Below are positions 1 to 64,000 of a stretch of 64,000 bases of DNA, in pieces. The DNA is from Christiangramia lutea (GTDB taxonomy: Bacteria; Bacteroidota; Bacteroidia; Flavobacteriales; Flavobacteriaceae), in NCBI RefSeq assembly GCF_022489035.1, contig NZ_JAKVTV010000006.1:62001-126000 (forward strand), given 5' to 3'. The notes under the pieces were generated by a model that was given only the letters and a program-made list of their open reading frames with translations, did not search any database and had not been told where the DNA came from. Both the position numbers and the translations under genes were made by a program. Positions within the stretch are counted from its first letter, which is position 1. Every line of letters begins with the position of its first letter.

Positions 1-1105
1 AAGGATCTTTTGTGGATGGATCTGTCCGCAAACGATCTTTATGGAAATGGTTTTCAGAAGAATAGAATACTGGATTGAAGGTGACCGTGGTAAACAAATA
101 AGACTGGATAAGCAGAACTGGAATGCCGAGAAGATCAGGAAAAAAGCGTCAAAATGGTTCATTTTCTTCATCATCTCCTTTTTGATCGCTAATGTTTTTC
201 TTGCTTATCTAATTGGAAGCGACAGGTTGCTTTTATATATCCAGGAAGGTCCCCTTGCTCATATTAGCACCCTTATTTCATTGCTCATCTTTACCGGGGT
301 GTTCTATTTTGTTTTTGCCTGGTTTCGGGAGCAGGTTTGTGTCATCGCCTGTCCCTACGGAAGGTTGCAAGGAGTGCTCCTAGATACGAAATCTATAGTT
401 GTGGCCTATGATCATAAAAGAGGCGAAAAGGAAAAGGGGAGAGCGAAATTCAAAAAGAATGAGGATAGAGAAGCTAGCGGGAAAGGAGATTGTATAGATT
501 GCTTGCAATGTGTGCAGGTTTGTCCAACCGGTATCGATATCAGGAATGGGACACAACTGGAATGTGTGAATTGCACCGCATGTATCGACGCCTGCAATAA
601 CATTATGGATGCTGTGGATCTTCCTCGAGGCTTAATTAGATATGCCAGCGAGGAGAATATTGAAAAGAGGAAGAAGTTCAAGTTCACTCCGCGAATCAAG
701 GGTTACGCAGCGGTGTTATTTATCCTGGTTTCGGTTTTAACAGGAATGCTTTTTCTCAGAAGCGATGTGGAAGCAAATATTTTAAGACTTCCCGGGCAAC
801 TTTACGAACATAAGGAGAACAATATTATTAGTAATGTTTATACCTATAAGCTGATAAATAAGACTTCGAAGGATTATGAGAATGTTCAGTTTAAACTAAT
901 GTCCCATAAGGGGAGCATCAGGACAGTAAAGGGAAGTTCTATTCTCGTTCCCGCGAATGGACTGGCTGAAGGCACGCTTTTTATTGAAATAAACAAAGCC
1001 GCTCTGGAAACCGAAAAAGATAAATTGAAGATTGCTGTCTATGACGGTGAGAACCTTATAGAAACCACGGGGACGACTTTCTTAGGTCCGCGGAGTTATA
1101 ATTAG
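1..1105 (+). CDS. ccoG: CcoG (FixG/RdxA) cbb3 oxidase accessory protein, 5' partial
   Basis: Membrane iron-sulfur protein of the CcoG/FixG family, needed for maturation of cbb3-type cytochrome oxidase, probably through copper handling. The frame is open from base 2, upstream of the first ATG at 41, and encodes CGWICPQTIF, the conserved family motif, so the gene starts before the window. Numbering from the ATG at 41, there are membrane segments at about 38-59, 74-94 and 220-238. A CVIACPYGR motif lies at 100-108. Two 4Fe-4S clusters are marked by Cys151/154/157/161 and Cys175/178/181/185. The C-terminal 110 residues form the Ig-like FixG tail. A ccoH-like gene follows after 107 bases, the usual order in Bacteroidota oxidase clusters. 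Family assignment is secure; the exact biochemical role is from family knowledge. Confidence 0.95.
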   Translation, partial: RIFCGWICPQTIFMEMVFRRIEYWIEGDRGKQIRLDKQNWNAEKIRKKASKWFIFFIISFLIANVFLAYLIGSDRLLLYIQEGPLAHISTLISLLIFTGVFYFVFAWFREQVCVIACPYGRLQGVLLDTKSIVVAYDHKRGEKEKGRAKFKKNEDREASGKGDCIDCLQCVQVCPTGIDIRNGTQLECVNCTACIDACNNIMDAVDLPRGLIRYASEENIEKRKKFKFTPRIKGYAAVLFILVSVLTGMLFLRSDVEANILRLPGQLYEHKENNIISNVYTYKLINKTSKDYENVQFKLMSHKGSIRTVKGSSILVPANGLAEGTLFIEINKAALETEKDKLKIAVYDGENLIETTGTTFLGPRSYN

Positions 1106-1143
1106 AAGTGAGATATAAGTATTGAGATCTTAGAAAGGATTGT

Positions 1144-1167
1144 CAGCCTGAGCGCAATCGAAGGCTG
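1144..1167. repeat. REP-like inverted repeat between ccoG and ccoH
   Basis: The arms CAGCCT (1144-1149) and AGGCTG (1162-1167) flank a centre resembling TGAGCGNAGTCGAAG. This is the core of short interspersed palindromes scattered in intergenic regions of many Bacteroidota. Only one copy is seen in this window. No T run follows, so it is not an obvious terminator. Membership of a genome-wide repeat family is inferred from memory of the motif. Confidence 0.5.
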
Positions 1168-1212
1168 AAAAAAGTGAAAGCCGAAAAAATAGAATTTTAA
1201 AAAAAATAAATT

Positions 1213-1662
1213 ATGAAGATCAATTGGGGAACAGGTTTGGTAATTGGGATGGTCGCTTTCATCACCTTCATCATGTATTTTGTAGTGACCATGATGAGCA
1301 GTTCAGATTATGATCACGACCTGGTTGTGGAAGATTACTATAAAGAAGAATTGCACTATCAGCAGGACATAGATGCTGAAAAGAATGCTCTGGCCATGGA
1401 TCAAAAGATTAACCTTAGGAGAGAAGGCTCCAAACTAATTCTTCAATTTCCCGGAGATATGGATCTGACTAAACTTGAAGGTAATGTGAATTTCTACCGG
1501 CCTTCAAATAAACTGCTGGATTTCAATATTCCGTTATCAGATATCAAAGGACAGGAACTGGAAGTTCCGGAAGCCACCTTGATACAGGGCAGGTGGAATA
1601 TAAAAGTGTATTGGCAAAAAGAAGGAAAGGAATTTTTATTCAAGGAAGAAATCGTGTACTAA
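1213..1662 (+). CDS. FixH/CcoH-like cbb3 oxidase assembly protein
   Basis: A 149-residue single-pass membrane protein. Residues 1-7 are followed by a hydrophobic segment at about 8-28, then an extracytoplasmic domain. This matches FixH/CcoH proteins, which associate with the cbb3 oxidase during assembly. The sequence YYKEELHYQQDIDAEKNA (about residues 43-60) is the conserved juxtamembrane stretch of the family in Bacteroidota. The next gene starts one base after the stop codon, so the two are translated from one message. Copper delivery by the neighbouring CcoG supports the same pathway. Assignment rests on topology, motif and position. Confidence 0.85.
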   Translation: MKINWGTGLVIGMVAFITFIMYFVVTMMSSSDYDHDLVVEDYYKEELHYQQDIDAEKNALAMDQKINLRREGSKLILQFPGDMDLTKLEGNVNFYRPSNKLLDFNIPLSDIKGQELEVPEATLIQGRWNIKVYWQKEGKEFLFKEEIVY

Positions 1663-1663
1663 A

Positions 1664-2389
1664 ATGTTCATATCGGCACTCATATTCGGATTACTTGGAA
1701 GCTTTCATTGTATTGGAATGTGCGGCCCCATTGCATTTTTACTACCCCTGGATAGGGAAAATAACCTGAGAAGATTACTTCAGATCTTCCTTTATCATTC
1801 CGGCCGGATCTTTTCCTATGCCGTGATCGGTTTAGCCTTCGGTATTGTGGGGAAAGGTTTGTCCTTATTCGGATTACAACAGCAGTTATCAATTATCATG
1901 GGAACTATAATGCTGTTACTGGTTCTAATTCCGAAGCGGAAACTGGGGAAATTAAATCCTGAAAATGCGGGTTTTAAATTCGTTTCTAATCTAAAAAATC
2001 ATCTTGGAAAAGAACTTCAAAAGAAAAAGCCAGATACATTTTTCACAGTAGGCTTTTTAAATGGTTTTCTTCCCTGCGGACTGGTATATATGGCAGTTTT
2101 AGGCGCCATTGCCGGCGGGAGTGCTCTGGAAGGTTCTTTATATATGGTTCTTTTTGGTCTTGGAACCATCCCTTTAATGACTAGTGCGATCTGGCTTAGT
2201 AACATAATTTCGTTAAAAAGCCGCAAATATATTCGCAGGTTCATCCCGCTTTTTGTGGGTGTAATCGCGATCATGTTTATCCTGCGAGGCTTGGGATTGG
2301 GAATTCCCTATGTTTCTCCAAAACAACAAACTGAAAGGGTTTCTTCAGAATTTGAATGTCATCAACCATTACAAATCACAAAATCTTGA
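1664..2389 (+). CDS. SafE/DsbD_2-like membrane protein of the cbb3 cluster
   Basis: A 241-residue polytopic protein with about six membrane helices, opening with FISALIFGLLGSFHCIGMCG. The paired cysteines near the N-terminus (CIGMCG, residues 16-21) and a second conserved FLPCGLVYMA motif at about 136-145 mark the SafE/UreH-like, DsbD-related transmembrane family. Members beside ccoG and ccoH in Bacteroidota are thought to take part in oxidase maturation, perhaps in copper or thiol transfer; the substrate is not established. It sits one base after the ccoH-like stop and three bases before a tiny membrane ORF, so it belongs to the same operon. Confidence 0.85.
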   Translation: MFISALIFGLLGSFHCIGMCGPIAFLLPLDRENNLRRLLQIFLYHSGRIFSYAVIGLAFGIVGKGLSLFGLQQQLSIIMGTIMLLLVLIPKRKLGKLNPENAGFKFVSNLKNHLGKELQKKKPDTFFTVGFLNGFLPCGLVYMAVLGAIAGGSALEGSLYMVLFGLGTIPLMTSAIWLSNIISLKSRKYIRRFIPLFVGVIAIMFILRGLGLGIPYVSPKQQTERVSSEFECHQPLQITKS

Positions 2390-2392
2390 ATT

Positions 2393-2530
2393 ATGTTAGT
2401 ATTAATCAACATCCCTTGGGTTAACTGGAGTTTGGGAACGGGTATCATATTGTTTTTCGGGATCGTTTGTTTGGCATTGATCCTTATTGTTAATCATATG
2501 ATTAAAAACGGAGGAAGAAAGGATAATTAA
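2393..2530 (+). CDS. 45-aa single-pass membrane protein, end of cbb3 maturation operon
   Basis: A short frame starting ATG at 2393, three bases after the SafE-like stop, and ending TAA at 2528-2530. It encodes 45 residues with one strong hydrophobic segment (about 16-34, GTGIILFFGIVCLALILIV) and a short positively charged tail, the pattern of an N-out, C-in single-pass protein. Tight spacing and the terminator-like hairpin just after it argue that it is the last gene of the operon. I do not recognise the family. Several cbb3 oxidases carry tiny single-helix subunits, so a role as an assembly or stability peptide is possible but is only inference. Confidence 0.55.
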   Translation: MLVLINIPWVNWSLGTGIILFFGIVCLALILIVNHMIKNGGRKDN

Positions 2531-2532
2531 AG

Positions 2533-2563
2533 AATACAGAAAATCCTGTATTATTTGTCTTTT
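2533..2563 (+). terminator. Terminator after cbb3 maturation operon
   Basis: Stem AATACAG (2533-2539) pairs with CTGTATT (2546-2552) over a six-base loop, followed by ATTTGTCTTTT. It begins three bases after the stop of the 45-aa ORF. The stem is AT-rich, so strength is uncertain. Confidence 0.5.
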
Positions 2564-2830
2564 ATCCGAAGATGATTTGAATTTTAAAAATTACTTCGTA
2601 AATTTATTATGTTGTAATTTGGTAAAACGATAACACGAAGGCTAACTGAATATGCGTTTGTATATTGGTTAGCCTTTTTTGTTTTTGAGTTTTTTTTCTA
2701 TGTATGAAAATTCTTTCCAAATTTTGTTAATATCGTATTGATAATTCAATCCTAAAAATCTATTCTAGAGCAAATTGTAATAACGATAATTCCTAAATTA
2801 TCATTGTTTTAACAATTTAAAATATAAGAT
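2564..2830. other. Intergenic gap holding a second hairpin-plus-T terminator
   Basis: No credible coding frame. The main feature is a long hairpin: GGCTAAC (2640-2646) pairs with GTTAGCC (2668-2674), an inner AATAT/ATATT extends the stem, and six T residues follow (2675-2680) with more T-rich sequence. It lies about 75 bases beyond the first terminator and 150 bases before the next gene. It could be a backup terminator, or the 3' end of a small RNA whose promoter I cannot identify. The remainder up to 2770 is AT-rich and featureless. Confidence 0.45.
2775..2806 (+). promoter_or_regulatory. Possible promoter of hybrid regulator gene
   Basis: TTG at 2775-2777, a 21-base spacer and TATCATTG at 2799-2806 give a one-mismatch match to the flavobacterial TTTG/TAnnTTTG promoter. 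The gene start is 24 bases downstream of the box. Confidence 0.3.
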
Positions 2831-5800
2831 TTGGGGCATTTTAAATTTAAAATTCTGCTTTTCCTGGTGATTCTTTCAGGAAGCAGCAGTAGTTCTTATG
2901 GTCAAACCACGGTATCTGCTCAAAAAATACAGGCGATAGATGCCTTTCTCAAAGCTGAAGAGGTTCATATACAAAAAGATCAAGAAGAAAACCTTTGGAT
3001 CACGACGCCGGTAAAGGTAACGAGGTATAATTCTGTAGAGGTTCAGGATTATAATAAATTCCGCGGCATGCCTACGGAAATAGGGAAAGATTACCAGGGA
3101 ACCTATTCAGATTCAGAGAATAATATCTGGGTCTATGCTGAAAAGGGTCTCGCTATATTCCAGCCCGGGAAAGACAGTTTTGAATTCGTTAGCGATATCA
3201 CGGGAAAGATTTATTCCATGCGTGAAGATTCAGGTAATCAACTCTGGATCGCTGCCGAAAACGGAGTTTTTAAACTAAATATAGACTCAGATAAGAAGGA
3301 TTTTGGTATTTCAAGGTTCCTTTCTGAAAATACTATGGCAGTAGATATTGCCCTTTTCAATGATAAAATAATCTTTGCCGGTCCCAACGGTATTCTTAGT
3401 ATAGACAGGCGTTCAGGTAAATTTAAGAAGGTAGATATGGGATATTTCCAGGATCTGCCAATTACCACGGTGGAAGCCGTAGGGGGTAACATCCTGGTCG
3501 GGACAAATGGTAAAGGTCTTTTCAAAATTGACTCCGACCTTAACAATTTTCAAAAAGTATATACTCTTCCTGCCCAATTCGGGAATAAGAAAATAACCGG
3601 GATGGAATTTTTGTATGATGAGGTTTTACTTTCAATAAAAGGTTCAGGAATAGCGAGACTGGATAAGAATCTTGCTTATATCCCTGTAAATAATAAATTC
3701 CCGGACGATATCTATAGTATTTATCTTGATGATAGCAATCTGCTGTGGATGGTTGCCAGAGAAGGATTGTTCCTGAGTAATTTTTCAGGATATGCGGTTA
3801 AGAAATTACAGAATGATCCTGCAAGATATTCAAGCCTGGCTAATGATTTTGTAACAGCGGTAGAAACGGACTCAAAGGGTTCAGTTTGGTTTGGAACTGC
3901 TGATGGGCTTAGCATTTGGGACACCAGGACCGATAGATGGCGACATATAAAAAACCTGAATTTCAAACGAAATTTTGAAGATCCAGATGAGATCACAGAT
4001 CTGGTAGCCGCTGGTGATCATATGTGGATTGCTACTGCCAATGATGGTGTTTATAAGATCAATATCCATACACTTTTAAGAGCACATTATTCTACAGATG
4101 CTTTATATAAAACGAAGATTAAGGCTGCGAATACGGTTTTCACAGATGCTGGGGAAAATGTTTGGATAGGAGGAAACGATGGATTTTTAACCAGGATTTC
4201 TCCAAATAACCAGATAAAGAATTATCCCTTGATAGAGGTTCAGGCCATTGGCGAATTAGGTCCGAAAAAGATAATTATCGCGACAAGATCAAGGGTTCAT
4301 TCGCTTGATCCTTATTCGGGCCGTATTACCGATCTTGAAAAACTCAATGCAAATAGCGAAATGGATTATTATGCCGTTAATGACCTGAAGATTACCCACT
4401 CCGGGATCGGCTTATTTGCGACAAAAGGAGCTGGTTTGATCAGCTATAATTTCAAAACAGAAGAAATTACTGTTCTAAATAAACAAAATGCCCTGCCCAG
4501 CAATAATATCAATGGGATCGAATTGGATGATAATAGTGGATATTGGCTCACTTCAGATAAAGGCCTTGTTTTTTACAATTCTGAAGATGAAAATGTAAAG
4601 CTTTATTCTGAATTACATGGATTGTCTTCAACCGAAATCAATACAGCTTTCGCTAAGCTGGAAAATGGAGCCATGGTTTTTGGAGGTAGTAAAGGGGTCA
4701 ATATTTTTAAACCTAAAACTATGCTCGCGCAACAGGACTTTAAACCTAGACTTGAGTTGAGGTCCTTTACGGTGCCAAAAGAAAAGAATAATGGAAATGA
4801 AAATATTGATCTTGCGGTTAACAGGCAGGTAGAAATCGATGAGAATTCAGGTTTCAGGATAAATTTTGCCGGGATCTCCCATCTGGCTCCTGATTCTATA
4901 CTGTATTCCTGGAAACTTACTGGTCTGGAAGAGGAATGGAGCAAACCAATACCAGTTAATCATGCAAACTATGCGAATCTGGCTCCTGGAAATTATACTT
5001 TTCTTGTGAAAGCAAAACTGGTAGATTCTGGTTGGACCCAGCCGGAATCTATTGATCTAAATGTTGCAGGATTAGGAAGTTCCGTTAGCAGCGTTTATTT
5101 GTTTATGGGAATCAGCGTACTGGCCATGGTCGCAATTTTTGTCGTGGTGTTCATAAAAAGATCCCGAAATGCCGATAAGGCAGCTAGAGAAGAGTTGCGC
5201 CAGAATCTGCAAAAAGAATTTAAACAACCGGTGGAAAGTGCCGTAAAATCCCTGAATAAGATCTCTGCAGAGGCGCTTAAGGGAGATCCGGAAGATCTTC
5301 AACGATACGCCGCGAGATTCGATGATCTATTCAACCAGATACTCAATTTTAATTACCAGGGTTCAGTTTATGAGATCTCAAAGATTAATCTTGAGGTACA
5401 TATTCCGAAAGTGCTGGATGAGATAAAGCCGGTTTTCAAGAGCAGGGACCTGGAAGTAATCCTTAACAATCAGTGGGGAGGATCTGAATTTTACTATAAC
5501 CTGGAGTTACTGGATAAGGTCATCTTCAGCATGATCTCAGGTAGTGCGGGCTACACCAATAATAAGGCTAAGATAATTCTTAACCTTATCGAAACCAATA
5601 TAGGAGATCTTAAAATTCAGGTGACCGATAATGGAAGAGGTATACCCGAAAATGATCTTAAGGTTATTGAAAAGAAAAGATCTATCAATACTACCAAAAG
5701 GCTAAGGGATAAAAGTGGTCTTAGATATATTATCAAAGCCAAAGAGCTGATACTCGAGGCAGGTGGAAGCTTTTCTTATGAAACTGAATTAAATGAAGGC

Positions 5801-6691
5801 TCTACATTTACTGCTGTAGTAAAGAATCGAAAGGGAGATTACAGAAAAGTTCCGGAAAGAGCTGCCTCCATTCTTAAAAAAGAAAGTATTAGGCCAGTTA
5901 CGGAAACAAAAGTTCTACCCGGTATCAAAAATCTAAGCGAGTGTAAAATCCTTATTATTGAAAATGAATTAGAGAGCAGGGAATTGCTGGTAAATGAAAT
6001 TGGCAAATATTGTCAGGTATATCAGGCTGTTTCAGCTGAAGAAGGCCTGGATAAAGCAGGAATGATCTTTCCAGATATTATTATTTCAGCTGCAATGTTT
6101 CCAGATATGAACGCGGTTCAGCTTTCAAAAATGCTCAAAAGAAATACAGGCTTAAATCATATCAATATTTTTCTCCTTGCAGAACAGAACCAGGCCATTC
6201 ATGACCTTCAATTAGAGGAGATTTCAATAGTTATAAAAAAACCGATTGATATGAATCTTCTGCTTGGTAAGCTTACCGAAGTATTGAACTGGCAAAAGGA
6301 TCTGAGAAAAAGTTTCGTTCAATCGTATATAGATCATACCAAACCTGAATTTCGCAGTGAAAGGGATAAGAAGTTCATCCAGGATCTAACTGATAGGACT
6401 ATTCAGAATATCAAAAATGAAAGTTTTTCTGTTCATGACCTAAGCTCGGCACTTGGAGTTAGCAGTAATACTTTATTCATGAAGCTCAAAAGTCTGGTAG
6501 ACCTGTCTCCGCAGGATTTTATGGAGTTTACGAGATTGAACTACGCGAGGGATCTAATGGAGCATACAGATATGAATGTGATGGAAATTGCTTATAAATC
6601 TGGATTCTCAAGCCCGAGTATCTTTTATGAGTCTTATAAAAAATTTTATGGCTACAGTCTAACTGAAGCAGTAGATAAAGATTCAGAATAA
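2831..6691 (+). CDS. Hybrid two-component-like regulator (propeller, pseudo-kinase, pseudo-receiver, AraC HTH)
   Basis: A 1286-residue HTCS-type one-protein regulator. Order: signal peptide (1-25); two-component-regulator propeller repeats (about 40-640); Y_Y_Y domain (about 685-745); membrane segment (about 755-776); HisKA/HATPase region (about 785-1010); receiver (1038-1145); AraC-type helix-turn-helix (about 1180-1280). Key residues are lost. The phosphoacceptor His of the usual SHEFRTP motif is Lys795 in QKEFKQP. The N-box Asn is Gly904. The receiver phosphoacceptor Asp is Ala1087 (IIISAAMFP). The G1 Asp933 and receiver Lys1137 remain. Signalling through His-Asp phosphotransfer therefore looks impossible, although the domain layout is intact. 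The start is TTG at 2831 because an in-frame TAA lies two codons upstream. HTCS proteins usually sense glycans and switch on nearby genes; the convergent alpha-glucan operon is a candidate target, but nothing in the sequence proves it. Confidence 0.9.
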   Translation: MGHFKFKILLFLVILSGSSSSSYGQTTVSAQKIQAIDAFLKAEEVHIQKDQEENLWITTPVKVTRYNSVEVQDYNKFRGMPTEIGKDYQGTYSDSENNIWVYAEKGLAIFQPGKDSFEFVSDITGKIYSMREDSGNQLWIAAENGVFKLNIDSDKKDFGISRFLSENTMAVDIALFNDKIIFAGPNGILSIDRRSGKFKKVDMGYFQDLPITTVEAVGGNILVGTNGKGLFKIDSDLNNFQKVYTLPAQFGNKKITGMEFLYDEVLLSIKGSGIARLDKNLAYIPVNNKFPDDIYSIYLDDSNLLWMVAREGLFLSNFSGYAVKKLQNDPARYSSLANDFVTAVETDSKGSVWFGTADGLSIWDTRTDRWRHIKNLNFKRNFEDPDEITDLVAAGDHMWIATANDGVYKINIHTLLRAHYSTDALYKTKIKAANTVFTDAGENVWIGGNDGFLTRISPNNQIKNYPLIEVQAIGELGPKKIIIATRSRVHSLDPYSGRITDLEKLNANSEMDYYAVNDLKITHSGIGLFATKGAGLISYNFKTEEITVLNKQNALPSNNINGIELDDNSGYWLTSDKGLVFYNSEDENVKLYSELHGLSSTEINTAFAKLENGAMVFGGSKGVNIFKPKTMLAQQDFKPRLELRSFTVPKEKNNGNENIDLAVNRQVEIDENSGFRINFAGISHLAPDSILYSWKLTGLEEEWSKPIPVNHANYANLAPGNYTFLVKAKLVDSGWTQPESIDLNVAGLGSSVSSVYLFMGISVLAMVAIFVVVFIKRSRNADKAAREELRQNLQKEFKQPVESAVKSLNKISAEALKGDPEDLQRYAARFDDLFNQILNFNYQGSVYEISKINLEVHIPKVLDEIKPVFKSRDLEVILNNQWGGSEFYYNLELLDKVIFSMISGSAGYTNNKAKIILNLIETNIGDLKIQVTDNGRGIPENDLKVIEKKRSINTTKRLRDKSGLRYIIKAKELILEAGGSFSYETELNEGSTFTAVVKNRKGDYRKVPERAASILKKESIRPVTETKVLPGIKNLSECKILIIENELESRELLVNEIGKYCQVYQAVSAEEGLDKAGMIFPDIIISAAMFPDMNAVQLSKMLKRNTGLNHINIFLLAEQNQAIHDLQLEEISIVIKKPIDMNLLLGKLTEVLNWQKDLRKSFVQSYIDHTKPEFRSERDKKFIQDLTDRTIQNIKNESFSVHDLSSALGVSSNTLFMKLKSLVDLSPQDFMEFTRLNYARDLMEHTDMNVMEIAYKSGFSSPSIFYESYKKFYGYSLTEAVDKDSE

Positions 6692-6703
6692 TTTTGCCCT
6701 AAT

Positions 6704-6745
6704 AAAAATTAGCCTGTCGGGAACTATTCCTGACAGGCTAATTAT
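6704..6745. terminator. Bidirectional terminator between regulator and alpha-glucan operon
   Basis: TTAGCCTGTC (6709-6718) pairs with GACAGGCTAA (6732-6741), and an inner GGAA/TTCC extends the stem. It sits between convergent genes with A-rich sequence before it and T-containing sequence after it, so it can serve both strands. Confidence 0.7.
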
Positions 6746-6761
6746 ACTAAGTTATATTTGG

Positions 6762-9161
6762 TTATCCTACTAAATGCAGCTCACTAAATTCTTTATCAAT
6801 TATTATCGTATGTTCTTCGGCATTAAATTTAATCTTTTCTAAAGGCACTTCTTCATTCTCAAAGAAAACTCTTTTGATCTTGAAAGGAAGTCCGTGTAAT
6901 TTCAATTTAAAAGTTGTATAGGTCGCAGAATACCTACCGCTCTTATGCTGCTGAAGAATGATTTCATCTTCCTTCCCGGTTAATTTGAATGTTCGCAAAC
7001 TGTAGATGTTCTGACGGTATTCGTATCCGTCATGTGCATCTTCATAGAAATCTGAATTTTCTTTTCCCAGTTTATAATAAACATCGAGGTGTAACTGCTC
7101 AATCTCTAACTGGTCTACGTATTGTTGAACGGGATATTTTGGAATAACGGCACCTTCTTTAATAAAAATAGGGATAATGTCTAGTGGAGCATCTACCCAC
7201 ATTTCCTTACCGCCCTGTACAGGTTTATCATTCCAGTAGTTATACCATCGTCCGCGAGGAATATACATTCTTCGTCCCTGTACGTTTGGTTCCTGAACCG
7301 GGCAGACCAGGATCTTACTTCCAAAAATAAATTCGTCGGACCTGTAATGAGTCTGAACGTCTGCCTGGTCGAAATAAACCAGTGGCTTTAAGATTGGAAT
7401 ACCTTCCTGAACATATTTATAAAAGGTAGTATACAAATAGGGCAGCAACTGATATCTTAACTCTACAAACTTTCGGGAAATATCCAGCACTTCCTCCCCA
7501 AAGAACCATGGTTCCTGTTCACCGTGATCTCCGGAAGAATGTACTCTACAGAAAGGATGGAAGATACCAAGTTGAAGCCATCGTGTATAGAGCTCTCCTG
7601 AAGGTTGCTCTGCGAAACCACCAATATCAGATCCTGAAAAGCTCATTCCGCTCATGCATAACCTTTGAATCTGTATGTTTGCCAGCCACAAGTGTTCCCA
7701 GGTAGCCACATTATCGCCAGTCCAGGTAGAAGTATATCTCTGTCCACCGGAATAATTTGCCCTGGTAATAATGAATGGTCTTTTGGGGAAATTGAACTTC
7801 TTAACACCTTCATAGGTAGATCTCGCCATTTGCATTCCGTAAATATTATGAGCTTTACGATGGCTACATCGGTGGCCATCATAATCGTGGCGTACGTCTA
7901 ATGGGAATGTCTTTCCAGGAACTTCCATCACGGCAGGTTCATTCATATCGTTCCAGATACCCTTCACTCCTATTTCGCCAATTATTTCTCGATAAAGTCC
8001 ACTCCACCATTCTCTCACTTCGGGGTTGGTAAAATCTGGGAAGTAGCATTCTCCCGGCCAAACTTTTCCTCTCATATAAGGCCCGTCTGCTCTCCGGCAG
8101 AAATAATCCTTTTCCAGAGCTTCCTTGAAAATATTATAGCTAAGATCGATCTTGATTCCAGGGTCTATGATCGCTACGGTTTTAAATCCAATTTCCTCAA
8201 GTTCAGACACCATTCTTTTAGGATCTGGGAAATATTCTTTATTCCAGGTGAAACATCTAAAACCATCCATATAATCTATGTCCAGGTAGATTGCGTCACA
8301 AGGGAAATTCAACTCCCTGAACTTGGAGGTGATCTCTTTAACTTTGCTTTCAGGATAATAACTCCATTTACACTGATGGAAACCTAAAGCCCACATTGGA
8401 GGTAACTCTGGTTTTCCAGTAAGATCGGTATAAGTTGTAAGCACGTCACTCATCTCAGGCCCGTAAATGAAATAGTAATTCATTTCACCTCCATCTGCCC
8501 AAAAACTTGTCACATTCCTGCGCTCATGGCAAAAGTCAAAATGTGTTTTAAAGGTATTATCAAAAAAGATTCCGTAAGACATACTGCTATGCAAACCCAT
8601 ATAAAACGGAACTGCCTTGTATAGTTCGGCAGTGTCCTTGCCATATGCATACTGATCTGTATTCCAAAGACTGAGTCTTTTACCTTTCAAATTGAAGTTA
8701 GTAGGTTTGTCTCCAAGACCAAAGAAGTTTTCCTGATCTCTGGATGATTTACTCATTTTTACGAAGTTTCCTCCAAACTCGAAGCTTTCCTCCCAGTGAA
8801 AGCCTAATTCATCTTCCAGAATAGGTTTACCTTCTAAATTGTACATTCCAACACGAATATCATCCCTGGCTACTTTACAAATAATTTTTGCTGTAGTGAT
8901 TTCAATATGCGTATCGGTTTCATGAATTTCCAGTTGATTGAACCCGTGTGGATGGTTTTCATCCACAGCATAAGAAAAATCATGTTCGAAAATACCTGTT
9001 GTTGTATATCGAAGTCTAAGCATATTGTCCCTAAGAACCTGGATTAGTAACCTAACTCCGTTTTTTGTTATAAAACTTATGGTATCCTGATCGTGTTCAA
9101 ATGATATTAATGCGGTGGGATATAGATTCCCTTTGTGTTCTAGTTCTGTATTGGTAATCAT
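6762..9161 (-). CDS. Glycoside hydrolase family 31 alpha-glucosidase
   Basis: A 799-residue GH31 enzyme, expected to remove alpha-linked glucose from the non-reducing ends of oligosaccharides. The nucleophile is Asp405 in GIWNDMNEP, and the acid/base is Asp483 in WTGDNVATW. The N-terminal beta-sandwich (about 1-245) and C-terminal beta domains (after about 610) are present, so the length is complete. There is no signal peptide, which implies cytoplasmic action. It is the last gene of a minus-strand run after glgB (64-base gap), suggesting trimming of, or recovery of glucose from, the alpha-glucan made by GlgE and GlgB. Alpha-xylosidase or transferase activity cannot be excluded within GH31. 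Confidence 0.92.
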   Translation of the reverse strand: MITNTELEHKGNLYPTALISFEHDQDTISFITKNGVRLLIQVLRDNMLRLRYTTTGIFEHDFSYAVDENHPHGFNQLEIHETDTHIEITTAKIICKVARDDIRVGMYNLEGKPILEDELGFHWEESFEFGGNFVKMSKSSRDQENFFGLGDKPTNFNLKGKRLSLWNTDQYAYGKDTAELYKAVPFYMGLHSSMSYGIFFDNTFKTHFDFCHERRNVTSFWADGGEMNYYFIYGPEMSDVLTTYTDLTGKPELPPMWALGFHQCKWSYYPESKVKEITSKFRELNFPCDAIYLDIDYMDGFRCFTWNKEYFPDPKRMVSELEEIGFKTVAIIDPGIKIDLSYNIFKEALEKDYFCRRADGPYMRGKVWPGECYFPDFTNPEVREWWSGLYREIIGEIGVKGIWNDMNEPAVMEVPGKTFPLDVRHDYDGHRCSHRKAHNIYGMQMARSTYEGVKKFNFPKRPFIITRANYSGGQRYTSTWTGDNVATWEHLWLANIQIQRLCMSGMSFSGSDIGGFAEQPSGELYTRWLQLGIFHPFCRVHSSGDHGEQEPWFFGEEVLDISRKFVELRYQLLPYLYTTFYKYVQEGIPILKPLVYFDQADVQTHYRSDEFIFGSKILVCPVQEPNVQGRRMYIPRGRWYNYWNDKPVQGGKEMWVDAPLDIIPIFIKEGAVIPKYPVQQYVDQLEIEQLHLDVYYKLGKENSDFYEDAHDGYEYRQNIYSLRTFKLTGKEDEIILQQHKSGRYSATYTTFKLKLHGLPFKIKRVFFENEEVPLEKIKFNAEEHTIIIDKEFSELHLVG

Positions 9162-9225
9162 AGCCTTGCAATCTTTTTTGGTAAATACAAAAGAAATCTA
9201 TTCTTCTTAATTTTTATTTAGTTGT

Positions 9226-11133
9226 TCATAAAATTTCAAAAACAACTGTTGCCAAAGGTGGAATATTGATTTTTGCTGAATAATCCCTGTCGTGAAAAGA
9301 AGTTTCCTCGATTTTTAAAGGTTTGTTTTGTGAACCTGAACCCCAGTATTTCTTGTTGTCTGAATTGAAAACTTCCTTTAGTTTTCCTTTTGATGGCAGC
9401 CCTATGCTATAGTCCTTGAGAACCGTAGGCGTAAAATTGCAGACTACAACGAGGCTGTCTTCTGGCTTTTTACCTTTTCTTAAATAGCATAAAACAGAGT
9501 TCTGACTATCATCGTAAGAGATCCATTCAAATCCTTCAGCAGAGAATTGTTTTTCGTGTAATGCCGGTCTGGATTTATATAGTTTGTTTAAATCTATCAG
9601 AAGCTTTTTGATTCCCTTATGAGGCTCGTATTCCAGTAAATGCCAGTCAAGGCTTGTATTATAATTCCACTCGTCATATTGTCCTATTTCAGCCCCCATG
9701 AACAGAAGTTTTGCTCCTGGGTGGGTGAACATATAGGAATATAATAGCCTTAAATTGGCAAATCTCTGCCATTCATCGCCGGGCATTCTTCCCAGCAAAG
9801 AATTTTTTCCGTAAACCACCTCATCATGACTCAGGGGAAGTGCAAAATTTTCAGTGAAGGCATAGGTCATGCTAAAGCTGATATCATTATGGTGATATTG
9901 CCTGTAAATAGGGTCTTTCTTAAAAAACTCCAGGGTGTCGTGCATCCAGCCCATCATCCATTTCATTCCAAATCCTAGTCCGCCCAGGTCTACCGGTTTG
10001 GAAACCATGGGGAAGGAAGTGGATTCCTCGGCGATCGTTTGAACTCCTTCAAAACTCTTATAAACTTCAGTATTAAGGTCCCTTATAAAACTGATGGCAT
10101 CCAAATTCTCTCTTCCGCCATGTTCATTTGGTTCCCATTCTCCGTCCTCACGTGAATAATCTAAGTAAAGCATTGAAGCAACGGCATCAACCCTAAGGCC
10201 GTCTACGTGATATTTATCCAGCCAGAATACTGCATTGCTAATCAAAAAAGAACGCACTTCGTTTCGACCATAATTAAAAATCAGACTTTTCCAATCTGGG
10301 TGATAGCCTTTCCTGGGATCGGGATGTTCATATAGATGAGAGCCGTCAAACATACCCAGACCGTGCTTGTCTTCCGGGAAATGTGAAGGAACCCAATCCA
10401 GGATGACTCCAATTCCTGCCTTATGAAAAGCATCCATTAATTCCATAAATTCTTGTGGAGTTCCGAATCGGGAGGTAGGGGCAAAGTACCCGGTTAATTG
10501 ATAACCCCAGGACGGATCGTATGGGTATTCCATAATTGGCATGAACTCTACATGGGTGAATCCCATTTCCTTGACGTATGAAACTAATTCCTTGGCCATT
10601 TCGGTATAGGTGAGAGAGCGGTGTTCATCCATATTCTTTCTCCATGATCCCAGGTGCATTTCATAAATTGAATATGGTTTATCTAAAGAATTAATTTCTG
10701 TTCTTTTTGAAAGGAATTTTTTGTCTTTCCATTTATAATCCAGATCCCATACAATGGAAGCTGTATTTGGCGGATGTTCACACCTAAGCGCATATGGATC
10801 TGCCTTTTCGAGCCTCATATCGTTATTATGGGAGTGGATCTTGTATTTATATTTCGCGCCTTTTTCCACACCGGGAATAAAGCCTTCCCAAATACCACTT
10901 TCATCCCAACGAACGTTTAAAGGATGCTCGCCTTCTAACCAGTAATTAAAATCTCCAATTACCGAAACCGATTTGGCTGAAGGTGCCCAAACGGCGAAAT
11001 AAACCCCTTTTTCTCCATTAACTTCCGTTATGTGAGCGCCGAATTTTTCATAGAGCCGATAGTGTTTTCCGGCTCTGAATAGGGATATATCAAAATCTGA
11101 AAATAAAGAGTGTACCTGAACTTCTTTTTTCAT
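9226..11133 (-). CDS. glgB: 1,4-alpha-glucan branching enzyme GlgB
   Basis: A 635-residue GH13 branching enzyme. It cuts alpha-1,4 chains and re-attaches them as alpha-1,6 branches on glycogen-like glucan. A CBM48-type N-terminal module (about 30-125, with GVYFAVWAPSA) precedes the catalytic barrel. Catalytic residues are Asp316 (GLRVDAVAS), Glu369 (TIAEES) and Asp437 (LSHDEVVYG). The MEYPYDPSWGYQ motif at 201-212 is typical of bacterial GlgB. It starts nine bases after the maltokinase stop, so it is co-transcribed with the maltosyltransferase pathway. There it would branch the linear glucan built by GlgE. Confidence 0.95.
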   Translation of the reverse strand: MKKEVQVHSLFSDFDISLFRAGKHYRLYEKFGAHITEVNGEKGVYFAVWAPSAKSVSVIGDFNYWLEGEHPLNVRWDESGIWEGFIPGVEKGAKYKYKIHSHNNDMRLEKADPYALRCEHPPNTASIVWDLDYKWKDKKFLSKRTEINSLDKPYSIYEMHLGSWRKNMDEHRSLTYTEMAKELVSYVKEMGFTHVEFMPIMEYPYDPSWGYQLTGYFAPTSRFGTPQEFMELMDAFHKAGIGVILDWVPSHFPEDKHGLGMFDGSHLYEHPDPRKGYHPDWKSLIFNYGRNEVRSFLISNAVFWLDKYHVDGLRVDAVASMLYLDYSREDGEWEPNEHGGRENLDAISFIRDLNTEVYKSFEGVQTIAEESTSFPMVSKPVDLGGLGFGMKWMMGWMHDTLEFFKKDPIYRQYHHNDISFSMTYAFTENFALPLSHDEVVYGKNSLLGRMPGDEWQRFANLRLLYSYMFTHPGAKLLFMGAEIGQYDEWNYNTSLDWHLLEYEPHKGIKKLLIDLNKLYKSRPALHEKQFSAEGFEWISYDDSQNSVLCYLRKGKKPEDSLVVVCNFTPTVLKDYSIGLPSKGKLKEVFNSDNKKYWGSGSQNKPLKIEETSFHDRDYSAKINIPPLATVVFEIL

Positions 11134-11142
11134 AGTTGGTTT

Positions 11143-12789
11143 TTAGTTTTTCTTATTCTTTAAAATGCTGGCTATTCCTCTTAACGGGATGATGGTCCAG
11201 CGAGGCCTTGAATTCAGCTCGTAGCCCAACTCATAAACGGCTTTTTCCAGCAGGCAATAATCCAATAAAAATTCGATTTCCTGTTTATAACCTATGTTGA
11301 GATTTTCATTCTGCACTTTATGAACATAGGTTTCCATAAAGACCCCTATCATATATTTATAGAGTACTTCCCCGGCCTTACAAATATCTTCGTGGGAAGT
11401 CGTAAAGCTTCCATCATTATTGAAAATAGTGGAATAAATAGCGTAATGAAAAGATCTGAACATGCCCGCAACATCTTTTAATGGAGGTTGTTTCACCTTC
11501 CTGTCCTGAATGGTGCTTTCCGGTTCCCCTTCGAAGTCGAGCAGGTAAAAATCATCATGATTTACCAGCACCTGGCCCAGATGATAATCGCCGTGGATCC
11601 TAATCCTTTCACTTTTCATTTTGGTCCAGTTGAAATTGAGGAAGTGTTCCCTTATCTCTTTTTTATTATCCAGGAATTCTTTGGCCAGTTTCAGTGCCTC
11701 ACCTTCCAGTTTATGCATATTGTTTTCGATGGTGTTAAGCCTGTTCTGGAACATATAGATAAGCCTGTTCTTTAACCATACTGCATAATCGCCATTGTAT
11801 TTTTGAGGAGTGAAAGCCGTATCCTGCATGTCACTACCCAAGGCTATATGCATTTCGGCGGTTCTTAAGGCCAGTTTTGAGGTCTTCAGGAAAATATTTA
11901 AACCGGCAAAATCAATGATCTCTGGCGGAATAGTATTAATTGGCTGTCTCTGATACAATGAAATGTCTGGCAGTTTGTTAACATTAATATTCTTTTGATC
12001 GAGATTTGAGTAAACCGATTTTAATTCTTTAAGCATATATTTCCAGGCGTCACCTTCATTCTCGAGCAATTCCTGCATGAGGGAAAGGGTGATGGTATCA
12101 CCGCTGTCAAGCGCCAGGTTGATACTACCCACATAAGCCGGTGTATTTTTAAAATTGCTTTTCTCGCTGAGGAATCTGCTAATCTCATAATCTGGATTTT
12201 TACTGGTATAGATCCTCCTGAAGAACTTCATCACGAATTCGTCATTATAAATAATGGACGTGTTGCTCTGTTCACCTCCCATAAATTTAGACGATTTGTA
12301 TTTTGAAGGTTTAATGGTTTCAGATCGATGAAAAATTACTTTATCGTCTTCCTGGTCTGAAGAATAGGCCATGATCTTATCAAAAACCAGATGGCGAAAA
12401 TCCTCTATATGAATAGCGTCTATTAAATAACCCTGAACTCCCTGGAAGGTAACGGGCGCGATCACGGTATTTGTTTTAAGTTTTTCCTTCGACTCTGGGA
12501 TAAAACTCAGCGGAATAAAATAATCCTGGAAAAAAGCCTCGCTAAAATTAATTTCTATTAGTACACCGTAATAGGTGTGTTTTTCTGATTTCAGTTTGCC
12601 ATGGTCTACTACCTCAATATATTTCAGTGTACTCGATTTTCCCGCGTACCAACGTTTTTTCAGGATATAATCCTCTAGAATTTCAGTGCTGAAAGTCTTT
12701 ATGAATTCCTGGTCTTCAAATGCCTCTTCCCAGGTACATTTGAATTGAAAATCTGAAGTATTAAAGTCGGGTTCGTCCTTCTTTGACAT
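11143..12789 (-). CDS. Maltokinase (Mak/Pep2-like)
   Basis: A 548-residue kinase of the aminoglycoside-phosphotransferase fold, expected to phosphorylate maltose with ATP to give maltose 1-phosphate, the donor for GlgE. The N-terminal cap (FILEDYILKKRWYAGK-like, about 35-50) is typical of maltokinases. The catalytic loop is IHGDYHLGQVL with Asp401, and the metal-binding motif is LLDFEGEP with Asp418. It begins four bases after the glgE stop. Most free-standing mycobacterial maltokinases are near 450 residues; this longer form resembles the kinase half of TreS-maltokinase fusions, but no TreS domain is present here. Substrate is inferred from motifs and operon context. Confidence 0.85.
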   Translation of the reverse strand: MSKKDEPDFNTSDFQFKCTWEEAFEDQEFIKTFSTEILEDYILKKRWYAGKSSTLKYIEVVDHGKLKSEKHTYYGVLIEINFSEAFFQDYFIPLSFIPESKEKLKTNTVIAPVTFQGVQGYLIDAIHIEDFRHLVFDKIMAYSSDQEDDKVIFHRSETIKPSKYKSSKFMGGEQSNTSIIYNDEFVMKFFRRIYTSKNPDYEISRFLSEKSNFKNTPAYVGSINLALDSGDTITLSLMQELLENEGDAWKYMLKELKSVYSNLDQKNINVNKLPDISLYQRQPINTIPPEIIDFAGLNIFLKTSKLALRTAEMHIALGSDMQDTAFTPQKYNGDYAVWLKNRLIYMFQNRLNTIENNMHKLEGEALKLAKEFLDNKKEIREHFLNFNWTKMKSERIRIHGDYHLGQVLVNHDDFYLLDFEGEPESTIQDRKVKQPPLKDVAGMFRSFHYAIYSTIFNNDGSFTTSHEDICKAGEVLYKYMIGVFMETYVHKVQNENLNIGYKQEIEFLLDYCLLEKAVYELGYELNSRPRWTIIPLRGIASILKNKKN

Positions 12790-12793
12790 ACTG

Positions 12794-14743
12794 TTAATTT
12801 TTATGGATTCTGAATAAATGAAATGGCATTTCCGGGTGCAGCTCTATAAAGCACCATTCCTGATCCCAGTTATATGAATTACCCGTGATCAGGTCTTCCA
12901 CGGTTATGGATTGCCCAAAATCAAGTTGCAATTCATGTCTTGGCACTTTTACCGAAGCTTGTTTTGAGTTGTGCGGATCCAGGCTCACCACCATCAGGGT
13001 ATGGTTCTCCCTGTTCTGGTCGAATTTATAATAAGCCATCATGCCTTCATCATGGATCTCGCAGAACTGTATATTATTGGTTTGCTGAAGCGAAGGATTG
13101 GTTTTTCTTGCTTCATTTATCCTGGTGATCACCCGCATTAACTTATTTTCGGCTTTCCAGTCCCAGTGTCTTATCTGGTATTTTTCTGAATCGTGATATT
13201 CTTCTTTTCCGGGCACTGCCTCTGAAACCATAAATTCGAATACTGGTCCGTAAATACCTGTATTGGAACTCAAGGTTGCCGCAAGGAAATATCTTATCAT
13301 GTGCATGGATTCATTAGCTCCTTGTAGGTGAAATGGGTTAATATCTGGTGTATTTGGCCAGAAATTAGGCCTGAAATATTCTTTGCGATCTGTTTTTGTG
13401 AGTTCGTTCACATATTCAGTAAGCTCATGTTTATTGGTGCGCCACGTGAAATAAGTATAAGATTGGGTAAAACCTTGTTTTGCGAGCTGCTCCATGATCT
13501 TGGGCCTGGTAAAAGCTTCCGAAAGGAAAAGTGTGTCAGGATATTTTTTCTTCACCTCTGCGATCAACCATCCCCAGAAATAAAAAGGCTTGGTATGCGG
13601 ATTATCTACCCTGAAAATATTAATTCCTGCTTCCTCGATCCAGTAAATTACCAGGTCACGGAACTCGTTCCACATTTTTTTCCATTCTTCAGATTCGAAA
13701 TAGATAGGCAGAATGTCCTGGTATTTTTTAGGTGGATTTTCAGCATATTGAATACTTCCGTCTGGGCGCCATTTGAACCACTTTGGATGTTCTTTTACAT
13801 AAGGATGGTCTGGGGCAGCCTGCAAGGCAAAATCCATAGCAACCTCAATTCCCAGGTCATTTGCCTTTCTAACCAATTCTTTAAAATCATCCAAACTCCC
13901 CAATTGAGGGTGGATATCCCTGTGCCCTCCTTTTTCCGAACCTATTCCCCAGGGAGAACCTACATCATCTGGAGCAGCATCTGTGGCATTGTTCTTTCCC
14001 TTTCTGTTTACTTCTCCTATTGGGTGAACCGGAGGAAAATAAAGTACATCAAAGCCCATTTCAGCAATCCTTGGCAGGATCTGTTCACAAGCTTTAAAGT
14101 TTCCGTGCTTATTTTCTTCAGAAGAGGATGATCTTGGAAAGAATTCATACCAGGTACTGAATCTGGCTTTTTTCCGGTCTACGTAAACAGGGATCTTTTG
14201 AGATTCAAATGGAACTGCTTTAATTGGGTGATTCAGAAATATGTTTTTCAAATCAGGATCCAGGCAAATATTAACTGCCTCTTCATATTTTTCCTCATCT
14301 TTAAAGCTATTAAGAGCTTTTTTTACAATTTCAGCTTCTGTTTTATTGCATTTCTTGAGAATTGGTTTTAGTAATTCGGCTCCCTCCAGCAATTCAGATT
14401 TTACATGTTGCCCATCTTCGATCTTTTTTATGATCCCATGATGCCAGTTAAGACCGTGATCTTCCCAGCCTTGCAAATAATATTGGTAGTCACCCTGTTT
14501 TTCAACACTGAAAAAACCATTCCAGCTGTCATTCGCTGTTGGGTGCATTCTGGCTTCTTTCCAATTCTTTTCCTTTTTATGTTTATAAAAAACAGAGGCC
14601 TGAATTATATCATGGCCATCTCCGAAAATATCTGCATTAACCTCTACGATCTCGTCTACCACTCTTTTTACAGGATAATCTCCGCCGTTAATAACAGGTT
14701 TAATATTTTCAATTACAATTCTGCTTTTTTCCTGCATAAGCAT
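12794..14743 (-). CDS. glgE: GlgE alpha-1,4-glucan:maltose-1-phosphate maltosyltransferase
   Basis: A 649-residue GH13 subfamily 3 enzyme that transfers maltosyl units from maltose 1-phosphate onto the end of an alpha-1,4-glucan. An N-terminal DUF3416-type beta domain (about 10-110) is followed by an inserted helical region and the catalytic barrel. Catalytic residues are Asp380 in FRVDNPHTKP (nucleophile), Glu409 in LFLSEAFTRP (acid/base) and Asp467 in NTPDINP. It is the first gene of the operon glgE-mak-glgB-GH31, which assigns maltose 1-phosphate as the donor. A second ATG two codons in (MLMQEK) is an equally possible start. Confidence 0.95.
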   Translation of the reverse strand: MLMQEKSRIVIENIKPVINGGDYPVKRVVDEIVEVNADIFGDGHDIIQASVFYKHKKEKNWKEARMHPTANDSWNGFFSVEKQGDYQYYLQGWEDHGLNWHHGIIKKIEDGQHVKSELLEGAELLKPILKKCNKTEAEIVKKALNSFKDEEKYEEAVNICLDPDLKNIFLNHPIKAVPFESQKIPVYVDRKKARFSTWYEFFPRSSSSEENKHGNFKACEQILPRIAEMGFDVLYFPPVHPIGEVNRKGKNNATDAAPDDVGSPWGIGSEKGGHRDIHPQLGSLDDFKELVRKANDLGIEVAMDFALQAAPDHPYVKEHPKWFKWRPDGSIQYAENPPKKYQDILPIYFESEEWKKMWNEFRDLVIYWIEEAGINIFRVDNPHTKPFYFWGWLIAEVKKKYPDTLFLSEAFTRPKIMEQLAKQGFTQSYTYFTWRTNKHELTEYVNELTKTDRKEYFRPNFWPNTPDINPFHLQGANESMHMIRYFLAATLSSNTGIYGPVFEFMVSEAVPGKEEYHDSEKYQIRHWDWKAENKLMRVITRINEARKTNPSLQQTNNIQFCEIHDEGMMAYYKFDQNRENHTLMVVSLDPHNSKQASVKVPRHELQLDFGQSITVEDLITGNSYNWDQEWCFIELHPEMPFHLFRIHKN

Positions 14744-14966
14744 TCTATTTTTTTAGGTTCTTGAATTACCAGAATCTTAAATTTAATAAACTGAATTCGA
14801 AATTCGATCATATTCATGAACTTGTTTAATTTTTTGACAATTAATTAAGGTTTAGGTGTTTATATGATTAGTATAAGCTGATAAATCTTGGTGTTTTCAT
14901 TAAAAATTAGGAATTTAGATTAAGCCCTGAGAATTTTTGATTTGAAAACAACCAAAAATCATACAT

Positions 14967-15953
14967 ATGAAAATAAGCAAATTAAGTTCGTTATTTCTCC
15001 GGGTCTTCCTTTTAAGTTCTGTCTTTTCACTGGCTGTTGCATGTCAGGATAACAAGAAAAAGGACACCGATGAGAAAAGTGAAACTGCAACTGAAGAAAA
15101 AAAGGTAAAAGAGGAATCACCTTTAGATTTGGTTACCATAGTTACGAACGCAATGGAATTTAAAACCAAAGAAGATTGGACCTCTGGGTGGAAAACAGTT
15201 AGATACAGGAACAACTCTAACGAGACACATTTTATTCTTTTTGATAAATATCCGGAAGGTAAAACCATAGAAGATGCCGAAAAAGAGGTTGGTCCTGCGT
15301 TCCAGGAAGGTATGGATTTAATTGCCGCAGGAGAAATGGAAAAGGCAAACGAGGCTTTTGGGAAACTACCGGAATGGTTTCAGCAGGTTGAGTTTACAGG
15401 AGGAGTAGGTTTAATCTCTCCCAAAAGCACAGCTCAGTCAACTTTTTATCTTGAACCAGGAACTTACGTGATCGAATGTTATGTGAAAATGGCCAACGGA
15501 GTATTTCATAATACCCAAGGCATGGCCATGCAAATTAACGTTTCTGAAGCAGATAGTTCTGCGGTAGATATTCAGGAAGATTATAATATTTCTATATCTG
15601 CTAATGAAGGGATTACTTTTAACGAAAGATTCTCGCCAGGAGAAAAGGTCTTTAAAGTGAATTTTGGAGAACAGAAAGTTCATGAAAATTTTGTAATGCA
15701 CGACGTACACCTTGTTCGTACTGAAGATGGAGCAGATATGTCTAAGCTGAATAGCTGGTTAAACTGGGCAGATCCAAACGGATTTAAGACTCCTGCACCG
15801 GAAGGATTTAAATTTCTGGGAGGGATGCAGGAAATGAAAGAGGGCGGAACAGGTTATTTTACAGCTGAGCTAAGACCGGGTAATTATGTGCTGGTTTCAG
15901 AAATACCAGATCCTGAAAGTAAAGGTATGCTCAAAACTTTTACCGTAAAATAG
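14967..15953 (+). CDS. Lipoprotein with one cupredoxin-like and one degenerate copy
   Basis: A 328-residue lipoprotein: hydrophobic signal peptide with lipobox AVAC (Cys26), then a charged low-complexity linker (27-52). Residues about 55-195 have the spacing of a type I copper protein. His88 sits in NNSNETHF, and PGTYVIEC-(x9)-H-(x4)-M gives Cys171, His181 and Met186. Residues about 200-328 look like a second, degenerate copy: the end reads PGNYVLVSE with a final GM (320-321) but without Cys or the same His. I know no named family for it. Copper binding or electron transfer at the membrane surface is inference from ligand spacing. It is a single gene between the alpha-glucan and glycerol clusters. 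Confidence 0.75.
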   Translation: MKISKLSSLFLRVFLLSSVFSLAVACQDNKKKDTDEKSETATEEKKVKEESPLDLVTIVTNAMEFKTKEDWTSGWKTVRYRNNSNETHFILFDKYPEGKTIEDAEKEVGPAFQEGMDLIAAGEMEKANEAFGKLPEWFQQVEFTGGVGLISPKSTAQSTFYLEPGTYVIECYVKMANGVFHNTQGMAMQINVSEADSSAVDIQEDYNISISANEGITFNERFSPGEKVFKVNFGEQKVHENFVMHDVHLVRTEDGADMSKLNSWLNWADPNGFKTPAPEGFKFLGGMQEMKEGGTGYFTAELRPGNYVLVSEIPDPESKGMLKTFTVK

Positions 15954-15961
15954 ATTAAAGA

Positions 15962-15984
15962 TCCCGCCAAATGAGGGAATTTTT
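15962..15984 (+). terminator. Weak terminator after lipoprotein gene
   Basis: TCCC (15962-15965) can pair with GGGA (15975-15978), and a run of six T follows shortly after (15980-15985). The stem is only four base pairs, so this is tentative. Confidence 0.35.
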
Positions 15985-16129
15985 TACAGATTAAGGGCAA
16001 TTTAGCTTGGTCTATTCCGTCAAATCTTAAGATAATTATTAAAACTAAACGAATTATAAAGCTCTGATAATAAATATGATATTGAAATTAAAAATGTAAA
16101 TTAGAAAAAATGATAATTTAAATTAACTA

Positions 16130-17749
16130 GTGAAACATTCTGTTTTTTCTCGGAGCCGACTGATCGAAGAAGCTAAAAAGTGTGATAAATGGGATATTAT
16201 TATTATTGGTGGTGGAGCAACTGGCCTGGGAATTGCCTTAGATGCCGTGACCCGTGGATTTAAAACCTTACTCCTTGAACAGGTAGATTTCGCTAAAGGA
16301 ACCTCAAGCAGAAGCACAAAGCTTGTACATGGAGGTATACGTTATCTGGCTCAGGGAAATATCGAATTAGTAAGAGAGGCGCTTCATGAAAGAGGATTGC
16401 TTGCTAAGAACGCTCCTCATTTAGTCAAAAAGCAGAAGTTTGTTATTCCTAATTACCTGTGGTGGGAAGGCCTGTATTATAATTTTGGTTTAAAGACCTA
16501 TGATTTTCTGGCTGGAAAATTAAGCATGGGGAAATCTGAGAGGATAACTAATTCAGAAGTTATAGATCGCCTTCCATCTTTGGTTCGCGAAGATCTTCGT
16601 GGCGGAGTGATCTACCTGGATGGCCAATTTGATGATGCCCGTCTCGCCGTAAATATTGCCCAGACCTGTATTGAAAATGGGGGAGTTGCTCTTAATCATT
16701 TTAAAGTGATAGGTATTTCTTCCGAAGAAAATGATACTGTAAATATGGTTAAAGCCAGGGATGCCGAAACTGGCAAATTCTACGAGTTTAGAGGCAAGCT
16801 TGTGATAAATGCCACTGGCGTATTTGTAGATTATATTCGAAAAATGGCCAATCCGGAGGCAAAACCACTGATCAGGGCCAGCCAGGGCGTACACCTGGTT
16901 TTTGATAAAAAATTTTTCCCTGGAGATGATGCTTTGATGATCCCTAAAACCGATGATGGAAGAGTTTTATTCGCTGTTCCCTGGAATAGAAAGGTGCTGG
17001 TGGGTACTACAGACACGCTTCTGGAAAAACCTGAACTGGAGCCTAAAGCCCTCGAACAGGAAATCGATTTCATTATGAATACTTTTAATAGATACATTAA
17101 AAAGAAGGTAAATCGATCTGATGTAAAAAGTGTTTTTGCCGGACTCAGACCACTCGCGGCCGGCAATGGCGAGGAAAAAAGTACGAAAGAAATTTCCCGG
17201 GGACATAAAATTGAATTTTCGAACCATGGTCTTTTAACCATTACTGGAGGGAAATGGACCACCTACAGGAAAATGGCCGAGGATACACTGGATTATGCTA
17301 TAGAACGTAACAGGCTTCCCCCACGTAAATGTATCACGGAAAGTTTTTTAATTCACGGTGCTAAAAGTCATAAGAATCACAAAAGCCACCTGCATATTTA
17401 TGGCAGTGATAAATCCCTGATCAAAAATCTTATCGCAGAAAGACCGGAGCTTGGAAAAAGGATATATGAGGATCTACCTTATCTCAAGGCTGAAGTGGTT
17501 TGGGCGGTGAAATTCGAAATGGCCAGAAGTCTTGAAGATGTGTTAGCTCGCCGGGTGAGATTGCTATTCCTCGATGCCAGGGCAGCTTATGAAGTTGCGC
17601 CAATGGTCGCAAGGCTTATGGCCGAAGAACTTGAACGCGATGATGATTGGATAGACGAGCAGGTAAAGGATTTTAGAGAACTGGTAAAAAACCATTATCT
17701 GATCTCTCCTGAAAAAACATCCATGGAGCAAATAAAAATTCAAAAATAA
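16130..17749 (+). CDS. glpD: Glycerol-3-phosphate dehydrogenase (FAD-dependent)
   Basis: A 539-residue aerobic glycerol-3-phosphate dehydrogenase, oxidising glycerol 3-phosphate to dihydroxyacetone phosphate and passing electrons to the quinone pool. The FAD-binding motif [16 protein letters not shown] lies at about 25-40, followed by [17 protein letters not shown] (about 61-77), a family signature. The C-terminal domain (about 400-520) is the usual DAO_C cap. The start is GTG at 16130, and I found no better upstream start. The stop overlaps the glpK start by one base (TAATG), so translation is coupled. With glpK and glpF it forms a complete glycerol uptake and oxidation operon. Confidence 0.95.
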
Positions 17750-19242
17750 TGGGAAAGTATATCCTTGCCTTAGATCAGGGCACCACTAGTTCCAGGGCAA
17801 TTTTATTCGATAAAGAAGGAAAAATTGTTTCGAAGGTCCAGAAAGAATTCAGGCAAATATTCCCAAAGCCGGGTTGGGTTGAACACGATCCCATGGAGAT
17901 ATGGTCTTCGCAGGCCGGGGTTGCGGCTGAAGCGGTAACCAAGGAAGGCATTCAAGGAGAAGATGTCGCTGCCATAGGAATCACCAATCAGCGTGAAACC
18001 TGTGTGGTCTGGAATAAAAGAACCGGTAAGCCTATTTATAACGCCATTGTTTGGCAGGATAAAAGGACACTTGAATATTGCGAACAACTGAAAAACGACG
18101 TAAAAGATAGATTCATAAGGGAAAGAACCGGGCTTATCGTAGATTCTTATTTTTCTGCTACTAAAGTGAAATGGATACTGGACAATGTTGATGGGGCGAG
18201 GGAAATGGCCGAATCTGGAGATCTTGCCTTTGGAACCATAGATACCTGGCTGGTATATAATTTCAGTAAGAAACGATTGCATATCACCGATGTCACCAAC
18301 GCATCAAGAACCATGCTTTATAACATTCACTCATTATCATGGGATAAAGAACTCTTGGAAATTTTTGATATTCCATTCTCGATGTTGCCTGAAGTGCGAG
18401 ACTCCAGTGAGATCTATGGTCATATAGAATCCAGCCTATTCGCGTCAAGAATACCAATTTCCGGAATTGCCGGAGATCAGATGGCAGCGCTTTTCGGCCA
18501 GTTATGTACTAGAAAGGGCATGGTGAAGAATACCTATGGTACTGGCTGTTTTATGCTTATGAACATTGGTGAAAAACCGGTGCTTTCAGGTAATAATCTT
18601 CTCACTTCCGTAGCATGGAAAATAGGTGATGAGGTGGCATATGCCTTGGAAGGAAGTATATTTATTGGAGGTGCAGTTGTTCAATGGTTACGTGACGGCC
18701 TTGGTATAATTAAAAGATCTGAAGATGTTGAAAAACTCGCTGCCAGCATAGAAAATTCCGGAGGAGTGTATTTTGTTCCTTCTTTTGCCGGGCTCGGGGC
18801 ACCACACTGGAATCAGAAGGCAAAGGGAACTATTTTAGGATTGACCCGCGGTTCTACCGATGCGCATATTGCCAGGGCTTCCCTGGAAGCGGTAGCATAC
18901 CAGTCTATGGATATAATGAAAGCCATGGAAGCCGATTCCGGGATTAAAATTGGAGAATTAAGGGTAGATGGAGGTGCAACAGTAAATGACCTTTTAATGC
19001 AATTTCAATCTGATGTGCTCAATACGATTACAGTTAGACCAAAAATTACGGAAACCACTGCTCTTGGAGCTGCCTATCTTGCCGGATTGGCTGTCGGTTT
19101 CTGGGAAGATATCGAAGCTCTTGAAAAAATTTGGATCGAGGATAAGAAATTTGATCCGGCTACAGAAAGGACGGCAATTGGTGAAGGGATAGAAGGCTGG
19201 TATAAGGCTGTGAAAACCGTGGAACACTGGACTGAACTTTAA
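17749..19242 (+). CDS. glpK: Glycerol kinase
   Basis: A 497-residue FGGY-family kinase that phosphorylates glycerol to glycerol 3-phosphate with ATP. The N-terminal phosphate motif is [16 protein letters not shown] (about 5-20). Substrate-site motifs GITNQRE (about 80-86) and WQDKRT (about 103-108) match glycerol kinases. [13 protein letters not shown] (about 305-317) and [14 protein letters not shown] (about 407-420) complete the fold. Length is that of the family (about 500). It overlaps glpD by one base, and glpF starts nine bases after it. Together they convert imported glycerol to dihydroxyacetone phosphate. Confidence 0.96.
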
Positions 19243-19251
19243 CCTTTTAAT

Positions 19252-19986
19252 ATGACACCTTTTATTGCTGAAATTCTAGGTACAGGATTACTTATCCTGT
19301 TAGGAGGGGGGAATGTGGCTAATGAAGTCCTGGTAGGGACTAAGGGCTACAAAACCGGATGGATGAGTATAACCACAGCCTGGGGACTTGCCGTATTTGC
19401 GGGAGTAGTAGTCGCTGGACCGCATAGTGGGGCTCATTTGAATCCAGCTGTTACAATCGGACTTGCCTTAGGAGGTTTATTTCCATGGGGGGAGGTTCCT
19501 GTTTACATCCTTGGTGAATTCGTTGGTGCCATGATAGGTGCAAGCTTGGTCTATTTTATGTATAAAGATCATTTTGACAGAACTAATAATGCTGATCTTA
19601 AAAGGGCTGTTTTCTGTACTTCGCCCGCCATTCCGCATACCTGGAGAAATATGTTGAGTGAGATTCTTGGTACTTTTGTTCTACTTATCGCGGTATTTTA
19701 TTTTACCGAGGCCGAAATAAATGACGGAAGCCAGACCAAAGTTGGGCTTGGTTCTATCGGGGCTCTTCCGGTAGCATTTATAGTTTGGGGAATTGGGTTG
19801 AGCCTGGGTGGGACTACAGGTTATGCCATTAATCCGGCCAGGGACCTTGGGCCAAGAATTATTCACGCAATACTTCCAATAAAGAATAAAACTCATAGCG
19901 ATTGGAGCTACTCATGGATCCCGGTAACTGGCCCCATAATAGGGGCCGGGATAGCTGCATTTTTATTTCTAATTCTTGGTAATTAA
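19252..19986 (+). CDS. glpF: Glycerol uptake facilitator (aquaglyceroporin)
   Basis: A 244-residue MIP-family channel with six membrane helices and both pore motifs intact: HLNPAVTIG (about 62-70) and AINPARDLG (about 195-203). The Asp after the second NPAR (NPARDLGPR) is characteristic of glycerol-permeable members rather than strict water channels. It lets glycerol cross the inner membrane, where GlpK traps it. It is the last gene of the glp operon. The following gene converges on it with only 12 bases between the stops, and no clear hairpin lies in that gap. Confidence 0.95.
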   Translation: MTPFIAEILGTGLLILLGGGNVANEVLVGTKGYKTGWMSITTAWGLAVFAGVVVAGPHSGAHLNPAVTIGLALGGLFPWGEVPVYILGEFVGAMIGASLVYFMYKDHFDRTNNADLKRAVFCTSPAIPHTWRNMLSEILGTFVLLIAVFYFTEAEINDGSQTKVGLGSIGALPVAFIVWGIGLSLGGTTGYAINPARDLGPRIIHAILPIKNKTHSDWSYSWIPVTGPIIGAGIAAFLFLILGN

Positions 19987-19998
19987 ATACCTTTTTGA

Positions 19999-20628
19999 TT
20001 AGGATGTTTTTAGACTGTCAAGTTTATTCGGTGGTATTGGTGCAGGCACGGCATTTTCTATCGGGTTTGTGCTTTTTAGATATTTGAACATAGACTCAAG
20101 GTCTTCATCATTTAATTTGGCAAAATTTTGCCAGGGCATTGGTGGAAGTATCATTCTTCCGCCTTCATCTCCTTTTAGTTTACCTTCTCTCATTGCCTTT
20201 TTCCATCTCGCCATTGTCCAGTTTCCAATTCCGGTATCATCAGACGTTAAATTGGCGGCAAATGAAACTCCCCATGGGCCTACTGCAGCCGTGAGGTCTC
20301 CACTCATCAACATCCAACCACTTTTAAGAGTTTCAGGGTTTAAAGGAGGCAATGAATCTCCGGCCTGATGACCACTTAATGCAAGTTCAGGTATTTCTTC
20401 GGGTCCTCTTTCGGTCATTCGTTTTGGTGAGTGACAATCATGACAGCCAATAGTTTTTACTAGGTATTCTCCACGCTTAATGCTGTCGTTCAAGGTCATT
20501 TTCTTTTCTTCTGGTACCTCATTGTACTCCTTGTTATTACATGAAGCCAGAAATAGTATTGCTGTGAAAAGAAATAGATGTATTAGAATACTCCTTGGAA
20601 TTTTGAAATCTAGACTATATCTATTCAT
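19999..20628 (-). CDS. Lipoprotein c-type cytochrome
   Basis: A 209-residue mono-heme cytochrome c. The signal peptide ends in lipobox LASC (Cys30), so it should be anchored facing the periplasm. Heme attachment is CHDCH (Cys62, Cys65, His66), preceded by RGEYLVKTIG, the usual helix of this class. A likely sixth ligand lies in the ILPPMPWQNF stretch (about 158-167). A closing helix DEDLESMFKYLKS (about 172-184) is the typical C-terminal helix. Members of this family often act as electron shuttles or dehydrogenase subunits, but no partner gene is adjacent. It is a single gene convergent with glpF. Confidence 0.85.
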   Translation of the reverse strand: MNRYSLDFKIPRSILIHLFLFTAILFLASCNNKEYNEVPEEKKMTLNDSIKRGEYLVKTIGCHDCHSPKRMTERGPEEIPELALSGHQAGDSLPPLNPETLKSGWMLMSGDLTAAVGPWGVSFAANLTSDDTGIGNWTMARWKKAMREGKLKGDEGGRMILPPMPWQNFAKLNDEDLESMFKYLKSTNPIENAVPAPIPPNKLDSLKTS

Positions 20629-20740
20629 ATTTGTTGATTGGTTTGGTTAATATGATATCTAAATTAATATAAAACATTGAAATACAGTTAATTGTGTACC
20701 AAATTTTAATTGTAGTGATGAATAATTGAAGCTGTCCGTT

Positions 20741-20773
20741 TTTGGGTAGAATATCTCAGGAATATTATTTTTG
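20741..20773 (+). promoter_or_regulatory. Promoter of SpoU methyltransferase gene
   Basis: TTTG (20741-20744), a 21-base spacer and TATTTTTG (20766-20773) match the flavobacterial sigma-A consensus in both boxes. The -7 box ends only four bases before the ATG at 20778, so the transcript would start at or next to the start codon. Confidence 0.55.
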
Positions 20774-20777
20774 CCAG

Positions 20778-21242
20778 ATGGATACAGATAATTTGAAACA
20801 GGGATTTTTTGGGATTGGCATTCAAAACGGTAAAACTCCTGAAAATCTAGGGGTCTTATGGAGGTCGGCTCAAAATATGGGAGCCAGTTTTATTTTTACA
20901 ATTGGAAATCGCTATTCCAAACAGGCTTGCGATACTCACAAAGCTGTTGGCGCAATGCCCTATATTCATTATGAGACTTTCGAAGATTTTTATGCTCACC
21001 TACCCAAGGGAGCTATGCTGGTTGGAGTTGAATTAACCGAAGAAGCGACGCCTCTTGAAGAGTTCAAACATCCTAGAAGATGTGTATATCTTCTTGGTGC
21101 CGAAGATCACGGATTGTCAAACGCAGCTATCGAAAAAGCTCATTTCCTAGTGAAATTCAAATCGACGTTAAGCCTGAATGTATCGATTGCAGGAAGTATT
21201 GTTATGTATGATCGGGGTTTAAAGACAGAGTTTTCAACCTGA
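20778..21242 (+). CDS. SpoU/TrmH-family RNA 2'-O-methyltransferase
   Basis: A 154-residue SPOUT methyltransferase, expected to methylate a ribose 2'-OH in tRNA or rRNA using S-adenosylmethionine. The conserved motifs are all present: NLGVLWRSAQNMG near the N-terminus (substrate Arg), YLLGAEDHGLS in the middle, and the knotted SLNVSIAGSIVMYDR at the C-terminus. It lacks the extra N-terminal RNA-binding domain of TrmH/RlmB, like the small TrmL type. The ATG at 20778 is chosen over an in-frame TTG at 20742, because that TTG overlaps the promoter -33 box. Its stop abuts the stop of the convergent next gene. The exact RNA target is unknown. Confidence 0.88.
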   Translation: MDTDNLKQGFFGIGIQNGKTPENLGVLWRSAQNMGASFIFTIGNRYSKQACDTHKAVGAMPYIHYETFEDFYAHLPKGAMLVGVELTEEATPLEEFKHPRRCVYLLGAEDHGLSNAAIEKAHFLVKFKSTLSLNVSIAGSIVMYDRGLKTEFST

Positions 21243-22703
21243 TCAATCCTGGCTTTGTGAAGCTTTTTCTTTTCGGAACATATTTTTCTCCTTGATCATT
21301 TTTGCGGTGAGACCGGGAACCAAATTTTCCCATTCCTCATCACCTTCAAGAATCATGTTATATACTTTTCTCGGGTGGATATCAAGGTATTCTTCCTTGT
21401 AATCTTCAATGTCTATTACCTTGCCATTATCAACAAAAAATTTATAAAGTTCCTTTACCCTGGGATGTACCTTAAGGTTTTTACTGTTGATGATCTCTCC
21501 GGTTTCTTCATCTTTGATAGGGTAGAGGTATACTTTTAAACTTTTAAAAAACATTTTTCCGAAGGCTTCAAGAATACCTCCACTAAGGTGGCGGTAATAC
21601 CTTTCATTGAATATATCCACGAGATTATCTACTCCCATTACTAATCCGAGTTCTTTTTTGGTGTGCATCGCGAAATATTCCACCACCTTATAATATTCCT
21701 GAAAATTTGATATCATTACAGTCTGCCCTGAAGCGCAGAGAAGATCTGCCCGGTCAAGAAAATCTTTTTCGTTAATTCCATCTCCATTATCTTCTCCTTC
21801 AGATTTTAGGTTATTAAGGGTCATTTCAAAAATGATCACTGTCTTATCTGGATCTACATTTTCCTGCTCCAGGAAAAGTTTTCTGGAATTCATGAACATG
21901 TTTAGGTTGAGGTTGGTTACAGGTCTAAAACTTCCTCTCAAGGTAAGTATGTTCTTTTTATAGAGCACATTTGCGGGAAGAATGTTATTCCCTTCAGGAG
22001 AAAACATAACGGCTTCGGTAATACCTTCCTTTACGAGTTCCAGGCTCATTAACCTGTTGTCTACATCCTTGAATACCGGACCACGAAAATTAATAGAATC
22101 TATTTCGATCTTATCCTTGCTTAAATGATCGTATAATTTTTCAATAAGAACCCTGGGGTCGTCACTTTGATAGAATGCAGCATAAATTAAATTCACCCCC
22201 ATGATGCCGAGGCTAATTTGCTGCTGCGAAGCATTATTTTCATGAAACTGTACATGCAGGATGATCTCGCTATATTCCTGCTTGGGTTCTCGCTGGAATT
22301 TTATTCCAAGCCAACCGTGTCCTTTGTATTTTTTAGCCCAATCTATAGTGGCTACTGTATTGGCGTAACTAAAGAAAAGTTTATCGGGATATTTTTTCCT
22401 GGAAAGCCTTTCCTCGATCAACTCAGCCTCATAATCTATCATCTTTTTAAGACGTTCCACTGTCACATAGCGGTTTTGGGGATCCAGGCCATAAATGGCA
22501 TCACTGAAATCCTTGTCATAGGCACTCAGGGTTTTAGCGATAGTTCCCTTTGGGTTGCCAGCCCTGAAGAAATGCCGAACCGTTTCCTGCCCGGCACCAA
22601 TTTCGGCGAAGGTTCCGTAGATATTCTCATTCAAATTCAATCTGGTGCATTTGTTCTGAATGGATAGAATATTTTCAAAATGGTCTTCACTAAGGGCGGT
22701 CAT
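21243..22703 (-). CDS. Conserved protein of unknown function (486 aa)
   Basis: I cannot assign a function. The product is a soluble-looking 486-residue protein without signal peptide or membrane helix, opening with an NENIYGTFAEIGAGQETVRH stretch (about 25-44). This resembles a protein family shared by many Flavobacteriia, cyanobacteria and proteobacteria that carries inconsistent automatic labels. Other conserved-looking parts are AYDKDFSDAIYG (about 62-73), GHGWLGIKFQ (about 129-138) and a C-terminal KVYNMILEGDEEWENLVPG (about 449-467). The AEIGAGQ motif is reminiscent of nucleotide-binding or methyltransferase loops, but no full motif set is visible. It is a single gene, convergent with the methyltransferase gene. 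Confidence 0.85.
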   Translation of the reverse strand: MTALSEDHFENILSIQNKCTRLNLNENIYGTFAEIGAGQETVRHFFRAGNPKGTIAKTLSAYDKDFSDAIYGLDPQNRYVTVERLKKMIDYEAELIEERLSRKKYPDKLFFSYANTVATIDWAKKYKGHGWLGIKFQREPKQEYSEIILHVQFHENNASQQQISLGIMGVNLIYAAFYQSDDPRVLIEKLYDHLSKDKIEIDSINFRGPVFKDVDNRLMSLELVKEGITEAVMFSPEGNNILPANVLYKKNILTLRGSFRPVTNLNLNMFMNSRKLFLEQENVDPDKTVIIFEMTLNNLKSEGEDNGDGINEKDFLDRADLLCASGQTVMISNFQEYYKVVEYFAMHTKKELGLVMGVDNLVDIFNERYYRHLSGGILEAFGKMFFKSLKVYLYPIKDEETGEIINSKNLKVHPRVKELYKFFVDNGKVIDIEDYKEEYLDIHPRKVYNMILEGDEEWENLVPGLTAKMIKEKNMFRKEKASQSQD

Positions 22704-23002
22704 ATGTTTTATAGATTTTTTGGTCTCTGAAAGTTAGGAATATTATGCGTGCTTATAGTCCATTTTAAGTAATGTTTAAAAGAATTTTATCAAGTTTTTC
22801 CGGGAATTAACCGATGAAATTAAATTGTTTTTGATCTTTCCTGAATGTGGTTTTAAGTTCACCGAACTCTGAATTTTCATAGTTTAAGATCTGCCATTCC
22901 AACATCTTCTTCTTTTATAATTTGACTAATTTCAGTGGTGAATCCTGATGTATTCAATTATCGGGAGAAATCAATTAATTTTAGATGACTTTTAAATTTC
23001 AT
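22704..23002. other. Intergenic region, no clear feature
   Basis: About 300 AT-rich bases between divergent genes. I see no frame longer than a few codons, no good hairpin and no full TAnnTTTG box on either strand. Two near matches around 22918-22940 (TAATTTGAC, TAATTTCAG) could serve the VOC gene. Confidence 0.4.
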
Positions 23003-23452
23003 ATGAAAACAATTCAATTAACAATAATATTAATCTTAGTTATGGCTGTTTCAAATGCACAATCCAATCCTTACGGATTGAATAAAGATCATGATGCTAT
23101 CCTGGTACTGGATGTAAATGCTTCCGCAAAATTTTATGGAGAAATACTGGGATTAGAAGAGATTCCGAATGGTGGACTACCAGACCACATTCGCTGGTTC
23201 CAGTTGAATGACAAAATACAGATTCACCTAATAGAGAGTGAGGAACTTCCTAAAAAAAATAAAGGTGTTCACATGGCGCTAAATACAAGTAACCTTACAG
23301 AACTAATGAAATTCTTGAATTCCAGGAAAATTCATTTTGAAAACTGGTCTGGAGAGGCCGGGAAGACCAATACCCGGCCAGATGGTGTAAAGCAGATCTA
23401 CTTTCAGGATCCTGATGGATACTGGATCGAAGTTAATGATGGTGAACTTTAA
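23003..23452 (+). CDS. VOC-family (glyoxalase-like) protein with signal peptide
   Basis: A 149-residue vicinal-oxygen-chelate fold protein. The chosen start at 23003 gives a clean signal peptide ending near VSNAQS (17-22); an ATG six codons upstream is possible. The domain starts at His30 (DHDAILVLDV) and runs through KFYGEILGLEE, GVHMALNT and DPDGYWIEVND, with the usual H/E metal-ligand positions. This pattern suggests glyoxalase, dioxygenase or resistance-type proteins. Secretion to the periplasm is unusual for lactoylglutathione lyases, so a different substrate is likely. Its stop overlaps the stop of the convergent SulP gene by two to three bases. Confidence 0.8.
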   Translation: MKTIQLTIILILVMAVSNAQSNPYGLNKDHDAILVLDVNASAKFYGEILGLEEIPNGGLPDHIRWFQLNDKIQIHLIESEELPKKNKGVHMALNTSNLTELMKFLNSRKIHFENWSGEAGKTNTRPDGVKQIYFQDPDGYWIEVNDGEL

Positions 23453-24987
23453 GCCTTATCTGTAGCTACTTTATAGGTTGGATCTTCCAGAATGTTTACT
23501 TCTATAAGAGCATCTGCATTCTTTAATAGTCTTCGGCAGTCATTGCTTAAATGCCTTAGATGTACTTTTTTACCAACTTTACTATATCGTTGAGTCACAT
23601 TATTCAGGGCTTCAATGGCAGACATGTCTGCGACTCGACTATCCTTAAAATCGATTATAATCTCCTCCGGATCGTTTTTTACATCAAATTTTTCAGCAAA
23701 ATTCGTGGTAGAAGCAAAGAATAGCGGACCATAAATTTCATAGTGCTTAACACCATTTTCATCAATATGTTTTCTCGCTCTAATTCTTTTTGCGCTTTCC
23801 CAGGCAAAGAACAGTGCTGAAAGTATCACACCAACCAGAACCGCTAATGCTAAATTGTGCAATAGAACGGTTATTAGAGCTACTATGATCACCAGGAAAA
23901 TATCCTTTTTAGGTACTTTATTGAAAATCTTCAAACTGGCCCATTCAAAAGTCCCGATTGCCACCATGATCATTACGCCAACAAGGGCAGCCATAGGCAC
24001 CTGTTCAATTACTGGCGCTCCAAATAACACTATAATAAGAATGGTGAAAGCAGCAACTATTCCTGACAGCCTTGCTCTGGAACCGGCAGATAAGTTTACA
24101 AGGGTTTGAGCGATCATAGGGCAACCACCCATTCCGAAGAAGAACCCATTAAGTACGTTAGCACTTCCCTGTGCAACACATTCCCTGTTTCCACTTCCTT
24201 TGGTTTGCGTAATTTCATCTACCAGGTTCAATGTGAGTAGACCTTCGGTTAATCCAACTGCAGCCATGATCATAGAATATGGTGCGATAGTTTCTAAAGT
24301 TTTCCAGCTTAAATCAATTTCCGGAATATGAAAAGGAGGGAATCCACCGCTTACAGAGGCAATGTCTTCCACCGTTTTTGTGTCTATTCCCAGGAAGTAA
24401 ACCAATATGAAAACTACAATAATTGCTACTAATGAAGAAGGTACCGCTTTAGTTAATTTGGGTAATAATACCACGATACCAATAGTTAATGCCACCAGTC
24501 CTGCCATGATATATAAAGAAGTTCCTGTTAGCCAGACCATTTCACCGTTTACCGCGGTTTTAAACTGATTTAATTGTGACATGAAAATGATGATCGCCAG
24601 TCCATTCACAAACCCGAACATTACAGGGTGAGGCACTAATCTTATAAATTTTCCAAGCTTAAAGACCCCAATCACGATCTGAATCACCCCTGCTAAAGCA
24701 ACAGCAGCTAGAACATAATCTAAGCCATGAGATTTCATCAAGGCGATTAATACAATTACAGTTGCTCCGGCCCCACCCGAGATCATTCCGGGTCTTCCGC
24801 CGAAAATTGCCGTGACCAGACCCATTATAAATGAAGCGTATAATCCCATTAGTGGAGGAAATCCGGCAAGAATAGCGAAGGATAATGACTCAGGGATCAT
24901 CGTCATTGCTACAGTTAAGCCGGCAAGAACTTCTGTTTTATAATTAACCTGTTGCTTAAAGTCGAATAAATTCAAAACTTTTTTCAT
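23449..24987 (-). CDS. SulP-family anion transporter with STAS domain
   Basis: A 512-residue SLC26/SulP permease. About 11-14 membrane segments fill residues 20-395, starting with VNYKTEVLAGLTVAMTMIPE, the family N-terminal signature. A cytoplasmic STAS domain follows (about 415-505), with the conserved VADMSAIEAL loop. SulP proteins carry sulfate, bicarbonate or other anions, often with Na+ or H+. A bicarbonate role is common in marine bacteria, but there is no neighbouring carbonic anhydrase or sulfate-assimilation gene to decide it. It is a single gene with its own promoter at 25022-25051. Confidence 0.92.
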   Translation of the reverse strand: MKKVLNLFDFKQQVNYKTEVLAGLTVAMTMIPESLSFAILAGFPPLMGLYASFIMGLVTAIFGGRPGMISGGAGATVIVLIALMKSHGLDYVLAAVALAGVIQIVIGVFKLGKFIRLVPHPVMFGFVNGLAIIIFMSQLNQFKTAVNGEMVWLTGTSLYIMAGLVALTIGIVVLLPKLTKAVPSSLVAIIVVFILVYFLGIDTKTVEDIASVSGGFPPFHIPEIDLSWKTLETIAPYSMIMAAVGLTEGLLTLNLVDEITQTKGSGNRECVAQGSANVLNGFFFGMGGCPMIAQTLVNLSAGSRARLSGIVAAFTILIIVLFGAPVIEQVPMAALVGVMIMVAIGTFEWASLKIFNKVPKKDIFLVIIVALITVLLHNLALAVLVGVILSALFFAWESAKRIRARKHIDENGVKHYEIYGPLFFASTTNFAEKFDVKNDPEEIIIDFKDSRVADMSAIEALNNVTQRYSKVGKKVHLRHLSNDCRRLLKNADALIEVNILEDPTYKVATDKA

Positions 24988-25021
24988 AATCGGTCTTTTT
25001 CAGCTTGATTTTAAGAAGCGG

Positions 25022-25051
25022 CAAAAATAGTTATTAAAAACAGAAGCACAA
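25022..25051 (-). promoter_or_regulatory. Promoter of SulP transporter gene
   Basis: On the minus strand TTG (25051-25049), a 19-base spacer and TATTTTTG (25029-25022) match the flavobacterial consensus. The box lies 34 bases upstream of the ATG. Confidence 0.55.
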
Positions 25052-25188
25052 TTCTATCTCGGCTTAGATTGAAAAATTTATTAAATTATGATTTTCAGCA
25101 GTTTATAAATATTGATATGCTAAGGTGCAGCCCAAATATTTGATTTGCGGAAGTGGCTGAAGCTCAATTGTTAGAAAATCAATAAAGA

Positions 25189-25220
25189 TTAGGTGGCAGA
25201 AATCAAATGAAATACCTTTG
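25189..25220 (+). promoter_or_regulatory. Promoter of era
   Basis: TACCTTTG (25213-25220) is a perfect TAnnTTTG box 14 bases before the era ATG. A weak -33 element (TTAGG, 25189-25193) lies 19 bases upstream. Confidence 0.5.
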
Positions 25221-25234
25221 CAAAAAATATAGTT

Positions 25235-26122
25235 ATGGCACATAAGGCCGGATTTGTAAATATTATTGGGAATCCCAATGTGGGAAAATCAACTCTGATG
25301 AATGCTTTCGTTGGAGAACGACTTTCAATTATCACCTCTAAAGCGCAAACTACCCGTCATAGGATTTTAGGGATCGTAAATGGTGAGGATTTTCAGGTCA
25401 TTTTAAGTGATACGCCTGGAATCATCAAGCCGGCATACGAATTGCAGGCGTCAATGATGGATTTTGTGAAATCTGCTTTTGAGGATGCTGATGTGCTTAT
25501 CTATATTGTTGAAATTGGAGAGAAAGCATTGAAAGATGAGGCATTTTTCAATAAAATCGCGAATTCTGAGGTGCCGGTTCTTCTACTTCTGAATAAGATA
25601 GATAGATCTAACCAGGAACAGCTGGAGGAGCAGGTAACTTACTGGACAGAAAAAGTTCCAACTGCAGAAATTCACCCAATTTCTGCTCTGGAAGGATTTA
25701 ATGTTTCTGAAGTTTTCAACAGGATCATTGAGCTTCTTCCGGAATCACCAGCTTTTTACCCAAAGGATACTCTAACCGATAAGCCTGAAAGGTTCTTCGT
25801 GAATGAAATTATTCGTGAAAAGATCCTGATGCATTATAAAAAGGAGATCCCTTATAGTGTCGAGATCGAAACAAGTGAGTTTTTTGAAGAAGAGGAGATC
25901 ATCAGAATGCGAAGTGTGATTATGGTAGAGAGGGAAACTCAAAAGGGGATCATTATAGGTCATAAAGGTTCAGCTCTGAAACGGGTAGGGGTAGAAGCCA
26001 GGAAGGACCTTGAAAAATTCTTCGGAAAACAAGTGCATCTCGAATTATACGTAAAGGTGAATAAAAATTGGAGAAGTGATAGTAAGCAGCTACGCAGATT
26101 CGGGTACACAGATAAAAAATAA
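25235..26122 (+). CDS. era: GTPase Era
   Basis: A 295-residue GTPase that binds 16S rRNA and helps assemble the 30S ribosomal subunit. G1 is GNPNVGKST (12-20), the switch region contains TTRHR, G3 is DTPG (about 61-64) and G4 is NKID (about 120-123). The C-terminal KH RNA-binding domain (about 200-280) contains the GIIIGHKGSALK motif. Length is normal for the family. The related GTPase gene der follows after 77 bases with its own promoter box, a pairing seen across Flavobacteriia. Confidence 0.97.
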   Translation: MAHKAGFVNIIGNPNVGKSTLMNAFVGERLSIITSKAQTTRHRILGIVNGEDFQVILSDTPGIIKPAYELQASMMDFVKSAFEDADVLIYIVEIGEKALKDEAFFNKIANSEVPVLLLLNKIDRSNQEQLEEQVTYWTEKVPTAEIHPISALEGFNVSEVFNRIIELLPESPAFYPKDTLTDKPERFFVNEIIREKILMHYKKEIPYSVEIETSEFFEEEEIIRMRSVIMVERETQKGIIIGHKGSALKRVGVEARKDLEKFFGKQVHLELYVKVNKNWRSDSKQLRRFGYTDKK

Positions 26123-26168
26123 TCTTTTCAGCTTAAAATACGGGAAAGTATAATTAGTTAAAAACCAC

Positions 26169-26176
26169 TAATTTTG
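26169..26176 (+). promoter_or_regulatory. -7 promoter box of der
   Basis: TAATTTTG is a perfect TAnnTTTG box, 23 bases before the der ATG. I could not place a convincing -33 element. Confidence 0.35.
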
Positions 26177-26199
26177 CTCCCTGAAATCAATTTATAGTT

Positions 26200-27504
26200 A
26201 TGGGCAACATTGTCGCCATTGTGGGTAGGCCTAATGTAGGTAAATCAACTTTTTTTAATCGACTTATTCAGCGTCGAGAGGCTATTATCGACTCTGTGAG
26301 TGGGGTAACCCGTGACAGACATTACGGAAAGTCTGACTGGAATGGGAAAAGATTTTCTCTTATCGATACCGGAGGTTACGTAAAAGGGAGTGATGATATT
26401 TTTGAAGAGGAGATAGATAAGCAGGTGGAACTTGCTATCGAGGAGGCAGACGCTATAATTTTTATGGTTGATGTTGAGAGTGGAGTGACTTCGATGGATG
26501 AAGAAGTTGCCAATCTTTTAAGAAGGGTCAACAAACCGGTTTTACTTGCGGTGAACAAAGTTGATAATAATAAACGACTTGCCAATGCGGTTGAATTTTA
26601 TTCTCTAGGTCTCGGCGATTATTTCCCAATTGCCAGTACTAATGGTAGTGGAACCGGAGATCTTCTGGATGCTTTAATTGAAGCTCTTCCTGAGGTGGAA
26701 GACGATGAGGAATCTGAATTGCCAAGATTTGCCGTTGTTGGAAGGCCAAATGCAGGAAAATCTTCATTCATCAATGCCTTAATTGGTGAAGACAGATATA
26801 TAGTTACAGATATTGCCGGAACAACCCGTGATTCTATTGATACTAGATACAATAGATTCGGATTTGAATTTAACCTGGTAGATACTGCCGGAATTCGTAG
26901 AAAATCCAAGGTTAAAGAAAATCTGGAGTTTTATTCTGTTATGAGATCTGTGAGGGCTATCGAGAATGCAGATGTTTGTTTGCTGGTGCTTGATGCTACT
27001 CGTGGTTTTGATGGTCAGGTTCAGAATATTTTCTGGCTGGCTCAGAGAAATAATAAAGGGATCGTGATCCTGGTGAATAAGTGGGACCTGGTTGATAAGG
27101 AAACCAATACCATGAAAGAATATGAAGCCGTGATTCGTCGTGAGATTGAACCTTTTACTGATGTACCTATCATATTTATCTCGGTTCTTAATAAACAAAG
27201 GGTTTTCAAGGCTATAGAAACTGCGGTGAAGGTTTTTGAGAGTAGAAGTAAAAAGATAAAAACACGTCAGCTAAATGATGTGATGCTTCCAATTATAGAA
27301 AAGAACCCGCCTCCTGCTTACAAAGGGAAATTTGTGAAGATCAAATTTTGTATGCAGTTACCAACTCCACATCCGCAATTTGCTTTTTTCTGTAATTTAC
27401 CACAATATGTGAGAGATCCTTATAAAAGGTTTATTGAGAATAAGCTAAGGCAGGAGTTCGATTTTCAGGGAGTTCCAATTTCTATTTTCTTCAGAAAGAA
27501 ATAA
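26200..27504 (+). CDS. der: Ribosome-assembly GTPase Der (EngA)
   Basis: A 434-residue protein with two tandem GTPase domains and a C-terminal KH-like domain, needed for 50S subunit assembly. The first G1 is GRPNVGKST (9-17) with DTGG as G3 and NKVD as G4. The second G1 is GRPNAGKSS (about 181-189) with DTAG and NKWD. The KH-like tail (about 350-434) ends in the usual basic stretch. Length and motifs are complete. A gap of about 350 bases without a firm gene follows. Confidence 0.97.
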
Positions 27505-27851
27505 ACTTTTGCTAGTAGCCAAGCTTCAATACTTATTAATTTCTCGTTTCCAGGCATGAGAATGATGGATCCATTAGGCGATAGAATTGAAAATACTCTA
27601 ATTTAAGCTAGTTCCGGCTGTATTAATTGAAAATAGAAAAATCCGTAATTATTGGAATAGTGGTTTTTTTAGGTTTACAAGCGAAAACTTCTGCTCAATT
27701 TTGTGGTATTTTAACAAAAAATTTCTAGGAAAATTCTGGGTAACGTTTCTTATAGCTAGAATATTGTGTGTTCAACGATTATTTTTTGAATTCGTCTTCT
27801 AACTCCTTATTTTTAAGGGAGTTGAATATTAACATTTAAAGAGGAAGGCGT
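27505..27851. other. Gap with possible gene remnant and leader hairpin
   Basis: No intact gene over 60 codons. It holds a 33-codon signal-peptide-like frame (27627-27728, listed separately) and a hairpin, AACTCC (27801-27806) with GGAGTT (27818-27823), which lacks a T run. The hairpin lies 28 bases upstream of the next small ORF, so it may be a 5' leader structure rather than a terminator. Confidence 0.4.
27627..27728 (+). pseudogene. Possible remnant: secretion-signal fragment, 33 codons
   Basis: Starting at TTG 27627, the frame reads like an intact signal peptide (KIEKSVIIGIVVFLGLQAK, then TSAQF) but stops at TAG after 33 residues with no mature domain. It could be the decayed 5' end of a secreted-protein gene, or a chance frame. 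No homologous remainder is visible downstream. Confidence 0.25.
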
Positions 27852-28001
27852 ATGGAAATTTTTACAGATTTTGTTGATAATTATAACAGATCCCTGCGAG
27901 GCCTGAATATTTTTGCTAAAATAGGGGTTACTCTTGCTTTAGCATTAATTCTTCTTGCAGTAATCGGGGCTATTGTGAATGTAATTGTATTCAATGTTTA
28001 A
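27852..28001 (+). CDS. 49-aa membrane protein
   Basis: ATG at 27852 to TAA at 27999-28001, preceded by AGAGGAAGG at 27841-27847, a purine-rich Shine-Dalgarno-like stretch that is rare in this window. The product has a polar N-terminal segment (1-22, ending RSLRGLNIFAK) and one long hydrophobic helix (about 23-47). I do not recognise the family. Good upstream signal, a terminator downstream and sharp hydrophobicity favour a real gene. A small single-pass inner-membrane protein is the only supported description. Confidence 0.55.
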   Translation: MEIFTDFVDNYNRSLRGLNIFAKIGVTLALALILLAVIGAIVNVIVFNV

Positions 28002-28040
28002 AATTGAATTGTAAGCAAAGCCAGTTTAAACGATATTTCC

Positions 28041-28058
28041 CGGCCTTAGATTAGGCCG
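28041..28058 (+). other. GC-rich hairpin
   Basis: CGGCCT (28041-28046) pairs perfectly with AGGCCG (28053-28058) over a six-base loop. No T run follows directly. It lies 40 bases after the 49-aa ORF and may stabilise its 3' end. Confidence 0.35.
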
Positions 28059-28103
28059 ATAGGAATTGTTGTTTTATAGAAAGATTAAAAAATTATTATA
28101 TAA

Positions 28104-28134
28104 GAAGATCCGGATTATCGTTCGGATTTTTTTT
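28104..28134 (+). terminator. Terminator after 49-aa membrane protein gene
   Basis: ATCCG (28108-28112) pairs with CGGAT (28123-28127), followed by eight T residues (28127-28134). Confidence 0.6.
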
Positions 28135-28175
28135 ATGGAAGGAAACCAAAAGCTCAGAAAAATATTCGAAAATAA

Positions 28176-28205
28176 AAAAACCCGCTTCATTGAAGCGGGT
28201 TTTTA
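28176..28205. terminator. Bidirectional terminator, also ending tRNA-Phe
   Basis: AAAAACCCGCTTCA (to 28189) and TGAAGCGGGTTTTT (28191-28204) form a ten-base-pair GC-rich stem with A and T tails on either side. It lies just beyond the 3' end of the minus-strand tRNA-Phe. Confidence 0.75.
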
Positions 28206-28209
28206 AAGG

Positions 28210-28282
28210 TGGTGCCTCCAGGAATCGAACCAGGGACACAAGGATTTTCAGTCCTTTGCTCTACCAACTGAGCTAAGGCACC
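28210..28282 (-). tRNA. tRNA-Phe (anticodon GAA)
   Basis: The minus strand folds into a full 73-base cloverleaf. The acceptor stem is GGTGCCT paired with AGGCACC, with discriminator A at 28210. The D arm contains AGCTCAGTTGGTAGAGC. The anticodon stem AAGGA/TCCTT holds the loop CTGAAAA, giving anticodon GAA at 28249-28247. The T arm contains GGTTCGATTCC. CCA is not encoded. A consensus promoter lies upstream and a strong terminator downstream, so it appears to be a single-gene transcript. Confidence 0.98.
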
Positions 28283-28303
28283 AGTTGCTTTGTTAAGCGG
28301 TGG

Positions 28304-28335
28304 CAAATATAATTTCATTTTTAGGAACTCACAAA
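28304..28335 (-). promoter_or_regulatory. Promoter of tRNA-Phe
   Basis: On the minus strand TTTG (28335-28332), a 20-base spacer and TATATTTG (28311-28304) match both boxes of the flavobacterial promoter. The tRNA 5' end is 21 bases downstream of the box. Confidence 0.65.
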
Positions 28336-28386
28336 GGAAATTTTAAAAAAATGCTTTTGTATTTTAGCTTTTCTAAGAAAATCTGA

Positions 28387-29118
28387 ATGAATCTAGTCGT
28401 CGATGCAGGAAATACCTCTGTAAAGGTCGCTGTTTTTCAAAACAATACGATGGAGCAGCGCTGGGAATTTAAGAGTGAAAAATTTTCAGAAGAATTCGAA
28501 AAAATTAAAAATAAATATCCTGAAATAAGGAAATCCATCATCTCAAGCGTCACTCATGGAGAATCCAAGATGTTCTCAGAGGTCAAAAAAGAGCTTCCAG
28601 TGCTCGTTTTGGATAATAAAACAAAAGTTCCTTTCAAAAATAATTATGCGAGTCCTGAAACACTGGGAAAGGACCGTATCGCTTTAATAAGTTCTGCAGT
28701 GAATTCTTTTCCTGGTAAAAACGTATTGGTGATCGATGCGGGAACCTGTATTACCTATGATTTTAAAACCTCAGAAGAGGTTTATCTGGGAGGGGCGATT
28801 TCACCAGGATTAAATATGAGATTTCGAAGTCTACACAAGTTTACCGCAAATTTACCGTTAGTAGAACCGAAGCCGGAAGCCAATCTAATTGGCAATACTA
28901 CCGAAACCAGTATTTTGTCCGGAATTATTAACGGAATAAAAATGGAATTAAAAGGATGTATAGAATCCTACAGTTCTCAATTCGAAGATTTAACAGTTAT
29001 TTTTACAGGTGGAGATTCTCAAATTTTGTCTATACCATTAAAAAATAGCATATTTGCCAACTCAAATTTTTTGATAGAAGGACTTAATTTCATTCTAGAA
29101 TTTAACAAGACTCAATGA
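28387..29118 (+). CDS. coaX: Type III pantothenate kinase
   Basis: A 243-residue ASKHA-fold kinase that makes 4'-phosphopantothenate, the first committed step to coenzyme A. The phosphate-binding motif is VVDAGNTSVKVAVF (4-17). The second signature, GKDRIALISSA, lies at about 93-103. VIDAGTCITYDF (about 118-129) carries the catalytic Asp. Length fits CoaX and not the type I or II enzymes. Its stop overlaps the next start (ATGA at 29115-29118), which begins a long co-directional run of envelope genes. Confidence 0.95.
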   Translation: MNLVVDAGNTSVKVAVFQNNTMEQRWEFKSEKFSEEFEKIKNKYPEIRKSIISSVTHGESKMFSEVKKELPVLVLDNKTKVPFKNNYASPETLGKDRIALISSAVNSFPGKNVLVIDAGTCITYDFKTSEEVYLGGAISPGLNMRFRSLHKFTANLPLVEPKPEANLIGNTTETSILSGIINGIKMELKGCIESYSSQFEDLTVIFTGGDSQILSIPLKNSIFANSNFLIEGLNFILEFNKTQ

Positions 29119-30359
29119 TAAAACGATTTATAGTAATCGTAGCTTTATTTTCGGGCGTTTTAGCCCAGGCACAGGAAAACGTATCTTCGCCTTATTCATA
29201 TTACGGCATTGGCTTAACTAACTTTAAGGGGACTGTAGAGAACAGATCTATGGGAGGATTAAGTATCTTTGCAGATAGTATCCATTTAAATATGCAAAAT
29301 CCTGCAAGTTATGGGGAGTTAAAGCTTACAAACTATTCTATTGGAGCAAGTCACGACCGTATAAAACTTGATAGTGAGACTGCCAGCGATAATTCAAAGA
29401 TCACTTCTCTGGATTATTTATCTTTAGCCTTTCCTGTTAGTGATAAAGTTGGAATTGGATTAGGGGTTTTACCTTATACTTCGGTTGGTTACCGAATCCT
29501 CGATATGGATGAAGGTTCTGCCAGTTTGCTAGATGGTAGGGGCGGAATGAACCGAGTTTTTCTCGCTGCCGGCTGGGCAATAACCGAAGAATTAAGCGTT
29601 GGCGTTGATGCTAATTATAATTTTGGTAATTTCCAGAATTCACAAAGTATCAATCGCGAGGAATTGCAATATGGTACAACAGATGTAAATCGTTCTGATA
29701 TTAAAGGATTTACCTTTAACTTTGGGGTGAACTATCAAAAGGAACTTACTGAAACATTGAAATTGCATGTTTCATCTACCTATGCCCCGGCAATGGATCT
29801 TGATTCAGAGAATTCAAGATCTATTTCTACTGTAGATTTTTCCAGTGGAACTGGGCGAATTATCGACTTTAGGGAGTTGGATTTAAGCGATACTCAGTTT
29901 GAGTTTCCTTCAAAGCTATCTTTTGGTGCTGGTATTGGAGAGATGAATAAATGGTTTGTAGGAGCTGAGTATGCAAATGTTGGCTCTTCGTCTTATGCGG
30001 ATAGTTTCAGTTTTAGAGGAGATAATGGTGAATATGAAGATGCTTCTGAATTTTCTTTAGGAGGTTTTTATATTCCTAATTATAATTCGTTCACAAGTTA
30101 TTTTGAACGAGTTGTTTACAGGGCTGGATTTAGATATGACGAGACCGGTTTAATCGTGAACGACGAATCTATAAATGAGTTTGGCATGTCTTTTGGATTA
30201 GGTTTGCCAGTTGGATCAAATTTCTCCAACATTAATCTTGGAATCGAGCTTGGACAGAGAGGTACCATGGACGCCGGATTAATTAGGGAGAACTTTTTAA
30301 GACTGTCTATAGGCTTGTCTTTAAATGATAAATGGTTCACGAAGAGAAAATTTAATTAA
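29115..30359 (+). CDS. Putative outer-membrane beta-barrel protein
   Basis: A 414-residue secreted protein with signal peptide (1-20, ending LAQAQE). It is followed by SSPYSYYGIGLTNFKGTVEN, an opening typical of a Bacteroidota outer-membrane protein family distantly like FadL/PorV. Alternating hydrophobic strands run to the end, and the final residues (NDKWFTKRKFN) are basic rather than the usual terminal Phe of a barrel. Function is unknown. It is translationally coupled to coaX and followed after 23 bases by a TPR protein, an arrangement conserved in Flavobacteriia as far as I recall. Confidence 0.75.
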   Translation: MIKRFIVIVALFSGVLAQAQENVSSPYSYYGIGLTNFKGTVENRSMGGLSIFADSIHLNMQNPASYGELKLTNYSIGASHDRIKLDSETASDNSKITSLDYLSLAFPVSDKVGIGLGVLPYTSVGYRILDMDEGSASLLDGRGGMNRVFLAAGWAITEELSVGVDANYNFGNFQNSQSINREELQYGTTDVNRSDIKGFTFNFGVNYQKELTETLKLHVSSTYAPAMDLDSENSRSISTVDFSSGTGRIIDFRELDLSDTQFEFPSKLSFGAGIGEMNKWFVGAEYANVGSSSYADSFSFRGDNGEYEDASEFSLGGFYIPNYNSFTSYFERVVYRAGFRYDETGLIVNDESINEFGMSFGLGLPVGSNFSNINLGIELGQRGTMDAGLIRENFLRLSIGLSLNDKWFTKRKFN

Positions 30360-30382
30360 CCACTGCAATAACACATAAGAAG

Positions 30383-31756
30383 ATGAAAAAAAGATTTCTA
30401 GCACTATTAACAATTGCCTTGTTAGGTTTAGAGTCTGTAAGTGCACAATCTGGAGATTGTACTACGATGGCTGCATTAGCCTACGATGATGCTAAAGCGA
30501 AAAATTATGATGCTGCTTACCCGGCTTTACAGAAAGTAAGGGAAGAGTGTCCAAAATATAGTCTAGCTACTTACCAGTATCTGGAAAGAGCTATCGAGGC
30601 TAAGATAGATAAGGCTGAGCAAGGAGATAAAAAGGAATTAGTTGAGGAACTAATTGGAGTTTGGGAGCAAAGACTTGAGCTTTACCCTGAGAAAACTTCA
30701 AAAGGTAAGATCTATTCAGACATAGCTTTGCTTAAATTCGATAATAAGATCGGAAGTAAAGAAGACCAATATAATGCTTTTGATAGAGCTTATACCGAAG
30801 ATAAAGACAACTTTAAAAGTCCAAAAGGTCTTTATGCTTATTTCGACCTGATGGCCGAAATGCAGGATGAAGGGGAGAGAAGTCTTCAAGATGTTTTTGA
30901 TAACTACGATAGAGTTTTCACCAAGATCGAAGAAGAAGAAAATGAAGCTGCAGAAAACCTTGCTCCACTTTTACAGAAGCAGGAAAATGGAGAAGATCTT
31001 ACTTCTAAAGAGCAAAAGCAGATCAAGTATGCTGAGATCAACCTTGCTAACTATAGTAAAGTTAAGGAAGCGATAAACGCGAAGCTTGGTGCGAGAGCAG
31101 ATTGTGATAACCTGATCCCTCTTTACAGCAAAGACTTTGAAGCTAAAAAATCTGATGTGGCATGGTTGAAAAATGCTAACGCAAGACTTTCAGCTAAAGA
31201 CTGTACAGAAGATCCATTATTTATCCAGGTTTCTGAAGCGCTTCACAAACTAGAGCCTTCTGCAAAATCTGCATATTCTTTAGGTCAGCTTGCTGAATCT
31301 GAAGGAAACAGCTCAAAAGCGCTTGAGTACTATAATGAAGCTGCTGAACTTGAAACAAACAAGTCTGATAAAGCGAAGATCTATTATAGAATTGCGAATA
31401 ACTACAAGGATAAAGGTAGTTATGGGCAGGCAAGAAGCTTTTATAGAAAAGCTCTAAACCAGAAGCCTTCTCTTGGTAGTGCATACCTTCAAATCGCGAG
31501 TATGTATGCCCAGAGTGCAAACAACTGTGGTGAGGATGCATTTAGTAAAAGAGCGGTGTACTGGTTAGCTGCCGATTATGCTTCCAGAGCTGCGAGAGTA
31601 GATCCATCTATCGCCAGCAACGCAAATCAGGCTGCTGCTGCATATAGAGGTAGAGCTCCACAGAAATCTGATGTATTCCAGTCTAGTAAAAATGCTGGAG
31701 ACGCGATCTCTATTGGATGCTGGATCGGTGAGACTGTTCGTATCCCGAGCCTATAA
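30383..31756 (+). CDS. Secreted tetratricopeptide-repeat protein
   Basis: A 457-residue protein with signal peptide (1-22, ending VSAQSG). Helical TPR units are clearest at about 295-390, including SAYSLGQLAESEGNSSKAL and KIYYRIANNYKDKGSYGQA. Cysteines at 26, 55, 246 and 273 could form disulfides in the periplasm. TPR proteins act as scaffolds; the partner here is unknown. The lptC start follows the stop directly (31757), so a role in envelope assembly is plausible but inferred from position only. Confidence 0.85.
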   Translation: MKKRFLALLTIALLGLESVSAQSGDCTTMAALAYDDAKAKNYDAAYPALQKVREECPKYSLATYQYLERAIEAKIDKAEQGDKKELVEELIGVWEQRLELYPEKTSKGKIYSDIALLKFDNKIGSKEDQYNAFDRAYTEDKDNFKSPKGLYAYFDLMAEMQDEGERSLQDVFDNYDRVFTKIEEEENEAAENLAPLLQKQENGEDLTSKEQKQIKYAEINLANYSKVKEAINAKLGARADCDNLIPLYSKDFEAKKSDVAWLKNANARLSAKDCTEDPLFIQVSEALHKLEPSAKSAYSLGQLAESEGNSSKALEYYNEAAELETNKSDKAKIYYRIANNYKDKGSYGQARSFYRKALNQKPSLGSAYLQIASMYAQSANNCGEDAFSKRAVYWLAADYASRAARVDPSIASNANQAAAAYRGRAPQKSDVFQSSKNAGDAISIGCWIGETVRIPSL

Positions 31757-32326
31757 ATGAAACTCACATATAGCAATATAATTTCAGGCATTGTCACGCT
31801 CATAGGCGTGACAATGCTTTTTTCATGCGAAGGTAATTTGCAGGAGGTGAGAGCTTTTAGCTTGGAGGAAGACGCTCCACAGGCAATCGCCGAAGGCATC
31901 AATTTAAAATTTACAGATTCCGGCAGGCTGGTGGCGAACCTTAGGAGTCCTAAAATGCTGGATTATACCAATAAGGCTTTCCCGTATCGTGAATTTCCAG
32001 ATGGAGTTCAGGTAGAGTTCTTTGATGAGCAGAATAAAAAAAATACGGTAGATGCAGATTATGGGATCGTCTATGAACAGACCAACCTGATAGACCTTCA
32101 GGGAAATGTAGTTATTCATACTGCAGATAGTACAAAATTAGAAGCCAGTCAGATTTTTTGGGATCAGGAGCGAAACTGGATATTTACAGATAAGCCAAAT
32201 ACTATTAGGTTTCCTGATGGTTCCTTTACCGATGATCTTGGTTTTGATTCTAATCAGGATTTCAGTAATTTTCGTTCAAGAACTAATACAGGTATACAAG
32301 TTATAGAAGAAGAAAAGGATGAATAA
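31757..32326 (+). CDS. lptC: LptC-like LPS export protein
   Basis: A 189-residue periplasmic protein tethered at the N-terminus, here probably as a lipoprotein (lipobox-like FSC, Cys24). LptC links the LptBFG transporter to LptA in lipopolysaccharide export. The beta-jellyroll pattern is visible from about residue 45 (EGINLKFTDSGRLVANLRS), with DADYGIVYEQTNLIDLQGNV and SQIFWDQERNWIFTDKP as conserved parts. Length is normal. It overlaps the following 63-aa ORF by eight bases. Other lpt genes are not in this window. Confidence 0.85.
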   Translation: MKLTYSNIISGIVTLIGVTMLFSCEGNLQEVRAFSLEEDAPQAIAEGINLKFTDSGRLVANLRSPKMLDYTNKAFPYREFPDGVQVEFFDEQNKKNTVDADYGIVYEQTNLIDLQGNVVIHTADSTKLEASQIFWDQERNWIFTDKPNTIRFPDGSFTDDLGFDSNQDFSNFRSRTNTGIQVIEEEKDE

Positions 32327-32510
32327 GTTTTTTAGATATTTTGAGTATGCGTACCTGTTTTTCGCAGCATTCTTCATTTTTGAAGCGATAAGAATATGGA
32401 ATACTGAAAGGAATAGGGCATATTTATTCCTGTTTTTTGTTTGTATCGCTATTTTTATGTACTTCTTTAAGAGGCGCTTCAGGCGTAAATATGAAGATCG
32501 CAATAAATAA
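32319..32510 (+). CDS. 63-aa two-helix membrane protein
   Basis: Starts inside the end of lptC (8-base overlap) and ends five bases before the next gene, so it is embedded in the operon. The product has hydrophobic segments at about 6-23 and 33-51 and a very basic tail (KRRFRRKYEDRNK). I do not recognise the family by name. Overlap with lptC suggests translational coupling and a possible role near LPS export, which is inference. Confidence 0.7.
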   Translation: MNKFFRYFEYAYLFFAAFFIFEAIRIWNTERNRAYLFLFFVCIAIFMYFFKRRFRRKYEDRNK

Positions 32511-32515
32511 CCTGA

Positions 32516-33802
32516 ATGGAGGTTGATATAATAATTATAATTTGCTCTCTACTGCTTTCTGCATTTTTCTCAGGGATGGAGATTGCGTACGTGTCTTCAA
32601 ATAAGATCTTCATTGAGATCGAAAAAAGACAGAATGATTTTCTGGCTAAGGTTCTAAAAAGACTTACTAAAAAACCTTCCAAATTTATAGCAACCATGCT
32701 TGTGGGTAATAATATTGCCCTGGTAGTTTATGGTTTTTTTATGGGTGATCTTTTGATGACCTGGTTAAGTGGTATTGAAACCGATAGTGGTTTTGTGAAG
32801 TATCTCATATCAGATCTTAGTCTGCTTACCCAAACCGTAATCTCAACCTTGATTATTCTTCTTACAGCTGAATTTCTTCCTAAGGTTTTCTTTCAGATTT
32901 ACGCAAACAGCATGTTGAAATTCTTTGCTGTACCGGCCTATATCTTTTATATCATTTTCAGCTTTGTTTCATCGTTCGTTATATGGATTTCAGATATTAT
33001 CCTGAAGCGATTCTTTAAAACTGAAGGAGATGAGGTGCAGTTGGCTTTCAGTAAAGTGGAATTAGGGAATTTCATTAGTGAGCAAATGGAAACGGTAGAG
33101 GAGCACGAGGACGTAGATAGTGAGATACAGATCTTTCAGAATGCTCTTTCCTTTTCAGATATTAAAGCCAGGGAAGTAATGATCCCGCGAACAGAGATCA
33201 TTGCAGTAGATCAAAACCAGGCGCCAAACGACCTTATTGAAACCTTCACCGAAACCGGGCTTTCAAAACTGCTGGTTTATAATGAAACCATAGATGATAT
33301 TATTGGTTATGTGCATTCCTTTGAACTTTTTAAAAGGCCAAAATCTATAAAATCTATTTTGTTGCCGGTGATCTTTGTTCCGGAAACCATGTGGATCAAA
33401 GATGTGCTTAATATTCTAATTAAGAAGCGGAAGAGTATCGCCGTGGTAATTGACGAGTATGGTGGTACCAGTGGTATGATGACCGTAGAGGATATCGTGG
33501 AGGAGCTTTTTGGGGAGATCGAAGACGAACATGATTCTGCCGTAATGATCGAAGAGAAGCTTGAAGAGAATCACTATAAGTTTTCGGCAAGGCTGGAAGT
33601 AGATTATCTAAATGAGATCTATAAAGTAAATATTCCTGTAGGTGAAAACTACGAGACTTTAAGTGGTTTTATTGTAAACCATACTGAAGAAATTCCGCAA
33701 CAGGAAGAGGTGATCCAGATCGAAGAATTCGAAATAAAAATTCTTGAAACTTCCAATACCAAAATCGAATTGGTAGAGCTGAAAATCAATCCTGAAGATT
33801 AA
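32516..33802 (+). CDS. CNNM/CorC-type hemolysin-family membrane protein
   Basis: A 428-residue protein with the DUF21 (CNNM) membrane domain (about 1-170, including LLLSAFFSGMEIAYVSSNK), a tandem CBS domain pair (about 195-330, including AREVMIPRTEIIAVD and DEYGGTSGMMTVEDIVEE) and a C-terminal CorC_HlyC domain (about 345-428). Relatives are magnesium or cobalt exporters or their regulators. The older name hemolysin is misleading. It lies in the operon between the 63-aa protein and the PpiD-like chaperone. Confidence 0.9.
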   Translation: MEVDIIIIICSLLLSAFFSGMEIAYVSSNKIFIEIEKRQNDFLAKVLKRLTKKPSKFIATMLVGNNIALVVYGFFMGDLLMTWLSGIETDSGFVKYLISDLSLLTQTVISTLIILLTAEFLPKVFFQIYANSMLKFFAVPAYIFYIIFSFVSSFVIWISDIILKRFFKTEGDEVQLAFSKVELGNFISEQMETVEEHEDVDSEIQIFQNALSFSDIKAREVMIPRTEIIAVDQNQAPNDLIETFTETGLSKLLVYNETIDDIIGYVHSFELFKRPKSIKSILLPVIFVPETMWIKDVLNILIKKRKSIAVVIDEYGGTSGMMTVEDIVEELFGEIEDEHDSAVMIEEKLEENHYKFSARLEVDYLNEIYKVNIPVGENYETLSGFIVNHTEEIPQQEEVIQIEEFEIKILETSNTKIELVELKINPED

Positions 33803-33896
33803 ATTCTGAAAGTTAAGAATTTGCTAATTTTAAATTTTATTATTAGGCTAAAAACCTTATTTTCGCCCCCTATATTTTGACAAATTATACATTCAA

Positions 33897-36017
33897 ATGG
33901 CAGTATTAAATAAAATCAGACAAAGGTCTGTTTTCTTGATTATCATTATCGCGTTGGCCCTATTTTCTTTCGTATTGGCCGATGTTATTAGAAACGGAGG
34001 GCTTAGCTCGCAGAATTCTCAGAACGTAATTGCTACGGTAAACGGTGAAGAAATTGGAAGAGAAGAATTTGCCCGTGAAGTGGAAGCATTTGAAAGAAAT
34101 ATGGGTAGAAATGTAAGTACTACTCAGGCTGTAAACCGTATCTGGGATCAGAAGTTAAGAGAAGTGATCCTTGAAGAGCAGGTGGAAGATTTAGGAATTA
34201 GAGCCGGGGAAGGACAGATCACAAGTCTTGTTCGAAGCCAGATGGCTGGAAATCCTAATTTCACAAATGAAGCTGGAATGTTCGATGAGAACAGACTAAG
34301 GGAATATGTTGCTAACCTAAAGGAGACTTCTCCACAGGCTTACGAGCAGTGGCAACAATTTACCTCAAACCTTGCAAAAACTGCCAAGTTGAATACTTAC
34401 TATAATATGGTGAGTGCAGGTGTTGGGGCTACTCTTCTTGAAGGAGAGCAGGCATACAGACTTCAGAATGACAATATCAACATGAAGTTTGTACAAATCC
34501 CTTACTCTTCCATTCCAGATTCTGAAGTTGAAGTAACTAAGTCTGATATTAAATCTTATGTTGAAGATCACAAAGCTCGTTTCGAAACTGATGCTTCAAG
34601 AAGTCTTCAATATGTGATCTTTAATGAAAGTGCGTCTTCTGAAGATAAATCTGACGCAAAGGAAGCAATTAGTTCTCTTAGAGGTGAGCGTGTAGAGTAC
34701 AATGCAGCAATTGGCGCTAATGATACACTTCCAGGATTTGATAATACTGAAGATTATGCTGATTTCATCAGCAATAATTCAGATCTTCCTTTCGAAGACA
34801 GGTTTAAATTCAGAAATGATTTCACCGGGAAGAATGCGGAAGCCATCTTCAACCTGAATGAAGGTGAAACTTTTGGGCCTTATGAAGAAAATGGATACTG
34901 GAAGTTAAGTAAAGTGGTTGAGACCAAAACTATCCCAGATTCTGTAAAAGCAAGTCATATTCTTATCGCTTATGAAGGAACCCAATTAGGCGCTGGTTCT
35001 GGAAGAACTAAAGCTGAAGCTGAGGCGTTAGCAGATAGTCTTGCTGGTGTTGTGAGAAATGATAAAGACAAATTTGCTGAAATCGCTTCAGAATTTTCAG
35101 CAGATACTTCAAATAAAGAAGAAGGTGGAGATCTTGGATACTTTACTCCTGGAATGATGATCCCTGCTTTTGAAAACTACGTTTTTGATAATTCAACAGG
35201 AGATATAGGGGTTGTGGAAACTCCAATTGGTTACCACGTGATCTCTATAGATGAGCAAACCGATGCTGCCAGAGCGGTGAAGGTTGCGACTATCGCCAGA
35301 GAGATTGAAGCTTCAGAAAAGACTATGAACGATCTTTTTAATGAAGTGACCAAATTTGAAATTTCAGCTTCAGAAGGTGATTTTTCAGAAGTTGCCAAAG
35401 AAGGAAGCTACGAAGTACTTACTGTGAAAGATATCAAGGCGCTTGAGGAGAATATTCCTGGTGCTGGTGCTCAGAGAAGAGTAGTGCAGTGGGCATTTGG
35501 CGATGAAGCTAAAGTTGGTGATGTAAGAAGATTTGATACTAATAATGGTTATATCGTAGCTCAACTAACTTCTAAAAAGGATAAAGGCTTAATGAGTGTA
35601 GAGGAGGCTTCTTCTATAGTTACTCCAATTATCAAGAAAGAAAAGAAAGCTGAGATCATTAAGGAAAGACTTAAAGGAAGTACGCTTCAGGAGATCGCAA
35701 GTAATCAGGGTGTAAGTGTTCAAACGGCAGATGCGGTTAACCTTAGTAGTCCTACCCTTGCTGGTGCAGGAGAAGAGCCGGAAGTAGTTGGAGCTGTTTT
35801 TTCTTTAGAGACAGGAAAAGTTAGTGAGCCAATCGCTGGTGAGAAAGGTGTTTATGTAGCCGAGCTGGTTAGCAAATTTGAAGCTCCAGAGATGGATTCT
35901 TATAAGAGTTATGCTCAACAGGAAAGTGCTGCAAGAAGAGTACAGGCTACGTCAAGAGTATTTGAAGCTTTAAAGAATAAAGCTGAAATTGAAGATAACA
36001 GATCAAGGTTCTACTAG
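33897..36017 (+). CDS. PpiD/SurA-like peptidyl-prolyl isomerase
   Basis: A 706-residue membrane-anchored periplasmic chaperone. An N-terminal membrane segment (about 13-32) precedes a SurA_N-like chaperone domain (about 38-330). A parvulin-type isomerase domain follows at about 345-455 (KASHILIAYEG, GGDLGYFTPGMMIPAFE, GYHVISIDE). A long helical C-terminal domain resembles the second half of PpiD. It should assist folding of newly exported proteins at the outer face of the inner membrane. It closes the coaX-lptC run and is followed by a strong terminator. Confidence 0.92.
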   Translation: MAVLNKIRQRSVFLIIIIALALFSFVLADVIRNGGLSSQNSQNVIATVNGEEIGREEFAREVEAFERNMGRNVSTTQAVNRIWDQKLREVILEEQVEDLGIRAGEGQITSLVRSQMAGNPNFTNEAGMFDENRLREYVANLKETSPQAYEQWQQFTSNLAKTAKLNTYYNMVSAGVGATLLEGEQAYRLQNDNINMKFVQIPYSSIPDSEVEVTKSDIKSYVEDHKARFETDASRSLQYVIFNESASSEDKSDAKEAISSLRGERVEYNAAIGANDTLPGFDNTEDYADFISNNSDLPFEDRFKFRNDFTGKNAEAIFNLNEGETFGPYEENGYWKLSKVVETKTIPDSVKASHILIAYEGTQLGAGSGRTKAEAEALADSLAGVVRNDKDKFAEIASEFSADTSNKEEGGDLGYFTPGMMIPAFENYVFDNSTGDIGVVETPIGYHVISIDEQTDAARAVKVATIAREIEASEKTMNDLFNEVTKFEISASEGDFSEVAKEGSYEVLTVKDIKALEENIPGAGAQRRVVQWAFGDEAKVGDVRRFDTNNGYIVAQLTSKKDKGLMSVEEASSIVTPIIKKEKKAEIIKERLKGSTLQEIASNQGVSVQTADAVNLSSPTLAGAGEEPEVVGAVFSLETGKVSEPIAGEKGVYVAELVSKFEAPEMDSYKSYAQQESAARRVQATSRVFEALKNKAEIEDNRSRFY

Positions 36018-36041
36018 GAAACAGGACCTATTATAAAACTG

Positions 36042-36069
36042 AAAACCTCACCAAATGGTGAGGTTTTTT
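36042..36069. terminator. Bidirectional terminator between ppiD-like gene and mevalonate genes
   Basis: AACCTCACC (36044-36052) pairs with GGTGAGGTT (36057-36065) over a four-base loop, with an A run before and a T run after. The convergent gene stop lies at its right edge. Confidence 0.8.
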
Positions 36070-36992
36070 CATTTAATGAGTTCAGAGTAATTAAAGATTG
36101 TGTTGTAACCTCTCCGTCTGAAATATTCTTTCTCGTCCTCTCTTCCGGTAGCCATGATGAAATCTCCGCCCCAGCCTCCAAGGCTTTTAATCAGCTTTGG
36201 GTAGTCCTGGAAAAGCTGTGTTTTTATTCTCGGGAGATTAATAGCTTTTGAAATCAGGGTTTCATGAGCTTTTAGAAGCATCTCAAATTCCGCGAGATGT
36301 TCAGATTTTATGACCTGTTCGGTTATTCCAGAGATCTTTTCCACCAGCTCTTCTCTATTTTTAATCGTCTGTTGTTTGTAATGAGCAATAGCCTCTCGGC
36401 TATTTTGTTTTCGATTCAGATAAACGAAGAATAGATCATCTTTAAAAACTGGGTTGAAATCTGCAGTAAAAGAAGAAGGTCCGTTTTTTGTCAATTGAAA
36501 ACTAACCGGATGCTGACTTCCTGCTACAGCAATATCATAACCGCTTCCGCCGAAACTGCTTTCAAGCAATTTATAAGGATCGATATTAAGCCACTGGGCG
36601 AGATTCGAAATAAGAGTAGAGGAGGTTCCGAGGCCCCATTTCCGGTTGAAATCTAAAACCGTTGTGATGTTGTAGCCATTATCTAAAAATGCCTTAGAGT
36701 TCAACTGGTAAGCCGAAATAAATATTTGCTGTAGTCTTTTTTCTATTTCAGCAGTTTCTGGCTCATTGTTAGTGGAAATGATGTTGAATTTTCCTTTGTC
36801 TATTCTTATTTGAGTCTGAAACCAGGTATCACCTTTTTCATCAATGCCCTTCCAGTCAATTAGGTTTGGTTCACCTTGATCAACTCGCATTTCCTGCCCC
36901 TTTGAGGTGGGTACTGCTAAAGATTTTGCGCCGTCAAGAACCGCATATTCTCCTGTGATTAAAAGTTTTCCATTGCTTCTGAATTGTAGCAT
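36069..36992 (-). CDS. GYDIA-family GHMP kinase (mevalonate pathway)
   Basis: A 307-residue GHMP-fold kinase of the group named for its GYDIA motif, here GGSGYDIAVAGS (about 147-158). The ATP-binding loop is GLGTSSTLISNLAQW (about 116-130). The N-terminus FRSNGKLLITGEYAVLDGA is typical of mevalonate and phosphomevalonate kinases. It overlaps the HMG-CoA reductase stop by one base, so it most likely phosphorylates mevalonate or a phosphorylated derivative for isoprenoid synthesis. Which step it performs is not established from sequence. Confidence 0.88.
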   Translation of the reverse strand: MLQFRSNGKLLITGEYAVLDGAKSLAVPTSKGQEMRVDQGEPNLIDWKGIDEKGDTWFQTQIRIDKGKFNIISTNNEPETAEIEKRLQQIFISAYQLNSKAFLDNGYNITTVLDFNRKWGLGTSSTLISNLAQWLNIDPYKLLESSFGGSGYDIAVAGSQHPVSFQLTKNGPSSFTADFNPVFKDDLFFVYLNRKQNSREAIAHYKQQTIKNREELVEKISGITEQVIKSEHLAEFEMLLKAHETLISKAINLPRIKTQLFQDYPKLIKSLGGWGGDFIMATGREDEKEYFRRRGYNTIFNYSELIK

Positions 36993-38308
36993 TAAGATCT
37001 TATTTTTTCCAGTTGTTCAATTACACTGCTGTGCGTGATAGTATGATGGGTGAAGAATTCTACCATTTCTTCCTTTTCTTTTTCCGTCGCCTGGTTTTGA
37101 TTAAGAATGTTCATCAGGTGCATTTTCATGTGTCCCTGCTGAATTCCTGTAGTAATTAGTGATCTTAGTGCGGCGAAATTCTGAGCAAGTCCTGCGACCG
37201 CAGTGATCTCCATCAGTTCACTGGCCGAAGGCCTCTGAAGTATATCCAGGGCAAGTTTAACCAGTGGGTGAAGACTTGTGAGTCCGCCAACGGTTCCCAG
37301 GGCAAGAGGTATTTCCATCCAAAATGTGAATATTCCGTTTTCGACCTTTGCGTGAGTAAGACTGGAATACCTTCCATTTCTTGAAGCATAAGCGTGAACT
37401 CCGGCTTCAACGGCTCTAAAATCATTTCCTGTAGCGAGTACAACGGCATCAATTCCGTTCATTACTCCCTTGTTGTGGGTGACAGCTCTGTAAGGTTCAA
37501 CCGCGGCAATTTTAACGGCCTGCACAAATTTCCTGGCAAATTCCGCTCCGCTTAGTTCGCTGCCTTCAGATAGATCTTCTACCGGGCAGGACACTTCTGC
37601 TCTTACTGTACATTCCGGCACATAATTGGAAAGTATGCTCATGATCACTTCCAGTTCTTTTTCCTTATCGGAAAAATCAGGATTTTTCATGGTTTCATCC
37701 TTAAGGACCTCGGCAAATTTTTCAAGACAGGAATTAATGAAATTAGCACCCATGGAATCCCTGGTGTCAAAATGCACAAATAGCTGGTAGTAGTTTTCCA
37801 GCTCGTCTGTTTTATCGATAAGATTGATATCAAGTATCCCGCCACCTCTTTTTTCCATGTTTCGGGTGATGGGTTTAACCGCTTCTCTGAGTTTCGGCTC
37901 AATATTTGTAACCAATGTGTCGAGCTTGGAGAAATCCCCCTGAAAAAGGAAATGTACCTGGCCGATCTTTTTATTATTGATCACCCTGGCTTTAAAACCT
38001 CCTCTTTCGTTCCAGAATTTTGCCGCTTTACTGGCGGCTGCAACAACGGAACTTTCTTCAATCGCCATAGGCAATACGTGGTATTTGCCATTAATCTGGA
38101 AATTTGGCGCCAGGCCTAATGGAAGGTAGAAGTTTGAAACGGTGTTTTCAATAAATTCATCGTGAAGTTTCTGTAATTCGTTATCGTCGTTCCAATACTG
38201 CTTAAGGACTGAGATGGCTTTTTGATCCTCATGAAGGTAATTTGCAGCCAGCCATTTAATTTTCTCATTCTTACTAAGTTTCGAAAATCCGTTTACGGGC
38301 TTTGTCAT
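36992..38308 (-). CDS. Hydroxymethylglutaryl-CoA reductase, class II type
   Basis: A 438-residue class II (degradative-type) HMG-CoA reductase. The catalytic region AIEESSVVAAAS contains Glu84/85, and the nucleotide-site motif DSMGANFIN lies at about 178-186. Despite the class name, in Bacteroidota these enzymes are taken to supply mevalonate for isoprenoids, and the coupled GHMP kinase supports that direction. Its own -7 box lies 22 bases upstream. No membrane anchor is present. Confidence 0.93.
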   Translation of the reverse strand: MTKPVNGFSKLSKNEKIKWLAANYLHEDQKAISVLKQYWNDDNELQKLHDEFIENTVSNFYLPLGLAPNFQINGKYHVLPMAIEESSVVAAASKAAKFWNERGGFKARVINNKKIGQVHFLFQGDFSKLDTLVTNIEPKLREAVKPITRNMEKRGGGILDINLIDKTDELENYYQLFVHFDTRDSMGANFINSCLEKFAEVLKDETMKNPDFSDKEKELEVIMSILSNYVPECTVRAEVSCPVEDLSEGSELSGAEFARKFVQAVKIAAVEPYRAVTHNKGVMNGIDAVVLATGNDFRAVEAGVHAYASRNGRYSSLTHAKVENGIFTFWMEIPLALGTVGGLTSLHPLVKLALDILQRPSASELMEITAVAGLAQNFAALRSLITTGIQQGHMKMHLMNILNQNQATEKEKEEMVEFFTHHTITHSSVIEQLEKIRS

Positions 38309-38329
38309 TTTTTAGGTATTTCAGGTGGT

Positions 38330-38337
38330 CAAAGATA
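38330..38337 (-). promoter_or_regulatory. -7 promoter box of HMG-CoA reductase gene
   Basis: Reads TATCTTTG on the minus strand, a perfect TAnnTTTG box 22 bases upstream of the start. No clear -33 element at the right distance. Confidence 0.35.
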
Positions 38338-38492
38338 CAAAGCATATTTTTTAGAGACTTATAAAAAGGTCTGGATGAAGTAGGTAAAGTCGAATTTTTC
38401 TTAACAGATTGTTAGTATTTAACAAACCGGCATGGTCATTTTTTGGTTAAATTTTAGTAAACTTGGCCTGCATTAAATTTTTTGTAATATTT

Positions 38493-40706
38493 ATGAAATT
38501 CCCTAAAATACTTGTTGCTTTTATTCTGGCAACAACTTCCGTGCTTACGGCACAAAAAAAGGAAGTCAGTCTCGAAGAAATATGGAGCGGGACCTTTAGA
38601 CAAGAAAGACTTCAATCCCTACAATCTTTAAACAATGGCGAGGAATATGTGGTTTTAAACCGCGATCGCGAATCGGGGAACACAACCATAGATGTCTATA
38701 GTTATAAAACTGGTAAGAAGACCAGAACTTTGGTGAATAGTGCAGATCTGGAAGGTATCGATTCTTTCCAGGGATTTAAATTTAGTGAAAATGAAGGAAA
38801 AGTACTATTATCAACCGAGGTTGAACCTATCTATCGCAGATCTTCAAAAGAGATCTTTTATGTTCACGATCTAAGCTCAAAAAACCTGGTGAAGGTGAGT
38901 AAAGATAAGATACAGGAAGCTTCATTTTCTCCAGATGCTTCAAAAGTGGCTTATGTTTTTGAAAACAATATTTATATTCTTGACCTTAAAACTCAGGAAA
39001 GAAGCCAAATCACTAATGATGGAGAGATAAATAGTATTATCAACGGTATCACCGACTGGGTTTATGAGGAGGAATTTTCTTTTGTAAAGGCTTTTGAATG
39101 GAATCCAACAGGTGAAAAGATCGCTTATTTGAAATTTGACGAATCTGAGGTTCCAGAATTTTCCATGGATATGTTCGGAAAGGACCTTTATCCAAGTCAG
39201 CATGTGTTTAAATATCCTAAAGCTGGTGAAGCAAATTCTAAGGTAAGCCTTCATATCTATGATCTAGACAAGGAAACTTCAAGTGAAATCGATCTTGAAG
39301 ATCAAATAGATGTAGCATCAAAAGATTCGAAGCCGGAGGTTGAATATTCGGATTTTTACATTCCAAGAATTAAATGGTCTGCAGAGCCAATGACCTTGAG
39401 TGTTCAGGTTCTGAACAGACATCAAAACGATCTGGATCTACTTTTTTTGAACGCAGAGAATAATCAAACCAGTCTTATCCTAAATGAAACCGATGAGGCT
39501 TATGTAGATATTACCGATAATCTTACTTTTCTTGAAGATAACAGCTTTATCTGGACATCTGAAATGGATGGGTACAATCATATTTACCATTATGACGAGG
39601 ATGGAGAATTGTTAGACCAGGTGACAGAGGGCAACTGGGAAGTGACCAATTATTACGGTTACGATGAGAAATCGAACAGAATATTCTTTCAGAGTACCGA
39701 AAACGGTAGTGTAAATCGTGATGTCTACTCGATAAAACCTAACGGTAACAGTAAAAAGAGGCTTACTGAGAAAGACGGAATGAATTCCGCAGATTTCAGT
39801 GCAGATTTCACTTATTTCATTAACACTTTTACAAATACCAACACTCCGCCGGTTTACACTTTGCGTAAGGCTAAGGACGGGGAAAAGGTTCGTGAGATCC
39901 TGAATAATAATACTCTTTTAGAGAAAAATAAAGCATATGATTTTTCTCCGAAAGAGCTTTCAACCATCAATATCAATGGGAATGATCTAAATATGTGGAT
40001 GATCAAACCTACAGACTTTGATAAGACTAAAAAGTATCCATTATTGATGTTCCAGTATTCAGGTCCTGGATCACAGTCTGTTTCCAATTCATATTTCAGC
40101 ACGAACGATTACTGGTATCAGCTTCTTGCAGATAAAGGTTATATCATTGTATGTGTAGATGGTAGGGGAACCGGATTTAAAGGAGCCGATTTCAAAAAAG
40201 TGACCTACCAGGAACTAGGAAAATTCGAGGTTGAAGACCAGATCGCAGCAGCTAAAAAATTAGGAGAAAGAAATTATATCGATAAAGAGAGAATTGGAAT
40301 TTGGGGATGGAGTTACGGAGGTTTCATGTCTTCAAATGCGATCCTGAAAGGAAACGAAACTTTCTCTATGGCCATTGCTGTAGCACCCGTAACAAGCTGG
40401 AGATTTTACGATACGGTTTATACTGAAAGGTATATGAGGACTCCACAGGAAAATCCTTCAGGTTACGATGAGAACTCGCCTTTGAACCATGTTGAGAAAC
40501 TTAAAGGAGATTATTTATTGATTCATGGAGGAGGAGATGACAATGTTCATGTGCAGAATACCATGAGAATGGTAGAAGAGCTTGTTCAGGCGAACAAGCA
40601 ATTCGAATGGGCGATCTATCCAGACAGGAATCATGGTATCTATGGGGGCAATACAAGATTGCATCTATACAACAAGATGACCGATTTTATACTTGAAAAA
40701 CTTTAA
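38493..40706 (+). CDS. Dipeptidyl peptidase IV (S9B serine peptidase)
   Basis: A 737-residue secreted prolyl dipeptidyl peptidase that removes X-Pro or X-Ala dipeptides from peptide N-termini. The start at 38493 gives a clean signal peptide (1-20, ending VLTAQK), whereas the frame extended to a TTG at 38463 does not. The beta-propeller domain (about 30-490) holds DWVYEEEF (the EE substrate-amine motif). The catalytic triad is Ser607 (GWSYGG), Asp682 (GGGDDNVH) and His714 (DRNHGI). A POT peptide transporter gene follows 17 bases later, so the released dipeptides are probably imported. Confidence 0.94.
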   Translation: MKFPKILVAFILATTSVLTAQKKEVSLEEIWSGTFRQERLQSLQSLNNGEEYVVLNRDRESGNTTIDVYSYKTGKKTRTLVNSADLEGIDSFQGFKFSENEGKVLLSTEVEPIYRRSSKEIFYVHDLSSKNLVKVSKDKIQEASFSPDASKVAYVFENNIYILDLKTQERSQITNDGEINSIINGITDWVYEEEFSFVKAFEWNPTGEKIAYLKFDESEVPEFSMDMFGKDLYPSQHVFKYPKAGEANSKVSLHIYDLDKETSSEIDLEDQIDVASKDSKPEVEYSDFYIPRIKWSAEPMTLSVQVLNRHQNDLDLLFLNAENNQTSLILNETDEAYVDITDNLTFLEDNSFIWTSEMDGYNHIYHYDEDGELLDQVTEGNWEVTNYYGYDEKSNRIFFQSTENGSVNRDVYSIKPNGNSKKRLTEKDGMNSADFSADFTYFINTFTNTNTPPVYTLRKAKDGEKVREILNNNTLLEKNKAYDFSPKELSTININGNDLNMWMIKPTDFDKTKKYPLLMFQYSGPGSQSVSNSYFSTNDYWYQLLADKGYIIVCVDGRGTGFKGADFKKVTYQELGKFEVEDQIAAAKKLGERNYIDKERIGIWGWSYGGFMSSNAILKGNETFSMAIAVAPVTSWRFYDTVYTERYMRTPQENPSGYDENSPLNHVEKLKGDYLLIHGGGDDNVHVQNTMRMVEELVQANKQFEWAIYPDRNHGIYGGNTRLHLYNKMTDFILEKL

Positions 40707-40723
40707 TTAAAACTAGATAAGAA

Positions 40724-42304
40724 ATGGAATTTAGATTCGGAGGTTCTGAATATAATCAAAGGACCGTCTTAGGGCATCCTTCAGGTTTATTTGTACTATT
40801 TTTCACCGAGATGTGGGAGCGTTTTTCCTATTACGGAATGCGTGCACTTTTAGTGCTTTTCCTTACTGCTTCTTTAATGGATGAAGGTGGATGGGGCTGG
40901 CCCAGGGAAGATGCCTTAGTGCTATACGGTTGGTACACAGGACTGGTTTATATTACTCCAATTTTTGGTGGCCTTATAGCCGATAAAATCATGGGATATA
41001 GAAATGCAGTTGTTTGGGGTGCCTTATTGATGACCCTTGGACACGCATCTATGGCCTTGGAAGGTTTTACCAATATTTTCTTTTATCTGGGGCTATTACT
41101 TTTAATTCTTGGTAATGGTTTATTCAAGCCGAATATTTCTTCAATTGTAGGACAGTTATATAAAACCAACGGAAAAGAAAAAGATGCTGGTTATACCATT
41201 TTCTATATGGGAATTAATGCCGGGGCGTTCCTTGGAATTCTTCTTTGTGGGTACATTGGTGAAAAAGTAGGATGGCATTATGGATTTGGTCTTGCCGGGG
41301 TATTCATGTTCCTTGGAATGTTACAATTCTATTTTGGTCAGAAATTATTTGGTGAAATAGGATTGAATCCAAAAGAAGCTGAGGCCTTCAAACACGGTGT
41401 CGCTACAGGAGACGAAAAGATCGAAGAAGAGAAGGAAGAGGAAGTTTCAGCATCTGTACAAAGGGATAGACTAATCGTAATTGGATTCTTTGCATTCTTT
41501 ACCATATTCTTCTGGTGGGCATTTGAGCAGGCTGGTGGTTCTATGACCATCTTTGCTGCAGATTACACAGATAGAGTTCTGGTTGGAAGTGAGGCGATGA
41601 CATTTAAAATCATAAATGCCGTAATTACAATCGTGCCTATGGTTGTGATCACCTGGGTTCTGGCAATGTTGTTCAAAAACATTTTTAGCGCTTACGCCAA
41701 ATCGAATATTTTCCTGGGATTGAGTTTTGTTATCATATGGGGAATTGTGATCTGGATGCTTTATAGAGAATTTTTAGCTGATGCTACTGAAGTACCTGCT
41801 TCCTGGTTCTCTGTATTGAACTCATTATTTATTATTCTTTTCGCTCCGGTATTCTCTAAGATCTGGCAAAGTAGGTTTAACCCATCGGGCCCTGTAAAAT
41901 TTGCTATCGGACTTGGATTGCTAGGTATTGGTTTTGGAGCATTGGCATATGGAGCTTATGGAATCCCTCAGGGAGCTCAAACTGCATCTGTAAGTATGAT
42001 CTGGTTAGTGTTGGCATATTTATTCCATACACTAGGAGAGCTTTGTGTTAGCCCGGTAGGATTATCTTATATCAGTAAGCTTTCACCTGCAAGATTGGTA
42101 GGATTAATGTTTGGAGTTTGGTTTATGGCAAACTTCATAGCCAATCTTTTAGCTGGTGTAACCGGAAGTTATATCGATACTATTACTGAGAACTACTCTA
42201 TGACCACATTCTTCCTGATCTTTACCTTGGTGCCAATAGGTGCTGCTTTGATCATGCTTTTGTTGAGCAGGATGCTTGTGAAAAAGATGCATGGAATATC
42301 TTAG
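40724..42304 (+). CDS. POT/PTR-family di- and tripeptide:proton symporter
   Basis: A 526-residue transporter with about 14 membrane helices. The family signature TEMWERFSYYGMRALLVLFL (about 28-47) contains the ExxERFxYYG motif for proton coupling and peptide binding. A second conserved stretch, GMGINAGAFLG-like (FYMGINAGAFLG, about 162-173), is present. It follows the DPP IV gene by 17 bases, making a secreted-protease/importer pair for peptide nutrition. A clear terminator lies after it. Confidence 0.93.
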   Translation: MEFRFGGSEYNQRTVLGHPSGLFVLFFTEMWERFSYYGMRALLVLFLTASLMDEGGWGWPREDALVLYGWYTGLVYITPIFGGLIADKIMGYRNAVVWGALLMTLGHASMALEGFTNIFFYLGLLLLILGNGLFKPNISSIVGQLYKTNGKEKDAGYTIFYMGINAGAFLGILLCGYIGEKVGWHYGFGLAGVFMFLGMLQFYFGQKLFGEIGLNPKEAEAFKHGVATGDEKIEEEKEEEVSASVQRDRLIVIGFFAFFTIFFWWAFEQAGGSMTIFAADYTDRVLVGSEAMTFKIINAVITIVPMVVITWVLAMLFKNIFSAYAKSNIFLGLSFVIIWGIVIWMLYREFLADATEVPASWFSVLNSLFIILFAPVFSKIWQSRFNPSGPVKFAIGLGLLGIGFGALAYGAYGIPQGAQTASVSMIWLVLAYLFHTLGELCVSPVGLSYISKLSPARLVGLMFGVWFMANFIANLLAGVTGSYIDTITENYSMTTFFLIFTLVPIGAALIMLLLSRMLVKKMHGIS

Positions 42305-42326
42305 AAATATAAATTTTCAACAAAAA

Positions 42327-42356
42327 AACGTTCCTATAAATTAGGAACGTTTTTTG
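42327..42356 (+). terminator. Terminator after POT transporter gene
   Basis: AACGTTCCTA (42328-42336 with flanking A) pairs with TAGGAACGTT (42342-42351), followed by a T run. Confidence 0.75.
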
Positions 42357-42384
42357 TTTGACCTGTTTTAGTTAAATTTAGATT

Positions 42385-42927
42385 ATGAAAAAATTACTCT
42401 TTTTTGCCGTTTTATTTTTATGTGTTTCAGCTCTGAAGGCTCAGGAAATTCAGTGGATGAGCATGAACGAAGCACTGGCGGCTCAAAAAGAAAAACCAAA
42501 GAAAATATTTGTTGATGCTTATACAGATTGGTGCGGACCTTGTAAAATGCTGGATAAAAATACATTTTCCAATAAGCATGTGGCAGCATATATCAATAAG
42601 CACTTCTATGCCGTAAAATTCAATGCAGAAGGTGACGAGGTAATCTATTTTAAAGATAAAGTTTTTAAAAATCCAGGTTATGATCCTGAAAAGAAAGGTC
42701 GGAACGCTGTACATCAATTCACCCAGGCCATGGGTGTCTCCGCATATCCAACAATGGTATTCTTTGATGAGAACGGTGGATTTCTTTCTCCTGTTAAAGG
42801 ATATTTAACTCCGGAAAAACTGGAAATTTTTCTCAAGATCTTTGCCACCGATGACTATAAGAATGTAAAGACAGAAGATGAGTGGAAGAAGTACCAGGAA
42901 GAATTTGAAGGAACTTTCTCCAGTTAG
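42385..42927 (+). CDS. Periplasmic thioredoxin-like protein
   Basis: A 180-residue thioredoxin-fold protein with signal peptide (1-20, ending LKAQEI). The active site is TDWCGPCKML with Cys50 and Cys53, the classical thioredoxin CGPC rather than the CxxC of DsbA. A cis-Pro motif follows in VSAYPTMVFFD (about 113-123). It is likely a periplasmic disulfide reductase, receiving electrons from a DsbD-type protein. It is set off from the peptide-use genes by a terminator, so functional linkage is not implied. Its stop is 11 bases from the convergent comEC stop. Confidence 0.88.
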   Translation: MKKLLFFAVLFLCVSALKAQEIQWMSMNEALAAQKEKPKKIFVDAYTDWCGPCKMLDKNTFSNKHVAAYINKHFYAVKFNAEGDEVIYFKDKVFKNPGYDPEKKGRNAVHQFTQAMGVSAYPTMVFFDENGGFLSPVKGYLTPEKLEIFLKIFATDDYKNVKTEDEWKKYQEEFEGTFSS

Positions 42928-42938
42928 GCAGATTTAAT

Positions 42939-44975
42939 CTATTTATTTATAAAGTATGATCCCTTTTCACCGGTATAGTGGAAAGGGATTTTTTTGTTTT
43001 TAGCTGTAATTCTCCAGCGAGAGATATAGTTTCTATAGTTGCTTCCATCTACCACAAGCTGTTGCGGAGAAAATTTTAATAATAACCGGTCGAGGTTAAT
43101 TTTTGGTGAATTTCTCAGTATAACTAGGTCTGGCTGGAAATTATTCAGGTCATAATTCATTGCTGAATCCAGAACCAGGATTAATTTATTATCCATTTTC
43201 ATGATCTTGGGGATCTTTTCAGTTTTTATTTTTTCGATATTCCGTTCCCTGATATAATCTGAAATTAATTTATTTTCGATTTTTTTATCGGCATAAACGA
43301 TTAAATGCTCTGTTCCCTTTTGGACGATTACGGAGTTTTTTGATGCATGAAAAACCACCGATTCATTTTCGGGAATCGTCCATCTTCCATAAAGGCTTGA
43401 AGTCTGAAAAAGGATTACCGCAACCAGGAATTTAACAAGACCCTTGAAATCCGGTTTACGAGATAAAAGTATAAATGTTAGGATTATGAGGTAAAGGGCA
43501 AGAGTTTGAAGATGACTCATTTTAATCTCTGTAAAAACCAGTGAATCTATTTGCGCAATCCATTCAATAGAGTAGTTCATGGAATTAAGAAGGAATTCGT
43601 AGAGGTGTGCCAGAATAACTGGGAGTAAATTAAAATAGGCAAGAATGATCACAAGAATTCCAGTTGCAAGAACAAGGCCCAGGAATGGAATCAAAATAAG
43701 GTTGCTTACCAGGAACATTCCGGGGAATTGATGAAAATAAAAGAGGCTTAACGGGATCACTCCAATTTGTGCAGCCAGGCTCACTGTAGTTAGTTTCCAG
43801 AAATAATCAAGGAACCTGGTTTTGGTACTGAACAGGCCATAAATCATGGGTTGAAAAATAACAATGCTAAATACAGCCAGGTAACTTAGCTGAAAACCAA
43901 CCTGAAAAATATAATAAGGATTGATGAGTAGTAAAAAGAACAGTGATAGGAAAAGGCTGTTAAGACTGCTCGTCTTTCTTTTTAGTTGCAATCCTATGGC
44001 CAGAAATGAGAACATACAAACCGCTCTTACCACAGATGAGCTTAAACCTGTGAGAAATGCAAAGCTCCATAACAGCAAGATTATTAAAGCAGGTTTTATA
44101 AACCTTGCTATTTTTAATGAATCTAGGGGTTTGAAAAGAAAATTCAGGATCAGCAGTAATATCCCTATATGAAGGCCAGAAATAGCCAGAATATGTATAG
44201 CCCCCGCAGCAGCATAATTTTTATAAATTTCATTATTTAAGTCGCGACGCTGACCTAAAATTAGTGCCTGGAAAACTGCCAGTTCATTTTGTTCAAAATC
44301 ATATCTTTTTAGATTCGAAATTAGTCTTTCTCTGAAACTCCAGGCCTGTTCTTTGATGCTGGTTTCATGGCCAATTAGAAGAACCTGTGCAGAATTCAGA
44401 TTCATTTGCCTTTCTATCTGCAGGTGTTTTAAATATTCCTTGTAGCTAAATTGGAAAGGATTTAAAGGTGCTTTGATAATTTCAGGAGACCATGGAGCTA
44501 AAATCCTTGATCCCGGCTTTAGCGCTGATGCTTTTAGCGAATCGGGCGGTAAGTTTAAAAGTATCTTCCCCTTTATTTTTCTTTTTTGACTTTTTTCGAA
44601 AAGGATTTCAGTTTCAAGAATGAATCTTTGCGAATAGGGAGTAGGTTTCAATTCTTCTGTTATAGTTCCACTAACCAGCAAACTATCGGTTGGCTCTAAA
44701 TTTTGGTTAATATAATGTCCTGACTGATTTTCAGGAATACTGAAATAAGCGCTGCTAAATCCAATATAAAGTACTAGGGAGAAGGTGGCAAAACCAAAGA
44801 GGGCGTCTGGGAACAGGCTTCTTCCGGCGCGGTAATACGCAAAAAGAAAAAACAACAAGATTACTACACCAGATGCCAGGATAATTTGCAGGCTTAAATG
44901 GATATAGAAAGCCAGAAGTATACCTGCTATCAAATAAACAGATAGGCGTAAAAAAATGAATTGAAAGTTTTTCAC
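42939..44975 (-). CDS. ComEC/Rec2-family DNA-uptake channel protein
   Basis: A 678-residue polytopic protein. An N-terminal ComEC_N soluble domain (DUF4131, about 25-190) lies between hydrophobic segments. It is followed by the competence membrane domain (about 210-510), with AAGAIHILAISGLHIGILLL (about 250-269) as the family hallmark. The C-terminal 140 residues stand where other ComEC proteins have a metallo-beta-lactamase-like domain, but no HxHxDH motif is visible, so that part looks catalytically inactive or highly divergent. It would carry single-stranded DNA across the inner membrane during transformation. The next upstream gene, a cell-wall peptidase, is 33 bases away. Confidence 0.88.
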   Translation of the reverse strand: MKNFQFIFLRLSVYLIAGILLAFYIHLSLQIILASGVVILLFFLFAYYRAGRSLFPDALFGFATFSLVLYIGFSSAYFSIPENQSGHYINQNLEPTDSLLVSGTITEELKPTPYSQRFILETEILFEKSQKRKIKGKILLNLPPDSLKASALKPGSRILAPWSPEIIKAPLNPFQFSYKEYLKHLQIERQMNLNSAQVLLIGHETSIKEQAWSFRERLISNLKRYDFEQNELAVFQALILGQRRDLNNEIYKNYAAAGAIHILAISGLHIGILLLILNFLFKPLDSLKIARFIKPALIILLLWSFAFLTGLSSSVVRAVCMFSFLAIGLQLKRKTSSLNSLFLSLFFLLLINPYYIFQVGFQLSYLAVFSIVIFQPMIYGLFSTKTRFLDYFWKLTTVSLAAQIGVIPLSLFYFHQFPGMFLVSNLILIPFLGLVLATGILVIILAYFNLLPVILAHLYEFLLNSMNYSIEWIAQIDSLVFTEIKMSHLQTLALYLIILTFILLSRKPDFKGLVKFLVAVILFQTSSLYGRWTIPENESVVFHASKNSVIVQKGTEHLIVYADKKIENKLISDYIRERNIEKIKTEKIPKIMKMDNKLILVLDSAMNYDLNNFQPDLVILRNSPKINLDRLLLKFSPQQLVVDGSNYRNYISRWRITAKNKKIPFHYTGEKGSYFINK

Positions 44976-45008
44976 CCGGGTGATTTACTTTCAAAAGGTA
45001 ATTAAAAA

Positions 45009-45560
45009 TCAGATAATCCTTCTGGCCATTACAAAATTATTATACCAGTAAGATTCTGATAGAGAGGAGATAATTACTCCTCTGGAAGTAGAGGAATGTA
45101 TAAAATAAATACCATCTTCATTGACTTCAACCACGAGCCCGACGTGATTAATGACCTTGCGATTTTTGTTAGTTTCAAAAAATAGTAGATCTCCAACATT
45201 CACTTCCTTTAGATATAAACGTTTTCCCTTGAGGGACATATCACGAGAAGTTCTAGGTAAAGAAATACCTTCCTCCTGGAAAGAAACATAGATGAGGCCA
45301 GAGCAGTCCATGCCTTTCTTATCTGTACCACCATATTTGTAGCGGGTACCTTCAAATTTTTTAGCCGTTCGAACTACTTTAAGAGCAGTTCTATTTTCTG
45401 GTTCAGCTTCGGGATTTCGATCATAATTTGGTACCGCCATTTCGGTTTCTCTATATTCTTCTTTGGTCGTGATAACTCTATTCCTTGAAGACCCGCAGGA
45501 AGTTATAAAAACTCCAAGAAGAATATAGATCGATATATTGAGTAATTTTTTCATTTTCAT
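45009..45560 (-). CDS. NlpC/P60 (C40) peptidase lipoprotein
   Basis: A 183-residue lipoprotein, lipobox ITSC (Cys22), with an NlpC/P60 domain at about 60-183. It should cleave peptidoglycan stem peptides on the periplasmic side. The catalytic triad is Cys86 in GMDCSGLIY, His139 in INHVGLV and His155 in YFIHSST. The RYKYGGTDKKG stretch before the Cys is typical. It lies one base after the lpxB stop and is probably co-transcribed with lpxB and comEC. Confidence 0.92.
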   Translation of the reverse strand: MKMKKLLNISIYILLGVFITSCGSSRNRVITTKEEYRETEMAVPNYDRNPEAEPENRTALKVVRTAKKFEGTRYKYGGTDKKGMDCSGLIYVSFQEEGISLPRTSRDMSLKGKRLYLKEVNVGDLLFFETNKNRKVINHVGLVVEVNEDGIYFIHSSTSRGVIISSLSESYWYNNFVMARRII

Positions 45561-45561
45561 G

Positions 45562-46677
45562 TTAACCAGAAATTTTGTCGAAAATTAACTCAGCAGTATT
45601 CTTACTGGCTCCTTTTCCTCCCAGTTTTTTTTCTAATTCATGATAATCGGAAAAAATCCTTTTACGGTTTTCAGGATCGAGGATCTTTTTTAATTCAGTT
45701 TTAAGGTTCGCTGAATTAAAGTCATTCTGGATCAATTCTTTCACTACTTCCCGGTTCATAATGAGGTTTACCAGGGATATATAATCCAGGTTGATAATGC
45801 GTTTGGCGATATGATAGGAAATATAGCTGCCCTTATAGCAGACAACTTCAGGTACCTTGAACAAAGCAGTTTCCAGTGTTGCGGTTCCAGAAGTGACCAA
45901 AGCGGCATGGGCAATTCCTAAAATATCATAAGTTTTGTTCATGATTAACCTGATGTTGGACTTCTTCATGAATTCCTGGTAAAATTCTTCATCCTGACTT
46001 GGAGCTCCGGCAATTACGAACTGGTGTTCTTCAAATTCTGAAGTAATACTAAGCATGACCTTCAGCATTTTTTCGATCTCCTGTTTTCGGCTACCGGGTA
46101 ACAACGCAATTACCGGGCGCTGATCCAGGCCATGGTTTCTTTTGAACAAGTCTACATCTACAGGAGGTTTATTATCTATAGCATCCAATAGAGGGTGACC
46201 TACAAAGTGAACCGGGAAATCGTGTTTTGTAGTGTAGAAATCCTTTTCAAATGGCAGGATGACATACATCTCATCTACATCCCTTTTGATCTTTTTAATC
46301 CGGTTTTCCTTCCAGGCCCAGATCTGCGGAGAGATATAATAATGGGTTTTAAAGCCTTCTTTTCTGGCCCATTCTGCAATACGCATATTGAAGCCGGGGT
46401 AATCGATGAAAATGATCACATCCGGGTTATATTCCGAAATATCCTGTTTGCAAAAACTGATATTCTTAAAGATGGTTCTTAGGTTCATGATCACCTCAGA
46501 AAACCCCATAAAAGCGAGTTCGCGATAATGTTTTACCAGGGTGCCACCTTGCTTTTCCATGAGATCACCACCCCAAAATCGAAATTCAGCATTTTGATCT
46601 ACCTCTTTCAGGGCCTTCATCAAATTGGAGGCATGGAGATCTCCTGAAGCTTCACCGGCGATGATGTAATATTTCAT
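45562..46677 (-). CDS. lpxB: Lipid-A-disaccharide synthase
   Basis: A 371-residue GT19 glycosyltransferase joining UDP-2,3-diacylglucosamine and lipid X to make the lipid A disaccharide. The N-terminus IIAGEASGDLHASNLMKAL (4-22) is the family signature. Conserved parts include FIDYPGFNMR (about 90-99), YYISPQIWAWKENR (about 112-125) and LLPGSRKQEI (about 192-201). SGTATLETALF (about 262-272) is the nucleotide-sugar region. Length is normal. It heads a minus-strand group with the NlpC/P60 gene one base downstream. Confidence 0.96.
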   Translation of the reverse strand: MKYYIIAGEASGDLHASNLMKALKEVDQNAEFRFWGGDLMEKQGGTLVKHYRELAFMGFSEVIMNLRTIFKNISFCKQDISEYNPDVIIFIDYPGFNMRIAEWARKEGFKTHYYISPQIWAWKENRIKKIKRDVDEMYVILPFEKDFYTTKHDFPVHFVGHPLLDAIDNKPPVDVDLFKRNHGLDQRPVIALLPGSRKQEIEKMLKVMLSITSEFEEHQFVIAGAPSQDEEFYQEFMKKSNIRLIMNKTYDILGIAHAALVTSGTATLETALFKVPEVVCYKGSYISYHIAKRIINLDYISLVNLIMNREVVKELIQNDFNSANLKTELKKILDPENRKRIFSDYHELEKKLGGKGASKNTAELIFDKISG

Positions 46678-46760
46678 TCTTTTATTTTTTCGGTTGTTCT
46701 ATTTCCAAAAACTGAAATAAAAAGGTCCTCCAATTTTAAACGCCTCAAACGGGCTTTCAA

Positions 46761-47042
46761 TTATATGAATTTATAGATCGCAATCGCGACCGCCACGCTA
46801 ACCGTTGCGAGTAACACTCCGCGAGCATGATAATTTTGTTTTTTCTTCAGAAATACAAAAAATGGAAGAAAATTCAGGACTGCTCCAAGAGCGATGATCT
46901 TACCTAAATAATCATTTGCAATGGCATTTTTTAAGGTTGTATCTATATCTGCCTGGGAAAATAAAGTAATATATAGCATTACCCCTGCAATATTAGCCGC
47001 AATGCCAGTTAGAAATCCTGTGAGTAAATTCTGTTTAATCAT
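46761..47042 (-). CDS. 93-aa membrane protein coupled to surE
   Basis: A small protein with three hydrophobic segments (about 8-28, 45-65 and 75-92) and a short basic loop FLKKKQNYHARG between the second and third. Its start overlaps the surE stop by eight bases, so translation is coupled. I do not recognise the family. It is common for such small membrane proteins to sit beside surE and lpxB in Flavobacteriia, as far as I recall. No function can be supported. Confidence 0.7.
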   Translation of the reverse strand: MIKQNLLTGFLTGIAANIAGVMLYITLFSQADIDTTLKNAIANDYLGKIIALGAVLNFLPFFVFLKKKQNYHARGVLLATVSVAVAIAIYKFI

Positions 47043-47817
47043 TAAGAGGCCAGCTACTTAAGTCTTTGATGAAATGATGGGCAGTTAGGTCGAACTGTAC
47101 AGGAACCACAGATACATAACCTTCTTCCAGGGCTCTTTCGTCGGTATCTTCACCTTCATCTTTATTTACGAAAGTACCGGTTAACCAGTAATATTCGCGA
47201 CCCTGTGGATTGGTTCTTTTATCGAATTCCTCCTCCCAGTGCGCATTTGCCTGCCTGCAAATTTTTATACCTTTGATATCCTTCTCTTTAAGTTTAGGGA
47301 AATTCACGTTTAGAACCACACCTTTAGGAAGGCCATTTTTCAGCACATTCCGTGTAATAGCTTTAACGAATTTTCTCGTCGGTTCGAAGTCGGCATTAAG
47401 TGAATAATCCAAAAGTGAAAATCCAATGGCAGGAATACCCTCAATACCGGCCTCAACGGCAGCACTCATGGTTCCAGAGTAGATGACGTTAATAGAAGAA
47501 TTCGAACCATGGTTAATTCCGCTTACACAAAGATCAGGCTTGCGATGCAGGATTTCCTGTGTGGCAATTTTCACACAGTCAGCCGGGGTGCCAGAACAAC
47601 TATATTCTTTATGCTTATAAGACTCTTTGATGGTAACCTGTTCGCAAAAAAGAGTGTCACTAATAGTGATGGCGTGACCCATTCCGCTTTGGGGACTATC
47701 CGGGGCTACAACTATCACGTCTCCCAGTTCTTTCATTACCTCAACGAGGGTTCTAATTCCGGGTGCGGTAATCCCGTCATCGTTGGTCACCAGGATCAAT
47801 GGTTTTTTCTTATTCAT
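47035..47817 (-). CDS. surE: 5'/3'-nucleotidase SurE
   Basis: A 260-residue metal-dependent nucleotidase that hydrolyses nucleoside 5'- and 3'-monophosphates, involved in stationary-phase survival. The metal-binding motif LVTNDDGITAPGI (9-21) is diagnostic. VSGINHGSN (about 98-106) and YSGTMSAAVEAGIEGIPAIG (about 112-131) complete the active site. Length is typical. The downstream 93-aa gene overlaps its end. Confidence 0.96.
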   Translation of the reverse strand: MNKKKPLILVTNDDGITAPGIRTLVEVMKELGDVIVVAPDSPQSGMGHAITISDTLFCEQVTIKESYKHKEYSCSGTPADCVKIATQEILHRKPDLCVSGINHGSNSSINVIYSGTMSAAVEAGIEGIPAIGFSLLDYSLNADFEPTRKFVKAITRNVLKNGLPKGVVLNVNFPKLKEKDIKGIKICRQANAHWEEEFDKRTNPQGREYYWLTGTFVNKDEGEDTDERALEEGYVSVVPVQFDLTAHHFIKDLSSWPLND

Positions 47818-47944
47818 GCATTAGTATTTGGTTTTGCTAAAATAAGAATTTAAATAAGGAAAGCTTATATTAGTGGTGTTACAAATTGATGGCTGTAATT
47901 TACCTTATTGGCACAATTTTTACTATAATATTGGTAACCAAACG

Positions 47945-50119
47945 ATGAAGAAAATAAAACGAGTTATGAAAAGGAATATTAAGATCTTAGCAGTAGTTCT
48001 CCTAATGGCTGCTGCTTCTTGTAGTTTTACTACCAAAAAATTTGATGACCCCAACAAGGATAAACTACTTATTGACCTTATCACTTATGTCCTGAACCAG
48101 GGACATTATGATGCCAAGGATATAAATGACAGTTTTTCAGAGAATGTCTATGAAGGTTACCTGGAAGGCCTGGATCCTTCAAAAAGATTCTTTTACGCAG
48201 AAGATATCAAGGAATTCGATGCTTACAAGGATAAGATAGATGATCAGATAAAAGCTAAGAATATTGAATTCTTTAATCTAACCTACGGTCGTTTGGGAAA
48301 ACGTATGGAAGAAGCCAGATCTCTTTATAAAGAAATCTTGTCGAAGCCATTCGATTTTAATGAAAAGGAGAAAATAAATACAGACTATGACAGCCTTGAA
48401 TATGTTTCTTCGAAAGAAGAGATGAGAAAAAGGTGGAAAGAGCAGTTGAAGTTCAATGCTTTAATTACGTATTACGATTTAAAGCAGGACGAAAAGAATA
48501 AAAAGAAGGACGATGCTTCTTACCAGATGAAATCTGATGCTGAACTTGAAAAAGAGGCTAGAGAAACCACCCTTTCCAACATCGACAGATATTATGATTT
48601 TACGGATGATCTTGAAAGGGACGACTATTTTTCAGTTTATATAAATGCTATTGTAGAGGAGTTTGATCCTCACACTTTCTATTTCGCTCCACAGGATAAG
48701 GACAGATTCGATATTGCCATGTCTGGAAAACTTGAGGGTATCGGTGCTCGTTTGGTAAAAGATAGCGATAATATAACTATTACCGAAGTGATTTCCGGAG
48801 GTCCGGCATGGAGGAGTGACGCGATAGGAGAAGGTGACGTGATTTTGAAAGTTAAGCAGGAAGAAGAAAAAGAAGCTGTAAGTATCGTGGGGATGAGACT
48901 AGATGATGCAGTAGATTTGATAAAAGGACCAAAAGATACCAAGGTAACTCTTACCGTTCGTAAAAAAGTAATGGGTAATATCGAGGAAGTAACCCTCACC
49001 CGAGATGTCATAGAGATTGAAGAAACCTATGCTAAAACCTCTATGGTTAAAAAGGATGGAAGAAGATATGGTGTTATAAACCTACCAAAGTTCTATTTTG
49101 ATATGGAAGATTATAACAACCGTAATGCCGCTTCAGATATCAAAGAAGATATCATCAGGTTGAAAAAAGAAGGTATGGAAGGTCTTGTACTGGACCTTAG
49201 AAATAATGGGGGTGGATCTTTGAAAACAGTTGTAGATATAGCAGGAATGTTCATCGAGGAAGGTCCAATTGTTCAGGTAAAGTCAAATGGTCAGAGAAAA
49301 GAAGTGCTTAAGGATGAAGATCCACAGGTTGTATGGGATGGTCCATTAGTGATCCTTGTTAATGAACTTTCAGCTTCGGCTTCAGAAATTCTTGCAGCAG
49401 CTATGCAGGATTATAAGAGAGCGATTATTATAGGTAGTAAACAAACCTATGGTAAAGGAACCGTTCAGAATGTAATTGATCTGAACAGATGGCTCCGAAA
49501 TAACGATATGGGAGATATGGGAGCTCTGAAAATAACTACCCAAAAATTCTATAGAGTGAATGGTGGTTCTACCCAGCTTGAGGGTGTAAAAAGTGATGTT
49601 GTGGTTCCAGACAGGTATAGCTTTGTAGATATAGGTGAAAAAGATCAGGAGAATCCGCTTCCATGGGATAAGATCGATGCAGCGAAATATGATATCTGGA
49701 ATGGTTATGTGGGATATGATGAAGCGATCGAGGCCAGTAAGGAAAGAATGAGTACTAATGATCAGTTAAGACTAATAGAAGAAAATGCAAAATGGGTGAA
49801 AAATCAAAGTGATGATAGTAGCTACCCGTTGAACTATAATGAATATGCTGAACAGGCTGAAAAAGATAAAGAAATGGCCAAACAGTTCGAAGCGATCAAA
49901 GAGTATAAGACAGATCTTACCTATACTTCACTTCCTTATGAACAAGATCTTTTTACTACAGATACAATCCTGAAGGAGAAAAGAGAAAGATGGCATGAGA
50001 ACCTGAGTAAAGATGTTTATATCGAAGAAGCGATTAATGTATTATCAGATATGAAAATGAACAATATCACCAGGAATAAAGTGGCAGATGTTGATGGAAA
50101 TAAAAAAGTAAAGAATTAA
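47945..50119 (+). CDS. Tail-specific (C-terminal processing) protease, Prc-like lipoprotein
   Basis: A 724-residue S41 peptidase that degrades or trims periplasmic proteins from their C-termini. The start is set at 47945; the frame opens to a GTG at 47873, but only the later start gives a signal peptide with lipobox AASC (Cys26). The large N-terminal Prc domain is followed by a PDZ domain (about 235-330). The catalytic core has NELSASASE (Ser478 probable nucleophile) and TYGKGTVQ (Lys504 probable base). The C-terminal DUF3340-type region completes the Prc architecture. It is divergent from surE and followed by a strong terminator. Confidence 0.93.
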   Translation: MKKIKRVMKRNIKILAVVLLMAAASCSFTTKKFDDPNKDKLLIDLITYVLNQGHYDAKDINDSFSENVYEGYLEGLDPSKRFFYAEDIKEFDAYKDKIDDQIKAKNIEFFNLTYGRLGKRMEEARSLYKEILSKPFDFNEKEKINTDYDSLEYVSSKEEMRKRWKEQLKFNALITYYDLKQDEKNKKKDDASYQMKSDAELEKEARETTLSNIDRYYDFTDDLERDDYFSVYINAIVEEFDPHTFYFAPQDKDRFDIAMSGKLEGIGARLVKDSDNITITEVISGGPAWRSDAIGEGDVILKVKQEEEKEAVSIVGMRLDDAVDLIKGPKDTKVTLTVRKKVMGNIEEVTLTRDVIEIEETYAKTSMVKKDGRRYGVINLPKFYFDMEDYNNRNAASDIKEDIIRLKKEGMEGLVLDLRNNGGGSLKTVVDIAGMFIEEGPIVQVKSNGQRKEVLKDEDPQVVWDGPLVILVNELSASASEILAAAMQDYKRAIIIGSKQTYGKGTVQNVIDLNRWLRNNDMGDMGALKITTQKFYRVNGGSTQLEGVKSDVVVPDRYSFVDIGEKDQENPLPWDKIDAAKYDIWNGYVGYDEAIEASKERMSTNDQLRLIEENAKWVKNQSDDSSYPLNYNEYAEQAEKDKEMAKQFEAIKEYKTDLTYTSLPYEQDLFTTDTILKEKRERWHENLSKDVYIEEAINVLSDMKMNNITRNKVADVDGNKKVKN

Positions 50120-50135
50120 CATATTTCAAATAACT

Positions 50136-50167
50136 AAAACCCGGAATATTTCTTCCGGGTTTTTTTA
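50136..50167 (+). terminator. Terminator after tail-specific protease gene
   Basis: AACCCGGAA (50138-50146) pairs with TTCCGGGTT (50153-50161), followed by seven T residues. Confidence 0.8.
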
Positions 50168-50180
50168 TGCTTTAGATATT

Positions 50181-50258
50181 ATGAAAAGAAAATATACCTA
50201 CCCGATACTAATTCTTATTGTAGCTACAATTCTTCTTCTTTCTGAAAAGTGTTCTTAA
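50181..50258 (+). CDS. Possible 25-aa hydrophobic peptide
   Basis: ATG at 50181 to TAA at 50258. The peptide KRKYTYPILILIVATILLL followed by SEKCS looks like a basic N-terminus with one membrane helix, or a lipoprotein signal without a mature part. It lies after the Prc terminator and overlaps the rodA stop by four bases. No promoter box is visible. It may be a chance frame. Confidence 0.25.
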   Translation: MKRKYTYPILILIVATILLLSEKCS

Positions 50259-51502
50259 AAAGATAACCTGTCTGAATCCAGCTTAATAAATATAAAGAGC
50301 AAAATGGTGAAACCCCATAGACCTGAACCTCCATAACTGAAAAAGGGTAATGGAATACCAACGGTAGGGAAGATGCCTATTACCATTCCTATATTCACCA
50401 GAAAGTGTATAAAAAGTATTCCTATTACCGAATAGCCATAAACCCTGTAAAACTGATTACGTTGCCTCTCAGCAAGTCTTATGAGTCTCAATAAAAGCAG
50501 GACGAAAAGCAAAATCACTGTAGCGCTTCCAAGAAACCCCCATTCTTCACCAACCGTACTGAAAATATAATCTGTATGCTGTTCTGGTACGAACTGACCT
50601 TTGGTTTGTGTGCCCTGGGTCCATCCTTTGCCAAGCCAGCCTCCACTACCTATGGCGATCTCACTTTGATTGGTATTATATCCTATTCCTTTGGAGTCTA
50701 CCTCCTTGCCAAGAACAATATTGAACCTATCCCGGTGTCTTTGTTCGAAGACATTCTCAAAAATATAGTTCACCGAGAAACTCAATCCTATTGCGATGAT
50801 TCCAAAAAAGGTAATTAGGATGCGCCCTGGACGTTTTTTTCTTTTTCTGAAGAACAGGAAAAGCCCAACTAAAATAACTCCGGCGCTTACCCAGATAGGG
50901 CCTGCTAAGAGCGTTAGAATGAAAACCGCTACACAGGATAATCCTGCAAAAAGGTAAAACCCTGAAAGACCTTCCCGGTATAAAGGAAAAAAGAAAGCTG
51001 CATAGACAAGTGCACTTCCAGGATCTGGCTGTGGGATAATTAGTAATGCCGGTAAGGCTATAATAATAAATGCCTTTATCTGGTTGCTTAACTTTTTGAT
51101 GTTGGTATGTATATCGCTTAAGTATTTAGCGAGAGCCAGTGCCGTGGCAAATTTAGCGAACTCTGAGGGTTGTACTCCAAAACTACCGAAGGAATACCAA
51201 GAGGTGGCACCAGATATGGTCTTACCGAATACAAAAAGCCCGGCTAGGGATAATAAGGATAATATATATATCACACTCGAGAACCGCTGGTAGAACTTGG
51301 CCTCCAGTGATAATACGATAACGATGAGAAAAATACTTAATCCTATGAATAATGCCTGCTTACCGTAGGGTTGGCTCAAATCGAAAAATGAACCGGCATT
51401 GGAACCCAGGGATGCCGAATAAATATTGGCCCATCCAAAGGTAATAAGTGCTAAATAAATAAAGATACTGATCCAGTCAAATCCCGCGCTGTTCTTGGTC
51501 AT
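50255..51502 (-). CDS. rodA: Rod-shape peptidoglycan polymerase RodA
   Basis: A 415-residue SEDS-family glycosyltransferase that polymerises lipid II during cell elongation, paired with the transpeptidase PBP2. About ten membrane helices are visible. Family motifs include GATSWYSFGSFGVQPSEFAK (about 99-118), GKGWTQGTQTKGQFVPEQHT (about 298-317) and FFSYGGSGLWG near the C-terminus. Its start lies directly at the mrdA stop (51502/51503). It is the last gene of the elongasome operon. Confidence 0.95.
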   Translation of the reverse strand: MTKNSAGFDWISIFIYLALITFGWANIYSASLGSNAGSFFDLSQPYGKQALFIGLSIFLIVIVLSLEAKFYQRFSSVIYILSLLSLAGLFVFGKTISGATSWYSFGSFGVQPSEFAKFATALALAKYLSDIHTNIKKLSNQIKAFIIIALPALLIIPQPDPGSALVYAAFFFPLYREGLSGFYLFAGLSCVAVFILTLLAGPIWVSAGVILVGLFLFFRKRKKRPGRILITFFGIIAIGLSFSVNYIFENVFEQRHRDRFNIVLGKEVDSKGIGYNTNQSEIAIGSGGWLGKGWTQGTQTKGQFVPEQHTDYIFSTVGEEWGFLGSATVILLFVLLLLRLIRLAERQRNQFYRVYGYSVIGILFIHFLVNIGMVIGIFPTVGIPLPFFSYGGSGLWGFTILLFIFIKLDSDRLSF

Positions 51503-53374
51503 TTACTGATTAATTATGAAAGGTTCTCCGCTTATTGGTTTCGCATATTCTTCTTCAAGGCTGTGACTTAAAATCCAGCTTTCCATATCTGTTCGGGTGA
51601 TCGTCCCTTTTAAATATTTTTCTATCATTAAACTCGCCATTCTTCCTGCATATCTACTTCCCCAGTAACCATTTTCAACAAAAACAGCAATGGCGATCTT
51701 AGGATTATCCACAGGCGCAAAAGCCACAAAAATTGAATGGTCTGTAAGCTGAACTCTTTTTCCATCGATCTTGGCAAAGTTTTCTGCGGTACCGGTTTTT
51801 CCAGCTATTTCCACTCCCGGTATCCTTAAAGTAGAGGCTGTACCACTTTTATAAACTTCATGCATTCCCTCAACTACTGGATCGAAATGCCTTGGATCTA
51901 TAGTAGTGTGATTTTTGGTGGTGTACTTTTCTTCTTTTATTGGTTTGCCATCTATTTCTTTAAGGATGTGAGGTGTGTAATACCAGCCTTTATTTCCAAT
52001 AGTTGCCGCCATATTTGCCAATTGGATTGGTGTCATTAGAACTTCTCCCTGACCAATAGCGTTGGAAATGGTTGCGGTAGCATACCAGTTATAAGTGGGA
52101 TAATCGTATATCCTGTTATAATATTCTGAATCTGGGATTTTTCCAGGGCGGCCCGTACTAAGATCAGAGCCCAGGTAATCCCCGAGACCAAAGCTTTTCA
52201 GGTGAGAATTCCATACATCCATCCCTTCCTGTGAAGTTGGATATTTTTCGATCACCCTTCTGTAAACATTGGCAAAATAGGCATTACAGGATTGGGCAAT
52301 TCCCGGGATCATATCTAACGGACTTTTATGTGCATGGCAACCTAGTTTTCTCCCACGGCTACCATAAGCATATCCGTGGTTACAAGAGAATTTATCGTTA
52401 GTATCAACTACACCTTCCTGGAGCCCTATAAGTGCATTTAATGTTTTAAAGGGAGATCCAGGTGGATATTCCGCCAGTAAACCCCTATCGTATAGTGGCC
52501 TGGCGATGGTGTCGTAGTACAATTCGGTGAAATTCGGGGAACGTTTTCTTCCAACCAGTTTCGCAGGATCGTATGTAGGAGCCGTGATCAAGGTGAGGAT
52601 TTCCCCGCTTTCCGGCTCTATGGCAACGATTCCGCCCCTTTTGTTTTTCATTAATTTCGTTCCGTAGGCCTGAAGTTCAGCATCTACAGTAAGCGAAATA
52701 TCCTTCCCTTTTTCAGGAAGAGTATCGTAAATTCCATTTTTATACGGGCCAATATCACGGTTAAAGCGATCCTTCTGTATATGTTTCACGCCTTTAACGC
52801 CCCGTAATAATTCCTCGTAATAACTTTCAACCCCGGCGCGACCAATAAGGTCACCAGAGATATAATATGGATTCTCATTTATTATTTTCTGGTTCACTTC
52901 AGCGATATATCCAAGAACATTTGCGCTGTGGTCTACCTGGTAATCTCTAAGTGACCTTTTCTGAATGTAGAAACCCTCATATTTCCTCATTTTTTCCTGT
53001 AATATTGCATATTCACTTTTGGTGAGCTGTGGTATTACCACTGAGGGTAGCATAGGAGAATAAATCCGAGCTTTATCAAGCTTCTTTTCCAGATCTTCCC
53101 TGGAAAGATTTAGAATGCCACAGAATTCGGTAGTATCGAAAGGTTTCAGGTTGCGCGGAATCACCATTACATCATAAGATGGCTGATTCGAAACCATTAA
53201 TTTACCATCCCTGTCGTAAATGTATCCACGCTGAGGGTAGTCATAAACAACCTTAATAGCATTGTCCTGTGATCTTATAGCCAAAGAAGTGTCTACGATT
53301 TGAAGATAGAACAGTCTTCCAATAAAGATGAGCCCGGTAGTTAAAATTGTTATGTATAGTAAAATCTTTCTCAT
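51503..53374 (-). CDS. mrdA: Penicillin-binding protein 2 (elongation transpeptidase)
   Basis: A 623-residue class B penicillin-binding protein that cross-links peptidoglycan in the side wall. It has an N-terminal membrane anchor (about 4-22), a dimerisation/pedestal domain (to about 215) and a transpeptidase domain. Active-site motifs are Ser307-x-x-Lys310 (GSPFK), Ser362-Cys-Asn364 and Lys526-Thr-Gly (AGKTGTAEN). It overlaps mreD by four bases and abuts rodA, which confirms its elongasome role. Confidence 0.95.
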   Translation of the reverse strand: MRKILLYITILTTGLIFIGRLFYLQIVDTSLAIRSQDNAIKVVYDYPQRGYIYDRDGKLMVSNQPSYDVMVIPRNLKPFDTTEFCGILNLSREDLEKKLDKARIYSPMLPSVVIPQLTKSEYAILQEKMRKYEGFYIQKRSLRDYQVDHSANVLGYIAEVNQKIINENPYYISGDLIGRAGVESYYEELLRGVKGVKHIQKDRFNRDIGPYKNGIYDTLPEKGKDISLTVDAELQAYGTKLMKNKRGGIVAIEPESGEILTLITAPTYDPAKLVGRKRSPNFTELYYDTIARPLYDRGLLAEYPPGSPFKTLNALIGLQEGVVDTNDKFSCNHGYAYGSRGRKLGCHAHKSPLDMIPGIAQSCNAYFANVYRRVIEKYPTSQEGMDVWNSHLKSFGLGDYLGSDLSTGRPGKIPDSEYYNRIYDYPTYNWYATATISNAIGQGEVLMTPIQLANMAATIGNKGWYYTPHILKEIDGKPIKEEKYTTKNHTTIDPRHFDPVVEGMHEVYKSGTASTLRIPGVEIAGKTGTAENFAKIDGKRVQLTDHSIFVAFAPVDNPKIAIAVFVENGYWGSRYAGRMASLMIEKYLKGTITRTDMESWILSHSLEEEYAKPISGEPFIINQ

Positions 53375-53877
53375 CGATACTTTTTACTAAATAATGTAAG
53401 GCTTAGAAGTATTAGGATTGTTGTGAATATAGTGGAAAAAATCGTCTTTTTCAGTACTAGGAGTATATGATTTATGCTGAACATTTCCAAGGAAAATAAA
53501 ACAAAATGATGTATTAGAACCATTAGGAAAACATAGCTCAATTTAGCTCCGAAGGGTGTTGCTGAAAGACGGATATTTTGGTGGTCATAACTAATTCCGA
53601 AGGAAAATCTTAGCAGGTTTGGTCTAACAAAAGCTGCAACAAGGCAGGCAGCTGCGTTAATTCCGCCGCTATCTTCAAAAACATCGATGCTTACTCCTAA
53701 GAGGAACGAAATAAAAAGAAATAGGCTCTGATTTCCAGTGAATGGATACAGAAGTAAAAATAGCACATACAGGTAAGGGTTGATATATCCCGCAAAATTG
53801 ATGTTATTTAGTATTAATACCTGTAAAAATACAAGAATAACGAAGCGGCCGATATTTGAAAAAAGCTTACTGTTCAT
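53371..53877 (-). CDS. mreD: Rod-shape-determining protein MreD
   Basis: A 168-residue integral membrane protein with about five helices. It connects MreC and MreB in the elongation complex. Sequence similarity in this family is weak, but size, topology and position between mreC and mrdA, with overlaps on both sides (11 bases with mreC, 4 with mrdA), make the assignment firm. The stretch DVFEDSGGINAAACLVAAF (about 65-83) is the best-conserved part in Bacteroidota. Confidence 0.88.
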   Translation of the reverse strand: MNSKLFSNIGRFVILVFLQVLILNNINFAGYINPYLYVLFLLLYPFTGNQSLFLFISFLLGVSIDVFEDSGGINAAACLVAAFVRPNLLRFSFGISYDHQNIRLSATPFGAKLSYVFLMVLIHHFVLFSLEMFSINHILLVLKKTIFSTIFTTILILLSLTLFSKKYR

Positions 53878-54691
53878 TCGTTTCCTGTAAATTTTCGATT
53901 TCCTCCTTGTTCACGTTTTCGATCACGTATACATAGCCAATATTGGTCATGTCATTGAACAACTTGATATTGATCGTATAGTAACTCTGGGTCTGGTCTA
54001 AGGTAAAATCCTGAATGCTTCCTACAGGCAAACCTTTTGGGAAGATTAGTGAACGTCCACCGGTTATGATGGTATCTCCTTTTTGAAGAGGAGCCTGTCT
54101 GGGTACATCGATTAGCTGGACTATATTCGGGTCTTTACCGTCCCATACTAAACTTCCAAAATGATTTGTGTTATTAAGCTGTGCATTTATTCTTGACCGG
54201 CTATTAAGAATAGAGATCACTCTGGAGTAATTTTCATTAACTCGGTCTACAATTCCCACAATGCCCTGACTGGTGATCACACCGTATTCCTGCTGTATTC
54301 CAGATCGCTCTCCACGGTTAAGAGTCAGGTAATTATCCACCTTAGAAAAATTATTGTTTATTACCCTTGCCGTGCGGAAGAGGTAATCTCCTTCAAAAGA
54401 GGTGCTGTCCAGTTGTTGGTCTACGGGAAGACTGTCCCGAATGCTTGAAATAATGTTTCTGAGCTGTTTGTTCTCTTCAAGAAGCCTTTCGTTATATTCA
54501 TCAAGGCTTAAATAAGAATTCACATCGTTGGACCAGGAATATACGCCTCCAGTCACAAAATTTGCTGAACTTAAGAATCTGCTCTTATGAAAAGCGTGGT
54601 TTTGAACAGTAAGAAACACAGATACAACGAACAGGATTAAGAATAAAATCGAATTCTTATTCCGTATGAGAAAGTTGAAAATCTGCTGCAT
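53867..54691 (-). CDS. mreC: Rod-shape-determining protein MreC
   Basis: A 274-residue single-pass protein with an N-terminal membrane helix (about 11-28), a coiled coil (about 60-90, SLDEYNERLLEENKQLRNII) and a periplasmic beta domain that binds PBP2. ARVINNNFSKVDNYLTLNRG and GIVGIVDRVNENYSRVISIL are conserved strands. GDTIITGGRSLIFPKGLPVG (about 205-224) is the family hallmark. It ends inside the start of mreD. Confidence 0.92.
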   Translation of the reverse strand: MQQIFNFLIRNKNSILFLILFVVSVFLTVQNHAFHKSRFLSSANFVTGGVYSWSNDVNSYLSLDEYNERLLEENKQLRNIISSIRDSLPVDQQLDSTSFEGDYLFRTARVINNNFSKVDNYLTLNRGERSGIQQEYGVITSQGIVGIVDRVNENYSRVISILNSRSRINAQLNNTNHFGSLVWDGKDPNIVQLIDVPRQAPLQKGDTIITGGRSLIFPKGLPVGSIQDFTLDQTQSYYTINIKLFNDMTNIGYVYVIENVNKEEIENLQETNEQ

Positions 54692-54705
54692 AAATTAATC
54701 TTCTC

Positions 54706-55734
54706 CTACTTGATCAAAATCCCTTTATATCTGTTCAGTGTTTTTAAGGTAATTCCTGTTCCTCGAACTACTGCTCTTAACGGGTCTTCAGCTATATAAA
54801 CCGGGAGATCTGTTTTTTGAGAAAGTCTTTTGTCCAACCCTCTTAGCATAGAACCACCACCTGCTAGATAAATACCGGTATTGTAGATATCTGCTGCTAG
54901 TTCTGGAGGAGTTTGAGAAAGCGTTTCCATTACGGCGTCCTCGATCCTTAAAATAGATTTGTCCAGGGCCTTGGCGATCTCACGATAAGAGATATTCACC
55001 TGTTTAGGTTTCCCAGTTAAAAGGTCTCTACCCTGAACGCTCATCTCGTCTGGTGGAACTTCAAGATCTTCAGTAGCCGCACCAATCTGGATTTTTATCT
55101 TTTCAGCGGTGCGTTCTCCAACATAAAGGTTATGCTGAGTACGCATATAATAAACGATGTCATTGGTAAAGACATCCCCTGCGATCTTCACAGATTTGTC
55201 ACAAACAATACCACCAAGGGCAATTACTGCGATCTCTGTAGTACCGCCACCTATATCCACGATCATATTTCCTTTCGGCTGCATGATATCAACCCCAATA
55301 CCAATCGCCGCGGCCATAGGTTCGTGTATAAGGTAAACCTCTTTACCGTTTACTCTTTCCGCACTTTCCTTAACAGCACGCATCTCCACCTCGGTAATAC
55401 CCGAAGGTATACAAATAACCATTCTCAGCGTTGGGGTGAAAAGTTTCTTCTTTAATGCCGGGATTTCCTTGATGAACATGGTGAGCATCTTCTCACTGGC
55501 ATCAAAATCTGCAATTACACCATCTTTTAAGGGACGAATGGTTTTGATATTCTCATGAGTCTTACCCTGCATCATCGCAGCTTCCTTACCAACGGCGGTT
55601 ATTTTACCTGAAGTACGGTCTCGGGCTACTATGGAGGGGCTGTCTACAACAACTTTATCATTATGAATAATAAGGGTATTCGCGGTACCTAAGTCTATTG
55701 CAATTTCTTCAATGAGAAAATCAAAAAATCCCAT
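54706..55734 (-). CDS. mreB: Rod-shape-determining protein MreB
   Basis: A 342-residue bacterial actin that forms membrane-bound filaments and steers side-wall synthesis. The phosphate-1 motif is AIDLGTANTLI (about 12-22), and the second is DIGGGTTEIAVI (about 162-173). GGSMLRGLDKRL (about 292-303) is the adenosine motif. Length is typical. A near-consensus promoter box (TACATTTA on the minus strand, 55771-55778) overlaps the end of purH, so the operon may be transcribed from here as well as from purH. mreC follows after 14 bases. Confidence 0.97.
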   Translation of the reverse strand: MGFFDFLIEEIAIDLGTANTLIIHNDKVVVDSPSIVARDRTSGKITAVGKEAAMMQGKTHENIKTIRPLKDGVIADFDASEKMLTMFIKEIPALKKKLFTPTLRMVICIPSGITEVEMRAVKESAERVNGKEVYLIHEPMAAAIGIGVDIMQPKGNMIVDIGGGTTEIAVIALGGIVCDKSVKIAGDVFTNDIVYYMRTQHNLYVGERTAEKIKIQIGAATEDLEVPPDEMSVQGRDLLTGKPKQVNISYREIAKALDKSILRIEDAVMETLSQTPPELAADIYNTGIYLAGGGSMLRGLDKRLSQKTDLPVYIAEDPLRAVVRGTGITLKTLNRYKGILIK

Positions 55735-55775
55735 ATTGTATTTTTGGTATTGAGGTTCGGGTAAATGTACTAAAA

Positions 55776-57308
55776 TTAATGTTTAAAATGGCGCGTTCCT
55801 GTCATCACCATAGCGATATTATTCTCGTTGCAATAATCGATACTCAGCTGGTCTTTAATAGATCCCCCTGGCTGAATTACCGCTTTGATTCCAACATTTC
55901 CGGCAATTTCCACACAATCAGGGAAAGGGAAAAAAGCATCGCTTGCCATCACGGCTCCATCAAGGTTAAAATCAAAAGACCTCGCCTTTTCTATACTCTG
56001 GGTAAGAGCGTCTACTCGTGAGGTTTGACCTGTCCCGCTGGCACAAAGTTGCTTGTTTTTGGCTAAGACGATAGTATTCGATTTGGTGTGTTTGCAAATC
56101 TTCGATGCAAATATCATGTCAGATAACTCCTCATCAGAAGGTTTATTATCTGTAGCTTGTTTTAAATCTTCCAGGCTGTCGGTTTTAAGATCTTTGTCCT
56201 GAACCAAAACTCCATTAAGACAGGTTCTTACCTGGGTTTTCGGAAGTTTTACATCTTTAAGAACAAGAATTATTCTGTTCTTTTTGCCTTTTAAGATTTC
56301 CAGTGCTTCTTCTGAATATGATGGAGCGATCACCACTTCACAGAAAAGTTTGTGGATTTCTTCAGCAGTTTCGGTATCTATTTCCACATTGCTTATCAAA
56401 ATTCCTCCGAAAGCTGAAACCGGATCTCCGGCCAGAGCATCTACATATGCCTGATGGATACTGTCTCTCTGGGCAAGTCCGCAAGCATTATTATGTTTTA
56501 ATATAGCGAAAGTGGGAGCCTCACCTTTAAACTCATTCATCAGGTTCACTGCGGCATCAACATCTAAAAGATTGTTGTAGGATAACTCTTTACCGTGAAG
56601 CTTATCGAATAATTCCTCAAATTCTCCGTAAAAGGTTCCTTTCTGATGTGGATTTTCACCATATCTCAATTCTTTTCCTTTTAATTCGCTTTGTTTGAAA
56701 GAGCTTACCTCGTTATCCTGATTGAAATAGTTGAAGATAGCCGAGTCGTAGTGCGAAGAAATATTAAATGCTTTGGTTGCGAATCTTTTTCTGTCTGTAA
56801 TACTGGTTTTACCGTTCTTTTCATTTAAAAGATCGAGGAATTCCTGATAATCGTCTACAGAAGAAACGCAGGTTACATCCTTGAAATTTTTGGCAGCGGC
56901 TCTAATCAGGGAAATACCACCTATATCGATCTTTTCAATGATATCCTGTTCAGAAGCACCTGAAGCCACCGTTTTTTCGAACGGGTAAAGATCTACGATC
57001 ACAATGTCTAATTGAGGAATTTCGTATTGTTCCAGTTCCTTAGCATCACCTTCATTTTCCTGTCGGTTAAGGATACCTCCAAAAACTTTTGGATGAAGGG
57101 TCTTTACTCTTCCGCCTAAAATAGAAGGATAAGAAGTAACGTCTTCTACAGGAATAACATTAATACCAAGTTCCTTGATAAATTTCTCGGTACCTCCTGT
57201 AGAATAGATGGTTATATCCAATTCGTCAAGTTTCTTTACGATAGGCTCTAATCCATCTTTGCTGAAAACTGAAATTAAAGCAGATTTTGCTTGTTTTAAT
57301 TCGCTCAT
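55776..57308 (-). CDS. purH: Bifunctional AICAR formyltransferase/IMP cyclohydrolase
   Basis: A 510-residue PurH catalysing the last two steps of IMP synthesis. The N-terminal cyclohydrolase (MGS-like) domain (about 1-150) contains ISVFSKDGLEPIVKKLDEL and STGGTEKFI. The C-terminal formyltransferase contains LRYGENPHQKG and KHNNACG. The start is 57308 (MSELKQ); the frame extends 20 codons further, but that extension runs through the -7 box at 57331-57338. It lies upstream of mreB on the same strand. Confidence 0.96.
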   Translation of the reverse strand: MSELKQAKSALISVFSKDGLEPIVKKLDELDITIYSTGGTEKFIKELGINVIPVEDVTSYPSILGGRVKTLHPKVFGGILNRQENEGDAKELEQYEIPQLDIVIVDLYPFEKTVASGASEQDIIEKIDIGGISLIRAAAKNFKDVTCVSSVDDYQEFLDLLNEKNGKTSITDRKRFATKAFNISSHYDSAIFNYFNQDNEVSSFKQSELKGKELRYGENPHQKGTFYGEFEELFDKLHGKELSYNNLLDVDAAVNLMNEFKGEAPTFAILKHNNACGLAQRDSIHQAYVDALAGDPVSAFGGILISNVEIDTETAEEIHKLFCEVVIAPSYSEEALEILKGKKNRIILVLKDVKLPKTQVRTCLNGVLVQDKDLKTDSLEDLKQATDNKPSDEELSDMIFASKICKHTKSNTIVLAKNKQLCASGTGQTSRVDALTQSIEKARSFDFNLDGAVMASDAFFPFPDCVEIAGNVGIKAVIQPGGSIKDQLSIDYCNENNIAMVMTGTRHFKH

Positions 57309-57330
57309 TGTGTTGTGTTTGTTAAAGGTG

Positions 57331-57338
57331 CAAAAGTA
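57331..57338 (-). promoter_or_regulatory. -7 promoter box of purH
   Basis: Reads TACTTTTG followed by CACC on the minus strand, a perfect TAnnTTTG box 22 bases before the purH ATG. No -33 element is placed with confidence. Confidence 0.45.
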
Positions 57339-57453
57339 ACCATTTAAGCTAAAATTCTGAAAGTGCAAAGGCCGAATTATGAATAAATTTTGTAACGAAA
57401 TTTTATAACTAACGTCCTATCTTTAAATCAACCTAAAACCGCTGATTTTTACC

Positions 57454-58710
57454 ATGCTAATTTATTTACGCGTACTTAAAGAGAGCTTCAATTTTGCGAT
57501 TAGCGCTCTTAAAAATAACCGGCTACGTACTTTTCTCTCTTTACTGGGCGTAACAATTGGTATATTTTCCATTATTGCGGTTCTTGCTGCGGTAGATTCT
57601 CTGAAGAAAGATATTACAGGAAGTTTAAGCGCTCTTGATAACAGTACTGTAATCGTAATGAGGTTTAATTTTGGGCCTTCCGAAATTCCACGATGGAAAA
57701 GGGAACAGTTTCCCGATGTCACCTACGAAGAATATCAGTATCTCAAAAAAAGTCTTCCAGACCTTGAGGCAATAAGTTTTGCTCTGGGTGTACCTGGAGG
57801 AGCTGCCATAAAATATCAGGATGTAACAAGTGCAGGTGTAGATGTTGGGGCGGTCACACATGAATATTATGATATTGAAGCTTTCGAACTGGAAGAAGGT
57901 AGATTTTTTAACGAACCGGAAGCTGTTAGTGGCTCCGGAGTTGTGGTGCTCGGTCATGAAGTAGCTCAAAATCTTTTTGGAAGTGCTAATGGTGTAGGAA
58001 AGGAGATCAGGATCTTTGGGCGAAAGGCTACCGTTATAGGTGTACTTAAAAAACAAGGACAGTCACTTTTTACAGGTTCTAGGGATGGACAGGCTTTCGT
58101 GCCGGCCAATTTTGCCAGAAGGGTTTACGGAACCACTAAAGGAACCGTTTTCCCACAGATTGTTTTGAAGCCTGTAGATGGTGTAGATAATGATGAATTT
58201 GTGGCAATCCTGGAGCAACAGCTCAGAAATATGCGCGGTATCAAACCCGGTGAGATAAATAATTTTTTTGTGAATCAGTTACAGGGATTTGCCGATTTTA
58301 TAGATAATATTACTGGTCAGCTGAATGTAATCGGGCTTGTAATTAGTGGATTTTCCCTTTTAGTTGGAGGTTTCGGGATCGCCAATATTATGTTTGTTAG
58401 TGTAAAGGAGCGAACCAACCTTATTGGGATACAAAAATCCCTGGGGGCTAAGAACAGGTTCATTCTTTCTCAATTTCTCTTTGAAGCTATCATCCTTTCT
58501 GTAATTGGAGGTTTGGTTGGATTATTCATTGTCTGGCTGGTTTCCATAGTAGCTTCGCAGTTCACCGGAGATTTTGAATTTGTACTTTCACCATTCAATA
58601 TGTTAATAGGAACAGCCGTTTCTGCCGTAATTGGATTAATTTCAGGAATTATCCCGGCTATCTCTGCCTCAAAACTGGATCCTGTAGAGGCGATTAGGAC
58701 CGGTATGTAA
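57454..58710 (+). CDS. MacB/FtsX-type ABC transporter permease
   Basis: A 418-residue permease of the MacB family. The first helix (about 26-48, SLLGVTIGIFSIIAVLAAVD) is followed by a large periplasmic MacB_PCD domain (about 50-255). Three helices follow at about 290-312, 340-366 and 380-405, in the FtsX domain ending in the conserved PAISASKLDPVEAIR. Such proteins usually work with an ATPase to move lipoproteins, peptides or drugs, or to act as mechanotransmitters. No ATPase gene is adjacent, so the partner must be elsewhere. It reads alone, divergent from purH. Confidence 0.9.
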   Translation: MLIYLRVLKESFNFAISALKNNRLRTFLSLLGVTIGIFSIIAVLAAVDSLKKDITGSLSALDNSTVIVMRFNFGPSEIPRWKREQFPDVTYEEYQYLKKSLPDLEAISFALGVPGGAAIKYQDVTSAGVDVGAVTHEYYDIEAFELEEGRFFNEPEAVSGSGVVVLGHEVAQNLFGSANGVGKEIRIFGRKATVIGVLKKQGQSLFTGSRDGQAFVPANFARRVYGTTKGTVFPQIVLKPVDGVDNDEFVAILEQQLRNMRGIKPGEINNFFVNQLQGFADFIDNITGQLNVIGLVISGFSLLVGGFGIANIMFVSVKERTNLIGIQKSLGAKNRFILSQFLFEAIILSVIGGLVGLFIVWLVSIVASQFTGDFEFVLSPFNMLIGTAVSAVIGLISGIIPAISASKLDPVEAIRTGM

Positions 58711-58790
58711 ATAGATGTTAACTAATTACCAGTTGTTTACCCTTATTTTAGCTTAAATTATTCTAAAAATATTTAAAGTTCGTTAAAGTG
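58711..58790. other. Spacer before tiny-gene unit
   Basis: AT-rich, without frame or hairpin. It is the first part of a 335-base gap whose remainder holds a promoter, a 31-aa ORF and a terminator, listed below. Confidence 0.4.
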
Positions 58791-58822
58791 TTGAGACACA
58801 GCGAAGGGCTTGTGTAGTTTTG
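58791..58822 (+). promoter_or_regulatory. Promoter of 31-aa ORF unit
   Basis: TTG (58791-58793), a 21-base spacer and TAGTTTTG (58815-58822) match the flavobacterial consensus. It lies 17 bases upstream of the small ORF. Confidence 0.5.
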
Positions 58823-58839
58823 ATGAAAAGCTATGAAAA

Positions 58840-58935
58840 ATGGGAAATGAAATTGAAAAAAAATATTTGAATTCTATTCTGCAATTGATCGGATTTTTTG
58901 TTCTGCTATTTTTTACAATTGTCTTTCAATTTTAG
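58840..58935 (+). CDS. 31-aa membrane peptide in its own transcription unit
   Basis: ATG at 58840 to TAG at 58935. The peptide has a charged N-terminus (GNEIEKKYLN) and one hydrophobic helix to the C-terminus (LIGFFVLLFFTIVFQ). It sits between a consensus promoter (58791-58822) and a perfect-palindrome terminator (58991-59020), with no other gene, so the unit looks expressed. Whether the functional product is the peptide or a small RNA of about 190 bases cannot be told from sequence. I know no homologue. Confidence 0.45.
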   Translation: MGNEIEKKYLNSILQLIGFFVLLFFTIVFQF

Positions 58936-58987
58936 ATAGAATTCATATTGAAGAAGAAAAATCACTAAAACTAACTATTACCAAAAC

Positions 58988-59022
58988 GATAAAAGCCTTA
59001 GGAATTCCTAAGGCTTTTGTTG
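58988..59022. terminator. Bidirectional terminator
   Basis: AAAAGCCTTAGGAA (58991-59004) and TTCCTAAGGCTTTT (59005-59018) form a perfect 28-base palindrome centred on GAATTC. It lies between the 31-aa ORF and the convergent GAF gene and can end both. Confidence 0.7.
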
Positions 59023-59045
59023 TTATTTCATGTATTTATTAGCTC

Positions 59046-59501
59046 CTATAGTATTTCAGCAACCTTTTCATTCACCCACTCAAGAAATAATTCGTCCTCA
59101 TGTGAAAATGGATCTTCAGTGTGACTATCTATATCTATCTGACCAATGTTTTCTCCATTTACAAAAAGTGGGATCACTATTTCAGCCTTCACATGAATGC
59201 TGCAAGCGATATAGTTATTCTGTGCCTTCACATCTGGAACTACAAAATTCTTATTGGAGACTGCTACCTGTCCGCAAATGCCTCGACCAAATGGAATGAT
59301 CTCATGATCTGTTGGTTCACCGGCAAAAGCTTTCAACTTAAGTTCTTCCTTGTTTCCATTCTTAAAATAAAAACCTACCCAGTCATAATATGGAATATTT
59401 TTTTCAAGTAATTCACATACTTCGGTAAGCCTTTTATCAACGCTTATCTTCTCATTTTGAAGGATCTCTTCTACTTGCGGTTTTAATTTCTGAAATGGCA
59501 T
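59046..59501 (-). CDS. GAF-domain protein, free-methionine-sulfoxide-reductase-like
   Basis: A 151-residue single GAF domain resembling free methionine-(R)-sulfoxide reductases (MsrC). Cys76 in GRGICGQVA and Cys100 in NYIACSIHVKAEIVIPL are 24 residues apart, the same as Cys94 and catalytic Cys118 of E. coli MsrC as I remember them. The third MsrC cysteine (84) is His66 here. Reduction of free Met-R-sulfoxide is therefore plausible but not certain. Start 59501 is chosen because the longer frame to 59531 would include the -7 box at 59519-59526. It is divergent from xrtF. Confidence 0.82.
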   Translation of the reverse strand: MPFQKLKPQVEEILQNEKISVDKRLTEVCELLEKNIPYYDWVGFYFKNGNKEELKLKAFAGEPTDHEIIPFGRGICGQVAVSNKNFVVPDVKAQNNYIACSIHVKAEIVIPLFVNGENIGQIDIDSHTEDPFSHEDELFLEWVNEKVAEIL

Positions 59502-59518
59502 ATTAACAATCTTTGGTG

Positions 59519-59526
59519 CAAAAGTA
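59519..59526 (-). promoter_or_regulatory. -7 promoter box of GAF gene
   Basis: Reads TACTTTTG followed by CACC on the minus strand, identical to the purH box, 17 bases before the ATG at 59501. It decides the start of the gene. Confidence 0.5.
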
Positions 59527-59562
59527 TTCAATTTCTCATGTAAACGGAGCCTTTCAATTCTA

Positions 59563-59570
59563 TAAATTTG
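59563..59570 (+). promoter_or_regulatory. -7 promoter box of xrtF
   Basis: TAAATTTG is a perfect TAnnTTTG box 14 bases before the chosen TTG start of xrtF. It lies 36 bases from the divergent GAF box. Confidence 0.4.
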
Positions 59571-59584
59571 TTAAAAACCCCCAA

Positions 59585-60139
59585 TTGAAATTGATCGACC
59601 TGGTTCGTAAATACCGACTTGTCCTTAAATTCATATTTATTTTCCTGGGTAGTTATTTCCTATTCTCAAGCCTCTATAACTGGTTTTTGCTGATCTATGA
59701 TACCGAGAACCCCATTCCTGATCCCTTAACTCAATTGGTTGCCCGTCAAAGCGGAAGTGTGATGCAGGGAATTGGTTACGAAGATGTGGAAGTAGTAATG
59801 CATTACACGGGACTATCTATGAAGCTCATGGTAGACGATTATTTTTTAGCCGGAATCGTGGAAGGTTGTAATTCTGCCAGCATCATCATCCTTTTCGTTT
59901 CGTTTATACTCGCATTCTTTGGGAAAACCACATCAACTTTATTTTATGTTTTCGCCGGTTCGGTCATTATTTATGCGATCAACATTCTGCGTATCGTGAT
60001 CCTGGCGGTAAGTATTTATGAATATCCCCAATATTCCGGTTTTATGCATTCGGTTTTTTTCCCTTTAGCGATCTATGGTACCGTCTTTATTCTCTGGTTA
60101 ATCTGGGTTAGAATCTATTCGAAATGGAGAAAAAAGTAA
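59585..60139 (+). CDS. xrtF: Exosortase family protein XrtF
   Basis: A 184-residue polytopic membrane protease/transpeptidase-like protein of the exosortase F group. The catalytic-type triad is Cys95 in VEGCNSASI, Arg136 in INILRIVIL and His155 in GFMHSVFF, within about five helices. The start is TTG 59585 (LKLIDLVRKY); TTG 59591 is also possible. The frame opens to 59513, but that part overlaps the promoter box, and XrtF proteins usually begin at this point. It overlaps its partner gene by 16 bases. Exosortases process C-terminally tagged surface proteins; no tagged substrate is visible in this window. Confidence 0.88.
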   Translation: MKLIDLVRKYRLVLKFIFIFLGSYFLFSSLYNWFLLIYDTENPIPDPLTQLVARQSGSVMQGIGYEDVEVVMHYTGLSMKLMVDDYFLAGIVEGCNSASIIILFVSFILAFFGKTTSTLFYVFAGSVIIYAINILRIVILAVSIYEYPQYSGFMHSVFFPLAIYGTVFILWLIWVRIYSKWRKK

Positions 60140-60576
60140 AAAGGAGATACCGGGTTTTTGCAATAGGATTACTGGTCCTTATGCTTGCGGCGATAAGGTT
60201 TTTTGAGCAGGAAATATTTTATGATCCTCTAATCGTTTTTTTTAAGTCAGATTACCTGCTTGGGATCATTCCACCTATGGATATGGCAAAGCTAATGTTT
60301 AATCTTACACTAAGGTTTTCTCTGAACTCCATTATCTCGCTGACTATTATTTATTTAGGTTTCAGGGACCTCAATATCCTGAAGTTTTCAGCGATTCTCT
60401 ATGTGATTCTGTATGTTCTAACTACTGCGGCATTTATTTTTCTAATACTGAATATAGAGAGAGAGCATTATCTAGCTTTGTTTTATGTGAGACGCTTTCT
60501 AATTCATCCTTTATTTCTACTTATTCTGTTGCCTGCATTTTATTATTACCGAATAAGAGAATCAGGTAGATCATAA
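60124..60576 (+). CDS. Exosortase F system-associated membrane protein
   Basis: A 150-residue protein with about four hydrophobic segments (10-24, about 55-80, 85-110 and 125-143). It matches in size, topology and position the small protein found next to xrtF in Flavobacteriia. FEQEIFYDPLIVFFKSDYL (about 21-39) is the characteristic N-terminal stretch. It starts within the end of xrtF (16-base overlap), so the two are translated together. Its job in the exosortase system is not known. Confidence 0.82.
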   Translation: MEKKVKRRYRVFAIGLLVLMLAAIRFFEQEIFYDPLIVFFKSDYLLGIIPPMDMAKLMFNLTLRFSLNSIISLTIIYLGFRDLNILKFSAILYVILYVLTTAAFIFLILNIEREHYLALFYVRRFLIHPLFLLILLPAFYYYRIRESGRS

Positions 60577-60581
60577 AACAA

Positions 60582-61529
60582 CTATACTTCCATTTTATCC
60601 TTGTTTTGCTTTAACCAGTTTCTGAAGTTTAGCAGTTCCGGATTTAGTTTTCTGCTGGTATTAATGTCTCTAATGGTACAGAAATATTCTTCTTCTTCAG
60701 CCTTGAACTGAAACATATTTCCTAAATCATCGGAGCCCTGAAAATCAAAACTTCGGAAAACTTCTGGCGAAACAGCATTATATTTAATATTCCTGCCATA
60801 AACTTCAGAAAAGATCTCAGCCATTTCCTTACCGGTGAGATGTTCGCCGGCAATAGCCACAATTTTATTCTTATAAGTGTCTCCGGCTTTAAAGATTCCG
60901 TAGGCACATTTTCCGATATCTTCCGCAGCAATACCAGGTAATTGCTTATTGTCCATGGGAAAAGTGATCGCCAGTTCACCATCTTCTCCTTTTTGAGGAG
61001 CCATGCCGAAATTGATAAAATTATCCCAGTAAAAGGAAGTGAACAATAAGGTGTAGGGAACACCGCTTTCAGAAAAATATTCATCTGCTTCACCCTTGGC
61101 ATCGAAATGCGGGACTTTGTATTTTTCCATTAGGGTGGGCATTCGATCGTCGTCGAGCGGAATCCACTTTCTGGTATCTTCAAGGGTAGACCAGATTACA
61201 TGCTGGAGTCCGGCCTCTTTTCCTGCCTGAGCCATGTTTTTTGCCTGCTGCATTTCCTTTTCCGGGGAGAAATGTTCCCAGAAATTCGTAACACAATATG
61301 CGCCATAAGCCCCTTTAAAGGCATTGATGACGCTCTCTTTATCATCTATATCAGCCTGAACTACCTCGGCCCCCATTTCCTTTAATTTTCCAGCTTTATC
61401 TGAATCTGGGTTTCTGGTGATAGCTCTGGCTTTGAATTCCCCTTCAGGATCGTTTAATATCGCTCTGGCCAAACCACCACCCTGTGCTCCGGTTGCCCCA
61501 ACAATGGCAATAACTTTTTTATTTTCCAT
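60582..61529 (-). CDS. NmrA-family NAD(P)-binding protein
   Basis: A 315-residue Rossmann-fold protein of the atypical short-chain dehydrogenase NmrA/HSCARG group. The dinucleotide motif is AIVGATGAQGGGLARAI (8-24). NPDSDKA (about 41-47) could contact the NADP phosphate. The YxxxK catalytic pair of true dehydrogenases is not in its usual place, so it is more likely a redox sensor or a quinone-reductase-like protein than a classical SDR. It is a single gene, converging on the xrtF partner with five bases between stops. The substrate is unknown. Confidence 0.85.
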   Translation of the reverse strand: MENKKVIAIVGATGAQGGGLARAILNDPEGEFKARAITRNPDSDKAGKLKEMGAEVVQADIDDKESVINAFKGAYGAYCVTNFWEHFSPEKEMQQAKNMAQAGKEAGLQHVIWSTLEDTRKWIPLDDDRMPTLMEKYKVPHFDAKGEADEYFSESGVPYTLLFTSFYWDNFINFGMAPQKGEDGELAITFPMDNKQLPGIAAEDIGKCAYGIFKAGDTYKNKIVAIAGEHLTGKEMAEIFSEVYGRNIKYNAVSPEVFRSFDFQGSDDLGNMFQFKAEEEEYFCTIRDINTSRKLNPELLNFRNWLKQNKDKMEV

Positions 61530-61751
61530 AATGAAATTTTAAATTATTGATATTCATTTATTTAACCACCTTAAAGTTAAGGGTTTAGGTGTAAAATCTT
61601 TTTTGAAATAACTGAAATTTTCAGGCTTGAATTCAAATAAAATTGAAAGCCTATTCCCAAAAACTGAAATCGAATGATTTGATATTAGCCTAATTTTACG
61701 ATTCTTAAAAAGGGTTCAATTGGCGAAAACCTCCAATATTTAAAAAAAATG

Positions 61752-61759
61752 TATTTTTG
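61752..61759 (+). promoter_or_regulatory. -7 promoter box of HYC_CC_PP gene
   Basis: TATTTTTG is a perfect TAnnTTTG box ending six bases before the GTG start at 61766, which would leave almost no 5' leader. Confidence 0.45.
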
Positions 61760-61765
61760 TAGGCA

Positions 61766-62158
61766 GTGAAAAAAGCCTTTCAACATATAGTTTCTATAAG
61801 CATGGCCTTTATGCTAATGTTTTCTACCATGTCTTTCACGGTAGACAAACATTTTTGTGGAGATCATCTTGTAGATAAGGCGGTGTTCTCTAAAGCCAAA
61901 ACTTGCGGAATGCAAATGACCTCTGGTGAAGAAGATCACTGCTGTACTAACGAAAAGATACAGGTGCAAGGTCAGGATGAATTGAAGATCTCATTTGATT
62001 CTATAGATTTTCAAAAACAATTTTTTATCACCACGTTTACTTTCACCTACTTAAACCTTTTCGAAAGTTTACCAAAGCAGATCATTCCTTTTAAGGATTA
62101 CTCTCCACCCTTACTGGTCACAGATATACATCTGGTAGACCAGGTATTTTTAATCTGA
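61766..62158 (+). CDS. HYC_CC_PP family protein, metal-efflux associated
   Basis: A 130-residue protein of the HYC_CC_PP family, named for its motifs; here they read KHFCG (28-32), HCC near 58-60 and YSPPLL. An N-terminal hydrophobic segment (about 8-27) acts as a signal or anchor. The cysteine and His clusters suggest metal binding in the periplasm. These genes typically sit directly before heavy-metal RND efflux genes, as here (CusA/CzcA-type gene 86 bases later). The start is GTG. A metal-chaperone or sensor role is inference. Confidence 0.85.
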   Translation: MKKAFQHIVSISMAFMLMFSTMSFTVDKHFCGDHLVDKAVFSKAKTCGMQMTSGEEDHCCTNEKIQVQGQDELKISFDSIDFQKQFFITTFTFTYLNLFESLPKQIIPFKDYSPPLLVTDIHLVDQVFLI

Positions 62159-62160
62159 TT

Positions 62161-62233
62161 TTAGAATTAGTTCTCAAACCACTCATTTTCATGTAGTGGC
62201 ATCCCGTGTTGTGCGCAGGATCTCTAATTCTAA
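62161..62233 (+). ncRNA. Possible structured RNA (three-way junction) in efflux operon
   Basis: Between the HYC_CC_PP stop and the pump start, TTAGAATTAG (62161-62170) is perfectly complementary to CTAATTCTAA (62224-62233). Inside lie a second stem, CCACT/AGTGG (62179-62183 and 62195-62199), and a weaker one, ATCC/GGAT. This could be a cis-regulatory leader, an RNA processing site or chance. I recognise no known riboswitch. Confidence 0.35.
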
Positions 62234-62244
62234 ATCATCAGATA

Positions 62245-64000
62245 ATGCTAAACAGAAGCATAAAATATTTAATCGAAAACAAGCTTATCGCGTTTATTCT
62301 CCTGGTCATTCTTATTGGCTGGGGAATTATGACGTCTCCATTTAATTGGGATACGGGTTTGTTGCCCAATGATCCCGTAGCCGTTGACGCCATCCCCGAT
62401 ATTGGTGAAAATCAGCAGATCATCTTTACCGAATGGGCCGGGCGTTCACCTCAGGATATCGAGGACCAGATCACCTATCCTTTAACCACCAGTTTACTTG
62501 GAATTCCCGGGGTGAAGACCATCAGAAGCTCTTCTATGTTTGGTTTTTCCAGTATCTACCTCATTTTTGAGGAAGATGTTGAGTTTTACTGGAGTCGGAG
62601 CAGGATCCTAGAAAAACTGAATTCCTTACCTGAAAACCTTTTACCGGAAGGAGTAAATCCTTCTTTGGGGCCAGATGCCACCGGTTTGGGACAGATCTTC
62701 TGGTATACCCTGGAAGGTCGCGATAAGGACGGAAATGTTACCGGTGGCTGGGACCTCCAGGAACTGCGAAGTGTTCAGGATTATTATGTGAAATATGCCC
62801 TTTCCGGAGCCGGTGGCGTTTCAGAAGTTGCCAGTATTGGCGGATATGTTCAGGAATACCAGGTTGATGTGAAGCCAGAATTAATGCGTCAGTATGATAT
62901 TAGCCTGGATCAGGTAGTTATGGCTGTAAAGCAGAGCAATCGTGAGATCGGTGCCCAGACCCTGGAGATTAACCAGGCCGAATACTTGGTGCGCGGCCTG
63001 GGTTATGTGAAATCTATTGAAGATATTGAGAATGCTGTAGTTTTTTCAGAAGATTACGCATCTATCAGGATCAAAGATATCGCCAATGTTTCCATGGGTC
63101 CTGCTTCCCGCCGTGGAATCCTGGATAAGGAGGGAGCCGAGGTTGTTGGAGGTGTAGTGGTTGCCCGCTACGGTGCCAATCCCATGGAAGTGATCAATAA
63201 TGTAAAGGCTGAAATTAAAGAAATAAGTTCAGGTCTGCCCGCGAAAACTCTGAAGGATGGGACAGAATCTCAATTAACAATAGTACCTTTTTATGATAGA
63301 ACCGAACTGATCCAGGAAACTTTGGGAACCTTGAATGAGGCGCTTACCATGGAGATCCTCATCACTATCCTGGTGATCGTCATAATGGTTTTTAATCTTC
63401 GCGCCTCCATCCTTATTTCTGGTTTATTACCGGTGGCAGTGTTGATGGTCTTTATAACCATGAAGATCTTTGGAGTGACGGCAAATATCGTTGCATTGTC
63501 TGGTATCGCGATTGCCATTGGGACGATGGTGGATATGGGAATCATCCTTTGTGAAAATATCATTCGTCATCTTGATATGAAAGACGACCGACCCGTTAAC
63601 CAGATCGTTTATGAGGCTACCGCAGAAGTTTCAGGGGCTATCCTAACGGCTGTTCTAACCACCATAATTAGTTTTATTCCTGTATTTACGATGGTGGGAG
63701 CTGAAGGTAAATTATTCAGGCCCCTTGCCTTTACTAAAACAATGGCGCTTGCTGCTTCGATCCTGGTGGCTCTATTTCTAATTCCGCCAATTGCAGCTAT
63801 ACTTTTCAAAAAAAGGAATTATAGAAGCAGATTCACATATATTTTTCCGGTTTTTCTGATACTTGGTGGGATCCTGGCAGTCCTTTTCAGCTATTGGATC
63901 GGTTTGGCCCTCCTAGGCTTCGGAATTATTAATTTATTGTTGAAACTTGAAAAGATGGATGAAGGCCGGGCAAAATTATTTAAGATCGGGCTAACGGTGA
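62245..64000 (+). CDS. CusA/CzcA-type heavy-metal RND efflux pump, 3' partial
   Basis: ATG at 62245, open through the window end (585 codons seen; full proteins exceed 1000). The inner-membrane pump of a tripartite heavy-metal exporter, driven by protons. N-terminal helix (about 12-30), then TYPLTTSLLGIPGVKTIRSS (about 81-100) and GPDATGLGQIFWYTLEG (about 145-161). These are typical of the Cu/Ag and Co/Zn/Cd HME-RND group. The fourth-helix motif GTMVDMGIILCEN (about 425-437) carries the proton-relay Asp. The preceding HYC_CC_PP gene supports metal efflux. Adaptor and outer-membrane genes would be expected beyond the window. Which metal is exported cannot be decided. Confidence 0.93.
   Translation, partial: MLNRSIKYLIENKLIAFILLVILIGWGIMTSPFNWDTGLLPNDPVAVDAIPDIGENQQIIFTEWAGRSPQDIEDQITYPLTTSLLGIPGVKTIRSSSMFGFSSIYLIFEEDVEFYWSRSRILEKLNSLPENLLPEGVNPSLGPDATGLGQIFWYTLEGRDKDGNVTGGWDLQELRSVQDYYVKYALSGAGGVSEVASIGGYVQEYQVDVKPELMRQYDISLDQVVMAVKQSNREIGAQTLEINQAEYLVRGLGYVKSIEDIENAVVFSEDYASIRIKDIANVSMGPASRRGILDKEGAEVVGGVVVARYGANPMEVINNVKAEIKEISSGLPAKTLKDGTESQLTIVPFYDRTELIQETLGTLNEALTMEILITILVIVIMVFNLRASILISGLLPVAVLMVFITMKIFGVTANIVALSGIAIAIGTMVDMGIILCENIIRHLDMKDDRPVNQIVYEATAEVSGAILTAVLTTIISFIPVFTMVGAEGKLFRPLAFTKTMALAASILVALFLIPPIAAILFKKRNYRSRFTYIFPVFLILGGILAVLFSYWIGLALLGFGIINLLLKLEKMDEGRAKLFKIGLTV

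What the first reader, a model, noticed from the sequence alone, without database searches (positions are those of the whole stretch)
2831..6691. Hybrid two-component regulator that has lost both phosphorelay residues
The full HTCS domain order is kept, but the HisKA acceptor His is Lys795, the N-box Asn is Gly904 and the receiver Asp is Ala1087. The AraC DNA-binding domain and the propeller sensor look intact, and the 1286-codon frame is undamaged, which argues against simple decay. It suggests a signalling route through conformational change only, coupling a periplasmic sensor to DNA binding without phosphate.
Basis: partly seen in the sequence, partly recalled or inferred. Interest (0 to 1): 0.72.

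Follow-up and report, generated by a model that had tools for sequence, protein, structure and literature searches.

The report
Phosphate-free relative of hybrid two-component regulators
A membrane regulator of marine Christiangramia bacteria has lost the key residues needed to pass phosphate, yet evolution keeps it intact beside genes that build a glycogen-like store, so it probably signals by changing shape alone.

Summary
ORF 2831-6691 (1286 aa) has the full HTCS layout with Lys795 for the HisKA His, Gly904 for the N-box Asn and Ala1087 for the receiver Asp. This is fixed, not decay. Of 24 genus genomes (Christiangramia), 24 carry an undamaged ortholog and 24 of 24 lack all three residues; 35 of 35 other HTCS-type hybrids found in the genus keep them. 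The nearest relatives found outside the genus (15 genomes) keep all three, and 12 of 15 sit before SusC-SusD-GH3 genes. One loss on the genus stem explains the tree. The dead domains are under purifying selection; the dead DHp is the best conserved domain.

Most of the remaining receiver switch is gone too, but the His, Asp and Lys by which Bacteroides HTCS receivers hold the DNA-binding domain are invariant (24 of 24), and the recognition helix is re-tuned in all. In 23 of 23 testable genomes the gene faces GH31-GlgB alpha-glucan genes, with maltokinase-GlgE in 16. Best reading: a phosphate-independent transmembrane one-component regulator, probably of that operon and/or itself. Conformational signalling and target are inferred, not shown. 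New variant of a known kind; BT4236 (His to Gln) is a published partial precedent.

The parts
2831..6691 (+). Degenerate HTCS (pseudo-HTCS), 1286 aa
   Evidence: Full-length ortholog in 24 of 24 genus genomes, 43-67% identity for the other 23
2831..4840 (+). Signal-peptide-like start and propeller sensor (aa 1-670)
   Evidence: Reg_prop in 24 of 24 members; solved sensor chains 4a2l, 3v9f, 3ott match the profile (that these are HTCS sensors is read from their entry names). Signal peptide judged by eye
4889..5062 (+). Y_Y_Y domain (aa 687-744)
   Evidence: Pfam E 2e-13, 24 of 24
5093..5155 (+). Transmembrane helix (about aa 755-775)
   Evidence: Hydrophobic stretch read by eye; no topology program was run
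5162..5380 (+). Pseudo-DHp (aa 778-850); Lys795 at 5213-5215 replaces the phosphoacceptor His
   Evidence: mean identity within genus 74%, highest of the domains compared
5381..5830 (+). Pseudo-CA (aa 851-1000); Gly904 at 5540-5542 replaces the N-box Asn, G2 box largely lost, G1 box kept
   Evidence: Pfam HATPase_c E 2.2e-8
5936..6286 (+). Pseudo-receiver (aa 1036-1152); Ala1087 at 6089-6091 replaces the phosphoacceptor Asp
6158..6160 (+). His1110, receiver side of the HTCS receiver-DBD contact
   Evidence: Invariant 24 of 24; role from PMC11253607
6365..6367 (+). Asp1179, DBD side of the same contact
   Evidence: Invariant 24 of 24
6371..6670 (+). AraC-type DNA-binding domain (aa 1181-1280), with contact residue Lys1218 at 6482-6484
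   Evidence: HTH_18 E 3.8e-15; K1218 invariant 24 of 24; recognition helix S1212, N1213 in 24 of 24 against R, T in 15 of 15 sisters
2723..2830 (+). Conserved upstream block of the gene, possible own promoter/operator
   Evidence: Alignable in 24 of 24 orthologs; its core has no second copy within 2 mismatches in the own genome
6762..14743 (-). Convergent alpha-glucan genes: GH31, GlgB, maltokinase-like, GlgE
   Evidence: NCBIfam (the maltokinase model is 20 bits below its cut-off), Pfam; GH31-GlgB face the pseudo-HTCS in 23 of 23 testable genomes
14819..14846 (-). Conserved element upstream of the alpha-glucan operon, candidate operator (unproven)
   Evidence: 18 of 24 genomes at 0-1 mismatch, one such copy per genome

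Best explanation
It is a membrane-spanning one-component transcription regulator that descends from a canonical HTCS. On the stem of Christiangramia the kinase and receiver chemistry was lost once, and the protein was fixed beside alpha-glucan genes (GH31-GlgB, often maltokinase-GlgE). Shown here: loss of His, Asn, Asp and most of the Thr/Tyr switch in the orthologs; purifying selection on the dead domains; unchanged length and domain order; invariant receiver-DBD contact residues; a re-tuned but conserved recognition helix; conserved neighbourhood. Inferred: the periplasmic propeller binds a ligand, probably a glucan-type saccharide; the dead DHp-CA dimer serves as a conveyor; the pseudo-receiver holds the AraC domain through H1110-D1179/K1218 and lets go, or turns it, when the stalk moves; the targets are the facing alpha-glucan operon and/or its own promoter. 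Phosphate independence I hold at about 0.9; ligand-driven conformational switching about 0.55; the alpha-glucan operon as target about 0.5.
For: 24 of 24 genus orthologs full length with no stop and 24 of 24 without H, N and D. Control: 35 of 35 other HTCS-type hybrids of the genus found keep H, N and D. Nearest outside relatives 15 of 15 intact. Single origin: the 24 form one side of a branch (SH-aLRT 100) of length 1.44. Within-genus identity DHp 74, CA 66, REC 65, AraC 69, propeller 56%. In the three closest pairs (L030/L031/L032) omega is 0.07-0.09 overall, 0.20-0.26 in DHp, 0.10-0.13 in CA, 0.09-0.19 in REC. H1110, D1179, K1218 24 of 24; these are the contact residues that hold the DBD off in Bacteroides HTCSs (PMC11253607, sections 7, 8, 10 and part 1 of 11 read). 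GH31-GlgB faces it in 23 of 23 testable genomes; none of 20 GH31 loci of other genera has an HTCS next to GH31.
Against: No expression, binding or phosphorylation data. The contact motif is not perfect: first residue N (also N in 14 of 15 sisters, S/C in the Bacteroides consensus) and Pro replaced in 23 of 24 (N 21, S 1, D 1), which could mean a loosened clasp. Compared with the sister clade the pseudo-receiver and AraC domain are less conserved (65 against 76%, 69 against 77%) although the propeller is more conserved (56 against 48%), so constraint on the output half may be partly relaxed (depths of the two groups not matched). DHp omega is higher than elsewhere in the L030-L032 pairs. The genes converge rather than share a promoter. 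The candidate operator before the alpha-glucan operon is missing at 0-1 mismatch from 6 of 24 genomes that keep the regulator, and a matrix of the sister operator does not support it. AlphaFold models were weak (pLDDT 58 and 64) and say nothing about domain orientation.
Confidence: 0.5

Rival explanations
1. Unswitched membrane-tethered DNA binder: the protein binds its operator constitutively as a dimer held together by the DHp, and acts as a fixed repressor or activator whose only control is its own expression.
For: Changes at the first two residues of the S/CHIP motif raise DNA binding without phosphate in BT4124 and BT4663 (PMC11253607, section 10 read); here the Pro of that motif is replaced in 23 of 24. 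The TTG start (20 of 24 by my nearest-start rule) and the conserved upstream block fit control by expression level. The receiver is less conserved than in the sister clade.
Against: The large propeller is kept at full length in 24 of 24; a constitutive binder would not need it. H, D and K of the contact are invariant.
Confidence: 0.22
2. DivL-like pseudokinase: it senses or scaffolds another, active signalling protein (a phosphorylated response regulator or a partner kinase in a heterodimer), so phosphate still enters, but in trans.
For: DivL and the ChrS pseudokinase work this way (PMC5361649 abstract and section 6 read; PMC9491836 abstract read). The G1 box is kept 24 of 24.
Against: In the own genome no other match to this protein spans kinase and AraC parts; the next best is a 30-bit AraC-domain hit. 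Other kinases were not surveyed, and one 22.5-bit match to aa 845-1119 (L007) was not followed up. The receiver lacks the usual acceptor.
Confidence: 0.12
3. Phosphorylation persists at another residue.
For: H857 and D1082 are invariant.
Against: H857 lies after DHp helix 2 and is also common in intact sisters (11 of 15); D1082 is also the rule in intact receivers (13 of 15 sisters, 27 of 35 paralogs). Within aa 785-806 only 2 of 24 have a His, both at 806. The N-box Asn is gone in 24 of 24.
Confidence: 0.05
4. A decaying pseudogene.
For: Catalytic residues lost; long stem branch.
Against: No stop in 24 of 24 and one open frame of near-constant length; omega well below 1 in every domain that could be estimated; conserved neighbourhood.
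Confidence: 0.02

Closest known systems
Canonical HTCS of Flavobacteriaceae uptake loci (sister clade here, e.g. L044/L064)
   Same: Same domain order and length, 29-33% identity over the whole protein, AraC domain 48% identical on average, same receiver-DBD contact residues
   Different: Keeps His, Asn, Asp, Thr, Tyr in 15 of 15; 13 of 15 sit directly before SusC-SusD, 12 of 15 with a GH3; recognition helix SRT against mostly SSN here (gene names checked by Pfam on one locus)
BT4236 of Bacteroides thetaiotaomicron (HTCS with Gln848 for His)
   Same: HTCS that lacks the phosphoacceptor His; its authors suggest a phosphorylation-independent mechanism
   Different: Reported in one sentence (PMC11253607, discussion part 1 read) with motif CSIP-EK; no loss of the Asp or N-box is mentioned there, and I did not have its sequence
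DivL and other bacterial histidine pseudokinases
   Same: HK fold kept, His replaced, role other than phosphotransfer
   Different: DivL has Tyr and modulates another kinase, CckA (PMC5361649, abstract and section 6 read); that it has no fused receiver-AraC output is recalled
Bacterial pseudo-receivers / atypical response regulators (ChxR, HP1043, NblR, BldM)
   Same: Receiver fold without the need for phosphorylation, DNA-binding output
   Different: Separate response regulators, not fused to a transmembrane sensor and dead kinase (names from the listing and passages of PMC12632262; architecture partly recalled)
SusR-type transmembrane regulators (recalled)
   Same: Glycan sensing joined to a DNA-binding domain without a kinase
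   Different: Recalled only; no sequence compared here

Membership tests
Hybrid two-component system (HTCS) | Propeller + Y_Y_Y + TM + HisKA/HATPase + receiver + AraC in one chain | tested here: met
   Reg_prop, Y_Y_Y, HATPase_c, Response_reg, HTH_18 in 24 of 24 at E up to 1; DHp by alignment only, TM by eye
Hybrid two-component system (HTCS) | Phosphoacceptor His in HisKA | tested here: not met
   0 of 24
Hybrid two-component system (HTCS) | N-box Asn for ATP-Mg binding | tested here: not met
   0 of 24
Hybrid two-component system (HTCS) | Receiver phosphoacceptor Asp | tested here: not met
   0 of 24
Hybrid two-component system (HTCS) | S/CHIP-DK receiver-DBD contact motif | tested here: inconclusive
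   H, D, K 24 of 24; first residue N 24 of 24; Pro in 1 of 24
Hybrid two-component system (HTCS) | Gene beside a SusC/SusD locus | tested here: not met
   Immediate window neighbours are cbb3-oxidase assembly genes and alpha-glucan genes; GH31 faces it in 23 of 23 testable genomes
Bacterial histidine pseudokinase | HK fold with the catalytic His replaced | tested here: met
   loss of activity itself not assayed
Pseudo-receiver (PsR) | Recognised receiver fold lacking key phosphotransfer residues | tested here: met
   Response_reg match and receiver fold; Asp 0 of 24, Thr 4 of 24
Transmembrane one-component regulator | Ligand in periplasm changes DNA binding without phosphate | not testable with these tools
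   Needs biochemistry

The most novel reading that the evidence does not exclude
A whole hybrid phosphorelay was turned into a purely mechanical transmembrane regulator: the dead kinase became a conveyor and the dead receiver became a clasp on the DNA-binding domain, and the protein was moved from control of glycan uptake to control of storage alpha-glucan synthesis, so that an outside sugar signal sets glycogen-like metabolism without phosphate.
Probability: 0.4. Interest if true: 0.75.

Novelty: new variant of a known kind. Interest (0 to 1): 0.6.

Why it matters
[quoted passage not shown] abstract passage seen). Here is a genus-wide natural experiment: an HTCS clade with the phosphate chemistry removed and the receiver-DBD contact residues kept, beside an intact sister clade at about 31% identity. 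It would allow a direct test of whether HTCS sensing needs phosphate at all or whether the contact can be released by conformation alone, and it may link an outside sensor to storage alpha-glucan metabolism rather than to an uptake locus.

Tried and rejected
Misalignment of the three columns: rejected with 50 intact comparators and a solved chain. Decay: rejected. A wider spread of the degenerate form: none found at the thresholds used. In 397 family genomes at E 1e-100 only two own-genus genomes of the sample and 15 intact relatives matched; 0 of 6 genomes of the genus with the closest GH31 matched at E 1e-60; in 395 order genomes, with the most divergent member as query at E 1e-120, only the own genome and three intact ones matched. 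These are samples with only two candidates scored per genome, so a rare outside copy is not excluded. The genome-contig scan used short exact peptides and found only five Christiangramia loci.

Operator hunt: a block before the alpha-glucan operon (TTAATTGTCAAAA, 5 nt, AACAAGTT) occurs once at 0-1 mismatch in 18 of 24 genomes (hits at 2-3 mismatches are about as common as for the reversed control). Its place before the operon was checked for 17 of these 18; G020 lies on a small contig and was not checked. With up to 4 substitutions it was found in 0 of 20 GH31 stretches of other genera and, weakly, in 2 of 15 sister stretches. It shares the half-site TTTTGACAAT with the conserved susC promoter block of the sister clade, but that 10-mer alone is expected 0.64 times in the window; the 14-mer is expected 0.02 times but was chosen after seeing both. 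A matrix of the full sister site, built from 10 of 13 promoters, one of them misplaced by my rule, scores this place at noise level (1.5, second in the window; self scores 45-58, 13.6 for the misplaced one). Six genomes lack the element. I keep it only as a lead. The core of the block before the gene itself has no second copy within 2 mismatches in the own genome.

Structure: AlphaFold of the cytoplasmic part (pLDDT 58) and of receiver-DBD (pLDDT 64) used 6 of 24 orthologs, because the tool names only window sequences and loci from certain tools as allowed; domain orientation could not be judged. The solved HTCS chain 12aw is not among the 50 rows shown by either fold search, which says nothing either way.

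Literature: (71 and 80 returned no paper). No listing showed a paper on this family; most subscription journals are not held.
Full report
WHAT WAS CHECKED. The ORF at 2831-6691 encodes 1286 aa from a TTG start without internal stops. Pfam recognises the propeller, Y_Y_Y, HATPase_c, a sub-threshold receiver and the AraC HTH, but no HisKA. The genus is Christiangramia, from the titles of four named strains and one metagenome-assembled genome (that it was formerly Gramella is recalled).

THE THREE COLUMNS. I aligned the protein with its genus orthologs, with the nearest relatives from other genera, and with other HTCS-type hybrids of the genus. The 15 relatives from other genera (15 genomes of 397 family genomes searched at E 1e-100) keep His, Asn and Asp in 15 of 15. 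The 35 listed non-orthologous hits with E from 2e-68 to 5.8e-30 keep them in 35 of 35; weaker or partial hits were not examined, and one search scored 27 candidates or fewer per genome, so this is not every HTCS of the genus. The 24 genus orthologs (own genome included) lack all three in 24 of 24: position 795 is K in 19 and Q in 5, 904 is G in 21, A in 2, S in 1, and 1087 is A in 21, T in 2, G in 1. A solved HTCS receiver-DBD chain, 12aw_A, gives the same placing of A1087.

MORE IS LOST THAN WAS REPORTED, AND SOME IS KEPT. The second acidic residue of the receiver (D in 1 of 24), the switch Thr (T in 4 of 24) and the beta5 Tyr (Y in 2 of 24) are mostly gone; the Lys is kept in 20 of 24. In the kinase the G2 box is changed while the G1 box D-x-G-x-G is invariant. 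In the DNA-binding domain S1212, N1213, F1216 and S1261 stand in 24 of 24 where the sister clade has R, T, Y and N in 15 of 15. So the recognition helix has changed and been held since.

NOT DECAY. No ortholog has a stop. Mean within-genus identity is 74% in the dead DHp, 66% in the dead CA, 65% in the dead receiver, 69% in the AraC domain and 56% in the propeller. Against this, within the sister clade the receiver (76%) and AraC domain (77%) are better conserved and the propeller (48%) less, so the output half of the pseudo clade may be somewhat relaxed. In the three closest pairs (dS about 0.3) omega is 0.07-0.09 overall and at most 0.26 in any domain; some estimates for other pairs failed in the script, probably from saturation, which I did not look into. 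A quick maximum-likelihood tree of 24 pseudo, 15 sister and 6 of the 35 paralogs puts the 24 on one side of a branch of support 100 and length 1.44; the tool warned of long branches and rooted at the midpoint. One loss on the genus stem, followed by constraint, is the simplest account.

THE CONTACT THAT SURVIVED. Gao, Wu and Stock (PMC11253607; abstract, sections 7, 8, 10 and part 1 of 11 read) propose from predictions and mutations that Bacteroides HTCS receivers hold the DNA-binding domain through an S/CHIP motif in the alpha3-beta4 loop and a D and a K in the DBD, and show that substitutions there raise DNA binding without phosphate. By spacing (39 residues between D and K in BT4124 numbering) and by alignment these are N1109-H1110-I1111-N1112, D1179 and K1218 here. 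H, D and K are 24 of 24; the first residue is N in 24 of 24 and in 14 of 15 sisters; Pro is kept in 1 of 24. I read this as a contact that is still used although its phosphate trigger is gone; the loss of Pro may have made it easier to open. This is inference. The same paper notes in one sentence that BT4236 has Gln for the His and may be phosphorylation-independent, so the idea of a phosphate-free HTCS is in print.

NEIGHBOURHOOD. Downstream and convergent lie GH31, GlgB, a maltokinase-like protein and GlgE. In 22 of 22 fetched genus loci GH31 faces the pseudo-HTCS, with 77-194 nt between match ends in 21 and 782 nt in one; with the window this is 23 of 24 genomes, the last lying on a 5-kb contig that ends too early. 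GlgB follows in all 23, maltokinase and GlgE in 16 of 23 within the stretch fetched. In 20 GH31 loci from other genera none has an HTCS next to GH31; L100 has an unrelated HTCS with intact motifs eight ORFs away, and L109 a 464-aa ORF with a weak match that I did not examine. The intact sister genes lie directly before SusC and SusD in 13 of 15, with a GH3 in 12 of 15 (clusters; identities checked by Pfam on L064 alone). So loss of catalysis goes with a change of neighbourhood from an uptake locus to storage-glucan genes.

CIS ELEMENTS. The stretch before the gene is conserved in 24 of 24 and runs through the start codon. The stretch before the alpha-glucan operon holds a conserved element in 18 of 24 genomes. 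Neither is shown to be bound by this protein; details and the failed matrix test are under Tried and rejected.

MECHANISM AND VERDICT. Shown: fixed, selected loss of the phosphotransfer residues in a whole clade, kept architecture, kept contact residues, kept neighbourhood. Inferred: ligand sensing, conformational transmission, DNA targets. Novelty: a new variant of the HTCS kind; by its defining chemistry it is not a member of HTCS proper, but it derives from it and probably works like a transmembrane one-component regulator.

Noticed in passing
2831, and upstream 2723-2850: The TTG start is conserved (20 of 24 by the nearest-start rule) and the DNA around it (GATTTGGGGCATTTTAAATT) is conserved through the first codons, even in the 43%-identical ortholog, which hints at an overlapping regulatory element.
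   Followed up: partly
14744-14966: The divergent intergenic region between GlgE and an unnamed 328-aa gene (14967-15953, no Pfam match at E 0.001) carries a genus-conserved element that shares TTTTGACAAT with the susC promoters of the intact sister clade.
   Followed up: partly
L062-L076: Promoters of susC behind the intact sister HTCSs share a long conserved block (about TTTTGACAATaaatAAACCtTTTGTGATG) upstream of a TAnTTTAG-like box; it looks like an HTCS operator (13 promoters aligned).
   Followed up: partly
L026 and L027: Two species have nearly identical cytoplasmic halves (82-100% per 50 aa after residue 800) but a divergent sensor half (62-88% up to residue 750), which suggests recombination or fast change of the sensor.
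   Followed up: no
own genome G000: No other match to this protein in the window's own genome spans kinase and AraC parts, while several other species of the genus have such HTCSs. A 22.5-bit kinase-receiver match that reads through a stop (L007) was not looked at.
   Followed up: no
L079, L082, L090-L094: Seven genus species have GH31-GlgB beside the regulator but no maltokinase or GlgE within the stretch fetched; in L079 and L082 the upstream element lies before GlgB.
   Followed up: partly
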